DNA of 51,367 nt, taken from Salegentibacter echinorum (lineage in GTDB: Bacteria; Bacteroidota; Bacteroidia; Flavobacteriales; Flavobacteriaceae). The notes under the pieces were generated by a model. The model searched no databases. It had not been told where the DNA came from and saw nothing but the letters and a program-made list of their open reading frames with translations. Shown piece by piece: positions 1 through 51,367 of this stretch. The stretch spans positions 1-51,367 of the forward strand of contig NZ_FQVT01000019.1 of the NCBI RefSeq assembly GCF_900129445.1. Direction: 5' to 3'. How positions within the stretch are numbered: the stretch's first letter is position 1; each line of letters opens with the position of its first letter. The position numbers and the translations under genes were made by a program.

Positions 1-18
1 ATATAAGTTGAACAGAAG

Positions 19-38
19 ATATTTTGGAGACAAAATAT
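19..38. repeat. Inverted repeat in the leader region
   Basis: The 8-bp arms ATATTTTG and CAAAATAT flank a 4-base GAGA centre. The site lies about 115 bases before the first gene and could be an operator or a small hairpin. There is no T-run, so it is a poor terminator. No gene is visible in bases 1-153. Confidence 0.3.
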
Positions 39-153
39 TTGACAGGCTAATAATAGCAAGCATTACAGCAAGTGGACACTAAACGGATATACAATTACGC
101 AATGATGCTTTTCAAGCAATTCATAGTATATTTAGCCTCTTAAAATTCACGCT

Positions 154-3100
154 ATGTTTCAAAGATTCTCTCTGGCCATTTTCTTTATATTGGCCACTCT
201 CAATTTAACTTCCCAGGAAAAAGAAAAAAAAGAATGGGATGTAAACGATCCATATTCTAAAGATTGGAATATTAACAAAGTATCACTCCAAACCGATGAA
301 GGCACCTGGATGAACCTGGATGTTTCCCCCGATGGAAAAACCATTGTTTTCGACCTGCTGGGCGACATCTATAAAATGCCGGTAAGTGGAGGAAAGGCCG
401 AGGTTTTAAGGAGTGGAATGGCCTACGAAGTTCAACCGCGTTTTAGCCCCAATGGTTCTAAAATCTCTTTTACCAGCGATGCCGGTGGTGGAGATAATAT
501 TTGGATTATGGATAACAATGGAAACAATGCAAAACAACTCACTAAAGAAAGTTTTCGTTTATTGAACAACGCAGTTTGGACTCCAGATGGAAATGCCATC
601 GTAGCTAGGAAGCACTTTACTTCAGGCCGGTCTTTAGGTGCAGGCGAAATGTGGTTGTACCATATTGGCGGCGAAGGCGGGTTGCAACTTACCGAACGTA
701 AAAACGACCAGCAAGACGTAAATGAACCCAGTATTTCCCCAAATGGCCGCTACCTGTATTATAGCGAAGACATGTATCCCGGCGGAATGTTTCAATATAA
801 CAAAGATCCAAATAAACAGATTTACGTTATAAAAAGGTATGATTTTGAAACCGGCGAAAACACAACAATTACGGGTGGACCCGGTGGAGCTGCTAGACCA
901 CAGGTTTCACCAAATGGTAAAAAACTCGCTTTTATTAAACGCGTTAGAACAAAATCGGTTTTGTATATCCACGATTTGGAAACTGGAGAAGAATGGCCTG
1001 TTTATGATAGCTTGAGCAAAGATCAACAAGAAGCCTGGGCTATTTTTGGTGTTTACCCGGGATTTAGCTGGATGCCCTCCGGAAACGAAATTGTATTTTG
1101 GGTCGAAGGAAAAATAAATAAAGTAAATATTAAAGATTACACTGCGGAAGTGATTCCGTTTCAGGTTGAGAACACCATAGAAATTGCAGAAACTCACCAG
1201 GTAGATCACCAGGTTTTTTCAAAAGAATTCAATCCAAAAGTGATTCGTCACGCGGTAACCTCGCCTAATGGGAAAGTTCTGGTTTTTAATGCAGTAGGTT
1301 ACCTTTGGAAAAAATCTTTACCAAACGGAAAACCTACCCGTATTACCAAAAGTGAAGATTTTGAATTTGAGCCGGCCTTCTCTCCAGATGGGAAAGAACT
1401 CGTTTACGTAACCTGGAACGACAAAAAAATGGGGGCTTTAATGAAAATAGGACTTAACGGCAGGAATAAACAGAAACTCACCCAGGAGAAAGGAATATAT
1501 AGAAATCCGGCTTTCTCCAACAACGGCGAGCATATTGTTTTTGTAAAAGAAAAAGGAAATAGCGACCAGGGACAAACCTTTGGTAAAAAACCGGGAATCT
1601 ATACCATTAGCGCTACGGGGAAAAACAAAAAGAGAATTTACGATTCGGGAGATTTCCCTATGTACAGCAAAGACGATTCCCGCATTTTCTTTCAAACGGG
1701 AGGTGCACTTATGGGAAGCCTGGTAAAAAGTTTAAAAAGTATCGACCTTAGCGGAAATGACGAGCGAACGCATATCAATTCCAAACATGCCAACCGTTTA
1801 GTACCGAGTCCCGATAATAAATGGGTAGCATTTAGCCATTTACACCAGGCTTATTTGGCACCGCTTACACTAACAGGAAGGCCTTTAGATCTCGATAATA
1901 ACACCAAAAGTATTCCGGTGACACAAATTACCAAAGACGCCGGTTTGAACCTCCACTGGTCCAATAACAGCAAAAAGGTGCACTGGACGCTGGGTGATGA
2001 ATACTTTACCAATAACGTAGCTGAGCGGTTTACTTTTCTAAAAAACTCTCCAGATTCTATTGCTGAAGTTACTGAAGAAGGAACGGAAATAGGACTCAAG
2101 TTAAAAACCGATGTTCCGGAAGGGCAAGTTGCTTTCATCAACGCCAGAATCATTACTATGGAAGGCGATAAGGTAATTGAAAATGGAAGTATGGTAATTA
2201 AGGGCAATAAAATTGTTTCCCTAGGTAAAGCTTCCGAAGTAAATATTCCGAAGAAAGCTAAAACTTACGACCTGGATGGTAAAACAATTATGCCCGGTAT
2301 GGTAGATGCGCACGCCCATATTGGCGCTTTCAGATATGGCTTAACCCCCGAAAAACACTGGCCTTTATATACCAATTTAGCTTTTGGGGTAACTACGGTG
2401 CACGATCCTTCGGCTTTAAGTGAAAACATATTCAGTATGGCCGAGATGGTGAAAGCCGGTGAAATGGTGGGCCCAAGAATTTATTCCACCGGGATTATTT
2501 TATACGGGGCAGAAGGCGATTTTAAAGCGGTAATCAATAATCTGGAAGATGCAAAATCGGCTTTAAGAAGGACCAAAGCTTTTGGAGCTACTTCGGTAAA
2601 AAGCTACAATCAGCCACGGAGGGAGCAGCGCCAGCAAATCATGCAAGCTGCAAAAGATCTGGATATGAATGTAGTGCCTGAAGGTGGCAGTACTTTTTTA
2701 CACAATATGAACATGATTGTAGATGGACACACCGGTATTGAACACAATATCCCCGTGGCACCGGTTTATAAGGATGTAAAAACGCTTTGGGGAAACAGTA
2801 ATACCGGTTATACTCCTACGCTTATTGTAAATTATGGCGGAATTAATGGCGAATATTATTTCTATGATAAAGATAATGTATGGGAAAATGAGCGCTTGCT
2901 TAATTTTACACCACGCCAAATTGTAGATTCAAGATCCAGGCACCGAACGAAGCTTCCCGATGAAGAATATGAAAACGGCCCTATTTTAGTTTCAGAAACC
3001 GCCAAAGAACTTTCAGATCTTGGAGTAAAAGTTAACTTAGGCGCGCACGGGCAATTACAGGGACTTGGCGCTCACTGGGAACTTTGGTTGCTGCAAATGG

Positions 3101-3444
3101 GAGGAATGACCAATATGGAAGCCTTAAAAGCCGCCACGATTAATGGTGCCGAATACATAGGAATGGGTAGTGAAATTGGCTCTTTGAAAGAAGGAAAATT
3201 AGCCGATTTAATTGTTTTAGAAAAAAATCCTTTGGAAGATATTCGCAATTCAGAATCTGTAATATACACCATGGTAAACGGCAGGCTATATGATGCTAAA
3301 ACGATGAATGAGATTGGAAACAACCCCAAGGAACGAGGAGAATTTTACTGGGAAAATAATAAATACAACGCAGCTTTTCCCTGGCACGAGAGCACCCAGA
3401 GTTTTACCGCTCCCGGTTGTACTTGCCATAGTTTGTCTAATTAG
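154..3444 (+). CDS. Secreted amidohydrolase with N-terminal TolB/PD40 beta-propeller
   Basis: This 1096-aa protein begins with a signal peptide (residues 1-20, hydrophobic core AIFFILATLNL), so it is probably exported. Residues about 40-620 carry repeated PD40/WD40-like blades of the type SPNGSKISFTSD, which usually form a ligand-binding propeller. Residues about 650-1070 are an amidohydrolase domain: the strand VDAHAH supplies the HxH metal motif (His720 and His722), followed by GHTGIEHN and then GAHGQLQGLG where many relatives have an aspartate-containing motif. The C-terminus ends in a CxC pair. It resembles imidazolonepropionase/prolidase-like hydrolases fused to TolB, which may act on peptides or cyclic amides; the substrate is unknown. 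It appears to be a single-gene transcription unit. Confidence 0.85.
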   Translation: MFQRFSLAIFFILATLNLTSQEKEKKEWDVNDPYSKDWNINKVSLQTDEGTWMNLDVSPDGKTIVFDLLGDIYKMPVSGGKAEVLRSGMAYEVQPRFSPNGSKISFTSDAGGGDNIWIMDNNGNNAKQLTKESFRLLNNAVWTPDGNAIVARKHFTSGRSLGAGEMWLYHIGGEGGLQLTERKNDQQDVNEPSISPNGRYLYYSEDMYPGGMFQYNKDPNKQIYVIKRYDFETGENTTITGGPGGAARPQVSPNGKKLAFIKRVRTKSVLYIHDLETGEEWPVYDSLSKDQQEAWAIFGVYPGFSWMPSGNEIVFWVEGKINKVNIKDYTAEVIPFQVENTIEIAETHQVDHQVFSKEFNPKVIRHAVTSPNGKVLVFNAVGYLWKKSLPNGKPTRITKSEDFEFEPAFSPDGKELVYVTWNDKKMGALMKIGLNGRNKQKLTQEKGIYRNPAFSNNGEHIVFVKEKGNSDQGQTFGKKPGIYTISATGKNKKRIYDSGDFPMYSKDDSRIFFQTGGALMGSLVKSLKSIDLSGNDERTHINSKHANRLVPSPDNKWVAFSHLHQAYLAPLTLTGRPLDLDNNTKSIPVTQITKDAGLNLHWSNNSKKVHWTLGDEYFTNNVAERFTFLKNSPDSIAEVTEEGTEIGLKLKTDVPEGQVAFINARIITMEGDKVIENGSMVIKGNKIVSLGKASEVNIPKKAKTYDLDGKTIMPGMVDAHAHIGAFRYGLTPEKHWPLYTNLAFGVTTVHDPSALSENIFSMAEMVKAGEMVGPRIYSTGIILYGAEGDFKAVINNLEDAKSALRRTKAFGATSVKSYNQPRREQRQQIMQAAKDLDMNVVPEGGSTFLHNMNMIVDGHTGIEHNIPVAPVYKDVKTLWGNSNTGYTPTLIVNYGGINGEYYFYDKDNVWENERLLNFTPRQIVDSRSRHRTKLPDEEYENGPILVSETAKELSDLGVKVNLGAHGQLQGLGAHWELWLLQMGGMTNMEALKAATINGAEYIGMGSEIGSLKEGKLADLIVLEKNPLEDIRNSESVIYTMVNGRLYDAKTMNEIGNNPKERGEFYWENNKYNAAFPWHESTQSFTAPGCTCHSLSN

Positions 3445-3492
3445 AACCTGGAAAAGATAAAATGGAAGCATTTATATTAATGAATAAGGTGT

Positions 3493-3518
3493 ATTCAAGT
3501 CTTTTTTAAGGCTTGAAT
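3493..3518 (+). terminator. Hairpin after the amidohydrolase gene
   Basis: ATTCAAGTCTT pairs with AAGGCTTGAAT (11 bp with one G-T wobble) around a TTTT loop, 48 bases past the stop. No clear T-run follows, so termination is only a possibility. Confidence 0.3.
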
Positions 3519-3631
3519 TATATAGAAAAGGCTAACTAATAAGATTTAAAAGTTACAGGGAATAAAATTTCTTGTTATCTTTTAGGTTGGTTGTAGTTGG
3601 CCTTTTTTAATTAATTGGAATTTTATTAGAT

Positions 3632-3970
3632 ATGCGAAGAGTTAAATTAAAGAATCCATTTAGAAGCAGGCAAATAGATGAACGGCTTATTAGAGAACAT
3701 CTAGCTTTACAACGTACCAAGCTTGCAAATGAGCGCACCCTACTCTCTTATATAAAAGCTTCTTTATACTTGCTCATTGGTGGGTTGACGGTAATACAAA
3801 TAAAAAAATATGACCATATTCAGTGGGTGGGTTATTTAGCGCTCATCTTTTGCATCGCTTTTATCATAGTTGGTGTTTTTAGATATATTCATTTGGAAAG
3901 AAAAATGTCCAGACTTCTAAGAGACAACGAAAAATTAGAAAATAGAGAATCTACCAATAAAAACTCGTAA
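3632..3970 (+). CDS. DUF202 (YidH-type) membrane protein
   Basis: A 112-aa inner-membrane protein. The family signature is clear: LANERTLLSYIKASLYLLIGG in residues about 28-48, where the conserved RT-x-L-S-Y/W segment leads into the first membrane helix. A second helix (WVGYLALIFCIAFIIVGVF) follows, then a charged cytosolic tail. DUF202 proteins are small bacterial and vacuolar membrane proteins of unresolved function. The next gene starts 10 bases after the stop, so the two are probably co-transcribed. Confidence 0.8.
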   Translation: MRRVKLKNPFRSRQIDERLIREHLALQRTKLANERTLLSYIKASLYLLIGGLTVIQIKKYDHIQWVGYLALIFCIAFIIVGVFRYIHLERKMSRLLRDNEKLENRESTNKNS

Positions 3971-3980
3971 TCAATAATTC

Positions 3981-4352
3981 GTGCTACAAACTTTTACACA
4001 CTACTTTCTTCATTTTGTAGCCATTGGATTTATTGCCTGGTGGTTCGATAAAAAAAACTGGAAAAGGAACTGGTTAATTTTGCTGGCAACGATGTTGGTA
4101 GATTTAGATCATTTATTTGCCACTCCCATTTTCGAAGCCAATCGCTGCGGGATTGGCTTTCATCCCCTGCATTCCCAATGGGCTATTCTTGTCTATATGC
4201 TAGGCGTAATTTTTATTAAACACAAGGTTATAAAACTTGTATTTATAGGACTGCTATTTCATATGATCACAGATTTTATAGACTGCCTATGGATGTTTAG
4301 TAAATGTGAACAATGCTATCTTTCGTCTGAAATCTACAAGTGGCTGTATTGA
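3981..4352 (+). CDS. Small membrane protein of the DUF6122 type
   Basis: A 123-aa protein with about four hydrophobic segments; it starts at GTG just downstream of the DUF202 gene, with no better ATG. The segment LVDLDHLFATP and the later HPLHS give an Asp-x-Asp-His / His-x-x-His arrangement seen in membrane-embedded metal-dependent hydrolase-like proteins (YdjM/DUF6122 type). The family is common in Flavobacteriia and has no assigned reaction. The His and Asp residues suggest metal binding, but this is inference. It is probably in an operon with the preceding gene. Confidence 0.65.
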   Translation: MLQTFTHYFLHFVAIGFIAWWFDKKNWKRNWLILLATMLVDLDHLFATPIFEANRCGIGFHPLHSQWAILVYMLGVIFIKHKVIKLVFIGLLFHMITDFIDCLWMFSKCEQCYLSSEIYKWLY

Positions 4353-4676
4353 TTTAGAGTCACTATTGGTCTTCTGTAGGAGATAAGAGTAAAGAGACAA
4401 GAGTCAGGAATTCATCAAAGTAACCACATAAGAAACCTGCTCTAACTGCGTTATACTTCAGTAATAATATAGCGTTAAGTTAAGCCATAAACCGGGTAGA
4501 TTGGCGATAAAAAGTTGTCTTAGTTTAAACCAAGCTCAGCATAAAAAAACCGATATTTTAAAATCTGAAAAATTATGAGTATTTTGAGAAGATGTAAAAT
4601 TTAAGAGCTTACTTATTCTTGTATCTTTGTATCTGCGCCATTTTTAGCGCAACTAACCTAACTAACTTTTAATTAT
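4353..4676. other. Intergenic region before the deoxynucleoside kinase
   Basis: No open frame of note. The last 55 bases hold a promoter box (4622-4629) and a small TGCGC/GCGCA hairpin (4633-4650) in the 5' leader of the kinase mRNA. The first 250 bases are AT-rich and show nothing recognisable. Confidence 0.5.
4622..4629 (+). promoter_or_regulatory. Bacteroidota -7 promoter box (kinase gene)
   Basis: TATCTTTG matches the Bacteroidota -7 consensus TAnnTTTG and lies 47 bases before the kinase start. No good TTG lies at the usual upstream spacing; a TTA at 4601 is the nearest candidate. Confidence 0.5.
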
Positions 4677-5291
4677 ATGCATGTAGCGATTGCGGGAAAT
4701 ATAGGAGCGGGAAAAACCACGCTTACCAAATTACTGGCAAAACATTATAACTGGGAAGCTCAATATGAAGATGTTTTGGAAAATCCTTATTTAGAAGATT
4801 TTTACAACAAAATGGAACGTTGGTCATTTAACCTTCAGATTTATTTTTTGAACAATAGATTTAGACAAATTCTCCAAATTAGGGAAGATGGAAAAGATAT
4901 AATTCAGGATAGGACCATTTATGAAGATGCTCATATTTTCGCACCAAATTTACACGCGATGGGTTTAATGACCAATCGCGATTTTGAGAATTACAGCTCG
5001 CTATTTGATCTTATGGAAAGCGTAGTACAGGGGCCAGATTTACTCATTTATCTAAGAAGTAGTATTCCCAACCTGGTATCGCAAATACATAAACGTGGTA
5101 GGGATTATGAAAATTCAATTTCCATAGATTATTTAAGTCGTCTAAATGAGCGATATGAAGCCTGGATTCACAATTACAAGAAAGGAAATTTATTAATTAT
5201 AGATGTAGATAACAATAATTTTGTAGATGACCCGGAAGACCTGGGAGCTATAATAAACCGAATAGATGCCGAAATACACGGCCTATTTTAG
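4677..5291 (+). CDS. Deoxynucleoside kinase (dAdo/dGuo kinase family)
   Basis: A 204-aa cytosolic salvage enzyme that transfers phosphate from ATP to deoxynucleosides. The Walker A loop GNIGAGKTT is at residues 7-15. The DRTIYEDAHIF segment supplies the DR(S/T) motif that contacts the substrate sugar and base. The lid motif is the arginine-rich KRGRDYE near residue 140. Length is normal for the family (about 200-210). The exact nucleoside preference cannot be read from sequence. A consensus -7 box lies upstream, and the following hydroxylase gene starts 55 bases later on the same strand. Confidence 0.85.
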   Translation: MHVAIAGNIGAGKTTLTKLLAKHYNWEAQYEDVLENPYLEDFYNKMERWSFNLQIYFLNNRFRQILQIREDGKDIIQDRTIYEDAHIFAPNLHAMGLMTNRDFENYSSLFDLMESVVQGPDLLIYLRSSIPNLVSQIHKRGRDYENSISIDYLSRLNERYEAWIHNYKKGNLLIIDVDNNNFVDDPEDLGAIINRIDAEIHGLF

Positions 5292-5346
5292 AAATAGCTT
5301 CTAAATACGGGAAAGTGATTGATAATAGAATGTAAATTGATAAAAG

Positions 5347-6012
5347 ATGGAATCGACAAAACTTAAAAGACCAAAGCACAAGGGTTCTCCAAAACTTTTT
5401 GACAACCCTATTCTTGAAAAATTGACCCATACTCATATTTCCCTGCCTTTAATTATTTTTGGAGTGATAGCCGTAGCCTTAATCTATTATGGAATTATTG
5501 AAAAAGGTTTTGAAACCCCTATGATGATTGGGCTTTTTGTTGCCGGACTCTTCTTTTTCACCTTTGTAGAATATATAATGCACCGCTATTTGTATCATAT
5601 CCCGGCAACTAGTGAACGCAAGAAAAAGATTTCTTATACCATGCACGGGGTGCATCACGATTATCCCAAAGATAAATCTCGTTTGGCCATGCCACCTGTG
5701 TTGAGCCTAATCATTGCCAGCGTTTTATTTATAATCTACCGGGCAGTACTGGGGGATTTTGTTTTTGGGTTCTTAGCGGGATTTCTTATTGGCTATGCCG
5801 GTTACCTCGCTATTCACTATTCGGTACACGCGTTTAAAGTACCTAATAACTTTTTAAAAGCCCTTTGGCATCATCATAGTATTCATCATTATAGAGAACC
5901 AGATCGGGCTTTTGGCGTTTCCTCCCCACTCTGGGACCATATTTTTCAAACTATGCCCAGAAAAACAGTAGCAAGCCAAAAGACAGCTGTAGGAAAAAGC
6001 ATTGACGATTAG
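5347..6012 (+). CDS. Fatty acid 2-hydroxylase-like membrane di-iron enzyme
   Basis: A 221-aa membrane protein of the fatty acid hydroxylase superfamily. Histidine clusters appear in the expected order: HRYLYH, HGVHHDYPKDKSRLAMPP, HYSVH and HHHSIHH. The second cluster closely resembles the FA2H/Scs7 signature (HGxHH...P.D..RL..PP), which hydroxylates the alpha carbon of fatty acyl chains, often in sphingolipids. Four hydrophobic segments lie between the clusters. Many Bacteroidota make sphingolipids and hydroxylated lipids, so 2-hydroxylation of ceramide or another lipid is plausible but not shown. It is convergent with the next gene, separated by 24 bases. Confidence 0.8.
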   Translation: MESTKLKRPKHKGSPKLFDNPILEKLTHTHISLPLIIFGVIAVALIYYGIIEKGFETPMMIGLFVAGLFFFTFVEYIMHRYLYHIPATSERKKKISYTMHGVHHDYPKDKSRLAMPPVLSLIIASVLFIIYRAVLGDFVFGFLAGFLIGYAGYLAIHYSVHAFKVPNNFLKALWHHHSIHHYREPDRAFGVSSPLWDHIFQTMPRKTVASQKTAVGKSIDD

Positions 6013-6036
6013 ATCTTTTCCACGCAGTGCATTAAC

Positions 6037-7071
6037 TTAGATAAAATTGTGTTCCCTGGCGTGTTCAACCGCTTCGTGGGAAGATTCTACCATAAGCATT
6101 GGGGTCGTCTCAAAATTATCGATAATACTACGCACCCGTCGCATTTGTTTTTTGTGCTTTACGCTGCGTAAATAAATAGCCAAAATCCTGTCTGGAAATT
6201 GTTCGGCAATCTCGGTGTAAATAGAAGCATCGTGTTCCCCACTATCCCCAATTAATATGAATTTTAAGGAAGGATAACTTTTTAAAATATTGGTGATTTC
6301 TTTTTGCTTGTGGGGCTTTTCTGGTTTTATCGCGCCATCAAAAGGAGTTCTAAAATTTCTTAGCATTATTGGACCTTTGGGAAAATGGTTATGATCTAAA
6401 AATAGCTTTAAATATTCATATAAATTCCACGGGCTGTTACTTAAATAAAACAAGGGATTATTTGGTTTCCCATTTTTGCCTTTATGTAATTTTTGGTAAA
6501 ATTCGGCAGCACCTTTTAGCGGGATTCTATCATAAGCATTGGTTAGTAAAGAGTTTTTTAGCAATCGCAATTTTAGAAAAGAAGTAACCCCGGTTTGTAA
6601 AATGGTATCATCAATATCGCTAATTACACCAAATTCGGCTTCCGGATCTGGGATTAGAAAACTGCCGGTAAAAGGATCTTCCAATAATTCGGTTTTTTTC
6701 CCCAGCGGTCCTTTATAATAAAGTTGATAATCCAGCCAACCTTCTTCATCAACATAGGGTAAAAGATTCTTTTTAATTTCGGTATCAAAAACGAAATAGC
6801 CTTCCGCATCTGTAACTGCGCTTTTTTCCACCCCGCCTTCCAATTTAAGATCTACTTGTGCATCGGGAATTTCAAAAGTGTCAAATTGCTTATAAGTGGT
6901 TTTTATGGTTTTAAAAATATTAGCATCTTTTACAATCTTTAAAGGTTCATTATCCAATACACGACCTTTAATATAAAGCCGGGAAGGCGTGCCATAACTA
7001 CGATATGGTGTGATTAAAATTTGATCTATAAGTTTGTACCTGCCGGCAAGCTTGCGTATTCTTTTCTTCAT
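6037..7071 (-). CDS. App1-type phosphatase (DUF2183)
   Basis: A 344-aa protein with a C-terminal App1-like HAD-fold domain. DIDDT at residues 152-156 is the DxDxT catalytic motif; FYLSNSPWNLY and LIGDSGEHD are the other conserved blocks of the family, whose yeast member App1 is a phosphatidate phosphatase. Residues about 30-110 resemble an Ig-like/carboxypeptidase-regulatory fold (VTDAEGYFVF). No signal peptide or membrane segment is evident. The likely role is lipid phosphate hydrolysis, but the substrate in bacteria is unproven. It stands alone on the minus strand. Confidence 0.75.
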   Translation of the reverse strand: MKKRIRKLAGRYKLIDQILITPYRSYGTPSRLYIKGRVLDNEPLKIVKDANIFKTIKTTYKQFDTFEIPDAQVDLKLEGGVEKSAVTDAEGYFVFDTEIKKNLLPYVDEEGWLDYQLYYKGPLGKKTELLEDPFTGSFLIPDPEAEFGVISDIDDTILQTGVTSFLKLRLLKNSLLTNAYDRIPLKGAAEFYQKLHKGKNGKPNNPLFYLSNSPWNLYEYLKLFLDHNHFPKGPIMLRNFRTPFDGAIKPEKPHKQKEITNILKSYPSLKFILIGDSGEHDASIYTEIAEQFPDRILAIYLRSVKHKKQMRRVRSIIDNFETTPMLMVESSHEAVEHAREHNFI

Positions 7072-7275
7072 ATAAACTACTTTCCCGTCAAGATAGAAAT
7101 TATGCGGTTGCCTTTCCTATCTTTTAATTAAACTTTAGGTTTTCCAATAAACTACACCGGGACAAGCCCACGAGGTATTACAGAAGATAATTAATTTGAT
7201 TTCGAGGGAAGCCTCTTAGCGCCTAAAAGGTATCGGGATAAATCTCGATTATCGAGTAAAAAATCAATCTTTATT

Positions 7276-9720
7276 TCAGGAATTCTCTAGGCTTTCTATG
7301 GCCTTTTCTATTTGAATTCCTTCGTCTAAAACGCCCTGGAACAAATCTCCGTTTTCTGTTAAACGTTGCGGCATATTTTTGATATTAAAATCTCTTATTT
7401 CGAGTCCGCTTTTTACTTCTTCCCAGGCCAAAGGCGCAGAAACGGGGGCACCGGGTTTAGGCCTGGCACAGTATGCCGCAGCCAGGGTTTGCCCCTGCCT
7501 GTTTTGCAGATAATCCAGGTAGATTTTGTTCTTGCGTTTCTTTTTTGCCCTATCCATACTGGTGAGTTTTGGAAGTTTTTCGGCAATATAATAGCACAAT
7601 AATTTAGTAAAATCACGGGCTTCATCATAAGTATAGTTACCCGCGAGTGGCAGGTAAATATGCAAACCACTGGAACCCGATGTTTTGCAATATCCTTCTA
7701 TTTTAGCCAAATCCAGCACTTCTTTCGCGGCCTGGGCGACTTCTATAACCTCGTTAAAAGAATTATTTTCTGAAGGATCTAAATCAATTACCGTATAATC
7801 TGGATTTTCTAAACTTCCAATTTTAGAATTCCAGGGATTAATTTCTATACAGCCCAAATTGGCCATATACAATAGCGTTGCTTCATTTTGGCAAAGCAAA
7901 TATTCTATTTTTTTATCAGCCGATTCAGAATATAGTTTTTTAGTGGTGACCCATTTTGGCAAATTCCCTTCATTATCTTTTTGGTAAAAACCCTTTTTTG
8001 TAATTCCATTAGGATGCCGGTGTAAATTTTGTGGCCTGTCTTTTAAATAAGGAAGCATTATTTCTGAAACCTGTATATAATAATCGATGAGGTCATATTT
8101 CCTAAAATCAGATTCCGGCCAGTAAACTTTACCTAAATTCGTAAACGGTACTTCAACACCATCAATTTCTAAAGTTTCACCCGATTTATTCCTGGAAGTA
8201 TTTTTAGCTTTCTTTGCTTCTGAAGTTTTAGATTTAGTATCTGTGATGGCTAAAATTTCTGAAACCTCTTTATCTTTCCGAAGCGCTTTAAAAACCGGAT
8301 GCCTCAATTTGCCGGTTTTAGTGATTTCTGAAAATTTAACTTCAGCAATTAAATCGGGGCGCATCCAGACCGGTTCCCTACCTTTTAAATTGATTTTCTT
8401 TGGAAATGGAGATGTTTTTCGCTCTCTACTCTTAAATTTCTTCAGCAGATTCTTCTGTTCATCGTTGGAAAATCCGGTGCCGCAGTTGCCAATATATTCT
8501 AATTCATCATTTTTGTAGGCACCCATAATTAAAGAACCAAAAACAGCTCCTTTAGAAGTTGTATAGCCGCAAATTATCACTTCCCGGCTATTTTCTGCTT
8601 TAATTTTTAACCAATTTTCGCTTCTATATCCCGGGGAGTAGGTCGCGTTAGCCTTTTTGGCAATCACTCCTTCCATTCCAGATTCAATGGCTTTTTTATA
8701 AAAAGCCGTCCCCATCCCTTCAATATGATCACAATATTTTACATGATCCAAACCTTCTATCACCTCGGGAATTAAACTTTTACGCTCGGTTAACGCCAGG
8801 TCTAACATACTATGCCCATTTAAAAACAGCATATCAAAAACATAAAATACTAACTTGCCCGGGGTCTTTTGAGTATAATTTTGCAGTTCCTGAAACTGCG
8901 GAATTCCATCTTTGTTCAAGACTACAATCTCCCCATCTAAAATCACATCGTTTTCAATACTTTCTAAATCTTTTACCAGTTTAGAGAACCTGGTATTAAA
9001 GGAAACTCCATTCCGGGAATAAAGATCAACTTCATTGTTTTCTATGTTTGCCAGGGCACGATAGCCATCCCATTTTAGCTCATAAATCCAACCGGGATCA
9101 TTAAAAATCTTTTTACCGGTGGTCGCCAACATTGGTTTTATAAACTCTGAAAGCTTGATTTCCTTAACTTTCCCACCATCTTTCTTTTCTGAATTATTCT
9201 TCGCAAAAACTTCGGCATCATAATCCAGTTCGGTAGCTGCTTTATCTTTCTTTTTAATAAGCAACCATTGATTTTTTTTATCTCCCCGGTTTGTTTTTAC
9301 CAGGGCAAATTCTCCTTTTATTTTTTCTCCGGAAAATACTATTTTTAAATTTCCATCTTTCCATTGCTGTAAAAGATCATCATTGTTTTTCTTAGCTGCG
9401 TTAAACGTTCCGTTATCCCATATTTGCATTTCTCCGGCACCATAGTTCCCTTTAGGGATTGTACCTTCAAAATGCAGGTATTTTACGGGGTGATCTTCCG
9501 TTTGGATAGCCAGGCGTTTATCTTTAGGATTCATAGACGGTCCTTTGGGTACCGCCCAGCTTTTTAAAACGCCATCCATCTCCAACCTTAAGTCATAGTG
9601 TAAATGACTGGCTTCGTGCCGCTGAATGACAAACCTACCTCGATTTTCGGTAGAGAAATCGGCGCCCGGTTCAGGGGTGTTTTTAAAATTTCGCTTTTTA
9701 GAATAATCATCCAGGCTCAT
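7276..9720 (-). CDS. ligD: DNA ligase D, multifunctional NHEJ enzyme
   Basis: An 814-aa enzyme for bacterial double-strand-break repair. Domain order is phosphoesterase, ligase, polymerase. Residues about 22-150 are the 3'-phosphoesterase (HEASHLHYDLRLEMDG, then PKGNYGAGEM). The ATP-dependent ligase domain has the KxDG nucleotidyl-lysine in ELKWDGYRA (Lys216), plus DGEIVV and EGVIAKK. The C-terminal primase-like polymerase has HRHPNG, the DxD pair in DLDPSE, and SGSSGLHIYLPL. Length is normal for a three-domain LigD. The gene starts 2 bases after Ku ends, so the two are translated from one mRNA. All key residues look intact. Confidence 0.95.
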   Translation of the reverse strand: MSLDDYSKKRNFKNTPEPGADFSTENRGRFVIQRHEASHLHYDLRLEMDGVLKSWAVPKGPSMNPKDKRLAIQTEDHPVKYLHFEGTIPKGNYGAGEMQIWDNGTFNAAKKNNDDLLQQWKDGNLKIVFSGEKIKGEFALVKTNRGDKKNQWLLIKKKDKAATELDYDAEVFAKNNSEKKDGGKVKEIKLSEFIKPMLATTGKKIFNDPGWIYELKWDGYRALANIENNEVDLYSRNGVSFNTRFSKLVKDLESIENDVILDGEIVVLNKDGIPQFQELQNYTQKTPGKLVFYVFDMLFLNGHSMLDLALTERKSLIPEVIEGLDHVKYCDHIEGMGTAFYKKAIESGMEGVIAKKANATYSPGYRSENWLKIKAENSREVIICGYTTSKGAVFGSLIMGAYKNDELEYIGNCGTGFSNDEQKNLLKKFKSRERKTSPFPKKINLKGREPVWMRPDLIAEVKFSEITKTGKLRHPVFKALRKDKEVSEILAITDTKSKTSEAKKAKNTSRNKSGETLEIDGVEVPFTNLGKVYWPESDFRKYDLIDYYIQVSEIMLPYLKDRPQNLHRHPNGITKKGFYQKDNEGNLPKWVTTKKLYSESADKKIEYLLCQNEATLLYMANLGCIEINPWNSKIGSLENPDYTVIDLDPSENNSFNEVIEVAQAAKEVLDLAKIEGYCKTSGSSGLHIYLPLAGNYTYDEARDFTKLLCYYIAEKLPKLTSMDRAKKKRKNKIYLDYLQNRQGQTLAAAYCARPKPGAPVSAPLAWEEVKSGLEIRDFNIKNMPQRLTENGDLFQGVLDEGIQIEKAIESLENS

Positions 9721-9722
9721 TT

Positions 9723-10505
9723 TTAGGAAGCTTTAGATTTTTTCTTTTTATCCAGGCTATCTTTCAATTTTGCCATAAGGTCTTTAGCCTCGGTTGGCTT
9801 ATCCTCATACTTTTGGGGTTTTGGCTTTTTACCGGTCTTCTTGGATTCAATAATTTTCATTAATTGATCATTATACACATCTTTATATTTATCGGGTTTA
9901 AAGTTTGTGGAATATTGATCGATTAAAGAAACGGCCATATCTACTTCTTTTTTTGCTACTTTGGTTTTTGGAAGTTTTAAGTCTTTTGTTTCCCTTATTT
10001 CATCGGCAAATCTAATCACGTGTAAAACCAGGGCATTATCAAAAACACCAACCAGACTTAAATGCTCCTTTTGGCGCATTACGAATGTCGCTACTCCCAG
10101 TTTTTTAGTCTTTTTTAATGCATTGCGCAACAAATTGTAAGATTTCCCGCCTTCTTTTTGCGGTTCCAGAAAGTAGGGTTTTTTATAAAGTACATCGGCT
10201 ACCTCATCTTCTTCCACAAATTCCTCAATATCTATGGTTTTACTTTTTTTGAGGTTAGCATTTTCAAAATCCTCCTTTTCTAGGACGGTATATTCTTCAT
10301 CCTCCTCCTTCCTATATCCCTTTACAATATCCTTCCATTCTACTTCCCTACCTGTATCTTCATTGATACGTTTATACCGAATGCGCGCGTTATCATGACG
10401 ATCTAGCATATCCAAATCCAGTTTTCTGCTTTCTGAAGCCGAATATAATTTTACCGGGATAGAAACCAGGCCAAAGCTAATAGAGCCGTTCCAAATAGAT
10501 CTCAT
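9723..10505 (-). CDS. ku: Ku DNA end-binding protein
   Basis: A 260-aa homodimeric Ku that threads onto broken DNA ends and recruits LigD. The N-terminus MRSIWNGSISFGLVSIPVKLY is the family hallmark, followed by the beta-barrel core (YRKEEDEEYTVLEKEDFE). The C-terminal 50 residues are lysine-rich (PKPQKYEDKPTEAKD and KKKKS), as in many bacterial Ku proteins, where this tail binds DNA or LigD. It lies between the 82-aa gene and ligD with gaps of 1 and 2 bases, a strong sign of translational coupling. Confidence 0.95.
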   Translation of the reverse strand: MRSIWNGSISFGLVSIPVKLYSASESRKLDLDMLDRHDNARIRYKRINEDTGREVEWKDIVKGYRKEEDEEYTVLEKEDFENANLKKSKTIDIEEFVEEDEVADVLYKKPYFLEPQKEGGKSYNLLRNALKKTKKLGVATFVMRQKEHLSLVGVFDNALVLHVIRFADEIRETKDLKLPKTKVAKKEVDMAVSLIDQYSTNFKPDKYKDVYNDQLMKIIESKKTGKKPKPQKYEDKPTEAKDLMAKLKDSLDKKKKSKAS

Positions 10506-10506
10506 A

Positions 10507-10755
10507 TTAGTGGTTTCTAAGTGCTTTTATCAACTCATCTTTATCCATATCGCTTCTTCCTTCAATGCCAATTTCCTGAGCTTTTTCATAAAGTTCTTCC
10601 CTGGTCCTTTCTTCATATTTATCGGCTTTTCCGCCTTTTTTACCAGATTTGGGATCGTTTGCGATTCGGGCCGCTTTAGATTTGCTCATTCCCTCATCTC
10701 GTAATTCTTCGTACTGTTCATCATTTTTAATTGATGATCCATGATCTTTAGCCAT
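10507..10755 (-). CDS. 82-aa Rho_N/SAP-like protein in the NHEJ operon
   Basis: A small, highly charged soluble protein. Residues 1-45 (GSSIKNDEQYEELRDEGMSK, then KAARIAND) resemble the DUF7218 type; residues about 50-80 (EERTREELYEKAQEIGIEGR, then DELIKALR) match the Rho N-terminal/SAP-like helix-extended-helix fold, which often binds nucleic acid. The gene is first in the operon and ends one base before ku. A near-consensus -7 box (TAACTTTA, one mismatch, at 10795-10788) lies upstream. The context suggests an accessory DNA-binding role in end joining; this is inference. Confidence 0.75.
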   Translation of the reverse strand: MAKDHGSSIKNDEQYEELRDEGMSKSKAARIANDPKSGKKGGKADKYEERTREELYEKAQEIGIEGRSDMDKDELIKALRNH

Positions 10756-10936
10756 AATATTTAATTTTAGTGATTAATTAATCTATCTAAAGTTAAAGAA
10801 TTATTGACTTATTAAAGTTGAAGTTTTGTTAAAGCGCACAATTCAGATCATTAATATGTGCTTTTAGTGCGGGTTATTCCAATTTGGCAACAAGTTAAAA
10901 AACATCGTGCTTCAAATAAAATCACCTTTTATTTTC

Positions 10937-10963
10937 ATATATCGAGATTTATAGATATATTTG
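10937..10963 (+). promoter_or_regulatory. arsR promoter and overlapping operator
   Basis: The -7 box TATATTTG (10956-10963) fits TAnnTTTG exactly and ends 4 bases before the start codon, implying a very short or leaderless mRNA. It overlaps a dyad with arms ATATATC (10937-10943) and GATATAT (10954-10960). A closely similar sequence in inverse orientation precedes the next gene, so this is a likely autoregulatory ArsR operator. Confidence 0.55.
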
Positions 10964-10967
10964 TAAT

Positions 10968-11270
10968 ATGAATTTGAGAAAAGCCACAGAAATTGGAAAA
11001 TGCTTGTCTAATGAAACCAGAGTGCAAATAATGGAATGGCTAAAAAAACCAGAAATAAACTTTCCACCACATGAAACATTGAAACATTTTAACGATGGTG
11101 TTTGTGTTACTTACATTCAAGAAAAAGCCGGACTTTCTCAATCCACGATTTCAACCTATTTAACCAATATGGAAAAATGCGGATTATTAATTTCTACTAG
11201 ACACGGAAAATGGTCTTATTTAAAAAGAAACGAAAAAACAATTAAAGAATATATAAACTTTATCATCTAA
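10968..11270 (+). CDS. ArsR-family winged-helix regulator
   Basis: A 100-aa transcription factor. The N-terminal helices (GKCLSNETRVQIMEWLKKP) are the ArsR opening, and the recognition helix-turn-helix is EKAGLSQSTISTYLTNMEKCGLL, followed by a beta wing (ISTRHGKWSYLKRNEK). Typical metal ligand pairs such as CxC in the recognition helix are absent, so it may sense a small molecule or redox state rather than arsenic. Two cysteines (in GKCLSNE and DGVCVTY) plus one in EKCGLL could be redox sensors. The downstream dehydrogenase on the same strand is the probable target. Confidence 0.8.
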   Translation: MNLRKATEIGKCLSNETRVQIMEWLKKPEINFPPHETLKHFNDGVCVTYIQEKAGLSQSTISTYLTNMEKCGLLISTRHGKWSYLKRNEKTIKEYINFII

Positions 11271-11280
11271 AAAAAAATTA

Positions 11281-11308
11281 ATTTAATACATCTATATTTC
11301 GCGATATA
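11281..11308. promoter_or_regulatory. Second ArsR operator-like site
   Basis: Read on the minus strand this segment contains TATATCG, GA, TATAGAT and TATT in the same order and spacing as the site before arsR (10939-10962), with five differing positions over about 24. The plus strand has TATATTTC, one mismatch from a -7 box, so repressor binding would block transcription toward the dehydrogenase. Confidence 0.5.
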
Positions 11309-11315
11309 ACAAACT

Positions 11316-11435
11316 ATAAAAAAAGTATTTGGCATATTAGGTTGGTCGGGTTCAGGATTGATAATTCTTACGTATGCCCTTTTGCTTCTTCAAAAGGAAA
11401 AACGCAAATGCTATAAAAATAAATGTTTAACTTAA
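11316..11435 (+). pseudogene. Possible small membrane-protein gene that lacks an ATG start
   Basis: The frame reads KKVFGILGWSGSGLIILTYA, then LLLLQKEKRKC, and stops at 11435: a plausible single hydrophobic helix with a lysine-rich C-flank, 39 codons if read from the ATA at 11316. The codon where ATG would be expected (before AAA AAA GTA) is ATA. It lies between the operator and the dehydrogenase start. It could be a decayed small gene, a rare non-ATG start, or chance. Confidence 0.3.
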
Positions 11436-11445
11436 AATAAATAAT

Positions 11446-12048
11446 ATGAAAATTTTAGTAATAGGAGGAAATGGAACGATAGGAAAAAAAGTCTCTTCAC
11501 ACTTTAAAAAAGACAATGAAGTTTTAATCGCAGGTCGAACAAGCGGAGATGTAACTTTAGATCTTGCCGATAGTAATTCGATTAGAAAAATGTTTGAGAA
11601 AACAGGAAAGTTAGATGCAATTATTTGTATTGCTGGAGAAGCTAAATGGGCTTATTTTGACGAACTAACCGAAGACGATTATTATATTGGTTTAAAAAGT
11701 AAACTTATGGGGCAAGTAAATCTTGTAAGAATTGGAAAGGAATTTTTAAACCCAAAAGGTTCAATTACGCTTACCACAGGCATTTTGGCAGATGAACCAG
11801 TAGCCCAAACAACGAGTGCAGCAATGGTAAACGGTGGCATTCACAGTTTTGTAAAAGCGGTAGTTTTGGAAATGGAAAACAATTTGAGAATAAATGCAGT
11901 TTCTTCAGATATGGTAGAGGATGCCTATGAAAAATATAAGGACGTTTTTCCTGGTCATAATCCAGTACCGATGGACAAAGTAATTAATGCTTATGTAAAA
12001 AGCGTAAAAGGAAAAGTTAACGGACAAATTATTAGTGTGAGTGCATAA
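11446..12048 (+). CDS. Short-chain dehydrogenase-like protein lacking the usual Tyr
   Basis: A 200-aa Rossmann-fold protein. The nucleotide-binding motif GGNGTIGKK is at residues 7-15, IICIAGEA corresponds to the NAG block, and TLTTGIL is the active-site strand. The classical YxxxK is not present: the expected position reads TTSAAMVNGGIHSFVKA, as in a short subgroup of the superfamily (PRK07578-like). It may therefore use a different mechanism, bind nucleotide without classical catalysis, or reduce a particular substrate. It is downstream of arsR and a matching operator, so it is probably repressed by that regulator. Confidence 0.75.
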   Translation: MKILVIGGNGTIGKKVSSHFKKDNEVLIAGRTSGDVTLDLADSNSIRKMFEKTGKLDAIICIAGEAKWAYFDELTEDDYYIGLKSKLMGQVNLVRIGKEFLNPKGSITLTTGILADEPVAQTTSAAMVNGGIHSFVKAVVLEMENNLRINAVSSDMVEDAYEKYKDVFPGHNPVPMDKVINAYVKSVKGKVNGQIISVSA

Positions 12049-12159
12049 AAAGCCAGTTGTCCTACTTTTTGTCTTAACGGCGGGCAGGATTGCAAGGATG
12101 CTAAAAAACAAGTTCGGCAGACAGAATTATACCTACAAGGCCGAAGAAAGACCCTGTAG

Positions 12160-12200
12160 GATATCCCAAGCTGCAAAGGTTTATAATCCTTGCAGAAATG
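12160..12200. repeat. Degenerate intergenic palindrome
   Basis: CTGCAAAGG and CCTTGCAG surround a short AT centre (about 12172-12196). The arms are imperfect. It resembles in style the better preserved palindrome at 20149-20179. Nothing else is recognisable in 12049-12241. Confidence 0.3.
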
Positions 12201-12241
12201 CTAAATGTCGTGAGCCTTTACTTAAAGAAACAAAATTACTT

Positions 12242-14656
12242 TTACCTCTTTTCCCTTAATTCCTGTATTTGTGCTTCTACTTGAGCTTTAGTACCAATAA
12301 AAGTTTTTTGTTGCACTTTGGTTTCGCCTTTTCTCGTGGTGGTTATCCTCACTTTAGCCTGGGTTTCACCATCTTCCGAAGTCATATTTACCTGGAAACT
12401 TTCTGACAAATCTTCAGAGGAAATATTCTCAATATCCACAGAGGTTTCTTCTGTTGCCGCGGTGGTATGCCCGCCAAGAATAGGCGCGATTACCAATCCA
12501 ATTAAACAGGTAAGTTTAATTAAGATATTCATAGAAGGTCCAGAGGTATCCTTAAAAGGATCACCAACGGTATCGCCGGTTACTGCGGCCTTGTGAGCTT
12601 CAGAACCTTTATAGGTCATTTCCCCATTAATCATTACCCCGGCTTCAAAGGATTTCTTGGCGTTGTCCCAGGCACCGCCGGCATTATTTTGAAAGATTGC
12701 CCAAAGTACTCCGCTTACCGTTACCCCGGCCATATAACCACCAAGCATTTCAGCAATAAGCACATTTTCATAACCAAATAACATAGGAAGTAACGCGATC
12801 GCGATTGGAAAACCTATAGTAAGTACCCCGGGCAATAACATCTCTTTTAAGGCCGCCTGGGTAGAAATCTCTACACATTTATCGTATTGTGGTTTAGCCT
12901 TGCCTTCCATAATCCCGGGAATGTTTTTAAACTGTCGTCTAACTTCCTCTACCATTTTCATGGCCGCTTTTCCCACAGATTTCATTGCTAATGCCGAAAA
13001 AACAACCGGGACCATTCCCCCAATAAACAACATCGCTAAAACCGGAGCTTTAAAAATATTAATTCCGTCGATTCCCGTAAAGGTTACGTAAGCCGCAAAA
13101 AGCGCGAGGGAAGTCAATGCTGCTGAAGCAATGGCAAATCCTTTCCCGGTAGCCGCGGTAGTATTTCCTACGGAATCTAAAATATCTGTACGCTCCCTAA
13201 CCTCTGCAGGGAGTTCGCTCATTTCAGCAATTCATCCGGCATTATCGGCAATTGGTCCAAAAGCATCTATGGCCAATTGCATCGCGGTGGTAGCCATCAT
13301 TGCCGAAGCAGCCAAAGCAACACCATAAAATCCTGCGAAAGCATAAGATGCCCAAATAGCCAAAGCAAACAATAATACAGAGAGAAAGGTGGAAATCATC
13401 CCTGTAGCAAGACCGGCAATTATATTGGTACCCGCACCGGTACTGGAATTTTGCACAATAGAGAGGACCGGTTTTTTACCAAGGCCTGTGTAAAATTCGG
13501 TCACCGCTGAAATTACACCACCAACAACAATCCCTACCAAACAGGCATAAAATACCCTAATGGAATTTATATTCATATATTCAAAACCTTCGGCACCGCC
13601 AACAAAGAAGCCCATAGTAAGCGTTTCTTTTGGCAGCATCCAGATTACGAGAAAATAACTGGAAATCGCAACCAGGATTATGGCCGTCCAGTTTCCAATG
13701 TTCAAGGCTTTTTGGACTTCGGCTTCTTTGGCCGAATTACTACTAATTTTCACCAGCATTGTTCCTATTATGGAAATAATAATCCCGGCACCGGCAATAG
13801 CCATAGGTAATAAAATAGGGCCAATTCCGCCGAAACCTTCTTCCACGATATTACCGCCCATATCCTCAATAATATAATTTCCTAATACCATGGCGGCGAG
13901 AACGGTGGCTACATAACTTCCGAAGAGATCGGCTCCCATTCCTGCAACATCCCCTACATTATCTCCCACATTATCGGCGATAGTTGCCGGGTTTCTGGGG
14001 TCATCTTCAGGAATTCCTGCTTCTACTTTTCCAACCAGGTCGGCACCAACATCGGCCGCTTTTGTATAAATTCCCCCTCCTACACGGGCAAAAAGGGCAA
14101 TAGATTCTGCGCCCAGTGAAAAACCGGCAAGCGTCTCCAGGACTACCGTCATTTGATTAGTATTGGTCCATTCCCCACCCATAAAATATTGATAAAAAAG
14201 GATAAAGAATACGGTTAGGCCCAAAACTGCCAATCCTGCTACGCCAAGTCCCATAACCGTACCACCGCCAAAGGATACTTTTAAAGCTTGTGGCAGAGAA
14301 CTTCTTGCTGCTTGAGTTGTACGTACATTAGTTTGTGTGGCAATTTTCATCCCCATATTTCCGGCCAGGGCAGAGAAAAAAGCTCCAAATATAAAAGCTA
14401 CAATAATAAGATAATGCGTAGTAGGGACTACATAAGCGATGGCAGCCAAAGCAATGCTGGCTCCAACCACAAACAAACTTAACAACCTATACTCTGCATT
14501 TAAAAAGGCAAGGGCGCCTTCGTAGATGTGAGAAGAAATTTCTTTCATCTTTCCGTCCCCTGCATCCTGTTTCATCACCCAGGATCTTTTAGCCCACATA
14601 AAAAGCAATCCCAGAACTGCAAGGATTGCCGGCACATAAATCATTATTGACTCCAT
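12242..14656 (-). pseudogene. hppA: K+-dependent membrane pyrophosphatase interrupted by TGA
   Basis: The locus reads as one 804-residue ion-pumping pyrophosphatase (PPi hydrolysis coupled to H+ and/or Na+ export) with one in-frame TGA at codon 475. The N-terminal part (474 codons, to 13232) has the substrate motif DVGADLVGKVE at residues 202-212 and many membrane helices. The C-terminal part continues in the same frame; ATG at codon 479 could restart translation (12242-13222). The TGA replaces the second Gly of the invariant DNAGGIAEM, a one-base GGA to TGA change. Ala501 and Gly504 in [10 protein letters not shown] mark the K+-dependent subfamily. No other frameshift or stop is seen, so this is a recent nonsense mutation, a sequence error, or a two-part product. 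Confidence 0.85.
13232..13234 (-). other. In-frame TGA within hppA
   Basis: The minus strand reads GAT AAT GCC GGA TGA ATT GCT GAA ATG. The family has GGI at GGA-TGA-ATT, so TGA stands for Gly. TGA is used as a normal stop elsewhere in the window (for example at 48978-48980), so the code itself is standard. Confidence 0.9.
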
Positions 14657-14960
14657 ATTAATTGTTAAGTTTTAGTTAATACAGCTAATTTAGTGAAATC
14701 AATAACAAATAAAAAAGCAATAACCTTTTAAGATTATTGCTTTTTTATATTTATTTTTTATCAGTATTTTTTCTTATAAAATTAAGAAAATCTAAATTTG
14801 ACCTCAAAAGCTTCAAAAACTATGAGTTCTTTTTAGTAAGTACTTATTGTCCTGGATTTAAGACAGAATAAAATTTTATAAACGATACTACTATTTACGG
14901 ATATTGATTTTATCCTTATCGCAAGATTTTTTTTCAGAAAAAATTAATTACGATTATTAT
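14657..14960. other. Intergenic region between ppa and hppA
   Basis: It holds one strong terminator-like hairpin (14711-14746) and otherwise AT-rich sequence. No gene is visible. Because the hairpin lies between the two pyrophosphatase genes, they are probably separate transcription units. Confidence 0.5.
14711..14746 (-). terminator. Rho-independent terminator after ppa
   Basis: AAAAAAGCAATAA (14711-14723) and TTATTGCTTTTTT (14734-14746) form a perfect 13-bp stem with A and T flanks, so it could work in both directions. On the minus strand it lies downstream of the soluble pyrophosphatase gene. Confidence 0.7.
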
Positions 14961-15482
14961 TTAATGCGGATTAATTCCAAACTGACCCTTATCGCCGTCA
15001 AATTCTTCAAAACGCTGCACACATTCCTTGATAATTTTCCTGGCATCAGAAGCATCGCCCCAGCCACCTACATCTACTTTCTTTTTTTCCAGATCTTTAT
15101 ATACCTTAAAGAAATGCTCAATTTCTTTAATCATATGTCCGTTTAATTCCTTTAGGTCGTTTAACCGGTTCCAAATAGGATCTGATACCGGAACACAAAT
15201 AATTTTTTCATCCGGCCCTTTTTCATCGGCCATGTGGAAAACACCAATTGGCTTCACTTCCATTACCACACCGGGAAAAGTAGGCTCGCTCACCAACACC
15301 AAAACATCTAAAGGATCACTGTCTTGCGCAAGGGTATCTGGTATAAACCCGTAATCTGCGGGGTACATCATTGAAGAGAAAATCATTCTATCGTAACGAA
15401 CTTTCTTCAATTCAAAATCGTACTCATATTTGTTTCTACTCCCCTTTGGGATTTCTATTAATACATCAAAAGTATCTGACAT
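14961..15482 (-). CDS. ppa: Soluble inorganic pyrophosphatase, family I
   Basis: A 173-aa cytosolic Mg-dependent enzyme that hydrolyses pyrophosphate to two phosphates and pulls biosynthetic reactions forward. The signature DSDPLDV (DxDPxD) supplies catalytic aspartates; IPKGSRNKYEYD and YPADYGFIPDT are the other active-site blocks. Length is normal for the family. It lies upstream of the interrupted membrane pyrophosphatase, on the same strand, so the cell keeps a cytosolic route for pyrophosphate removal. A consensus -7 box is at 15519-15512. Confidence 0.95.
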   Translation of the reverse strand: MSDTFDVLIEIPKGSRNKYEYDFELKKVRYDRMIFSSMMYPADYGFIPDTLAQDSDPLDVLVLVSEPTFPGVVMEVKPIGVFHMADEKGPDEKIICVPVSDPIWNRLNDLKELNGHMIKEIEHFFKVYKDLEKKKVDVGGWGDASDARKIIKECVQRFEEFDGDKGQFGINPH

Positions 15483-15511
15483 CTTCTTTTATTTTTCACA
15501 ATTAAGGGCGG

Positions 15512-15519
15512 CAAATATA
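15512..15519 (-). promoter_or_regulatory. -7 promoter box of ppa
   Basis: The minus strand reads TATATTTG, an exact TAnnTTTG match, 30 bases before the ppa start. No TTG is seen at the usual spacing upstream. Confidence 0.5.
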
Positions 15520-15545
15520 GTGAAATTAGGATTTAAAACCCCGCT

Positions 15546-18038
15546 TTAAAAATGAAATCCGAAAGCAGCGGTAAACGCAAAATTTCTGGAGTCTGGGATA
15601 TTGCGATAATTCCCTCTAAAATGTGCTTTAAAACTTAAAAACCTCAATATATTACCTACACCCACATTATATTCAAAGTATGGTTCTTTACTAGGTGCGC
15701 GCAGGGTTAACCCCGATGCATCCAATCTTTTATTTTCTTCGGAAATCTCTCCCCAAACGGCCCTTACCCCTACTAATTCCCGCAAATTAAGCTCCCTTAA
15801 CAGGGGAATACGAGCAAAAAACCTTCCGTTGAAGTTGTGGTTAAAATGTGCTGAAACATAAGTATCGGTCACAAATTCGTAAAAATCGAGTACGGGAAAC
15901 GAATTGTACATCGCAAAGAACGTTTGGTTTCCCGGCACTACATTTAACAGTCCCAGTGGTACTTCTCCAAAAGTTTTTCCTGCTTCTAAACTGGCAGTGG
16001 CGCGTCCAAAACCTCCTATTAATAACGGCTGATTGTAAAAGAACTGTAATTTTTTATAATCAAAATCACTGTTTAACACGTTCTTTAAGCCCAAACTATA
16101 ATTTACAAAAAACGTGGGAAACTCATCTTCATTGTTCACACTTCGCTCCACTCCAAAACCGGTTGTTTCACGCCCGGGGGTATAGGTGAGCATGGTAGAA
16201 ATTTCAGCTTGTTTTATGGTTGAGGCCGTGGTGGTTCGACTTTCATTGGTATAATAATCTAAACTAAACTCTGGCGAAGCCGAACTAATTTCGCGGTAGG
16301 AAGCACCTATTCGGAATTTAAAATTATACCAGGGATTAATAGACAAATTGAATGTGGAAAGCTCCAGGTTACTCAATTTATTATTATCGCCTACACTTAC
16401 CAGGCCAGAGGAAGCGAGGCTTCTACCTAAAACATCGGTAGAATTGGTGAGACTGGAACCCAGTTGTTCAATATCATTTCTCCTTCCTCCAGAAATAATA
16501 AGCCTGGATTTGGGATCTAAAAGCCATTTTCCAGAAATGCCATATTTATAGGTTTCATCCCTAAATCCATAGGCAACATAGCCTTCAATTCGCCAGGGAT
16601 CGTGTTGGCCAAAATAGGTGCGAGCTCCAAGCCGCAATCTAAAACCTTCAACTTCATTATAATCGAACATCGAATAAGCTGGGCCAAAATCCCATCCATT
16701 AAACTCTACGTAGCCAGATTCAAAAAAAGTAGCTATATCATATATTCTATTAAAAGCAGAGACATTGGTTAGACTATCCAACATCGTATAAATCCCCTCC
16801 TCTTCATCATTTAATTTCTCCAGGCGGTTCTCTGCCCAAAAATCCTGATCTCTAGAATAAACATCTTCATTAAAATTGTACTGGCGTTTAGTATAAAAAC
16901 TCCTGTCTTTTTTTTCGTTAAACTTGTATTCATCAAAAACCTGGGTTCGTTTTGCATAAACCCCTCGCGCATCTTCCTTCTTAAACAGAGTAAAGTTGGC
17001 CTGAAAATAATCCCTGGTCATTAAAAATAAGGAATCGTTAAGCACTTTAAATTCCTGCTCTATATAAAGATCGTTTACCCAATTTATATTAGCATCTCTG
17101 GAAGCTTCCAGGTTAATATCTTTTACCGCCCAGGTGGTATCGTTAACCCAAAAATCACCCTTAAAAGTAAGCTCATTTTCCCGGCGCGGGTAATATATAA
17201 TATTGTAACACCATTTATCATCTATATAAGCACTATCGCTAAGCACATAATTGTAATTGTTAATCCCGGTGGTAGAAAGCGGACTCACAAAACTCTTATC
17301 GAATACTTTTATGTAGTTATTGTAAACATTGTACTCATCGTAAATTCCTTTTACCGCCGCTATCAAATTCTGATTTTGCTCAAATCCCGAGTTTTTATTT
17401 CCTACCAGATCTTCTCGCTTCTGGTTCATTTCATTATCGCCATAAACCTTATAGACAGATTCGTTTATAAAAACAGGCAAATAAGTGCTCCCCGAAAATT
17501 TATTGGTATCGGCATATTCAAAAATAAATTCCATCCCGTTAAATATGGGGTTTTCAATAACCGTACTATCTATTTCATTGAGATCAAATTCCAGTTTTTC
17601 ATACTTTCGGTATTGATATTGTTTAAAGGCAGAAACCCCATTGGAACGTTTATTTTCCCAAATTTTTCGAAGGATATCTATCGCGGGGTTATTCTTTTTG
17701 GAAGTTTTTCCACGCACAATACGCACTTCCCCCAGTGATTCTGCTTCCTCCTGCAAAACAATTTCCATTTCTAAATTTACTTTCTCCTGAAGCGGGATAA
17801 TCTTCGTCTTATAACCCAAAAAAGAAACTTTTAATTCAGAATAACTGGCATCACTCTGCAAATAAAATTTACCGTTTTCATTAGAAGTGGTCCCCTCGGT
17901 AGATTTATTAAATATCACATTTACAAAGGGAAGCACCTCCCCATTGGAGTCTTTTATCTTACCTCCTACTTTAGTTTGCGCAAAGAGCATTGAGCAAAAT
18001 AACAGGCAAAATAGACTTAAGAAAACAGGTTTTATCAT
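15546..18038 (-). CDS. Outer-membrane DUF5686/carboxypeptidase-regulatory-like protein
   Basis: An 830-aa protein with a signal peptide (residues 1-20, cleavage near LFAQ). Residues about 22-105 are a CarboxypepD_reg-like Ig fold (GKIKDSNGEVLPFVNVIF, then TSNENGKFYL), as found at the front of TonB-dependent transporters. The remainder fits DUF5686, a beta-rich outer-membrane barrel family; the C-terminus ends in Phe (AAFGFHF), typical for barrel assembly. There is no TonB plug domain, so it is not a classical transporter. Function is unknown. It follows the terminator of pdhB and is probably transcribed separately. Confidence 0.8.
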   Translation of the reverse strand: MIKPVFLSLFCLLFCSMLFAQTKVGGKIKDSNGEVLPFVNVIFNKSTEGTTSNENGKFYLQSDASYSELKVSFLGYKTKIIPLQEKVNLEMEIVLQEEAESLGEVRIVRGKTSKKNNPAIDILRKIWENKRSNGVSAFKQYQYRKYEKLEFDLNEIDSTVIENPIFNGMEFIFEYADTNKFSGSTYLPVFINESVYKVYGDNEMNQKREDLVGNKNSGFEQNQNLIAAVKGIYDEYNVYNNYIKVFDKSFVSPLSTTGINNYNYVLSDSAYIDDKWCYNIIYYPRRENELTFKGDFWVNDTTWAVKDINLEASRDANINWVNDLYIEQEFKVLNDSLFLMTRDYFQANFTLFKKEDARGVYAKRTQVFDEYKFNEKKDRSFYTKRQYNFNEDVYSRDQDFWAENRLEKLNDEEEGIYTMLDSLTNVSAFNRIYDIATFFESGYVEFNGWDFGPAYSMFDYNEVEGFRLRLGARTYFGQHDPWRIEGYVAYGFRDETYKYGISGKWLLDPKSRLIISGGRRNDIEQLGSSLTNSTDVLGRSLASSGLVSVGDNNKLSNLELSTFNLSINPWYNFKFRIGASYREISSASPEFSLDYYTNESRTTTASTIKQAEISTMLTYTPGRETTGFGVERSVNNEDEFPTFFVNYSLGLKNVLNSDFDYKKLQFFYNQPLLIGGFGRATASLEAGKTFGEVPLGLLNVVPGNQTFFAMYNSFPVLDFYEFVTDTYVSAHFNHNFNGRFFARIPLLRELNLRELVGVRAVWGEISEENKRLDASGLTLRAPSKEPYFEYNVGVGNILRFLSFKAHFRGNYRNIPDSRNFAFTAAFGFHF

Positions 18039-18050
18039 CGGTTTAGAGCA

Positions 18051-18086
18051 AAAAAAACTTCATTAGACCTCGGCCTAATGAAGTTT
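18051..18086 (-). terminator. Rho-independent terminator of pdhB
   Basis: AAACTTCATTAG (18055-18066) and CTAATGAAGTTT (18075-18086) form a perfect 12-bp stem. On the minus strand a run of T follows, 23 bases past the pdhB stop. Confidence 0.85.
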
Positions 18087-18108
18087 CAAAAGTATAAGGA
18101 TTTCTCCT

Positions 18109-19089
18109 TTAATCAATATACATTACCTGTTTTACAGCTTTTTTAACATCGTCGCTATTTGGCAACCACTCTTTAAGCAATACAGGAGAATAAGGCGCCG
18201 GAGTATCGGCGGTATTTATCTTTACAATTGGGGCATCTAAATAATCGAATGCTTTAGATTGCACCTGGTAAGTAATTTCTGTAGAAACATTTCCAAAAGG
18301 CCAGGCCTCTTCCAGAATAACCAACCTGTTGGTTTTCTTAACCGATTCGATAATAGTATCGTGATCCATTGGTCGAATAGTTCTTAGATCTATAATTTCA
18401 CAAGAAATATCTTTTTCGGCCAATTCATCGGCTGCTTTATAAGCTTCCTTAATAATTTTTCCGAAGGAAACAATAGTAACATCGGTACCTTCCCTTTTAA
18501 TATCGGCTTTTCCAATTTCTAATACATATTCATCTTCTGGCACTTCCCCTTTATCACCATACATTTGTTCACTTTCCATAAAGATAACAGGATCATCATC
18601 ACGTATTGCAGCTTTAAGCAAGCCTTTGGCATCATAAGGATTAGAAGGCACAATCACTTTAAGTCCCGGGCAATTTGCATACCAGCTCTCAAAAGCCTGC
18701 GAGTGCGTTGCTCCAAGTTGTCCAGCCGAAGCAGTTGGCCCTCTAAAGACTATTGGAATATTAAATTGACCACCACTCATTTGCCGCATTTTGGAGGCAT
18801 TGTTTATAATCTGGTCTATTCCAACTAAAGAGAAATTAAAGGTCATAAATTCAATAATTGGTCTATTGCCATTCATGGCAGAACCTACCCCTATTCCAGA
18901 AAACCCAAGTTCGGCAATTGGGGTATCTATTACACGATCTGGACCAAACTCGTCCAACATGCCTTTAGAAGCTTTATAAGCACCATTGTATTCTGCTACT
19001 TCCTCGCCCATTAAATAAATAGACTCGTCTTTTCGCATCTCTTCGCTCATCGCTTGTTGAACGGCTTCCCTAAATTGAATTGTCTTCAT
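18109..19089 (-). CDS. pdhB: Pyruvate dehydrogenase E1 component, beta subunit
   Basis: A 326-aa subunit of the thiamine-diphosphate E1 enzyme, which feeds acetyl groups from pyruvate into the TCA cycle. It carries the transketolase-type pyrimidine-binding domain (EEVAEYNGAYKASKGM with the conserved Glu that activates thiamine; RVIDTPIAELGFSGIGVG) and the C-terminal transketolase domain (EEAWPFGNVSTEI). Length matches PdhB. The alpha subunit is not adjacent, a common arrangement in Flavobacteriia. A branched-chain keto-acid E1 beta is a less likely alternative. It has its own promoter box and terminator. Confidence 0.9.
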   Translation of the reverse strand: MKTIQFREAVQQAMSEEMRKDESIYLMGEEVAEYNGAYKASKGMLDEFGPDRVIDTPIAELGFSGIGVGSAMNGNRPIIEFMTFNFSLVGIDQIINNASKMRQMSGGQFNIPIVFRGPTASAGQLGATHSQAFESWYANCPGLKVIVPSNPYDAKGLLKAAIRDDDPVIFMESEQMYGDKGEVPEDEYVLEIGKADIKREGTDVTIVSFGKIIKEAYKAADELAEKDISCEIIDLRTIRPMDHDTIIESVKKTNRLVILEEAWPFGNVSTEITYQVQSKAFDYLDAPIVKINTADTPAPYSPVLLKEWLPNSDDVKKAVKQVMYID

Positions 19090-19395
19090 TATATGCTATG
19101 CTATTTAATATATCTTGAAAACACAAAAATACTAATTCAATAAAGTTTAAACCACTAATAAACAACAAAAATTTACCCACCCATTATTTAAAGTAATTTT
19201 TACTTTTTATTGAATAAAAATAAAGCAGGTAAAAACCAAAAAAGTTATTATTTTCAAACCTATTCACCAATTTCCTAAGAATAAAGCATCATATTGAAGC
19301 CTAAAAACTTAAAGTTTGTTATGCATGCATAGCAATTTTTGATTTAAATTATGTAACTTCGTGAACGAAATCGTTATAAATTAAAAAATCATAGA
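19090..19395. other. Divergent intergenic region pdhB/etfB
   Basis: It holds the minus-strand pdhB promoter box (19124-19131) and, on the etf side, a 12-bp perfect palindrome TATGCATGCATA (19320-19331), 64 bases before etfB, which could be an operator. TAACTTCG at 19354-19361 is one mismatch from a -7 box for etfB. No gene is visible. Confidence 0.45.
19124..19131 (-). promoter_or_regulatory. -7 promoter box of pdhB
   Basis: The minus strand reads TATTTTTG, an exact TAnnTTTG match, 34 bases before the pdhB start. Confidence 0.5.
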
Positions 19396-20142
19396 ATGAA
19401 GATATTAGTATGTATTAGTCATGTACCTGACACTACATCAAAAATCAATTTTACAGACGGGGATTCGAAATTCGATACCAACGGTGTAAACTTTGTTATT
19501 AATCCAAATGATGAATTTGGACTTACCCGCGCGATGTGGTTTAAAGAAAAACAAGGCGCCAGCGTAGATGTTGTAAATGTAGGCGAAAAAGAAACTGAAC
19601 CTACGTTGAGAAAAGCACTGGCCATTGGAGCAGACAATGCAATAAGGGTAGATACTCCTGCCAAAGATGGCTTCCAGGTGGCACAACAGCTGGCAAAAGT
19701 TGCTAAAGATGGTGACTATGACCTTATCATAGCCGGCCGGGAGTCTATTGATTACAATGGCGGTATGGTACCGGGAATGCTTGCTGCACTTTTAGATGCA
19801 AACTTTATAAATACCTGTATTAGCCTGGAGATTGATGGCGATACCGCAAAAGCCGTTCGCGAGATTGATGGTGGTAAAGAAAGTTTAACCGCCTCATTAC
19901 CCCTTGTTATTGGTGGTCAAAAAGGTCTTGTAGAAGAAAGCGACCTTAAAATACCCAATATGCGTGGTATTATGCAGGCTCGTAAAAAACCTTTAAATGT
20001 GGTAGAACCCGAAGAAGTTGCTACCCAAACCGAAGCTGTGAAGTTCGAAAAACCGGCTCCTAAAGGAGAAGTTAAATTAGTAGATCCAGAAAATCTAGAT
20101 GAGCTAATAGACCTACTACATAACGAAGCCAAAGCAATATAA
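19396..20142 (+). CDS. etfB: Electron transfer flavoprotein, beta subunit
   Basis: A 248-aa subunit of the soluble flavoprotein that collects electrons from acyl-CoA and other dehydrogenases and passes them to the quinone pool. The opening MKILVCISHVPDTTSKI is the family start, and AGRESIDYNGGMVPGMLA followed by PNMRGIMQARKKPLNV contains the conserved signature. Length is normal. It pairs with etfA 91 bases downstream, separated by a palindromic repeat. The upstream region contains a perfect TATGCATGCATA palindrome. Confidence 0.95.
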   Translation: MKILVCISHVPDTTSKINFTDGDSKFDTNGVNFVINPNDEFGLTRAMWFKEKQGASVDVVNVGEKETEPTLRKALAIGADNAIRVDTPAKDGFQVAQQLAKVAKDGDYDLIIAGRESIDYNGGMVPGMLAALLDANFINTCISLEIDGDTAKAVREIDGGKESLTASLPLVIGGQKGLVEESDLKIPNMRGIMQARKKPLNVVEPEEVATQTEAVKFEKPAPKGEVKLVDPENLDELIDLLHNEAKAI

Positions 20143-20148
20143 TAATAA

Positions 20149-20179
20149 GGCCTCACAGGTTTTCGAAACCTGTGAGGTC
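20149..20179. repeat. Palindromic repeat between etfB and etfA
   Basis: CCTCACAGGTTT and AAACCTGTGAGG form a perfect 12-bp stem around TCG (20151-20177), extended by a G-T and a G-C pair. It sits in the etfB-etfA gap. There is no T-run, so it is more likely a dispersed palindrome or mRNA stability element than a terminator. Confidence 0.7.
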
Positions 20180-20233
20180 TGTAAAAAATAAATAAAACTT
20201 CCGCTTATGCGGAAATGAATTAAAAAATACAAT

Positions 20234-21202
20234 ATGTCAGTTTTAATATATACAGAAACCGAAGACGGCAAGTTTAAAAAGGCCGCCTTTGAAGTTGCTT
20301 CTTACGCCAAAGAAGTAGCCGAGAAAATGGGCGGTGAAGTAACTGCGGTTAGTTTTAATGCTAACAATGCTTCAGAACTTGGCAAATATGGAGTTAGCAA
20401 AGTGTTAAATATCCAAAATGACAAATTAGGTAAATTTAATGCTGAAGCTTATGCCGATGCCGTAAGCCAGGTTGCTCAAAAAGAAGACAGCAAAGTTGTT
20501 GTGTTAAGCCAAAGTGCAAATAGCAAATACCTTGCACCATTATTGGCTGTTCACCTGGATGCCGGTTACGCCTCTAACGTAGTGGACACCCCAGAAAGCA
20601 CCGATCCTTTTACCGTAAAACGAAGCGCTTTCACCAACAAAGCATTCAATTTTACAAAAATTACTACGGAAGTAAAAATAGTGGGGCTTTCTCAAAATGC
20701 TTTTGGATTAAAGGAAAACGAGACAGAAGCTACTACGGAAGACTTTTCTCCTGAATTGAAAGACGGGGATTTCTCAGTAAATGTAGAATCTGTAGATAAA
20801 GCTAAAGATAAAGTAACTATCGCCGATGCCGAAATAGTTGTTTCTGGTGGCCGCGGACTTAAAGGTCCGGAAAACTGGGGAATGATCGAAGAGATGGCCG
20901 ATATTCTTGGTGCAGCTACAGCCTGCTCCAAACCGGTTAGTGATATGGGCTGGAGACCTCACAGTGAACACGTGGGGCAAACCGGTAAACCGGTAGCTTC
21001 CAACCTCTATATCGCCGTTGGAATTTCGGGAGCAATTCAACACCTGGCGGGTATTAATGCTGCGAAAACTAAAGTGGTGATTAATAACGATCCAGAAGCG
21101 CCATTCTTTAAAGCCGCAGACTATGGCGTGGTAGGCGATGCCTTTGAGATTGTACCCAAATTGAACGAAAAACTAAAAGAATTTAAGGCGAAGAACGCAT
21201 AA
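20234..21202 (+). CDS. etfA: Electron transfer flavoprotein, alpha subunit
   Basis: A 322-aa FAD-binding partner of EtfB. The C-terminal half carries the family signature (SDMGWRPHSEHVGQTGK, then ISGAIQHLAGI), which holds the FAD; the N-terminal half is the AMP/FAD-binding-like fold shared with EtfB. GGRGLKGPENWGMIEE is the standard link between the two. Length is normal. Together with etfB it supports beta-oxidation and amino-acid catabolism. A strong terminator follows 26 bases after the stop. Confidence 0.95.
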   Translation: MSVLIYTETEDGKFKKAAFEVASYAKEVAEKMGGEVTAVSFNANNASELGKYGVSKVLNIQNDKLGKFNAEAYADAVSQVAQKEDSKVVVLSQSANSKYLAPLLAVHLDAGYASNVVDTPESTDPFTVKRSAFTNKAFNFTKITTEVKIVGLSQNAFGLKENETEATTEDFSPELKDGDFSVNVESVDKAKDKVTIADAEIVVSGGRGLKGPENWGMIEEMADILGAATACSKPVSDMGWRPHSEHVGQTGKPVASNLYIAVGISGAIQHLAGINAAKTKVVINNDPEAPFFKAADYGVVGDAFEIVPKLNEKLKEFKAKNA

Positions 21203-21228
21203 TTTTTATAACTTGCACCCCTTAAAAG

Positions 21229-21271
21229 GGCTGTCTAAAAAGGTAAAAAGTCCTACTTAGACAGCCTTTTT
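21229..21271 (+). terminator. Rho-independent terminator after etfA
   Basis: GGCTGTCTAA (21229-21238) and TTAGACAGCC (21257-21266) form a perfect 10-bp stem followed by TTTTT. The arm sequence GGCTGTCTAAAAAG also resembles an insertion-sequence end and recurs in altered form at 25417. Confidence 0.85.
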
Positions 21272-21284
21272 CAATTGATGAGAT

Positions 21285-21905
21285 ATGAGTTTAGTGCGCC
21301 TTAATATTAAAGGAATTTCTTATAGTCAAACCCAAAATGGGGCCTACGCTTTAATTTTGAGCGAAGTGGGCGGAGAACGTAAATTACCTATAGTTATTGG
21401 TGCTTTTGAAGCACAATCTATTGCCATTGCCTTAGAAAAGGAGATCAAACCGCCTCGTCCCTTAACCCATGATTTATTTAAGAATTTTTCTGATAGGTTT
21501 GAAATCACCGTTAAACAGGTAATTATTCATAAACTGGTTGATGGTGTCTTTTATAGTAGCCTAATCTGTGAGCGTGATAAAATTGAAGAAATTATTGATG
21601 CCCGTACCAGTGACGCTATTGCTCTTGCTTTAAGGTTTGAAGCTCCAATTTTTACCTATAAGAATATCCTGGAAAAAGCAGGAATTTTCTTAAAAGGTGA
21701 TGAACAGGGAAAAGCTACTACCGCTAAACAGGAGGAAGAAATTATTGCAGAAGAACTACTTCCCGACGATATTGATATTAAATCTGATGATTCTAATTAC
21801 CAAAAGCTTTCGCTACAGGAGCTAAAGAAACTACTTTCCCAGGCCGTAAAGGACGAAGATTATGAAAAAGCAGCGCGCATAAGGGATGAAATATCCAAAC
21901 GCTAA
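21285..21905 (+). CDS. Bifunctional nuclease family protein (DUF151) with UVR motif
   Basis: A 206-aa protein. Residues 1-140 are the BFN/DUF151 domain (LPIVIGAFEAQSIAIALE, then RTSDAIALALRF), a family with DNase/RNase activity reported in plant and bacterial members. Residues about 170-206 form a UvrB/UvrC (UVR) motif: LKKLLSQAVKDEDYEKAARI, then RDEI. The UVR motif binds partners in UvrABC repair and is found in other stress proteins such as McsA. A role in DNA damage or protein quality control is plausible; the exact activity is unproven. The nucleoside transporter gene starts 12 bases downstream, so the two are probably co-transcribed. Confidence 0.85.
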   Translation: MSLVRLNIKGISYSQTQNGAYALILSEVGGERKLPIVIGAFEAQSIAIALEKEIKPPRPLTHDLFKNFSDRFEITVKQVIIHKLVDGVFYSSLICERDKIEEIIDARTSDAIALALRFEAPIFTYKNILEKAGIFLKGDEQGKATTAKQEEEIIAEELLPDDIDIKSDDSNYQKLSLQELKKLLSQAVKDEDYEKAARIRDEISKR

Positions 21906-21917
21906 TATATTTTATTT

Positions 21918-23618
21918 ATGAATAAAGCCTGGCTTTGTCTAATTTTGGTTCTTGCGAGTGTAACCCAATGCTTTTCTCAAACTATCTCAAAAACCTGGGA
22001 ACCAAGCGAAACCCTTAATAAGCTTGATGATAATTCTATATTTTATAACAATACCTTAGATTTAAAAGAAGGAACCTTTAGCTTAAGCAATGACCGGGAT
22101 ACACTGGCAGAAGGTGACTATATTTATCAAAACAAGGTGCTGTTATTCTTTTATAATACCCCTAAAGATAGCACTGCAAATTATAGAGTCTCGGCTCTTA
22201 CAGATTCTAGCATGGTACTCTCACAAGGCAAAAATAAATTTGCTTTTATAACCAAAGATTTTAACGATGGCAAAGAGGTAATTCCCGCTCCTATGGCTAA
22301 AACCATGATTCCCAGCAGTGGCATTTCCTTTAATAGCGTATCAAGAGGAGTTTTAGGAATGTTTAGTTTACTGATAATCGCCTTCCTCTTTAGCAGTAAC
22401 CGAAAAGCTATAAATTGGAAAACCGTGGGGATAGGGCTCGCCGCCCAATTATTGCTTGCTATTGGTGTTCTAAGGATTACCGCAGTGCAAAATGTTTTCG
22501 AGTTTGTAGGACAAATCTTTGTACTTATTTTAGATTTTACTGCAGCCGGAAGTGAATTTTTACTGGGAAGCATGATGGATGTTGATAGCTACGGTTTTAT
22601 TTTCTTGTTTCAGGTGTTACCTACTATTATTTTCTTTTCAGCATTGACTTCCGTTTTATTTTACCTGGGTGTAATACAGGTAATAGTGCGGGGGATGGCG
22701 TGGGTGCTGAGTAAATTACTCGGTATTTCGGGCCCCGAAAGTTTAAGTGTGGCTGGAAATATTTTCCTGGGACAAACTGAAGCTCCGCTAATGATTAAAG
22801 CTTATTTGGAGCGAATGACGCGTTCTGAAATCTTACTGGTAATGATTGGCGGTATGGCAACCGTAGCCGGTGGCGTACTGGCGGCTTATATTGGGTTTTT
22901 AGGCGGCGACGATCCCCAACTTAGGCTGGAGTTTGCAAAACACCTTCTCGCGGCATCGGTAATGGCAGCACCGGGAGCGATCGTGGTTTCCAAAATTTTA
23001 TATCCGCAGCAAAGACCGGTAGATACCGATGTAGAAGTTTCTTCAGAAAAAATTGGTTCGAATATCCTGGATGCTATCGCAAATGGAACCACCGAAGGAC
23101 TAAAACTGGCCGCGAATGTTGCAGCTATGCTTTTGGTTTTCATCGCTTTTATTGCAATGATTAATTACATTTTAAACTGGACCGGCTCCTGGACTGGGCT
23201 TAATGCACTTTTAGCTCAGCACACCCCTTATGCTGGTTTCTCGCTAGAATCTATTTTAGGAATTATCTTTTCACCACTTATGTGGTTAATTGGAGTCGCA
23301 AAAGAAGACATGATGCTTATGGGACAGTTGCTGGGAATTAAACTGGCGGCCAGTGAATTTGTAGGATACGTGCAATTAGCCGAACTCAAAAATACCGCGA
23401 ACGCACTTAGTCTTAATTACGAAAAATCGGTTATTATGGCAACCTATATGTTGTGCGGATTCGCAAACTTTGCTTCTATTGGTATTCAAATTGGTGGCAT
23501 TGGTTCCCTGGCTCCCGGGCAACGCAAGACACTTTCTGAATTTGGCATGAAAGCCCTAATTGGTGGTACTATAGCTTCTTTGCTTTCCGCTACCATTGCC
23601 GGGATGATTATTGGTTAA
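21918..23618 (+). CDS. nupC: CNT-family nucleoside transporter with periplasmic extension
   Basis: A 566-aa protein. Residues 1-21 are a signal peptide and residues about 25-135 form a soluble, beta-rich, lipocalin-like segment. A membrane helix then leads into a concentrative nucleoside transporter core: NIFLGQTEAPLMIKAYLERM with GxTEAP, the conserved GGMATVAGG, and NGTTEGLKLAANVAAML. The core symports nucleosides with H+ or Na+. E. coli NupC is about 400 aa, so the N-terminal part is an added domain common in Bacteroidota. It lies just downstream of the DUF151 gene. The symbol is by family only. Confidence 0.85.
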   Translation: MNKAWLCLILVLASVTQCFSQTISKTWEPSETLNKLDDNSIFYNNTLDLKEGTFSLSNDRDTLAEGDYIYQNKVLLFFYNTPKDSTANYRVSALTDSSMVLSQGKNKFAFITKDFNDGKEVIPAPMAKTMIPSSGISFNSVSRGVLGMFSLLIIAFLFSSNRKAINWKTVGIGLAAQLLLAIGVLRITAVQNVFEFVGQIFVLILDFTAAGSEFLLGSMMDVDSYGFIFLFQVLPTIIFFSALTSVLFYLGVIQVIVRGMAWVLSKLLGISGPESLSVAGNIFLGQTEAPLMIKAYLERMTRSEILLVMIGGMATVAGGVLAAYIGFLGGDDPQLRLEFAKHLLAASVMAAPGAIVVSKILYPQQRPVDTDVEVSSEKIGSNILDAIANGTTEGLKLAANVAAMLLVFIAFIAMINYILNWTGSWTGLNALLAQHTPYAGFSLESILGIIFSPLMWLIGVAKEDMMLMGQLLGIKLAASEFVGYVQLAELKNTANALSLNYEKSVIMATYMLCGFANFASIGIQIGGIGSLAPGQRKTLSEFGMKALIGGTIASLLSATIAGMIIG

Positions 23619-23733
23619 GTTAAAGTCTCATAATCTTTTCTAAAATTCTCCCTCACACCTCCTCATGCCTGATGAGCTTTTGAGATAATCTTATTATATT
23701 TCAATTCTATTTTTCCAGATAAAAATTTAGAAT

Positions 23734-24720
23734 ATGAGTAAGAATAAAAATTCCAGAGGGCACGAGGCAGAAAAACCAAGTGAAATTCCGGCCAAAGGTT
23801 GGATTGATATTGGAAAACGAACCATTTCACAAATTTCAGATGATAACATTCAAATTGTTTCTGCCGGGGTGGCATTCTATTTTTTTATGGCTCTGTTCCC
23901 CGCAATTTTGGCAATGGTTAATATCTACTCCCTCGTTATTGAGCCTGCAACAATAAGGGAACATTTTAGCGTTTTAAGTAATATTCTACCGGCTACCGCT
24001 TATGATCTAATAACAGGAATTTTAGAACCCCTTCTTAAACAGCCCGAATCTACAATAGGATGGAGCCTTTTACTTAGCATTCTTATAAGCCTTTGGAGTG
24101 CAAATAAAGGCACTTCTGCTCTATTTGAAGGTATAAATATCGCATATGATGAAAAAGATAAACGCGGCTTTATTAAAAAAACCGGACTCACTTTTATATT
24201 TACTATTGGTGCGATTCTCTTATTTGTGCTTTGTATTTTGGTTCTAGTATTTTATCCCGCTTTTATCGACCGGCTAAATATTTCGCAGGCGATGGAATCT
24301 TTTATTGGCTGGATAAGATGGATTGTAATCGCTGCGCTATTTGTATTTGGCATGGGAATGCTCTACAAGAAAGCGCCAGACAGGGATGATCCTGAGACCC
24401 GATGGCTCTCCTGGGGTGCGGTACTAAGCACGGTTCTATGGCTTGCAGGCTCCATGCTTTTTTCCTGGTATGTGGATAATTTTGGGAGTTATGATAAAGT
24501 TTACGGCAGTTTTGCAGCGGTAATTATTTTATTACTCTGGTTATTTATCTCTGCATTTATCGTGCTTATAGGTGCAGAAATTAACAGCGAAATGGAGCAT
24601 CAAACCAGGAGAGACACCACAATAGGCGAAGATAAACCTATGGGGAAGCGTAATGCGTACCACGCCGATCACGTAGCGGGGAAAGATTTGAAAGATGAAA
24701 AGACTAATCCTGAATCGTAA
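23734..24720 (+). CDS. YihY/BrkB-family membrane protein, copy 1
   Basis: A 328-aa inner-membrane protein of the YihY/BrkB family (DUF/TIGR00765 type). Six hydrophobic segments are visible, with conserved blocks GVAFYFFMALFPAILA, SLWSANKGTSALFEGINIAY and WLFISAFIVLIGAEINSEME. The family was once called ribonuclease BN in error; the true function is not settled. A near-full-length paralog occurs at 48006-48980 with conserved N- and C-terminal tails (DIGKR; MEHQTR-DTTIG), so the tails may have a specific role. It follows the nucleoside transporter with a 115-base gap. Confidence 0.85.
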   Translation: MSKNKNSRGHEAEKPSEIPAKGWIDIGKRTISQISDDNIQIVSAGVAFYFFMALFPAILAMVNIYSLVIEPATIREHFSVLSNILPATAYDLITGILEPLLKQPESTIGWSLLLSILISLWSANKGTSALFEGINIAYDEKDKRGFIKKTGLTFIFTIGAILLFVLCILVLVFYPAFIDRLNISQAMESFIGWIRWIVIAALFVFGMGMLYKKAPDRDDPETRWLSWGAVLSTVLWLAGSMLFSWYVDNFGSYDKVYGSFAAVIILLLWLFISAFIVLIGAEINSEMEHQTRRDTTIGEDKPMGKRNAYHADHVAGKDLKDEKTNPES

Positions 24721-25410
24721 ATCAAATTTCTCTAAACAGAAAAACGTTAAAATTCTATATTTTCGTGCAATTTTTCAGGTATTCAATCTAAAGCTAATTT
24801 GGTAATATCGCCGTTTTTCAATTTTGTAAAATGTTTCAGTTTGATGATTTATTTTGTTAAGGGTTGCCCTGTTTAAATTATCTCTTCGGAATAATTCAGC
24901 TGAATAAAAATTCAACACTTAACTTGAAGCTTCATCAAAGCATTTCTTTTCTAAAGTTCTATGATAATTCTGAAGCAATATTACGATAGACAAAACTTTT
25001 AAAATCCAATTAAACTTGAACAGTTTATAATATAACAATAGCGTCCTAAACATTTTTGCAGATATTTTGTAAGAACCTATTATAATTGGGTTTCGATAGC
25101 TTTTTATAATGATTGGGATGATTTTTAGTAGTACGGTTTCTTCGGCCTATCGAAAATTTATCGTAATCCCGATGTTTTGGGAGAAGTGAAAATCCCGTAA
25201 TCCCGAAACTTCGGAAAGGGTTTGAATGGTAAATCTAGATAAAGTATAGCCTGTCCCGAGCGTAGTCAAGCGATAAGTCTAGCTTTTTTGCTTCTTTTTA
25301 TCCTAGCAAGGTCGAAGGGTTTTGGCAATGCAAAAAGAATGAATTGTCTTAGACAAGTTTAATGATAAATTGTTCTAAAATTAATTAGGACATTACTGAT
25401 AATATAACAA

Positions 25411-25494
25411 AAAAAAGAGGCTGCCTAAAAAGTACAATGAATTGTCGAGACCACCCGACGAACCAATGTTCCTTCCAAAAGCCACCTCTTTTTT
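25411..25494. repeat. Long-loop inverted repeat, IS-remnant-like
   Basis: AAAAAAGAGG (25411-25420) pairs with CCTCTTTTTT (25485-25494) across a 64-base loop. The left arm continues as CTGCCTAAAAAGT, resembling the terminator arm at 21229 and ends of some insertion sequences. It lies between convergent genes and could also terminate transcription in both directions. Confidence 0.4.
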
Positions 25495-25510
25495 AAAAAG
25501 TTTTTTTATT

Positions 25511-25560
25511 TTGAGGCAAAGCACGGGGAATTAAATCCCTGACTATCGTTCACCCCGTAG
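25511..25560. repeat. Dispersed intergenic repeat, copy A
   Basis: Contains GGGGAATTAAATCCCTG followed by ACTATCGT and CCCCG. A related copy is at 40627-40677. Both can fold into short GC-arm hairpins around an AATTAAA loop. Confidence 0.4.
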
Positions 25561-27300
25561 TTAAAATAAAGTTAGTAAGCTACCACCTATTGCGGCACAA
25601 GCTGAAAATACAGCACTTACCACTAGCCACCAGGCAGCGGCTGCTGCAGTTTCCCTGGCGTGTTCTGCCTGGATCACGGCTTTGCGTTCCATTACTTTAA
25701 TTTTTCCACGAGCTGTATCTTCTATTTGCTGCACTTTATCCAGTACTTGCTGTCTCGCATCTTCATAAGAATCAACAACTTTATCGATATCTTTCCTATC
25801 AACATTTGTATTATTGGTTACCAAAGCGTTTACTTCTTCCCTATCGGCATTTGCAAGCCTGGCTTTGATGGACTCCAAACTATCCTTTTGATTATCCATT
25901 TTTTCCTGGAATATTCTGCTCAATTGTGCAGTATTAATTCCCGAGCTGTTATCCGTTCCGGTAAGGTTGCCAATAATATTCTGCACCCGTTTTTCCACCT
26001 CTTTCACAACATCATTAGATGAGTTATTATTAAGCTGCACCTGGATACGACGAATTATCTTTTCAGCTTTATCAGCATACATTTCTATTTGCTGACGCTC
26101 CATAGAGGTGTTTTCTGAAAGATATTCAACTATGGTGTTTCGGTCTAAATCCCCCATTTTTTGACCAATTTTATTAGCTTCTACTTTAGGGTTTTTAATG
26201 ATCTCCTTAATTCGTTGCTCCATTTCTTCAGCATCCATAGCTGATGAACCGTCTTGAGAAAGAAATTCTTTAACCTTGTTCATATAAGAATCTACTTCCG
26301 CTTCTTCGGCAGGAGTCAATTTCGCAATAACTTTCTTAGCTTTCTCTTCTTTGGTATCGCCTTCGCCATAAGCCTCTTTCAGTTCACTTTCCAAACGCTT
26401 AAGTTGCTCTGTCTTACTTTTTCCTTCTTCAGAATTATCATTAGACGATTTATCTATAGCGCTGTTAAGCACACTCTGAATAGCCATCCATTTACCCTGG
26501 CCACCACTACTATCAGAACTGCTTTGCTCATTGGATTTTTTTACAGACTCATCTACCAATTGCTGAATGTCTTGCTTCACCTTATCATAATTTGGTGTTT
26601 TCTTATCAAATTTGGTAAAGAATTCATCTACAGCACTATCAAACATTCCAGCATCGAAATTATTCTGAAATTCCTTTCTCACTTTTTCAACGGTATGGTC
26701 TGCCACGTGTTCAACTTTAGCAGCGTCTGAAGGTGCGAACATATCTTTCACTGCACTTGCCGAAGACCTCAAACCGGCTGTAGCAGTATTAATCAAACCA
26801 CCTACAACAGTATTCACTACTTTACTTTCTAAATAAAATAACAGGATAAAAAAACTTGCCCAGATTACCAGAGCAAGAGTCACAGCAATTAATGGATTGG
26901 CAACCAGGCTTAAATTCATAGCAAAAGCAGTAGCCCCAAACAAAGAGATTGCCACGGTAATCGTACTCCATATTCCGAATCCGGTGGTAATTATCGTTCC
27001 GGCAGAAGCACTATCGTCATCTGCATCGTCTGTCTCTTCGTTAAAACGATCTTTTTCCGAAGAATTATTTTTATTTTCTACATAAGACTTTTTAACATCG
27101 CCCACGGCAGTGATACCCGCAGCGACCGAAAGTGCAGTAAGTATAAACTGAAATCCCAGAGCGAGTATTACTCCAGCAATAACGGTAACAAAAAACTGCG
27201 GACTAATAATGGTGTCAGTAAAGTTCACGGCATCTGGATTTTGCGCGTGAAGATTACTTTCAAAAAGTATCACGCCAAAGGCTAAATAAATCTTTTTCAT
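25561..27300 (-). CDS. Large membrane-anchored coiled-coil protein, unknown function
   Basis: A 579-aa protein. Residues 1-20 look like a signal peptide ending in HAQ. Residues about 33-65 and 105-160 hold two to three membrane helices (FFVTVIAGVILALGFQFILT and SLVANPLIAVTLALVIWAS). Residues about 200-540 are charged, Lys/Glu/Asp/Gln-rich and strongly helical, with Ser-rich breaks (SSSDSSGG), fitting a long coiled coil. A last hydrophobic helix (AAAAWWLVVSAVFSACAAIG) ends the chain, so both ends are membrane-bound. Similar Flavobacteriia proteins have been labelled CAP-Gly protein, but no CAP-Gly motif is visible. It could be a scaffold or envelope-spanning tether. Confidence 0.6.
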   Translation of the reverse strand: MKKIYLAFGVILFESNLHAQNPDAVNFTDTIISPQFFVTVIAGVILALGFQFILTALSVAAGITAVGDVKKSYVENKNNSSEKDRFNEETDDADDDSASAGTIITTGFGIWSTITVAISLFGATAFAMNLSLVANPLIAVTLALVIWASFFILLFYLESKVVNTVVGGLINTATAGLRSSASAVKDMFAPSDAAKVEHVADHTVEKVRKEFQNNFDAGMFDSAVDEFFTKFDKKTPNYDKVKQDIQQLVDESVKKSNEQSSSDSSGGQGKWMAIQSVLNSAIDKSSNDNSEEGKSKTEQLKRLESELKEAYGEGDTKEEKAKKVIAKLTPAEEAEVDSYMNKVKEFLSQDGSSAMDAEEMEQRIKEIIKNPKVEANKIGQKMGDLDRNTIVEYLSENTSMERQQIEMYADKAEKIIRRIQVQLNNNSSNDVVKEVEKRVQNIIGNLTGTDNSSGINTAQLSRIFQEKMDNQKDSLESIKARLANADREEVNALVTNNTNVDRKDIDKVVDSYEDARQQVLDKVQQIEDTARGKIKVMERKAVIQAEHARETAAAAAWWLVVSAVFSACAAIGGSLLTLF

Positions 27301-27510
27301 AATATATTATTTTCTGGTTATAGTGCTAAATTATTTATGAGCAATAAAAAATAGTCCCTATAACTAGTTAATTAACAGATTTTAACGTCCGGTTTAGTCA
27401 AATCCATTATGAAATTAGTGGATTGCGTTAATGACCACTTTTAAACCGGTTAAAACTTGCAAAAAATCTATTCATTTTAGTACTTTAGGCCGGTCTAAAA
27501 AGTTGTAAAT

Positions 27511-28350
27511 ATGAAACAGTATCACGATCTTTTAAAACATATCCTTGAAAAGGGCACAGATAAAGGTGACCGCACCGGTACCGGTACCCGAAGTGTATTT
27601 GGTCACCAAATGCGCTTTGATCTTAGCGAGGGCTTTCCTATGGTTACCACGAAAAAATTACATTTAAAATCTATAATTTATGAACTGTTATGGTTTCTAA
27701 AAGGTGATACCAACGTGCAGTACCTACAGGAAAACGGCGTAAAGATTTGGAACGAGTGGGCCGATGAAAATGGGGATCTTGGTCCTGTTTATGGGCACCA
27801 ATGGCGCAACTGGAATAATGAAGAAATAGACCAAATTGCCGAGACCGTAGAGATCTTAAAGAAAAATCCAAATAGCAGAAGAATGTTGGTTTCTGCCTGG
27901 AATCCCTCGGTGATGCCAGATACATCAAAATCATTTTCAGAAAATGTAGCCAATGGAAAAGCAGCGCTGCCTCCCTGTCACGCCTTTTTTCAGTTCTATG
28001 TAAGCCCTAATGAAAACGGCAAACCAAAGTTATCCCTACAATTGTACCAAAGAAGTGCCGATGTCTTTTTGGGAGTGCCATTTAACATCGCTTCCTATGC
28101 TTTATTTACCATGATGATGGCGCAGGTTTGCGATTATGAAGCGGGGGATTTCATCCACACCTTTGGCGATGTTCATATTTACAACAATCACAGAGAGCAG
28201 GTAAAACTCCAACTTTCTCGTGAACCCAGAGCATTACCTAAGATGAAAATTAATCCCGAAATAAAAGATATTTTTGGATTTAGCTATAAAGATTTTAATT
28301 TAGAAGACTATAATCCGCATCCGGGAATTAAAGCAAAGGTTGCGGTATAA
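27511..28350 (+). CDS. thyA: Thymidylate synthase
   Basis: A 279-aa enzyme converting dUMP to dTMP with methylene-tetrahydrofolate. [20 protein letters not shown] binds substrate, the catalytic Cys156 is in [12 protein letters not shown], and [18 protein letters not shown] is the dUMP-binding signature. It is slightly longer than the E. coli enzyme because of a small insertion ([14 protein letters not shown]) just before the active-site cysteine. Dihydrofolate reductase, which recycles its product, is 5 kb downstream on the same strand. The next two small genes follow with gaps of about 30 bases. Confidence 0.95.
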
Positions 28351-28381
28351 AACTGAATTATTAAATTAAAACTGAATTTTT

Positions 28382-28759
28382 ATGAAAAAGTTTATGCTTA
28401 TCACATGTTTTATCATTGGCGGTTTTGCCACTGCGCAAGCCCAGCAAACTTCTCCTGTTTGGCCGGGTTGTGAAGATGCCGAAGATGTAAAGGCCTGTTT
28501 TAATCAAAAGCTCGCTCAACACGTAAGAAAAAATTATGAATATCCGCAAAGTGAGGATGGTGAATACATAAGGGGAAAAGTAAAAATCTCTTTTACCATC
28601 ACAGAAGAAGGAAAAGCGGTAGTAGAATCTGTAGAGGGAGATAAAGCCGAAGTAAACGCAGCAGCAAAAGCGATGATACAAAAAATTCCAGATATGGAAC
28701 CCGGCACTTTAAACGGAGAGCCAGACGATCGTAATTTCACCGTTCCTTTTAATTTCTAG
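28382..28759 (+). CDS. Secreted TonB-C-like protein, copy 1
   Basis: A 125-aa protein with a signal peptide (residues 1-20, ending QAQ) and a compact TonB C-terminal-like fold (YIRGKVKISFTITEEGKAVV, then the PDMEPGTLNG end). It lacks the membrane anchor and proline-rich linker of true TonB, so it is not a classical energy transducer. Two cysteines in WPGCEDAEDVKACF are conserved in copy 2 and may form a disulfide. It may sit in the periplasm and bind outer-membrane partners. It is immediately downstream of thyA and is followed 32 bases later by its paralog. Confidence 0.8.
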   Translation: MKKFMLITCFIIGGFATAQAQQTSPVWPGCEDAEDVKACFNQKLAQHVRKNYEYPQSEDGEYIRGKVKISFTITEEGKAVVESVEGDKAEVNAAAKAMIQKIPDMEPGTLNGEPDDRNFTVPFNF

Positions 28760-28791
28760 ATTAGAAATTTTAAATCTTAATACTCCCAGCT

Positions 28792-29202
28792 ATGAGAAAA
28801 CTTTTATTTTGCTTTTTTCTTTTAACCGGTTTTTTCGCCTTTGCCCAAAACGATGTGGAAGTAAAAGGAAATTCCGTAAATGTAAAAGAAAAAGCTCCCA
28901 TCTGGCCGGGCTGTGAAACCACCCTAAAAAAAGAAGAATGCTTTAATGAAAAGTTTATAAAACTTGTAAAAGAGCATTATAGATACCCGCGTAATGCTGA
29001 AGGGGAGTTTATAAGAGGGAAAGTGCTTGTTGCGCTGGAAATAAACAAAGAAGGTAAAGCTATAATCAATTCGGTTGAAGGGGAGCAAAAACCTATTGTT
29101 ACCGCGGTAAAAGAAATGCTTAAACATTTACCGCAAATGCAACCGGGAACCATAGCGGGAAAACCAACCGCTATTAGCTACAAAATTCCGCTAAACCTGT
29201 AA
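28792..29202 (+). CDS. Secreted TonB-C-like protein, copy 2
   Basis: A 136-aa paralog of the preceding gene: signal peptide (residues 1-18, ending AFAQ), then the shared WPGCE...C pair, YPRNAEGEFIRGKVLVALEI and LPQMQPGTIAGK. The copies align along most of their length, indicating a tandem duplication. Function is unknown; a periplasmic TonB-C fold without anchor is the best reading. A strong terminator hairpin follows 25 bases after the stop, ending the probable thyA operon. Confidence 0.8.
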   Translation: MRKLLFCFFLLTGFFAFAQNDVEVKGNSVNVKEKAPIWPGCETTLKKEECFNEKFIKLVKEHYRYPRNAEGEFIRGKVLVALEINKEGKAIINSVEGEQKPIVTAVKEMLKHLPQMQPGTIAGKPTAISYKIPLNL

Positions 29203-29227
29203 TTATTATAATCTTATATTTGCTAAT

Positions 29228-29282
29228 CTGATGTTTGTTGCTATAGAAGTAAACCTAAAGCAACAAGCATCAGGTTTTTTTA
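29228..29282 (+). terminator. Rho-independent terminator of the thyA operon
   Basis: CTGATGTTTGTTGCT (29228-29242) pairs with AGCAACAAGCATCAG (29259-29273), 15 bp with one G-T wobble, followed by a T-run. Confidence 0.85.
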
Positions 29283-29496
29283 TTTTTGGCTGTTGGAGGA
29301 TTGAATTTCAAAATTATTCCACTCTCATTTTTTGATATATTTTTGCATTTCCCAGTTTTCTCAATTTTTATAGAAATTGAAGTTATTACAGTTTCGGCTT
29401 TCAATTGCTGTTTCTGTATTTTTTTAACTTTTAAACATTCGATTTTATTTAACTTGCCCTTAACTACCGGAGGTTTCAAACCCATTGAAAAAATTG

Positions 29497-29504
29497 TAAA
29501 TTTG
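29497..29504 (+). promoter_or_regulatory. -7 promoter box of egtB
   Basis: TAAATTTG is an exact TAnnTTTG match 29 bases before the egtB start. A TTT at 29474-29476 lies 20 bases upstream, close to the expected position of the upstream element. Confidence 0.55.
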
Positions 29505-29533
29505 ATTGGTACTCAAAAAAGCACCACTTTTTT

Positions 29534-30697
29534 ATGCAATCACAACACGAATTACTAGATTTTTTTACACAAACCAGGGCACGTTCAGAAGAAATTTGTT
29601 CCCATTTGAAGACTGAAGATTATGTGGTACAACCGGTAGAAAACGTTTCGCCGCCTAAATGGCACCTGGGGCATACCACCTGGTTTTTTGAAGAATTTGT
29701 ACTTAAGCCTCATCAAAAAGATTATCAGCTTTTTGATGAAAATTCGGCATACGTTTTCAATAGTTACTACGAAAGCGTGGGCGATAAAGTGATTCGCACT
29801 AACCGTGGAAATTTATCCAGACCAACCGTATCATGGATCTATGATTACCGTGACTATGTAACAAAAGCACTAAAAGAGTTTTTAAAAGAAGCCGAAATTT
29901 CTAAAGAGCTCTGCGGAATTATAGAAATTGGTTGTCATCACGAAAAGCAGCATCAGGAATTACTGCTAACCGATATAAAGTTTATCCTGGGAAACAATCC
30001 TCTTTTTCCGAAGTATAACGATAAGTTTAAAGAAAACCCTATTCAGAATTTTACACAGGAATGGATAAGTGTTTCTGAAGATATTTACCAGGTAGGTCAT
30101 CAATCTAATGATTTCTGTTATGATAACGAAATGGGTACGCACAAGGTTTATTTAAACGACTTCGAAATTTCCAATAAGCTTATCACCAATGCCGAATTTA
30201 TAGAATTCATAGAAGATGGTGCTTACGAGCAGGTATTGCTTTGGCATGCCGAAGGCTGGGACTGGATAAACACCAACAATATTAAAGCGCCACTTTACTG
30301 GCATCATACTAACGGTAACTGGCATCAATACACACTAAACGGCCTGGAAAAAATTAATCCTGCAGCTCCTCTAAGCCATATTTCCTATTACGAAGCTTTT
30401 GCTTTCGCGCAATGGAAAGGTTTGCGTTTGCCCACAGAGTTTGAATGGGAAGTTGCTCAAGATAAATTCGACTGGGGGAACCGCTGGGAATGGACCGAAA
30501 GTGCCTATTCTCCCTATCCAAATTTCAAAAAACCAGAAGGAGCACTTGGCGAATATAACGGTAAGTTTATGGTAAGTCAAAAAGTATTGAGGGGAGCCTC
30601 GGTGGCTACTTCCCCCAATCATTCCAGGCATACCTACCGCAATTTTTTTCATCCTCAATTACGCTGGCAGTTTACCGGATTACGACTTGCCAAATAA
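29534..30697 (+). CDS. egtB: Ergothioneine biosynthesis sulfoxide synthase EgtB
   Basis: A 387-aa non-heme iron enzyme that joins a thiol (cysteine or gamma-glutamylcysteine) to hercynine using O2. The N-terminal DinB-like domain supplies iron ligands in KWHLGHTTWFFEEF and in the HxxxH motif of HHEKQHQELLLTDIK. Residues about 185-387 are a formylglycine-generating/FGE-sulfatase domain (HISYYEAFAFAQWKGLRLP, then FHPQLRWQFTGLRL). Length is at the lower end for EgtB. The start follows a consensus -7 box. EgtD lies 13 bases downstream, so this is a two-gene operon for histidine-derived thiol synthesis. The preferred thiol donor cannot be read directly. Confidence 0.9.
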   Translation: MQSQHELLDFFTQTRARSEEICSHLKTEDYVVQPVENVSPPKWHLGHTTWFFEEFVLKPHQKDYQLFDENSAYVFNSYYESVGDKVIRTNRGNLSRPTVSWIYDYRDYVTKALKEFLKEAEISKELCGIIEIGCHHEKQHQELLLTDIKFILGNNPLFPKYNDKFKENPIQNFTQEWISVSEDIYQVGHQSNDFCYDNEMGTHKVYLNDFEISNKLITNAEFIEFIEDGAYEQVLLWHAEGWDWINTNNIKAPLYWHHTNGNWHQYTLNGLEKINPAAPLSHISYYEAFAFAQWKGLRLPTEFEWEVAQDKFDWGNRWEWTESAYSPYPNFKKPEGALGEYNGKFMVSQKVLRGASVATSPNHSRHTYRNFFHPQLRWQFTGLRLAK

Positions 30698-30710
30698 CTT
30701 AAAAAACTAA

Positions 30711-31697
30711 ATGAAAACCACATCGACTAAATTTCAATCGGCGTTTGAAGAAGACGTTTACAAGGGACTTATAAGCTTTCCAAAATATTTACATTCCAAA
30801 TACATTTACGACCAAAAGGGAGATAAACTCTTTCAGCAAATAATGGATATGCCAGAATATTATCTTACCAATTGTGAGTTTAATATTCTGCAAAGGCATA
30901 AAGATGCCATTGCTGAAATTATAGGAGAAGAAAGAGGAAAGCTGCATACCAATAAAGGCTTCGACCTCATAGAACTGGGCGCCGGGGACGGCAAAAAAAC
31001 AAAAATCCTGCTAAAACATCTTGTTGATAAAAATTACGATTTCAAGTATTTACCCATAGATATTAGCCAGCATGTTTTAGACGAACTCGCAGCTTCTTTG
31101 AACGTTGAAATCCCTCGCTTAAATGTAAAAATTCAACAAGGTACTTATTTTAAAACCCTGGAAAATATTGCCGATTATAGCGAGCGCAGGAAAGTGATTT
31201 TGGTGCTGGGTTCCAATATTGGGAATTTAATGCACGAAGACGCCATTAATTTTCTTCGGAATATTCAACAGGCTATGTCGCCAGATGACATGCTAATTAT
31301 GGGCTTTGACCAGAAAAAAGATCCACAGAAAATTTTAGATGCTTATAATGATCCGGCAGGAATCACCGAAGCTTTTAATAAAAATCTTTTGGTACGTATT
31401 AATAGAGAATTAGACGCCAATTTTGATGTGGATAATTTTCTGCACTGGGAAACCTACGATCCAGAAAGTGGCACAGCCAAAAGTTTTTTGGTAAGCAAAA
31501 TAGCACAAAGAGTACATTTGAACAAGTTGGAACTGGAAGTGAAATTTGATGCCTGGGAAAGTATTCATACCGAAATTTCCCAAAAATATGATGATAAAGT
31601 GGTAGAATGGCTGGCAAAAGAAGCGGGTTTAAGCATTGAAAACAGTTTTAAAGATCGTGAGAATTATTATAAAAATTATATTTTCAAGAGAGTATAG
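30711..31697 (+). CDS. egtD: L-histidine N-alpha-methyltransferase EgtD
   Basis: A 328-aa SAM-dependent enzyme that trimethylates histidine to hercynine, the first step of ergothioneine synthesis. Family blocks are clear: FPKYLHSKYIYDQKGDKLF, MPEYYLTNCE, the SAM loop DLIELGAGDGKKTK, and LGSNIGNL near residue 168. The C-terminal segment (EVKFDAWESIHTEISQKY) matches the histidine-binding part of EgtD. Length is normal (about 320). It lies immediately downstream of egtB and completes the minimal oxygen-dependent pathway together with a C-S lyase. Confidence 0.92.
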   Translation: MKTTSTKFQSAFEEDVYKGLISFPKYLHSKYIYDQKGDKLFQQIMDMPEYYLTNCEFNILQRHKDAIAEIIGEERGKLHTNKGFDLIELGAGDGKKTKILLKHLVDKNYDFKYLPIDISQHVLDELAASLNVEIPRLNVKIQQGTYFKTLENIADYSERRKVILVLGSNIGNLMHEDAINFLRNIQQAMSPDDMLIMGFDQKKDPQKILDAYNDPAGITEAFNKNLLVRINRELDANFDVDNFLHWETYDPESGTAKSFLVSKIAQRVHLNKLELEVKFDAWESIHTEISQKYDDKVVEWLAKEAGLSIENSFKDRENYYKNYIFKRV

Positions 31698-31904
31698 ACT
31701 TTAATCCCTTGAAATAAAAAACGCTCTAATTATCAACATTCTAATAACCAACCAACTTAAAACTTTTAAAATTAAAAAAATAGCCACAAAAACTCCAAGA
31801 CAAAAAAAACTACGAAGCTCGGGGCATATTTGGGAGATACCACAGGGTTTTATAATTACTGAACCTGTTTCACTTTAACATTTCTCAACCTGGGATATTA
31901 AAAA

Positions 31905-32993
31905 TCAGGATTTAACAAATCCTCTAATTTTTTTCACTAAAAAATCCAGTTCTTTTTCTGTATTAAAATAATGAAAGCTTACACGAATTCCATCACCGCG
32001 TTGGGAAGTAATTATATTTTCACTTCTTAGATATTCAAATAATTTATCGCCCCCTTTAATATTAAAGATGGAAGTATGTTCTGTTCTTTTAACCACCGCT
32101 TCTTCCAGCAGGTTCATTTTGGTAAATTCAGCTTTAGCCAGTTCTTTTAATGTATTAATTTGGGCATAGATCTTAGTTTTACCAGTTTTATCTATCAACT
32201 TAAGCGCGGCAAGTAAACTCCCAAAATTAAGCGTATCTTGATGACCGGGCTCAAACTTCCCTATAAAGCTGCCTTCCTGGGCTTTATATTTCCCCTGCAG
32301 CGAACCAAAACCTAGATTCTTTGGAGTCACTTTCTCTTCTACTTCTTCTTTAAATAGCATAAAAGCATTTCCATATCCGGCGTTTAACCATTTATAAGTG
32401 CTACAAATAAGCACATCCAATCCGCTAGATTCAAAACTAAAAGCTTCTGTTCCGCAAAATTGGGTGCCGTCGCCGATAAATAAAGTTTCAGGATATTTTT
32501 CCTTTAATTCCTTTATAAAATCGAGGTTAATTTTTATACCATTTAAATACTGGACAATGCTAAACGCAAAAAAATTGGGTTGTTTTCTTTTAAAAGCTTC
32601 AGCGATATTTTGCTCTAAATTTTCATTTATTTCGGCATAAGAAATCTTAAACTCCCTGCTTTCTACCGCCCAATTTATTGAGGGATAATCATTATTCAGC
32701 AATAAAGCATTTTTATTCTCTTTGAGTCCTTCCAGTAGTGTATTAAATCCGAAAGAAAAATTGGGCACTAAAGCTACCCGTTGCGGTGCAGCATCACAAA
32801 ACTTCCCGAGCATTTCCCTGGTATCGGCTAAAATATGCGCTTGTTTTTCTTTAAAAACACTCGCTCCCAGTAAAAAATCCAGGTCATGTTCCTGCCTAAA
32901 CTCCCAAACCGCCTCGGGCAACAAACCAGATGCGGCTGTGTTTAAATAAGTGTATTGCTCTAAAACGGGAAAGCCTTTTCTTAAATTCTCCAT
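31905..32993 (-). CDS. PLP class V aminotransferase; EgtE candidate
   Basis: A protein of about 362 aa of the class V aminotransferase/cysteine desulfurase fold. The PLP lysine is in CSTYKWLNAGYG, GDGTQFCG provides the cofactor aspartate, and YLNTAASGLLP is the usual start block. The better start is ATG at 32993 (MENLRKGFP); a frame extends upstream to 33038 but would run into the divergent promoter. It is convergent with egtD. Ergothioneine synthesis needs a PLP C-S lyase (EgtE) of this superfamily, so it is a candidate for the last step. Cysteine desulfurase or another transaminase remains possible. Confidence 0.7.
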   Translation of the reverse strand: MENLRKGFPVLEQYTYLNTAASGLLPEAVWEFRQEHDLDFLLGASVFKEKQAHILADTREMLGKFCDAAPQRVALVPNFSFGFNTLLEGLKENKNALLLNNDYPSINWAVESREFKISYAEINENLEQNIAEAFKRKQPNFFAFSIVQYLNGIKINLDFIKELKEKYPETLFIGDGTQFCGTEAFSFESSGLDVLICSTYKWLNAGYGNAFMLFKEEVEEKVTPKNLGFGSLQGKYKAQEGSFIGKFEPGHQDTLNFGSLLAALKLIDKTGKTKIYAQINTLKELAKAEFTKMNLLEEAVVKRTEHTSIFNIKGGDKLFEYLRSENIITSQRGDGIRVSFHYFNTEKELDFLVKKIRGFVKS

Positions 32994-33022
32994 AATCCTA
33001 CCTAAATTGTTAATGAAATCTG

Positions 33023-33030
33023 TAAATTTG
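33023..33030 (+). promoter_or_regulatory. -7 promoter box of the 2TM-folA operon
   Basis: TAAATTTG is an exact TAnnTTTG match. Transcription would start near 33036, which makes ATG 33057, not ATG 33033, the likely start of the next gene. A TTG at 33007 is only 13 bases upstream, closer than usual. Confidence 0.5.
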
Positions 33031-33056
33031 GAATGCACACTAAAGTACTTCTAATT

Positions 33057-33554
33057 ATGTTTTCTAAAAAGAAAAATAAGGCCAAAATGGACGCCGAGGA
33101 GCGTGAACTTTATGAAAACGCCCGCAAACGTACCGTTCAGAAAAAAAGATTATTTCAGCATTTTATCATATTTTTAGTGGGTGCAGTCCTATTAATTGTG
33201 CTCAATGTCGTTATTGGCTATAAAGAGAATTTTATGCCACTGGGCTATAACTGGTTCGTATGGGCGATACTTTTGTGGGCCTTTATCTTTCTTATTCATC
33301 TGCTGAATGTCTTCGTAACCAACAAATTCATGGGAAAGGAATGGAAGGACAGACAAATGAGCAAATTAGTAGAGAAACAAAAAAAGAAAATTGCTGAAAT
33401 GCGGAAGCAGGTAGAAAAAGATTTTCCCGCCGAAGCACCAAAGAAAGAAACTAAGAAAGAGACTAATTTTCACCCAGAAATAAAGCCAAAAGATGAGGAA
33501 TTCAGGCCAAAACTGGGAGATAGCAACAAGCCAGACCAACCTTACAATACTTAA
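33057..33554 (+). CDS. 2TM-domain membrane protein
   Basis: About 165 aa. The N-terminus is basic (MFSKKKNKAKMDAEE), followed by two membrane helices (FLVGAVLLIVLNVVI and YNWFVWAILLWAFIFLIHLL) separated by a short loop, then a charged Lys/Glu-rich tail. This fits the small 2TM-domain family seen in Flavobacteriia, often near folA or LytTR regulators; function is unknown. ATG 33057 is preferred over 33033 because of the promoter position. It ends 4 bases before folA, so the two are co-transcribed. Confidence 0.75.
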   Translation: MFSKKKNKAKMDAEERELYENARKRTVQKKRLFQHFIIFLVGAVLLIVLNVVIGYKENFMPLGYNWFVWAILLWAFIFLIHLLNVFVTNKFMGKEWKDRQMSKLVEKQKKKIAEMRKQVEKDFPAEAPKKETKKETNFHPEIKPKDEEFRPKLGDSNKPDQPYNT

Positions 33555-33558
33555 ATTT

Positions 33559-34041
33559 ATGATTACAATGATTGCCGCTGCCGGTGAAGATAATGAACTG
33601 GGGAAAGATCAAGACCTGGTTTGGCATTTACCAGATGATTTTAAACGTTTTAAAAAGCTCACCACGGGACACCACATTATTATGGGCAGAAAGACTTTCG
33701 AAACTTTCCCAAAACCCTTACCTCACCGCACCCACGTGGTAATTACAAAAAACGAGAGTTATTTGGCAAAAGATGCAATTGTGGTCAATTCTTTAGAAAA
33801 AGCCCTTGAGATTGCTAAAAGCGACGACCAGCCATTTATTATTGGAGGTGGCGAAATTTATAAATTGGGAATGGAAGTAGCCGAAAAAATTGAATTGACC
33901 AGGGTTCACGGCACTTTTGAAGCAGACACCTTTTTTCCTAACATCGAACCAGAGAACTGGCAATTGGAAAGTGAAAAATTTCACGAGAAAGACGAGAAAC
34001 ATGATTATGCTTTTACATACCAAACTTTTATAAAGAAATAA
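33559..34041 (+). CDS. folA: Dihydrofolate reductase
   Basis: A 160-aa NADPH enzyme that reduces dihydrofolate to tetrahydrofolate and so supports ThyA. MITMIAAAGEDNELGKDQDL is the usual start, VWHLPDD supplies the active-site Asp, and GRKTFETFPKPLPHRTHVV and FIIGGGEIYKLGM bind NADPH. The start is ATG 33559; an upstream in-frame ATG at 33493 lies inside the preceding gene and would add a non-homologous 22 residues. Length (160) is normal. Confidence 0.93.
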   Translation: MITMIAAAGEDNELGKDQDLVWHLPDDFKRFKKLTTGHHIIMGRKTFETFPKPLPHRTHVVITKNESYLAKDAIVVNSLEKALEIAKSDDQPFIIGGGEIYKLGMEVAEKIELTRVHGTFEADTFFPNIEPENWQLESEKFHEKDEKHDYAFTYQTFIKK

Positions 34042-34174
34042 AACATTGATTCAGCTAAATTATCCTGGCTTTAATAATTTCACAATTCTTAACAGGACAG
34101 CTTATTCTTTTAGCAATTTATTGACGCAGAAGCACCACAGTACTTAGTAATTTGTATGAAAATACAAATGAATT

Positions 34175-34675
34175 ATGAGCACTAAAAAAATGACTAAAGA
34201 CGAGGCTTTATCTAAAATGAAGTCTATGGTAAAAAGTATAAAAACAGCTATGATGGTGACAGACTTTGGCAACAAGCCGCTTAGTGCTGTACCCATGACC
34301 ACTAAAGAAGTAGATAAAGAAGGAAACATCTGGTTTTTTAGTCCGTTAGATAGTGACCACAACGCAGATATTGCCAAAGATAATGATGTGCAATTGCTTT
34401 ACAGCGATGTATCAGATAAGGAGTTTATTAGCATATATGGGAAAGCAAGCATCGAAACCAATAAAGATGTTTTAAAAGAATTCTACAGCAAAATTGACGA
34501 CGCCTGGTTCGCTGGCCCAGATGATCCCAACTTAACTGCAATTAAATTTATACCAAAAGAAGCATACTTTTGGGACACCAAACAAAATAAATATGTAAGC
34601 TTATTGAAAATTGGTGCAACTGCGGTAACCGGCGACTCGAAGGATATTGGCGAAAAAGGAAAATTAGATTTATAA
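34175..34675 (+). CDS. General stress protein 26-like FMN-binding protein
   Basis: A 166-aa pyridoxamine-5'-phosphate-oxidase-fold protein. The core strands (TAMMVTDFGNKPLSAVPMTT, GNIWFFSPLDSDHNADIAKD, FISIYGKASI and WFAGPDDPNLTAIKF) match the GSP26/split-barrel flavin-binding family. Members respond to general stress and probably bind FMN or a related cofactor; the substrate is unknown. It is a single gene; a hairpin about 150 bases downstream (34821-34858) may end its transcript. Confidence 0.8.
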   Translation: MSTKKMTKDEALSKMKSMVKSIKTAMMVTDFGNKPLSAVPMTTKEVDKEGNIWFFSPLDSDHNADIAKDNDVQLLYSDVSDKEFISIYGKASIETNKDVLKEFYSKIDDAWFAGPDDPNLTAIKFIPKEAYFWDTKQNKYVSLLKIGATAVTGDSKDIGEKGKLDL

Positions 34676-34820
34676 TATTTCTCTACTCACTCTTTATCTG
34701 CAAAGTTCCAATAGCAAGGGTAAGTAATTATAAAATCGTTTTAAAACCTGCCTATAACTGGAAATCTGGTAATTAATTTTTGATTTTACCGAACATCAAT
34801 GATTTATCACTCGATTTAAA

Positions 34821-34862
34821 AAAAGACTTCACTAATAATTCAAATTATGAGGTCTTTTTTTT
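34821..34862 (+). terminator. Terminator-like hairpin before fabD
   Basis: AAAAGACTTCA (34821-34831) pairs with TGAGGTCTTTT (34848-34858), with one G-T wobble, followed by a T-run. It lies about 35 bases before fabD; it may end the upstream transcript or act as an attenuator of fabD. Confidence 0.6.
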
Positions 34863-34896
34863 TATTTCTATTTTAGCCAACTCTAAATCAAAACTT

Positions 34897-35778
34897 ATGA
34901 ATGCATATATTTTTCCCGGCCAGGGAGCACAATTCTCAGGGATGGGGTTAGATTTGTATGAAAACTCTCCAAAGGCACAAGAATTATTTGAAAGAGCAAA
35001 TGAGATATTAGGATTTTCTATCACCGATATTATGTTTGAAGGTTCTGCCGAGGATTTAAAACAAACTAAAGTTACCCAACCCGCTATATTTTTACATTCA
35101 GTGATTTTAAGCAAGGTTTTAGGGGAAGAGTTTAAACCAGATATGGTAGCAGGACACTCCCTTGGGGAATTCTCTGCCCTGGTTGCGAATAATACGCTTA
35201 GTTTTGAAGACGCTCTGCAATTGGTATATAAACGAGCTATGGCTATGCAAAATGCTTGTGAATTACAAAAATCTACAATGGCTGCGGTTTTAGGCCTGGA
35301 AGATGAAGTAGTAGAAGCCGTTTGTGCCGAAATCACGGGAACAGTAGTACCTGCAAATTATAACTGCCCGGGGCAACTGGTGATTTCGGGAGATGTTAAA
35401 GCTGTTGAAGATGCCTGTGCTGCTTTAAAGGAACGCGGAGCAAAAAGAGCGATGATATTGCCGGTAGGTGGTGCTTTTCACTCGCCTTTAATGGAACCAG
35501 CCAGAAAAGAACTTGCTGATGCCATTGAAAACACAAAATTCAATAAACCTAGCTGTCCTATTTATCAGAACGTAAGCACTTTTGCGGTAACCGATCCGGA
35601 GGAAATTAAAAAGAACCTTGTTTTTCAATTAACCGCTCCCGTAAAATGGACCCAGAGTGTGCAAAACATGATGGCAGACGGCGCTACAAAATTCACTGAA
35701 GTTGGCCCCGGTAAAGTTTTACAGGGATTGGTGAAAAAGATAAATCGCAAGATGGAAACTGCTTCGGCAAGTGTTTAA
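34897..35778 (+). CDS. fabD: Malonyl-CoA:ACP transacylase
   Basis: About 293 aa. It moves malonyl from CoA to acyl carrier protein to start fatty acid elongation. FPGQGAQFSGMG is the N-terminal oxyanion segment, the nucleophile is Ser in GHSLGEFSAL, and the catalytic His is in GGAFHSPLM. The start is ATG 34897 (MNAYIFPGQGAQ); an upstream frame from 34780 would include the terminator-like hairpin and is not conserved. A bidirectional terminator follows. The length is usual for FabD. Confidence 0.93.
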   Translation: MNAYIFPGQGAQFSGMGLDLYENSPKAQELFERANEILGFSITDIMFEGSAEDLKQTKVTQPAIFLHSVILSKVLGEEFKPDMVAGHSLGEFSALVANNTLSFEDALQLVYKRAMAMQNACELQKSTMAAVLGLEDEVVEAVCAEITGTVVPANYNCPGQLVISGDVKAVEDACAALKERGAKRAMILPVGGAFHSPLMEPARKELADAIENTKFNKPSCPIYQNVSTFAVTDPEEIKKNLVFQLTAPVKWTQSVQNMMADGATKFTEVGPGKVLQGLVKKINRKMETASASV

Positions 35779-35835
35779 GTCTTTAAAAACATACATAAAG
35801 CTTAACTAATTGCACCTAAACATTATAAAAGTAAA

Positions 35836-35870
35836 AAATCCTGAGACTTATTCGCCTCAGGATTTTTTTT
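35836..35870. terminator. Bidirectional terminator fabD/DegT
   Basis: AAATCCTGAG (35836-35845) and CTCAGGATTT (35856-35865) form a 10-bp stem with A- and T-rich flanks between convergent genes. Confidence 0.85.
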
Positions 35871-35893
35871 GGAGCTTATCTACTTTGCAGGAA

Positions 35894-37027
35894 TTAATCC
35901 TTTAGAAACTCTAAGATTGCACCTGTGATAAAGGCGATTTGCTCTTTATCCAATTCGGTGTGCATCGGCAGGGAAATTACTTCGGTTACCAGTTGATTCG
36001 TCACCGGAAAATCGGCTTCATTGTATCTGGAATCGGCATAAGCTTTTTGATTATGTAAAGGAATGGGATAGTAAATTCCGAAGGGAATTCCTTTTTCCTG
36101 TAAATATTTTGCCAGGGCATCGCGTTTTCCATTCTTAATTTTTAAGGTATATTGATGGAAAACGTGTGTATCTCCCTCCCCTATTATTTCCGGGGTTACA
36201 ATCTCCTGATGATTTTTTAGCGCATTGGTATATTTTTCAGCAGCATTTCTGCGGGCTTTATTATAGGCATCAAGTTTTGGTAACTTAGCTCTTAAAACAG
36301 CCGCCTGTAAACTATCTAACCTGGAATTCACCCCAACCACATCGTGATGGTAGCGCTCATACATGCCGTGATTTACAATCCCCCTAATAGTATGTGCTAA
36401 CTCATCATTATTGGTGAAAATCGCACCACCATCTCCATAACATCCTAAATTCTTAGAAGGAAAAAAAGAAGTTGCACCAATATCTCCAATAGTTCCCGTT
36501 TTTGTTTTTTCCCCAGCTTCGTTAGTATAATTTCCGCCAATGGCCTGGGCATTATCTTCAATTACATAAAGGTTATGCTCTTTGGCTATTTTCATAATCT
36601 CATCCATATTGGCGGTTTGTCCAAATAAATGCACAGGAACGATAGCTTTAGTTTTTGGAGTGATAGCTTTTTTTATGGATTGGGGATCTATATTAAAAGT
36701 GTGAGGCTCTACATCTACCAACACCGGTGTAAGCTGCAAAAGTGCGATCACCTCTACGGTTGCGGCAAAAGTAAAATCGGCGGTAATTACCTCATCCCCG
36801 GGTTTTAAACCTAATCCCATCATCGCAATTTGAAGGGCATCGGTACCGTTGGCACAGGGAATCACGTGTTTTACATCGAGATATTCCTCTAAATCCTGCT
36901 GAAATTGCTTTACCTCTGGACCATTAATAAAAGAAGTGTTTTTTATAACCTCTTCAAAAGAAGTATTCACCTGATTTTTTATATCTTCATATTGCCCTTT
37001 TAGATCCACCATTTGTATCTTTCTCAT
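35894..37027 (-). CDS. DegT/DnrJ/EryC1/StrS sugar aminotransferase
   Basis: A 377-aa PLP enzyme that transaminates keto-sugar nucleotides for cell-surface polysaccharide. Features: CANGTDALQIAMMGLG (cofactor phosphate), DFTFAATVEVIALLQLTPV, the PLP-binding DNAQAIGG and the Schiff-base Lys in FFPSKNLGCYGDGGA. The C-terminus (GIPFGIYYPIPLHNQKAY) is the conserved substrate lid. The start MRKIQMVDLKGQY is typical for the family; MVDLKGQY at residue 6 is an alternative. Its sugar substrate is unknown. It is divergent from waaA, a lipopolysaccharide-core gene. Confidence 0.88.
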   Translation of the reverse strand: MRKIQMVDLKGQYEDIKNQVNTSFEEVIKNTSFINGPEVKQFQQDLEEYLDVKHVIPCANGTDALQIAMMGLGLKPGDEVITADFTFAATVEVIALLQLTPVLVDVEPHTFNIDPQSIKKAITPKTKAIVPVHLFGQTANMDEIMKIAKEHNLYVIEDNAQAIGGNYTNEAGEKTKTGTIGDIGATSFFPSKNLGCYGDGGAIFTNNDELAHTIRGIVNHGMYERYHHDVVGVNSRLDSLQAAVLRAKLPKLDAYNKARRNAAEKYTNALKNHQEIVTPEIIGEGDTHVFHQYTLKIKNGKRDALAKYLQEKGIPFGIYYPIPLHNQKAYADSRYNEADFPVTNQLVTEVISLPMHTELDKEQIAFITGAILEFLKD

Positions 37028-37259
37028 CTGCTTATCATTTTAATCCCATTTTGGGAATTTATCACAGGTGTATAATTACTCCCTGTGTTGCTATATTTTT
37101 GCGTGCTACGAAAATACAAAATCCCTCTTTATTGCTCATCATTTTAAAAGGTTTCAATAAGGTTAAACCAGGGTGTTTAGCAACTTTTACCAGACATTAT
37201 ATCTATCAATAATTTCCCATCGCAGTTAGCGTAAATTCATAATTTTAATTTTAAACTCC

Positions 37260-37267
37260 TATTTTTG
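37260..37267 (+). promoter_or_regulatory. -7 promoter box of waaA
   Basis: TATTTTTG is an exact TAnnTTTG match ending 17 bases before the TTG start codon at 37285, supporting that start. Confidence 0.5.
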
Positions 37268-37284
37268 CTCTATAACAGTATCTC

Positions 37285-38526
37285 TTGAAAGCACTTTATA
37301 ATATAGCAACTAAAATAATAGCTGGGACATTACCCCTGGCTGGAAATTTTAATCATAAATTAAAACTGTTTATCCGTGGAAGAAAGTCAATTTTTAATAC
37401 TTTGGAAAAAAAGATCCAGCCAGCGGCTCAATATTTATGGTTTCACACAGCTTCTTTAGGCGAATTTGAACAGGCACTTCCTATTATTGAAGAAATAAAA
37501 AAGGATTTTCCGGCATACAAGATTCTTATTACATTTTTCTCACCTTCTGGCTATGAGAACAAGAAGAAACATCCGCTTGCCGATATCATTACATATTTAC
37601 CCCTGGACACTACGGCCAACGCTAAAAGATTTCTCGAGCTGGTTAATCCAAAAATGGCTTTCTTTATTAAATATGAAATATGGCCTAATTATTTAGCTGG
37701 ACTAAAAAAGCGCAGTATTAAAACTTTACTTATTTCCGGGGCATTTAGAAAAGATCAAATTTATTTTAAACCCTATGGTTCTTTTATGCGAAACGCGCTA
37801 AGCAGTTTCGATCACTTTTTTGTGCAAAACCAGGAATCTGTACAAATGTTGGAAAAAATCGGGTTCAGCAATGTAAGTTTAAGCGGCGACACCAGGTTTG
37901 ATAGGGTTTCCAGGCAAATCGAGCAAGACAATAAATTGGTTGTTATTGAAGAGTTTCTTCAGCAAAAACCTTGTTTTGTGATGGGTAGTACCTGGCCCGA
38001 AGATGAAGAATTATTCCTGAAGTTCATAAACACCACTGCAGTCAATATCAAATTTATAATAGCTCCACATGAAATAAAAGAGAGCAACCTGAATAAACTT
38101 CAGGAGAAAATTCAGAAAAACACAATCCGGTATTCAAAATTAAAAAATTACAATCCTGAAGACTTTAAGGTGCTCATCATTGACAATATTGGTTTATTAG
38201 GAAGAATTTATAGTTATGCGAGTATTGCCTATGTTGGCGGGGCCGCAGGTAAAACGGGTTTACATAACATCCTGGAACCGGCTACTTTTGGAATTCCAAT
38301 AATTATTGGGGAAAATCATAGCAAATTTCCAGAAGCCATTAGGTTAAAACAACTAGCCGGGCTTTTTTCTGTAAGTAATGCAACAGAGTTCACTGCAATT
38401 TCCAATAAGTTACTGCAAGAGGATGATTTTAGAGAAAAAACAGGAATGATTGCTGGACATTTTATCAATTCAAATGCCGGTGCGACCAAAATAATTATGT
38501 CTTATTTGCATAAAAACCAACTTTAA
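37285..38526 (+). CDS. waaA: 3-deoxy-D-manno-octulosonic acid transferase
   Basis: A 413-aa membrane-associated transferase that adds Kdo to lipid A precursor during lipopolysaccharide synthesis. LWFHTASLGEFEQALPII is the N-terminal block (with the general base Glu in SLGEFE), FFIKYEIWPNYLAGLKKRSI and MGSTWPEDEELFLKF follow, and GGAAGKTGLHNILEPATFG plus IIIGENHSKFPEA are the C-terminal nucleotide-sugar motifs. Translation probably starts at TTG 37285 (L/M-KALYNIATKII), with a promoter box just upstream. The length matches KdtA. It is divergent from the DegT aminotransferase. Confidence 0.88.
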   Translation: MKALYNIATKIIAGTLPLAGNFNHKLKLFIRGRKSIFNTLEKKIQPAAQYLWFHTASLGEFEQALPIIEEIKKDFPAYKILITFFSPSGYENKKKHPLADIITYLPLDTTANAKRFLELVNPKMAFFIKYEIWPNYLAGLKKRSIKTLLISGAFRKDQIYFKPYGSFMRNALSSFDHFFVQNQESVQMLEKIGFSNVSLSGDTRFDRVSRQIEQDNKLVVIEEFLQQKPCFVMGSTWPEDEELFLKFINTTAVNIKFIIAPHEIKESNLNKLQEKIQKNTIRYSKLKNYNPEDFKVLIIDNIGLLGRIYSYASIAYVGGAAGKTGLHNILEPATFGIPIIIGENHSKFPEAIRLKQLAGLFSVSNATEFTAISNKLLQEDDFREKTGMIAGHFINSNAGATKIIMSYLHKNQL

Positions 38527-38615
38527 ATTATGTTTTTTGCTAAAATTTACTAAAAATTTAAAGCAAGAAGATATATTAATTGTAGTTTCGAAATTATAAT
38601 TAAACAAAGCTAATC

Positions 38616-38840
38616 ATGAAAAAAGTAATTCTTTTTGGAGGAATATTGTTTCTAAGCAGTCTTAGCCTGGTATCCTGCCGGGACACGAAGGAAAAGACCG
38701 TTATAAAAGAAGTTGAGACAGAAAAAGAGGAGCCTAAAGAAGAAAGGAAAGGCCTTTTAGAAAGAACCGGTGAAAAAGTTGATAAAAAAGTAAACGAAGA
38801 AATCGATGAAGAAATTGATAAAATTGGTGATGACAATTAA
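38616..38840 (+). CDS. Small lipoprotein, member 1 of a trio
   Basis: A 74-aa protein with a lipoprotein signal: hydrophobic GGILFLSSLSLVSC with the acylated Cys at residue 21, followed by RDT. The mature chain is acidic and lysine-rich, predicted helical (ERTGEKVDKKVNEEIDEEID). The two genes that follow have the same layout (Cys21 then R-D/E), so they look like related small lipoproteins. Function is unknown; surface or inner leaflet location cannot be decided. TAGTTTCG about 30 bases upstream is a one-mismatch -7 box. Confidence 0.7.
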   Translation: MKKVILFGGILFLSSLSLVSCRDTKEKTVIKEVETEKEEPKEERKGLLERTGEKVDKKVNEEIDEEIDKIGDDN

Positions 38841-38908
38841 AATTAAATAAAGAACGAAGCTCATTTTTTCCTAATCTTATTTTATTTTAAGAAAATTTTA
38901 GCAGTAAT

Positions 38909-38942
38909 TTTGTTAAAATCTATATCCACATCTCTAATTTTG
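38909..38942 (+). promoter_or_regulatory. Promoter of lipoprotein genes 2 and 3
   Basis: The -7 box TAATTTTG (38935-38942) matches TAnnTTTG exactly, with TTTG at 38909-38912, 22 bases upstream. A second TAATTTTG is at 38905-38912, 30 bases away. The next start codon is 31 bases downstream. Confidence 0.55.
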
Positions 38943-38973
38943 CTACTTTAGAAACACTAAAAACAACGAAATT

Positions 38974-39261
38974 ATGAAAAAATCTATATTAATGTTAGCT
39001 GTATTTCTTAGTTTTAGTACAGCGCTTATTTCCTGCCGTGACACCAATAAGATGGAAACCCAGGGAGATCGTATGGAGAATGAAGCTACAGAAGCCGGTA
39101 ATGATATTGAAAAAGCAGCCGATGATACCGGTGATGCTATAGAACAGGCCGCAGATGACACTGGGGATGCTATAGAAAAAGCAGCCGATGATACCGGCGA
39201 CGCAATTGATAAAGCTGCCAATGATGTAGAAGACGAAGTACAGGGCAATGATGACTATTAA
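38974..39261 (+). CDS. Small lipoprotein with 11-residue repeats, member 2
   Basis: A 95-aa lipoprotein (signal MKKSILMLAVFLSF..., lipid-modified Cys21, then RDT). Residues about 46-89 are four copies of an 11-residue unit, EKAADDTGDAI, EQAADDTGDAI, EKAADDTGDAI and a degenerate last copy; the DNA repeats are exactly 33 bases (39109-39141, 39142-39174, 39175-39207). The pattern gives an acidic amphipathic helix with 11-residue periodicity as in LEA/apolipoprotein-like proteins. It could protect membrane or proteins under stress, or form a hendecad bundle; this is inference. It is probably co-transcribed with the 50-aa gene 36 bases downstream. Confidence 0.75.
   Translation: MKKSILMLAVFLSFSTALISCRDTNKMETQGDRMENEATEAGNDIEKAADDTGDAIEQAADDTGDAIEKAADDTGDAIDKAANDVEDEVQGNDDY
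39109..39240 (+). repeat. Four tandem 33-base coding repeats
   Basis: Three nearly identical 33-base units and one degenerate unit encode the 11-residue repeats of the lipoprotein above. Differences between copies are mostly synonymous third-base changes, suggesting selection on protein sequence. Confidence 0.75.
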
Positions 39262-39297
39262 TAAACTAAGTAACCAATAAATTAAATCTTATATATT

Positions 39298-39450
39298 ATG
39301 AAGAAAGTAATTTTAATTCTCGCATTAACTTTTAGTACTGCGGCGGTTTTTACTTCCTGCAGAGAAAAATCTGGAGTTGAAAAAGCTGCAGATAGCGTAG
39401 AAGATGCTGCCGACGATGTAGGCGATGCTGCTGAAGACGTGGTAGATTAA
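39298..39450 (+). CDS. 50-aa lipoprotein, member 3 of the trio
   Basis: A short gene (51 codons with stop). It encodes a lipoprotein signal (MKKVILILALTFSTAAVFTS, then the acylated Cys21 and RE) and a 29-residue acidic tail made of Glu-Asp-Ala steps: EKAADSVEDAADDVGDAAED. The tail repeats the AAD/GDA pattern of member 2. Start and stop are clear (ATG 39298, TAA 39450). A strong terminator follows. Function is unknown; the similarity to members 1 and 2 supports its reality. Confidence 0.7.
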   Translation: MKKVILILALTFSTAAVFTSCREKSGVEKAADSVEDAADDVGDAAEDVVD

Positions 39451-39481
39451 TAATAAATTAATCGTTTAACGATTAAAAACT

Positions 39482-39519
39482 AAAAATCCTTTTTGATTAA
39501 GTTCAAAAAGGATTTTTTT
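39482..39519 (+). terminator. Rho-independent terminator of the lipoprotein genes
   Basis: A 15-bp stem: 39482-39496 pairs with 39503-39517 (AAATCCTTTTTGA / TCAAAAAGGATTT at the core), followed by T residues. It also lies downstream of the S24 repressor's stop on the minus strand. Confidence 0.85.
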
Positions 39520-39566
39520 GTTATAGCAATTAGCCAAAAACATGTAAAGCTCTCTCCTAATCTGGA

Positions 39567-40340
39567 TTACGCCTGCTTTTTAAATGATTTTAATTCTCGT
39601 TTAAGTTCTTCCATAGAGTGTTTTAACTCTCTGAAAAGTCCACTTTCTGATGGATTATCAAGATTAAAAGTCAATTTTGAATTCACCTGCCACAATTCCT
39701 GAATTTCGGTAATATTTACTTCTATAGGCAAATATTCTTCGTTTAGCGAGATTAACAGCACCTTAGAAGAGTCTGGCAATTTTTGTAGCTTTTTCACCAA
39801 TACCGAATCCTGAAGCACCACTACATAAATTTTATTATTACTCGCCTGGTCCAGATCTGGCACCGCTTTGGCGAGCACCCATTCGTTGGGATAATAGTTG
39901 GGCAACATACTATCTCCTTCAATTTGAAATCCGCGATATGTCGCGTTTCTAAACTCTGGCAAAGGAATATCAAAAGCCGGTAATTGTTGATACCACTCCA
40001 CATCCTGAACGTTATGGGGATAACCCGCCGCGGCTTTTTGATTTACCATCACCATATTTTCATTATCGGAAGAATTTACGGTGACTACCTTGGGACTTAC
40101 ATCACCTTTGCTTAGTTGCAAATACTTCTGGCCACTTTCGCCAAACAACCACAAAGGATTGACCCCAAACCTGCTCAAAAGCTCGGCTACAACTTTACCC
40201 GAAAGCCTTGTTCTACCGCGTTCAATATCTGCTGTAGAATTTTTAATATTTAAAACTTTGGCGAATTCTGCCTGGGTAAAATTATTCTCTTCCCTTATTT
40301 CTTTAAAATGTTTAATTTCAATAGTTGGTGGTTGCCCCAT
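39567..40340 (-). CDS. S24-family self-cleaving repressor (LexA/CI type)
   Basis: A 257-aa regulator. Residues about 8-65 are a Cro/CI-type helix-turn-helix (NNFTQAEFAKVLNIKNSTAD). Residues about 100-220 are an S24 peptidase: the cleavage site is Ala105-Gly106 (KAAAGYP), with the catalytic Ser144 (EGDSMLP) and Lys183 (LVKKL). The last 30 residues are a charged helix (RELKHSMEELKRELKSF). All catalytic residues are present, so it should autocleave like LexA. Many Flavobacteriia lack LexA, so it may govern a damage or prophage-like response. Its own promoter carries twin dyads (40355-40395), suggesting autorepression. No phage genes are near. Confidence 0.85.
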   Translation of the reverse strand: MGQPPTIEIKHFKEIREENNFTQAEFAKVLNIKNSTADIERGRTRLSGKVVAELLSRFGVNPLWLFGESGQKYLQLSKGDVSPKVVTVNSSDNENMVMVNQKAAAGYPHNVQDVEWYQQLPAFDIPLPEFRNATYRGFQIEGDSMLPNYYPNEWVLAKAVPDLDQASNNKIYVVVLQDSVLVKKLQKLPDSSKVLLISLNEEYLPIEVNITEIQELWQVNSKLTFNLDNPSESGLFRELKHSMEELKRELKSFKKQA

Positions 40341-40354
40341 AGTACAGGTTTTTA

Positions 40355-40395
40355 GGATTTTATCCGAATAAATTCAAAGTTATTGGATTATATCC
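40355..40395 (-). promoter_or_regulatory. Twin operators overlapping the S24 repressor promoter
   Basis: Two dyads of the form GGAT-N3-ATCC, at 40355-40365 and 40385-40395, lie exactly 30 bases apart. Between them the minus strand has the -7 box TAACTTTG (40382-40375), 20 bases from a TTG at 40405-40403. A repressor on the dyads would cover both the promoter spacer and the start site, and 30 bases is about three helical turns, allowing cooperative binding. The dyads are inferred to be the S24 protein's operators. Confidence 0.6.
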
Positions 40396-40402
40396 ATATA
40401 TA

Positions 40403-40405
40403 CAA
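40403..40405 (-). promoter_or_regulatory. TTG element of the S24 promoter
   Basis: On the minus strand, TTG with a 20-base spacer to TAACTTTG gives a textbook Bacteroidota promoter, the best matched one in the window. Confidence 0.5.
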
Positions 40406-40626
40406 GTTAATTGAACAGACATCTTGAATCAATATTATCATTAAAGAACCAGGATCGCTTCGCTTCAAGAATAAAGAAAAAAGACTACACTATAGCTATT
40501 TAATTATACTGCATTTTTTTAAAATTAAACTCACGGGGAGCAAAGCCACGAGTTTTAAATAGATTTTTTAGAATCAACAACCTCGACCTAAGGATACGAG
40601 GTATGCTTCCCAAAAAAGTTCTTTAT

Positions 40627-40677
40627 TTCAAGCCAGGTTCCAGGGAAATTAAACCCCTGGCTATCGTCCCCGCGATT
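40627..40677. repeat. Dispersed intergenic repeat, copy B
   Basis: CCAGGGAAATTAAACCCCTGG followed by CTATCGTCCCC, related to copy A at 25511-25560 (shared AATTAAA, CCCTG and CTATCGT). Confidence 0.4.
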
Positions 40678-40798
40678 AAAGGCAAACTTTGAAGAGTTTA
40701 GACTTTGCTATAATGGAGAACTCGCTAATGAGCTCCAATTTTCATTGGAAATCTTTAGCTAAAAAAAAATTAATACCTTGGATGAAAATTAACCCCCA

Positions 40799-41473
40799 AT
40801 GAAATTCAAGCTATTCTTCTTGTTGTTACTCCTTGCCTTTGGTATTACAGCACAGGAACAAGTCATGCCCAGGGACTTTGTTTATGTAAAAGAAGTAATT
40901 CCCGATATTGTCCTGGAAATACGTTATGCAGGGGAAAACAATTTTACAGGAAAACCCGTAAATGGGTATAATAAACCGGTTGCAATCTTAAACAAACCCA
41001 CCGCAAAAGCCCTGGCAGCAGTACAGGAGGATTTAATGGAAGAAGGTTACTGCCTTAAAATCTTTGATGCCTATCGCCCGCAACGCGCAGTGAATAGTTT
41101 TATAGCCTGGTCCCGGGAACCCGGCGATACCATAGCGAAACAGGACTTTTATCCTAATTTACAAAAGAAGAACCTCTTTAATCTTGGTTATATCGCAACC
41201 AAATCTGGTCATTCTCGCGGCAGTACTGTAGATCTCACTATTATAGACGCTCACACCCATAAAGAAATGGATATGGGCGGTACTTATGATTTCTTCGGAA
41301 AAATCTCTCATCATAATACCGAAGACATTAGCAAAAAGCAGAAAGCAAATCGGGCCTTTTTAAAAAGATTAATGATGAAAAACGGGTTTAGACCTTATGC
41401 TGAAGAATGGTGGCATTATACATTAAGAAACGAGCCTTATCCTAATAGTTATTTTGATTTTCCGGTGGAGTAA
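40799..41473 (+). CDS. D-alanyl-D-alanine dipeptidase (VanX family, M15D)
   Basis: A 224-aa zinc peptidase with a signal peptide (residues 1-19), so probably periplasmic. It cleaves D-Ala-D-Ala dipeptide. Zinc-site motifs are visible: SGHSRGSTVDLTIID (His and Asp ligands) and EEWWHYTL (catalytic Glu and His). VYVKEVIPDIVLEIRYAGENN and FDAYRPQRAVNSF are usual VanX/DdpX blocks. In organisms without vancomycin resistance clusters it likely recycles cell-wall dipeptides. There are no van-type neighbours, so resistance is not indicated. Confidence 0.88.
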   Translation: MKFKLFFLLLLLAFGITAQEQVMPRDFVYVKEVIPDIVLEIRYAGENNFTGKPVNGYNKPVAILNKPTAKALAAVQEDLMEEGYCLKIFDAYRPQRAVNSFIAWSREPGDTIAKQDFYPNLQKKNLFNLGYIATKSGHSRGSTVDLTIIDAHTHKEMDMGGTYDFFGKISHHNTEDISKKQKANRAFLKRLMMKNGFRPYAEEWWHYTLRNEPYPNSYFDFPVE

Positions 41474-41532
41474 GTTTTTCAAAAAAACAAATTTTTTTCT
41501 GCACATTATACCCCATACTTTTATTTTGAAAA

Positions 41533-41575
41533 TGAGCTGTCATTCCTAAAGGAGCACTCGGAAGAGGAATCTTTT
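41533..41575 (-). repeat. Dispersed ~44-base repeat, copy 1
   Basis: Read on the minus strand it begins AAAAGATTCCTCT, continues CGAGTGCTCC and ends GGAATGACAGCTCA. Copy 2 on the plus strand at 47900-47943 differs at few positions and by one indel. Confidence 0.7.
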
Positions 41576-41644
41576 TTATTATATCAAGGATTCTGAAGTA
41601 ATTCTTAGAGTAGTTTTAGCGGCGAAATTTCAAATTAAATAATC

Positions 41645-41690
41645 AAAAAAGCCACGAACCCACCAATAACAATAGTGATAAGTTCGTGGC
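41645..41690 (-). terminator. Terminator of the zinc metalloprotease gene
   Basis: GCCACGAAC (41651-41659) and GTTCGTGGC (41682-41690) form a perfect 9-bp stem; the minus strand then has a T-run, 41 bases past the protease stop. Confidence 0.8.
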
Positions 41691-41730
41691 AAATTTTCTT
41701 TAAAATTAACCCGCATTCAGAGCACAAAAA

Positions 41731-44187
41731 CTACGCATCTACATCCAGGCCGGCATCAATACGGGCGATAAGATCGTTCCAGTGATAACGCGTAAGCGCA
41801 TCATTTGTGTTGGATTTTCTGCGGTTTAACTCGCGTTTTAAAGTTTGCATTTCCCCGCGCATTAACGGCATAATATCAGATTTCAGTAATTCATCATCAC
41901 TATTATCCTGTCTTAACTGCTTTAGGTAGGACGATGCAATATCCACATAAGAACGTTGCAGGTTTCGGCGGTAAGCATCTACTTTTCTATTCCTATACAA
42001 TTCACTGAATATTCCCCTTCTAAGCTCGCTCAACATATTTACAGCAGTATAGGCTTTTTTGCCATTGGCTTCTTCATTAGCTATTAATCGCTTTAAACGA
42101 TCTTTATTCAGCAAGCTCTTTAAAGCTCGGGTTTGCAACCCCTGAACTCTTTCTATGGCTCCGGAAGCTTCAATTCTATTTAAAATCCCCTGGTCTAAAA
42201 GCCATTCTGGAGTTGTAAAAGCTTCAGAAATTAAAAAATCCATGGCTTCTTTCTGTTTCTCTTTAGGGACATTTTCGTAAACAACACCGTCCTGATTTGA
42301 AGTCTTTTTAGTTTCATATACTCCACCAATATTTGCTACTACGTGCGAAACATAACCACGCCACATATAGGTGAGTTCGCGATAAACTTCTTCTAAATCG
42401 TCATAGGCATAACCGTCCTTTGAAGTCCATTTCACTAAATTTGGTACTACTCTTTTTAGATTTGCGAGACCATATTCGCTGGCTTTCACCTGGTCATCGC
42501 CCAGGCTTTCCCTTTGCGACTGGGGATCTACTCCACCATAACCACTACCAAATTCAAACCAGGGATTTCCTGCTTTTGCTAAAATCCATTTATCTAAAGT
42601 GTCTTTTTCTGCCCTTGGCGATTTGGCTTCTGGTAAATAACGATAGCCCCAATTTATTGCATATAGATCATAAGGCCCCATCATCCTAATATAACGCACC
42701 CCTTCGTCACCCGGTTGCGCAACATAATTTACCCGGGCATAATCCATAATGGAAGGTGTCAAACCATATTTTTGCGTAAAACTTGCAGAGCGCAAAGAGT
42801 CGGTAGGATATGCCGAACTGGCTTTCATATTATGCGGAAGTCCCAGCGCATGCCCTACCTCGTGCGCGATTACCATACGCATCATTTCTCCAATTTCTTC
42901 TTCGGGAGTGTTTAAAGTTCTTGCTGCTTCGGTTTGAGCACCCGCTTCTATCATAAACCTATTTCTATAGGAACGCAAATGATTGTGGTACCATATAATA
43001 TCGCTTTCAATAATTTCCCCCGTGCGCGGATCTGAAACCGATGGTCCCGTAGCATTCCTGGTGGTACTCGCCACATAACGCACTACGGAATACCGAACAT
43101 CTTCTGGACTAAACGCCGGGTCTTCTTCTTTGCTTGGCGGATCTTTGGCAATTACCGCATTTTTAAATCCGGCTTTTTCAAAAGCAACATTCCAGTCTTC
43201 GATTCCCTTTTTAAAATAAGGTCGCCACTTTTTGGGCGTTGCAGGATCAAGGTAATAAACAATAGGTTTTTCGGGCTCTACCAACTCACCACGTTTGTAA
43301 GCTTCAATATCTTTTGGCACCAATTTCCAACGTCTAATAATCTCATAATCATCAGATTTCAATTCTTCTGAATTATAGTCATATTTATCTATGGTAAACC
43401 AACCCACCCTGGGATCGGCAATTCGCGGTTGCATTTTTTCTTCGGGGAGCAATACCATAGACTGGTTCATCATCATAGAAATTGTACCGGCCTGATTGCG
43501 TTGTGGCGGTTCCTGGGCTTCATAAGTCATCACATGCTTAACCTCTATATTTTTGGGATAGGCATGCGCAGATTCTATATAAGACCTACTTTTATCCAGT
43601 TTTTTCACCTTGTAGCGCTTGCGCAATCCAGCCGGAAGCCCATCTATGGCCTGCACTTCATTTTCAAACAGATCATTAACCTCTATAACCACACTGGTAG
43701 AGTCGTTGTTAAAAGCTTTAATCTTTGAACTATAAAGTATCGGAAAGTAATTATTGGCCCGCACCGATTTGTAGATTGGTGATTCTTCGTCGCTTTCATT
43801 TTCAAAACTAATCACCTTTACATCAATATTATCTTTGCGACGCGTCCAGCGTACCACTTGTTCATTTACTTTAGAACCGGCGTTTACATACCCACCGCCA
43901 TAACCATCTGGCACTTGAGCAATTCGGCTTACCAGCAACATATCCTTATCCAATAAATCTAACGGAATTTCAAAATAAAGCTTACTGTCAACAAAATGAG
44001 TGGTAAACAGTCCTTCATCTGAAGTAGCATCAGCCGTAATAACTTTGTTGTAATCTTTAAAATCACTTTTCGACTTTTTAGAAGTGTTTTCTGCGGAAAT
44101 TTGTTTTCCGTCAAATACAGATTTTTTACTACCGCAACCGGCAGCAAGAAGGGCAACCAAACCCAAAACAGGTAATTTTCTAACCAT
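41731..44187 (-). CDS. Lipoprotein zinc-dependent metalloprotease (DUF5117 type)
   Basis: About 818 aa when started at ATG 44187. The signal MVRKLPVLGLVALLAAGCGS is a lipoprotein signal (lipobox LAAGC); a frame from 44217 would only add ten residues before it. The zinc site HEVGHALGLPHN is in the metzincin-type HExxHxxGxxH form. Blocks such as RVGWFTIDKYDYN and YYLDPATPKKWRPYFKKGIE match the DUF5117/DUF5118 and zinc-dependent metalloprotease arrangement seen in Bacteroidota. It is likely cell-surface or periplasmic; its substrate is unknown. A terminator closes the gene. Confidence 0.85.
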   Translation of the reverse strand: MVRKLPVLGLVALLAAGCGSKKSVFDGKQISAENTSKKSKSDFKDYNKVITADATSDEGLFTTHFVDSKLYFEIPLDLLDKDMLLVSRIAQVPDGYGGGYVNAGSKVNEQVVRWTRRKDNIDVKVISFENESDEESPIYKSVRANNYFPILYSSKIKAFNNDSTSVVIEVNDLFENEVQAIDGLPAGLRKRYKVKKLDKSRSYIESAHAYPKNIEVKHVMTYEAQEPPQRNQAGTISMMMNQSMVLLPEEKMQPRIADPRVGWFTIDKYDYNSEELKSDDYEIIRRWKLVPKDIEAYKRGELVEPEKPIVYYLDPATPKKWRPYFKKGIEDWNVAFEKAGFKNAVIAKDPPSKEEDPAFSPEDVRYSVVRYVASTTRNATGPSVSDPRTGEIIESDIIWYHNHLRSYRNRFMIEAGAQTEAARTLNTPEEEIGEMMRMVIAHEVGHALGLPHNMKASSAYPTDSLRSASFTQKYGLTPSIMDYARVNYVAQPGDEGVRYIRMMGPYDLYAINWGYRYLPEAKSPRAEKDTLDKWILAKAGNPWFEFGSGYGGVDPQSQRESLGDDQVKASEYGLANLKRVVPNLVKWTSKDGYAYDDLEEVYRELTYMWRGYVSHVVANIGGVYETKKTSNQDGVVYENVPKEKQKEAMDFLISEAFTTPEWLLDQGILNRIEASGAIERVQGLQTRALKSLLNKDRLKRLIANEEANGKKAYTAVNMLSELRRGIFSELYRNRKVDAYRRNLQRSYVDIASSYLKQLRQDNSDDELLKSDIMPLMRGEMQTLKRELNRRKSNTNDALTRYHWNDLIARIDAGLDVDA

Positions 44188-44274
44188 AAACTTAAATTTT
44201 GCCCTGAAGATAAGCAAATCCTGTAAAAACTATCAGAATCCCTGAAGATTTTAAATTAAGATAACAGAAATAGA

Positions 44275-45030
44275 TTACTCAATTTTAGTCTTACTCTCTG
44301 TATTCATCCATTTGTCCCAAAAAGTGAAGTAAAGTCCGTAGTTTGTTTTAAACTCGGCATGATGAAAGTGATGGTGGGTTGCTCCTATAAACAGCCCTCC
44401 GAAGCGGGAATTTATAAATGATTTAGGATAAACTTCAATATCAAGGTGATTAATTACACTGCTTAGTGTCATAAATATAAGGTAACAGCCAAGCACAAAA
44501 ATATTTACCGGCAAAATGATTAAGATGACGGGCACTATAAACGCTTCCAGTAAAGATTCCCAGGGATGGAAAGAAAAAGCCGTCCAGGGGCTGGGCACTA
44601 AACTATCATGATGTACTTTATGTACCTTTCTAAAAACTTTGGGATTATGCATCCAGCGATGCACCCAATAATAATAAGTTTCATGCAGTAGGGAGAGTAT
44701 CACGAAACTTAATGGCAAATACCAAATCCCATATTTTTTTGGATCTAAATAAATGGCAGTAAGATCCTGCTGCCATAAATAGTAGAGAAAAGCACCAAAG
44801 ACCCCAAAGATTACCGAAGACCACATACTCCAGTAAATCTCCTTTTTTAGCTGTCCTTTCCTAAAAGAGCGTTTACTCAAGCGTTTACTTTTATATTTAT
44901 TCCGTTTCAGTTTAAAATAATACCAATAAAACACCCCGGCAGAGATGATATAACGCAGAAAAACAGCAGCAAAAAATATTCCAGCACAAGCAAGGAATAT
45001 TCCCAGGTTATCAATTTCAAAAAAGCCCAT
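44275..45030 (-). CDS. Sterol desaturase/fatty acid hydroxylase family protein
   Basis: A 251-aa membrane protein with about four hydrophobic segments. The histidine clusters HETYYYWVHRWMH, HKVHHDSLVPSPWTAFSFHP and HHHFHHAEFKTN are the di-iron site of the superfamily. It differs from the FA2H-like gene at 5347 in its motif spacing and belongs to the ERG3/sterol desaturase branch. Bacterial members may act on lipids such as carotenoids, hopanoids or alkyl glycerols; the substrate cannot be told. Confidence 0.82.
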   Translation of the reverse strand: MGFFEIDNLGIFLACAGIFFAAVFLRYIISAGVFYWYYFKLKRNKYKSKRLSKRSFRKGQLKKEIYWSMWSSVIFGVFGAFLYYLWQQDLTAIYLDPKKYGIWYLPLSFVILSLLHETYYYWVHRWMHNPKVFRKVHKVHHDSLVPSPWTAFSFHPWESLLEAFIVPVILIILPVNIFVLGCYLIFMTLSSVINHLDIEVYPKSFINSRFGGLFIGATHHHFHHAEFKTNYGLYFTFWDKWMNTESKTKIE

Positions 45031-45244
45031 AGTGTGTAAAAGTAATAAATGCTGAAAAGATAGGATTAAGCTTAATTTTTAAACAGTCTTTCGAATGGTT
45101 AAACCGACATCTAGTAAATTTATTAAAAAACCTGCATTGCCTTTTAGAACCTGGTAAATTCTTTGTAAAGTTATTCACCACACATATCTGCGAAAAACCG
45201 GTTAGCTAATATAAATTAAAAAATTCCTAACTAGTAGTCTCTGT

Positions 45245-45913
45245 TTATTGATCATCTAAAGTTACCGCATCTGGATTTGCACCAAGCTCTTTGAGTATTT
45301 CACCAACTTCCCCTGTCATTTTTGGAGGGCCACACACATAGAATTTTTCATCAAAGTTTTGAACGTTTTCTTTTAAAAAATCCTTATTAATGTATGCTTT
45401 AGTATATGCTGTGCTATCCTGGTCTGTAATAACATAAGTCGCATTACCCCCAAGCATTTCATCCAACTCATCTTTCAGAATAATATCTTTATCGGTTTTA
45501 TTGGTGTAAAACAACTTAATTCCATCAAGTTTATTCTTTTTTTCTAATTCCCGTAACATAGCAATATAGGGCGTGATTCCCGCACCACCGGCAATAATGT
45601 AACCGTCACCTTTATATTCTATCGCTCCCCAGGTGTCGCGGATAATTAGCTCGTCACCAGGTTTTAATTTACCAAGCTGCTCGGTAACGCCGTCGTGATC
45701 TGGATAAATCTTAATGGTGAATTCTAAATAATCGTCATCGTTTAGACTGGTGAAGGTGAAAGGTCTTTTCTCATCTTTCCAATCTTTCTTATTTATAGAA
45801 ACCTCTGTCGCATGTCCCGGAGTAAAACTAAAACCTTTTGGTTTTTCAGTCTTAAATTGTTTCACATTATGAGTAACTGCATTTATCTCTATAATCTTAA
45901 CAACATTCTCCAT
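45245..45913 (-). CDS. FAD-binding ferredoxin reductase-like oxidoreductase
   Basis: A 222-aa soluble protein of the ferredoxin:NADP+ reductase fold. Residues 1-100 are the flavin barrel (RPFTFTSL matches RxYS/T-type FAD binding; PDHDGVTEQLGKLKPGDEL), and residues about 100-222 are the NAD(P)-binding domain (IIAGGAGITPYIAMLREL and the C-terminal YVCGPPKMTGEV). No 2Fe-2S domain is attached, so it probably passes electrons to a separate partner. The partner is unknown; no candidate lies beside it. Confidence 0.85.
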   Translation of the reverse strand: MENVVKIIEINAVTHNVKQFKTEKPKGFSFTPGHATEVSINKKDWKDEKRPFTFTSLNDDDYLEFTIKIYPDHDGVTEQLGKLKPGDELIIRDTWGAIEYKGDGYIIAGGAGITPYIAMLRELEKKNKLDGIKLFYTNKTDKDIILKDELDEMLGGNATYVITDQDSTAYTKAYINKDFLKENVQNFDEKFYVCGPPKMTGEVGEILKELGANPDAVTLDDQ

Positions 45914-46124
45914 TTTCTCTTTTTTTATAACAATAATTATGAATTTAGTTGTTTATTTTAGTAATATAAAGACATTTAACCTATTTTAAAGACTTAGATT
46001 TTAAATTTTAAGGAAGCTTTATCAATCCAAATCAATTTTATGCGTTCTTAATCAAAAACCACTAACTGAAGCTATGAAAACAATTTTAGTATATTCGGCT
46101 TTGGTTTGAAAATAAACGTCTTTT

Positions 46125-47891
46125 ATGATAAAAACTAAATCTATTTATGGGCTGCTATTTATCATAGCGCTTTTGTTTAGCACCTCAAATATTCAGGCTC
46201 AATTTTCTTTAAATAAAAATGAAGGAGAGGAACAGAAAAAAGAAAAAATACCCGAAGATGCCCTGGGACGAAGAACCCCAAGCGGATCGGTTGCCGGCTT
46301 TATCGATGCCATGGCAAATAGAGATTATACCAGGGCAATTGAATATTTAAACTTTCCGCCAAACATAAACAGTTTAGAAGAGCAGGAACATATTGTAAAG
46401 ATTCTACAAAGGCTCTTTGACCAAAAAGGTAATATCCAACCCATTTCCCTTATTAGTGATGAACCTACCGGAAAAACCGATGATGGCCTGAATCCTAAAT
46501 TAGAGAAAGTAGGTAATGTAAAACCCGATAATGAATCTATAGATATATTTTTAGAGCAACAAGAAGATAAAGACGGTCACCCTATATGGCTATTTTCTTC
46601 TGAAAGTATTGCTGCAGTAAGCTCGGTTAGCATCCAGAACTCTCCTTTAGTCGAACAAATAATGCCAAATATTCTTGAACGCTATCTTTGGGGTGGAGTT
46701 CCCATTGGACAATGGTTAGTAGCTCTGGTGCTTATTGCTTTAAGCTATCTCATTTCTTTTTTAATCATTTCCGGACTCATATATTTAGTAAAGAAAGTTT
46801 GGAAAAGAGCTAATAAAAATCCTATTTCTGGCATTTTAGATGCTTTAAGATTACCACTAAAACTTTATATGGCCCTCTGGGTTTTTGTGGGCTTTTCCAG
46901 GGAACTCGGCCTATCCATAATCCTGCGCCAGCGTTTTAGCACACTTACGATTATTACTGCAATTGCAGCGATATTACTTTTATTCTGGAGACTATCTGAT
47001 TTTTTAGGCAAATATTCACAAAACAGAATGCTAATGCGCGGTAATGCCACCGGGGTCTCCGTTGTGTTATTCTTGCAGCGCATAGCTAAAATCTCAATAA
47101 TAATTCTTGGTATTATTGCTATTTTAGGTTCTATAGGAATAGACGTTACCACAGGCCTTGCTGCGCTTGGTATTGGTGGTATTGCTCTGGCCCTGGGTGC
47201 GCAAAAAACCATAGAAAACTTCGTAGGAAGTGTGACATTAATCGCCGACAGGCCAATTAGGGTAGGTGATTATTGCAAGGTTGGGGACATCACTGGCACG
47301 GTAGAGAACATAGGCATTCGTTCTACCAGAATACGAACCCTGGACCGTACCCTGGTTACCATACCCAATGGCACTTTTTCTTCTGATACAATAGAGAATT
47401 ATGCCTTTCGCGATAAGTTTAAATTTTACGATACCCTTAGTTTTAGAAAAGAAACCACGCCAGATCAGCTAAGATTTTTGCTTACAGAATTAAGAAAAGT
47501 ACTTTATGCCCACCCCAAGGTTTATGAAGATCCTGCTCGTATTCGCTTTGTTGGAGTTACTGCAAATTCTATGGACCTGGAGATCTTCGCGTACCTGGAA
47601 GCAGCAGATTACAGCGGATTCCTGGCTGTAAAAGAAGATGTGATGTTGCGTATGCTGGATGTTGTGAATCGTAGTGGCACCGATTTCGCATTTCCATCAC
47701 AAACTGTTTACTTTGGAAGAGATGCGGGACTCTCTAAAGAAAAATCTGTTAAAGCCGAAGCTGAAGTAAAAAACTGGCGGGAAGAGAACGAAATGCCAAT
47801 TCCCGAATTTACCAGGGAGCAAATTGAAGCATTGAGGAACAAACTTAACTATCCGCCAGAAGGTTCCAGTAATATAGAGAAAAAGAATTAG
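46125..47891 (+). CDS. MscS-family mechanosensitive ion channel
   Basis: A 588-aa protein. It begins with a signal peptide (residues 1-25, ending IQA) and a periplasmic segment of about 150 residues. Several membrane helices follow, then the MscS pore and beta domain: ALGIGGIALALGAQKTIENF, then GSVTLIADRPIRVGDYCKVG, GTVENIGIRSTRIRTLDRTL and VTIPNGTFSSDTIENY. It is longer than E. coli MscS (286 aa), as in the larger MscS-like channels. It relieves turgor during osmotic downshift. A repeat element lies just after its stop. Confidence 0.87.
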   Translation: MIKTKSIYGLLFIIALLFSTSNIQAQFSLNKNEGEEQKKEKIPEDALGRRTPSGSVAGFIDAMANRDYTRAIEYLNFPPNINSLEEQEHIVKILQRLFDQKGNIQPISLISDEPTGKTDDGLNPKLEKVGNVKPDNESIDIFLEQQEDKDGHPIWLFSSESIAAVSSVSIQNSPLVEQIMPNILERYLWGGVPIGQWLVALVLIALSYLISFLIISGLIYLVKKVWKRANKNPISGILDALRLPLKLYMALWVFVGFSRELGLSIILRQRFSTLTIITAIAAILLLFWRLSDFLGKYSQNRMLMRGNATGVSVVLFLQRIAKISIIILGIIAILGSIGIDVTTGLAALGIGGIALALGAQKTIENFVGSVTLIADRPIRVGDYCKVGDITGTVENIGIRSTRIRTLDRTLVTIPNGTFSSDTIENYAFRDKFKFYDTLSFRKETTPDQLRFLLTELRKVLYAHPKVYEDPARIRFVGVTANSMDLEIFAYLEAADYSGFLAVKEDVMLRMLDVVNRSGTDFAFPSQTVYFGRDAGLSKEKSVKAEAEVKNWREENEMPIPEFTREQIEALRNKLNYPPEGSSNIEKKN

Positions 47892-47899
47892 CTTGAAAG

Positions 47900-47943
47900 A
47901 AAAGATTCCTCTCTCGAGTGCTCCGAAACGGAATGACAGTTCA
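47900..47943 (+). repeat. Dispersed ~44-base repeat, copy 2
   Basis: The plus strand begins AAAAGATTCCTCT, continues CGAGTGCTCC and ends GGAATGACAGTTCA. It is nearly the reverse complement of 41533-41575. Confidence 0.7.
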
Positions 47944-48005
47944 TTACAACTGCACTAGCTTCATTAAAATATTACCAAGAAATTCAAGGATTAGATTTTA
48001 AAAAT

Positions 48006-48980
48006 ATGAGTACTAAAAAAGCTACAAAATACCGCGGAGAGGAGGCAAAATGGCCGCATCAAATACCATTTTCCGGTTGGATGGATATAGGCAAAAGGGT
48101 ATTCCAGGAAATTAAGACAGATCATGTGCAGATTATTTCGGCCGGGGTAGCTTTTTACTTCTTTCTGGCAATCTTCCCCACTATCGTAGCCGCAATTTCC
48201 ATTTATGGATTGATTTTGGAAGCCGAACAAATGCAAAATCAAATCTCAAGATTAAGCGTAGTGCTACCAGAACAGGCCTTTGGCATGATTACCGACTTCC
48301 TGGAACCAATTTTGGAGCGTTCTAAAAAAGAAATAGGTTGGGGACTTTTCATTAGTATTATGATAAGTATTTGGAGTGCCAACAAAGGTACAAATGCACT
48401 TTTTCAAGGGGTGAATATTGCCTATGACGAGACAGATAGTCGCGGAATTATTAAAAAAAACCTGCTTAGCCTCCTCTTTACCCTGGGCGGATTGGTAATT
48501 GGTCTAATTAGTTTATTAATCGTTATTTTCTTCCCCTTGCTTATCAAAGATTTAGGCTTAAATCCAAAAATAGAAGATATGTTGCAATGGTTGCGTTGGG
48601 TAATTCTGGGACTTATCCTCATCTTTAATCTGAGCATGGTTTACAAAATCGCTCCTTGTAGAACTAGCCCCAGGTTTGGTTGGGTAAGTTGGGGCGCGAT
48701 TATTGGAACCCTATTTTGGTTGGGTGGCTCCATGTTATTCTCATGGTATGTAGCCAATTTTGGAAGTTATGATGATCTCTACGGAAGTTTTGCCGCTGTT
48801 GCTATTTTATTGCTTTGGCTCTTTCTTACTGCCTTTATTGTTTTGGTTGGGGCCGAGATAAATTCTGAAATGGAACATCAAACCCGTCAGGACACCACCA
48901 TAGGTTCAGAAAGACCCATGGGCGAAAGAAACGCCTGGCACGCCGATAATTGTGCGGTTAAAAATGAAGATGAGGAGTGA
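48006..48980 (+). CDS. YihY/BrkB-family membrane protein, copy 2
   Basis: A 324-aa paralog of the gene at 23734-24720. Shared blocks run the whole length: DIGKR near residue 24, QIISAGVAFYFFLAIFP, SIWSANKGTNALFQGVNIAY and WLFLTAFIVLVGAEINSEME, then the tail MEHQTRQDTTIGSERPMGER and HADN. Six hydrophobic segments. The function is unknown; the retention of both copies with the same tails suggests non-redundant roles. The gene ends in TGA, which shows normal stop use of that codon. Confidence 0.85.
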   Translation: MSTKKATKYRGEEAKWPHQIPFSGWMDIGKRVFQEIKTDHVQIISAGVAFYFFLAIFPTIVAAISIYGLILEAEQMQNQISRLSVVLPEQAFGMITDFLEPILERSKKEIGWGLFISIMISIWSANKGTNALFQGVNIAYDETDSRGIIKKNLLSLLFTLGGLVIGLISLLIVIFFPLLIKDLGLNPKIEDMLQWLRWVILGLILIFNLSMVYKIAPCRTSPRFGWVSWGAIIGTLFWLGGSMLFSWYVANFGSYDDLYGSFAAVAILLLWLFLTAFIVLVGAEINSEMEHQTRQDTTIGSERPMGERNAWHADNCAVKNEDEE

Positions 48981-49068
48981 TTGATTAATAGTTTACAATA
49001 ATCAGTTACTTCCCGATTTTCATATTTGAGACACAAATATTTCCCTAAACGTTGCCCCTAAAAAACAC

Positions 49069-49101
49069 AAAACCCTCAAAATCTAATGATTAAGAGGGTT
49101 T
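49069..49101 (-). terminator. Terminator behind the tRNA remnant
   Basis: AAACCCTC (49070-49077) and GAGGGTTT (49094-49101) form an 8-bp stem; on the minus strand the stem is followed by TGTGTTTTT. It lies one base past the CCA end of the tRNA-like remnant, as expected for a tRNA terminator. Confidence 0.65.
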
Positions 49102-49102
49102 C

Positions 49103-49120
49103 TGGTACTCGGAGCGGGAC
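49103..49120 (-). other. tRNA 3'-end remnant, probable attachment site
   Basis: On the minus strand this reads GTCCCGCTCCGAGTACCA: a T-stem 3' strand (CCCGC), a 7-base acceptor strand, a discriminator A and CCA. The T-loop and rest of a tRNA (expected GCGGGTTC...) do not continue on the far side (49121 onward reads AGAATAAG). Together with the terminator behind it and the integrase ahead, this is the likely element boundary (att site). The tRNA identity cannot be assigned from the fragment. Confidence 0.6.
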
Positions 49121-49257
49121 AGAATAAGCACCATTTCGACAATCTCAATACTCCTCATAAATCGATGGAAACCTTAATGAAAACAATGATTACCAGTGTT
49201 TTGAGCTTATATTTTTAGAGTAGGTAGATTTAATAAAATAGAACTAAATAGAATTGC

Positions 49258-49297
49258 TGCGTACAGATTGCGTACAACTTTTTAAAGTTGTACGCAA
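49258..49297. promoter_or_regulatory. Integrase-proximal repeats
   Basis: GCGTACA occurs twice 11 bases apart (49258 and 49269). A perfect 30-base inverted repeat, TTGCGTACAACTTT-TT-AAAGTTGTACGCAA (arms 14 and 14), covers 49268-49297, ending 35 bases before the integrase start. It may be an operator, an integrase arm site or a hairpin. Confidence 0.6.
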
Positions 49298-49332
49298 AAT
49301 GGTTATATTTACTTTATTCAAATATTTCACTA

Positions 49333-50712
49333 ATGGCAACCATCTATTTTTTATACCGTTCTACCCGCGAAAAAGCTCCTCTTTCAATTCGGTTACAAGA
49401 TTGTGCAGCTAACGGCAATAAATTTCAATTTGGGGGAAAAACAGAACTTGAAGTATCTAAAGAATATTGGGAAAAAACACGCCATAAAAAACGAAATGTA
49501 TCGGCAAAAGATAAACGAGAAATTTCGACTGTGAACAATAAACTTTCCGAAATTGAAAACTCAATCTTAAAAGCCTATAAAAAGGAGAAACCACACCCCA
49601 ATAACAAAAATTGGTTAAAAAACACTCTTCAAAGATATTATAATCCTGTAAAGGAAGAGGTAAGAAGCGATTTATTAAAAGATTGCATTCAGAACATGAT
49701 TGATACTGCAGACGTCCGGGAAAATAGCCAAAAAGGTTTAGGACTTTCAAAAAGCCGTGTAAGCTCTTATAAAAACCTTTTAAGGGTTGTTTCTAAATAC
49801 CAAACCCGCAAAAAGAACCCAATACGAATAAAGGATATTGATTTGCAATTTGGAAGAGCTTTTTTAAAATGGTTAATGCACAATCAAAATTATTCGGAAA
49901 GTTATGCACGGAAAAAAATTGACGATCTCAAAACCGTATGTAATGATGCAAAACTTGACGGCGTTGAAACCAGCCTTCAATTAGGTAAAATTAAAGGCGG
50001 AAAACCTAAAAAGGAATTTATAATTTACCTTACTCCAAAGGAACTCGAACAAATCGAAAATACAAACCTTGTGAGCGATGCCCATAAAAATGTCCGAAAA
50101 TGGTTTTTGTTTGGATGCCAAATAGGACAACGTGGGGGTGATCTTTTGAGCATTACAGAAAAAAATTTTGTAAGTCGTGATGATCTGGACGTCATCGAAC
50201 TTAAACAGCAAAAAACGGGAAAAGATATTACCATACCCATTACAGATAAAACCCTGGATATCCTTAAAGAGGGTTTACCAAAGACAATAAGCTCACAAAG
50301 GTTTAATACAGATATTAAAGAAGTATGCAGAATTGCCGGACTGGACAAGCCTACCAAGGGTTCAAAAATAATGATGCTCGATAAGGATGGCAATGAAATA
50401 CCTAAGGACAAAAATGGGAAATATGCAAAAAAAGGAATTAAACGTACCGTGGTGGGTACGTATCCAAAATATGAACTTATTAGCTCTCACGTTTGTAGGC
50501 GTTCGTTTGCAACCAATCTTTACGGTATAATGCCAACCCCTTTAATTATGCAAATAACTGCGCATAGTACCGAAAAAATGTTTTTGCAGTACATTGGTAA
50601 AAATGCCCTCGATTATGCCAAACTCATAAATGATTTTTACGAATTACAAAAACTTAAAAAAGAACGAAAATCCCAATTAAAACTTATCAAAAACGCATCA
50701 TACCAAAATTAA
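49333..50712 (+). CDS. Tyrosine recombinase/integrase
   Basis: A 459-aa site-specific recombinase. N-terminal residues about 1-115 are an arm-binding region (ATIYFLYRSTREKAPLSIRL), residues about 120-215 a SAM-like core-binding domain (RAFLKWLMHNQNYSESYARK), and the rest the catalytic domain with Arg267 (CQIGQRGGDL), His386-Arg389 (HVCRRS), His411 (ITAHST) and Tyr420 (FLQYIG). All catalytic residues are present. The start is ATG 49333; the frame extends to a TTG at 49288, but that lies in an inverted repeat and adds a non-homologous extension. It is the first gene inside the element whose boundary is at 49103-49120. Confidence 0.93.
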   Translation: MATIYFLYRSTREKAPLSIRLQDCAANGNKFQFGGKTELEVSKEYWEKTRHKKRNVSAKDKREISTVNNKLSEIENSILKAYKKEKPHPNNKNWLKNTLQRYYNPVKEEVRSDLLKDCIQNMIDTADVRENSQKGLGLSKSRVSSYKNLLRVVSKYQTRKKNPIRIKDIDLQFGRAFLKWLMHNQNYSESYARKKIDDLKTVCNDAKLDGVETSLQLGKIKGGKPKKEFIIYLTPKELEQIENTNLVSDAHKNVRKWFLFGCQIGQRGGDLLSITEKNFVSRDDLDVIELKQQKTGKDITIPITDKTLDILKEGLPKTISSQRFNTDIKEVCRIAGLDKPTKGSKIMMLDKDGNEIPKDKNGKYAKKGIKRTVVGTYPKYELISSHVCRRSFATNLYGIMPTPLIMQITAHSTEKMFLQYIGKNALDYAKLINDFYELQKLKKERKSQLKLIKNASYQN

Positions 50713-50718
50713 AATATC

Positions 50719-50979
50719 ATGAAAACAGAAACTTTAAAAATCACCCTGGCGCAACGAATATTGAGTATTTCTGATAATGCTTTATTGGAAAAACTTAATA
50801 CCTACTTGAACAAGGAAAGCATTATAGGTTATAATGCGGATGGCACGCCTATAAACGAAAAGGATTATTTAGAGGATATGAAGGCTATAAATGAAAAAAT
50901 AGACCGGGGCGAATTCAAAGGTGAAACATCTAATGAGGTTAAAAAATTTATCATTGATGAGAATAGTCTGGAGGGATAA
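50719..50979 (+). CDS. ParD-like antitoxin of a toxin-antitoxin pair
   Basis: An 86-aa acidic protein starting 6 bases after the integrase stop. The N-terminal half (TLKITLAQRILSISDNALLE) has the helical, basic look of a dimerisation/DNA-binding region; the C-terminus is charged (EDMKAINEKIDRGEFKGETS, then NEVKKF) and probably disordered, ready to wrap the toxin. It overlaps the next gene by 23 bases, the classical antitoxin-toxin coupling. The family assignment is from size, order and overlap rather than a strong motif. Confidence 0.65.
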   Translation: MKTETLKITLAQRILSISDNALLEKLNTYLNKESIIGYNADGTPINEKDYLEDMKAINEKIDRGEFKGETSNEVKKFIIDENSLEG

Positions 50980-51247
50980 AGCAAAAAAGGAACTTAACAG
51001 CCATATAGCTTATATTGCCAAAAGAAGTCCGCAAAATGCTCAACACGTTTTAAATACATTACTTGAACTTGGTGATAGTTTGGGAAATATGCCCTATAAA
51101 TATCCCAAAGAACCTCTTTACAATGCGGAAAACGTTCGTTTTGTAAGTAAATGGCATTTCAAAATGATTTATCGCATATCGGAAAAAGAAATCCAAATTT
51201 TGCGGATTTTTAGTATGTGGCAACATCCTGGTAAACTTAAGCTATAA
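50957..51247 (+). CDS. RelE/ParE-family toxin
   Basis: About 96 aa from ATG 50957 (MRIVWRDKAKKELNSHI). The strand-helix-helix start (KAKKELNSHIAYIAKRSPQN), the mid segment with GNMPYKYPKEPLY, and the C-terminal strands (FKMIYRISEKEIQILRIFSM, then WQHP) fit the RelE/ParE fold. ParE-type toxins target gyrase and RelE-type ones cut mRNA; which applies here cannot be decided. An upstream ATG at 50921 lies inside the antitoxin gene and is less likely. It overlaps the antitoxin by 23 bases. Confidence 0.75.
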   Translation: MRIVWRDKAKKELNSHIAYIAKRSPQNAQHVLNTLLELGDSLGNMPYKYPKEPLYNAENVRFVSKWHFKMIYRISEKEIQILRIFSMWQHPGKLKL

Positions 51248-51266
51248 ACCAGCATACCTAGAAACT

Positions 51267-51367
51267 ATGAATCCTAAAAATCGCGAATACAACCAATTGC
51301 AGCAACCCGCTTTAAGGGAATGCACATTGAAGGCTTTTTTGAAGGTGGACATCAATAGTTCTTTTTA
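51267..51367 (+). CDS. Partial open frame running off the window
   Basis: ATG 51267 begins MNPKNREYNQLQQPALRECT and continues LKAFLKVDINSS without a stop to the edge. It lies 19 bases after the toxin gene. Too short to identify; it is listed as the likely next gene of the element. Confidence 0.3.
   Translation, partial: MNPKNREYNQLQQPALRECTLKAFLKVDINSSF

Follow-up and report, generated by a model that had tools for sequence, protein, structure and literature searches.

We consider here a membrane pyrophosphatase gene of Salegentibacter echinorum, which lies on the minus strand (12242-14656) of a stretch of 51,367 nucleotides that is referred to below as the window. The window is one whole contig of an assembly of 3.96 Mb in 40 contigs, rated 99.98% complete. 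Translation of the gene gives a single 805-codon frame with one internal TGA at codon 475: 474 residues stand before it, and 329 residues follow in the same frame up to the final stop (Table 1). The TGA takes the place of the second Gly in the DNAGGIAEM motif of a membrane pyrophosphatase of the K+-dependent type, and the base change at this codon is a substitution that does not fall within a homopolymer. Two PF03030 matches flank the stop with a single profile position missing between them, and taken together the two parts have the length of the family profile for membrane-bound pyrophosphatases. A search of the whole genome with PF03030 finds a single copy (positions 1-645, 846 bits, '1 TGA' inside). 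The uninterrupted frame needed for 15-17 transmembrane helices, the number given for membrane pyrophosphatases in the available part of PMC10897367, is broken at codon 475. The translation and the profile matches on both sides confirm the initial annotation, which had described one in-frame TGA with both halves of the gene still in frame.

Table 1. Features of the pump gene and its surroundings, in window coordinates.
Feature	Position	Strand	Basis or remark
ArsR-type HTH regulator and 200-aa SDR/epimerase-like (short-chain dehydrogenase-like) gene	10968-12048	+	between Ku and pump gene
C-terminal extension past the PF03030 match	12242..12487	-	profile match boundary
C-terminal part, same frame	12242..13231	-	329 codons and final stop; PF03030 positions 412-645, E 3e-104
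In-frame TGA, codon 475	13232..13234	-	second Gly of DNAGGIAEM; corresponds to VrPPase (4a01) residue 511
Membrane pyrophosphatase, N-terminal part	13232..14656	-	474 codons and TGA; PF03030 positions 1-410, E 1.6e-143
Inverted repeat with a terminal T run, terminator-like by eye	14711..14746	-	between soluble pyrophosphatase and pump gene
Soluble inorganic pyrophosphatase (PF00719), intact	14961..15482	-	Pfam match

The soluble pyrophosphatase adjoins the pump gene in all 14 congeners and is 88-94% identical to theirs. Within the flanks that were fetched, a DUF5686 gene follows in 11 of the 14 congeners, and Ku is found on the other side in 12. The distance from the pump gene to Ku is 1,736 bases, about 1.1 kb more than in S. 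lacus, and tblastn at 1e-8 gives no match to the ArsR-type and SDR-like genes that occupy it when run against 20 relative loci (13 of them extending as far as Ku). On these comparisons, the roughly 1.1 kb beside the broken pump gene look like an insert specific to this lineage. Elsewhere in the window, a phage-type integrase gene is located near the contig end (49255-50709), and two tandem small proteins (28382-29202) each have a match to the TonB C-terminal domain.

Does the stop exist in other members of the family? Out of 397 family genomes drawn, 372 hold the pump gene (our own genome included), and stops were scored in all 372. The genome under study is the only one with a stop inside the gene; the 371 others have none. 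The comparison with close relatives, a check that had been named beforehand, finds the gene intact, with Gly at the site, in 14 of 14 congeners. A stop that belongs to programmed readthrough or to a split gene is expected to be conserved in relatives, and this one is shared by 0 of the 14 congeners and 0 of the 371 others. No stop-made split of the gene is seen in any of the 372 genomes besides our own; two-piece pump genes do occur in some draft assemblies, where the pieces are on different contigs, near contig ends and without stops. Among the 330 family genomes of good quality (completeness of 90% or more, contamination of 5% or less), 316 keep the pump gene and 14 are without it, and the gene is therefore dispensable. 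One genome (G296) carries two full copies. In the tree of the pump gene, for which 107 of the 844 codon columns, those with gaps or the stop, were removed beforehand, the genus does not hold together, and the Gillisia and Salinimicrobium outgroup loci group with the congeners G001, G003 and G007 (support 75-97).

The residue replaced by the stop is Gly in all 114 loci fetched from relatives (14 congeners, 99 others, and L015, whose motif ends IAQM; L030 and L031 are of the same species), as the initial annotation had claimed in calling it invariant. The codon for this Gly is GGA in 11 of the congeners and GGG in the other 3. The Met of DNAGGIAEM is likewise present in the same 114 loci, L015 included. 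Its codon is the first ATG of the C-terminal part (13222-13220), in frame and four codons past the TGA, where a restart of translation had been suggested. The ATG is there as described; the idea of an acquired restart does not stand, because the codon is that of the family's conserved Met.

Alignment with known structures places the break at one residue. On the Vigna radiata enzyme (VrPPase, PDB accession code: 4a01), the first part stops at residue 510 and the second starts at 512; on the Thermotoga maritima enzyme (PDB accession code: 4av3), the corresponding residues are 477 and 479, and the N-terminal part spans residues 19-477. In an AlphaFold2 model of the intact pump of the congener L112 (mean pLDDT 84.7), Gly475 is within a predicted helix (residues 457-479), the eleventh long helix by manual count. 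The C-terminal extension of L112 (residues 757-810) is predicted to form three strands and a helix, and the pumps of the congeners G001, G003, G007 and G010 fall short of the L112 length by 46-51 residues. Asp471 and Asn472 precede the break, while Asn498, Asp664, Lys667, Asp695, Asp699, Lys702 and Asp703 follow it; all seven after the break are invariant in an alignment of 27 proteins (A1), which were all chosen by the DNAGG[IV]AEM motif, so that the alignment says nothing on the constancy of the motif itself. We take these conserved Asp, Asn and Lys to be active-site residues. With catalytic residues on both sides of the break, the catalytic centre should be common to the two parts, and therefore neither part should work alone.

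How long has the stop been in place? Compared with the congeners, the gene has no core indel and no frameshift. At the 257 columns that are invariant in 110 other aligned relatives, it has 0 departures (the stop itself excepted), and the conserved residues of the PF03030 family are in place there (L031, L015 and two proteins no longer than 600 aa were left out of the 111-row alignment). When each row is left out in turn, departures at invariant columns number 0 in each of the 14 congeners and average 0.39 (0 to 7) in the 96 other rows. At columns conserved in 97% or more, the studied genome has 1 departure in 309, and the congeners have 0 or 1 in 308. Comparison with the congeners gives similar dN/dS values for the two sides, 0.024-0.036 for the part before the stop and 0.025-0.045 for the part that follows, although dS is saturated (1.0-2.9). 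Neutral drift since the loss of constraint is less than about 0.005 per site (with 2.25 nonsynonymous sites per codon assumed), and the terminal branch of the gene is 0.217. The absence of decay besides the stop argues for a stop of very recent origin, or else for a base error. The relaxed selection by which a pseudogene is recognised would have had too little time to show.

One measure is different. The studied genome has 9 private amino-acid changes and 46 synonymous ones, the highest ratio of the 15 genomes, against 24 and 317 in the other 14 pooled (Fisher p 0.032), although such a count is a crude measure that inflates on long branches. The ratio is not significantly different from those of G010 (p 0.43) and G005 (p 1.0), two long-branched congeners picked post hoc. 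Seven of the nine changes are conservative by eye, and none is at the 257 invariant columns. The raised share of amino-acid changes could be a hint of an older relaxation.

If the base was misread or misassembled, or if the mutation exists only in the culture that was sequenced, the gene would be intact in the wild strain. Such an origin predicts full preservation of the remaining gene, as found, and suits a 40-contig draft and an allele that is unique among 372 genomes. The possibility of a wrong base, raised in the initial annotation, thus agrees with the preserved gene but less well with the kind of change, a substitution outside any homopolymer: errors in 454 and long-read drafts are mostly indels, which would count against an error if the present draft is of such a kind. 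It also agrees poorly with the coding-potential scan of 451 kb of the assembly (the window and a 400 kb sample of the genome), in which no other gene was recognised as broken by an in-frame stop, the scan being blind to frameshifts. In that scan the pump stop has the top score among 16 same-frame pairs. Among the remaining 15, the Pfam families differ between the two sides in 13; the second side is without any match in 2 (L180 3082-5598; window 49255-50976), which are undecided. The pump is therefore the only same-frame pair seen by Pfam with one gene on both sides. An error or a culture mutation is in our view unlikely, though it deserves serious weight. The gene for RF2 (prfB), in which '1 TAA' is reported inside, was tried as a second broken gene and rejected: it has the usual layout of a short first frame, AGGGGG, CTT TGA C and a long frame, the two motifs being what we take to be the usual prfB frameshift site.

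This ordinary RF2 also speaks against selenocysteine insertion or a genome-wide reassignment of UGA, to which we give practically no credence and which has the TGA itself, and nothing else, in its favor. In the 451 kb, TGA terminates 23 of the 175 ORFs of 300 or more codons. No tRNA-Sec or SelB is found over the cut-off in the genome. The best tRNA-Sec score is 41 bits against 47 required, at a tRNA-Ser (150 of 242 candidates scored), and the best SelB score is 187.8 against 242 bits, from a 398-aa frame that covers half the profile; this match, beside a tRNA cluster, is probably EF-Tu. The tRNA search gives 37 tRNA places with no UCA anticodon among them, from 150 of 286 candidates scored (an incomplete set), and the tRNA-Trp has a CCA anticodon with a 5-bp anticodon stem by eye. 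A suppressor tRNA and a 4-bp-stem tRNA-Trp, the latter a UGA-reading device according to the available part of PMC13092985, find no support in these results. The locus is alike to selenoproteins and UGA recoding only in its in-frame UGA, and it differs from them in the lack of machinery over cut-off, the Gly of the relatives, and the normal RF2 and UGA use; that selenocysteine was not to be expected here, as first supposed, is borne out. There is no tRNA-Ile among the 37 tRNAs found; it is probably among the 136 unscored candidates or in rRNA operons that the draft lacks.

The same tRNA and RF2 results weigh on a functional readthrough of the UGA, where low-level insertion, e.g., by tRNA-Trp, would still yield full-length pump in a lower amount. 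In enterobacteria, according to the available part of PMC7918605, TGA terminates leakily. The RNA near the codon folds better than dinucleotide shuffles, both in the 61 nt from the codon on (z -1.92, 7 of 200) and in a 100-nt stretch that spans it (z -1.95, 11 of 200), and the 61-nt energy ranks lowest among 15 genomes of the genus (plain shuffles: z -1.44). However, the fold of the downstream 100 nt is not better than that of shuffles (z -0.54), at an energy that is mid-range in the genus, and the 61-nt energies are similar in intact relatives (-14.6 here and -14.5 in G001). Because relatives without the stop overlap in fold energy, the mild folding is not counted as a signal and is read as chance; Rfam gives nothing at the gathering threshold in the window. 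Readthrough would most likely insert a residue other than Gly; with Gly in 114 of 114 loci, such a replacement should be harmful, and none of the other genomes has the stop. Functional readthrough is for these reasons improbable, and it is decidedly improbable that the stop is real and tolerated via trace readthrough, with the codon serving as a dial that lowers the pump level beside the soluble pyrophosphatase.

In-frame stops of bacterial genes are reported by Belinky et al. 2021 (PMC7918605, as far as its text was available) to be widespread and mostly short-lived, with dN/dS below 1, and frequent readthrough is proposed there. The stop in the pump gene is alike in being a single in-frame stop with dN/dS below 1, whereas that study kept only stops that two or more species have in common and found a rather high dN/dS, and ours is found in one genome with a very low dN/dS. 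In the light of that report, a low dN/dS alone neither makes nor excludes a readthrough gene. A pump in two parts, in which the N-terminal part and a C-terminal part restarted at the ATG four codons on would both be made and assemble, could explain why frame and conservation continue on both sides and makes use of the in-frame ATG. This ATG, however, is a Met in 114 of 114 loci and hence was not acquired as a start, the cut falls next to Asp471/Asn472 within a predicted helix and not in a loop, and no other genome has a stop-made split, all of which makes such an assembly very improbable. The two-part or readthrough pump of the initial annotation thus lacks convincing support, given relatives without the stop, an old Met as the restart, a cut in a helix, and a search that found no recoding parts.

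The reading that we prefer, and that is probably correct, is a genuine and very recent nonsense mutation that inactivated the sole membrane pyrophosphatase gene of the strain; that the base itself is real, we infer. A very recent loss of the pump is also the best-fitting of the three possibilities first put forward, given 14 of 14 congeners intact and no other decay. By this mutation, a point change at codon 475 would very recently have created the TGA, and translation would end after residue 474, inside predicted helix 11. The product would be without helices 12-16, which include three of the six inner-ring helices (helices 5, 6, 11, 12, 15 and 16 in the available part of PMC10897367), and would also lack a number of conserved Asp, Lys and Asn residues; we expect it to be inactive. 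Of the C-terminal part, no more than traces would be made. The cell would lose its PPi-driven pumping yet live, the loss being tolerated because the neighboring soluble pyrophosphatase, in a presumed backup role, would still clear PPi.

If the mutation is real, it is the early loss of a pump kept by 316 of 330 genomes, caught before other visible decay, and it provides a natural test of the purpose of the pump with an intact soluble pyrophosphatase adjoining. If the base is an error, the case amounts to a caution for annotation. Nothing new about the genetic code follows from this stop. In a literature search at the level of listings, no report came up of a membrane pyrophosphatase gene that is prematurely stopped, split or a pseudogene, or of such a case in Salegentibacter.

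As for the type of the pump, its GNTTA motif has Ala, not Lys, at position 12.46, which we take to be the Ala following GNTT. Ala at 12.46 marks the K+-dependent subclass in the available part of PMC10897367, and the K+-dependent family named at the outset fits this motif. The gene is alike to the flavobacterial K+-dependent membrane pyrophosphatases (PF03030) in its full-length match in one frame and its GNTTA, and it differs from them in being cut by a TGA at the conserved Gly. In the alignment, Glu184 (codon 184, window 14105-14107) stands where TmPPase and VrPPase have their helix-5 Ser. A gate Glu at this helix-5 place is reported, in the same part of PMC10897367, for the unusual H+-PPase of Flavobacterium johnsoniae, and by this likeness in sequence the pump may perhaps be of the F. 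johnsoniae H+-pumping type, the pumped ion being deduced from the alignment. Residue 184 varies among the 27 relatives of alignment A1.
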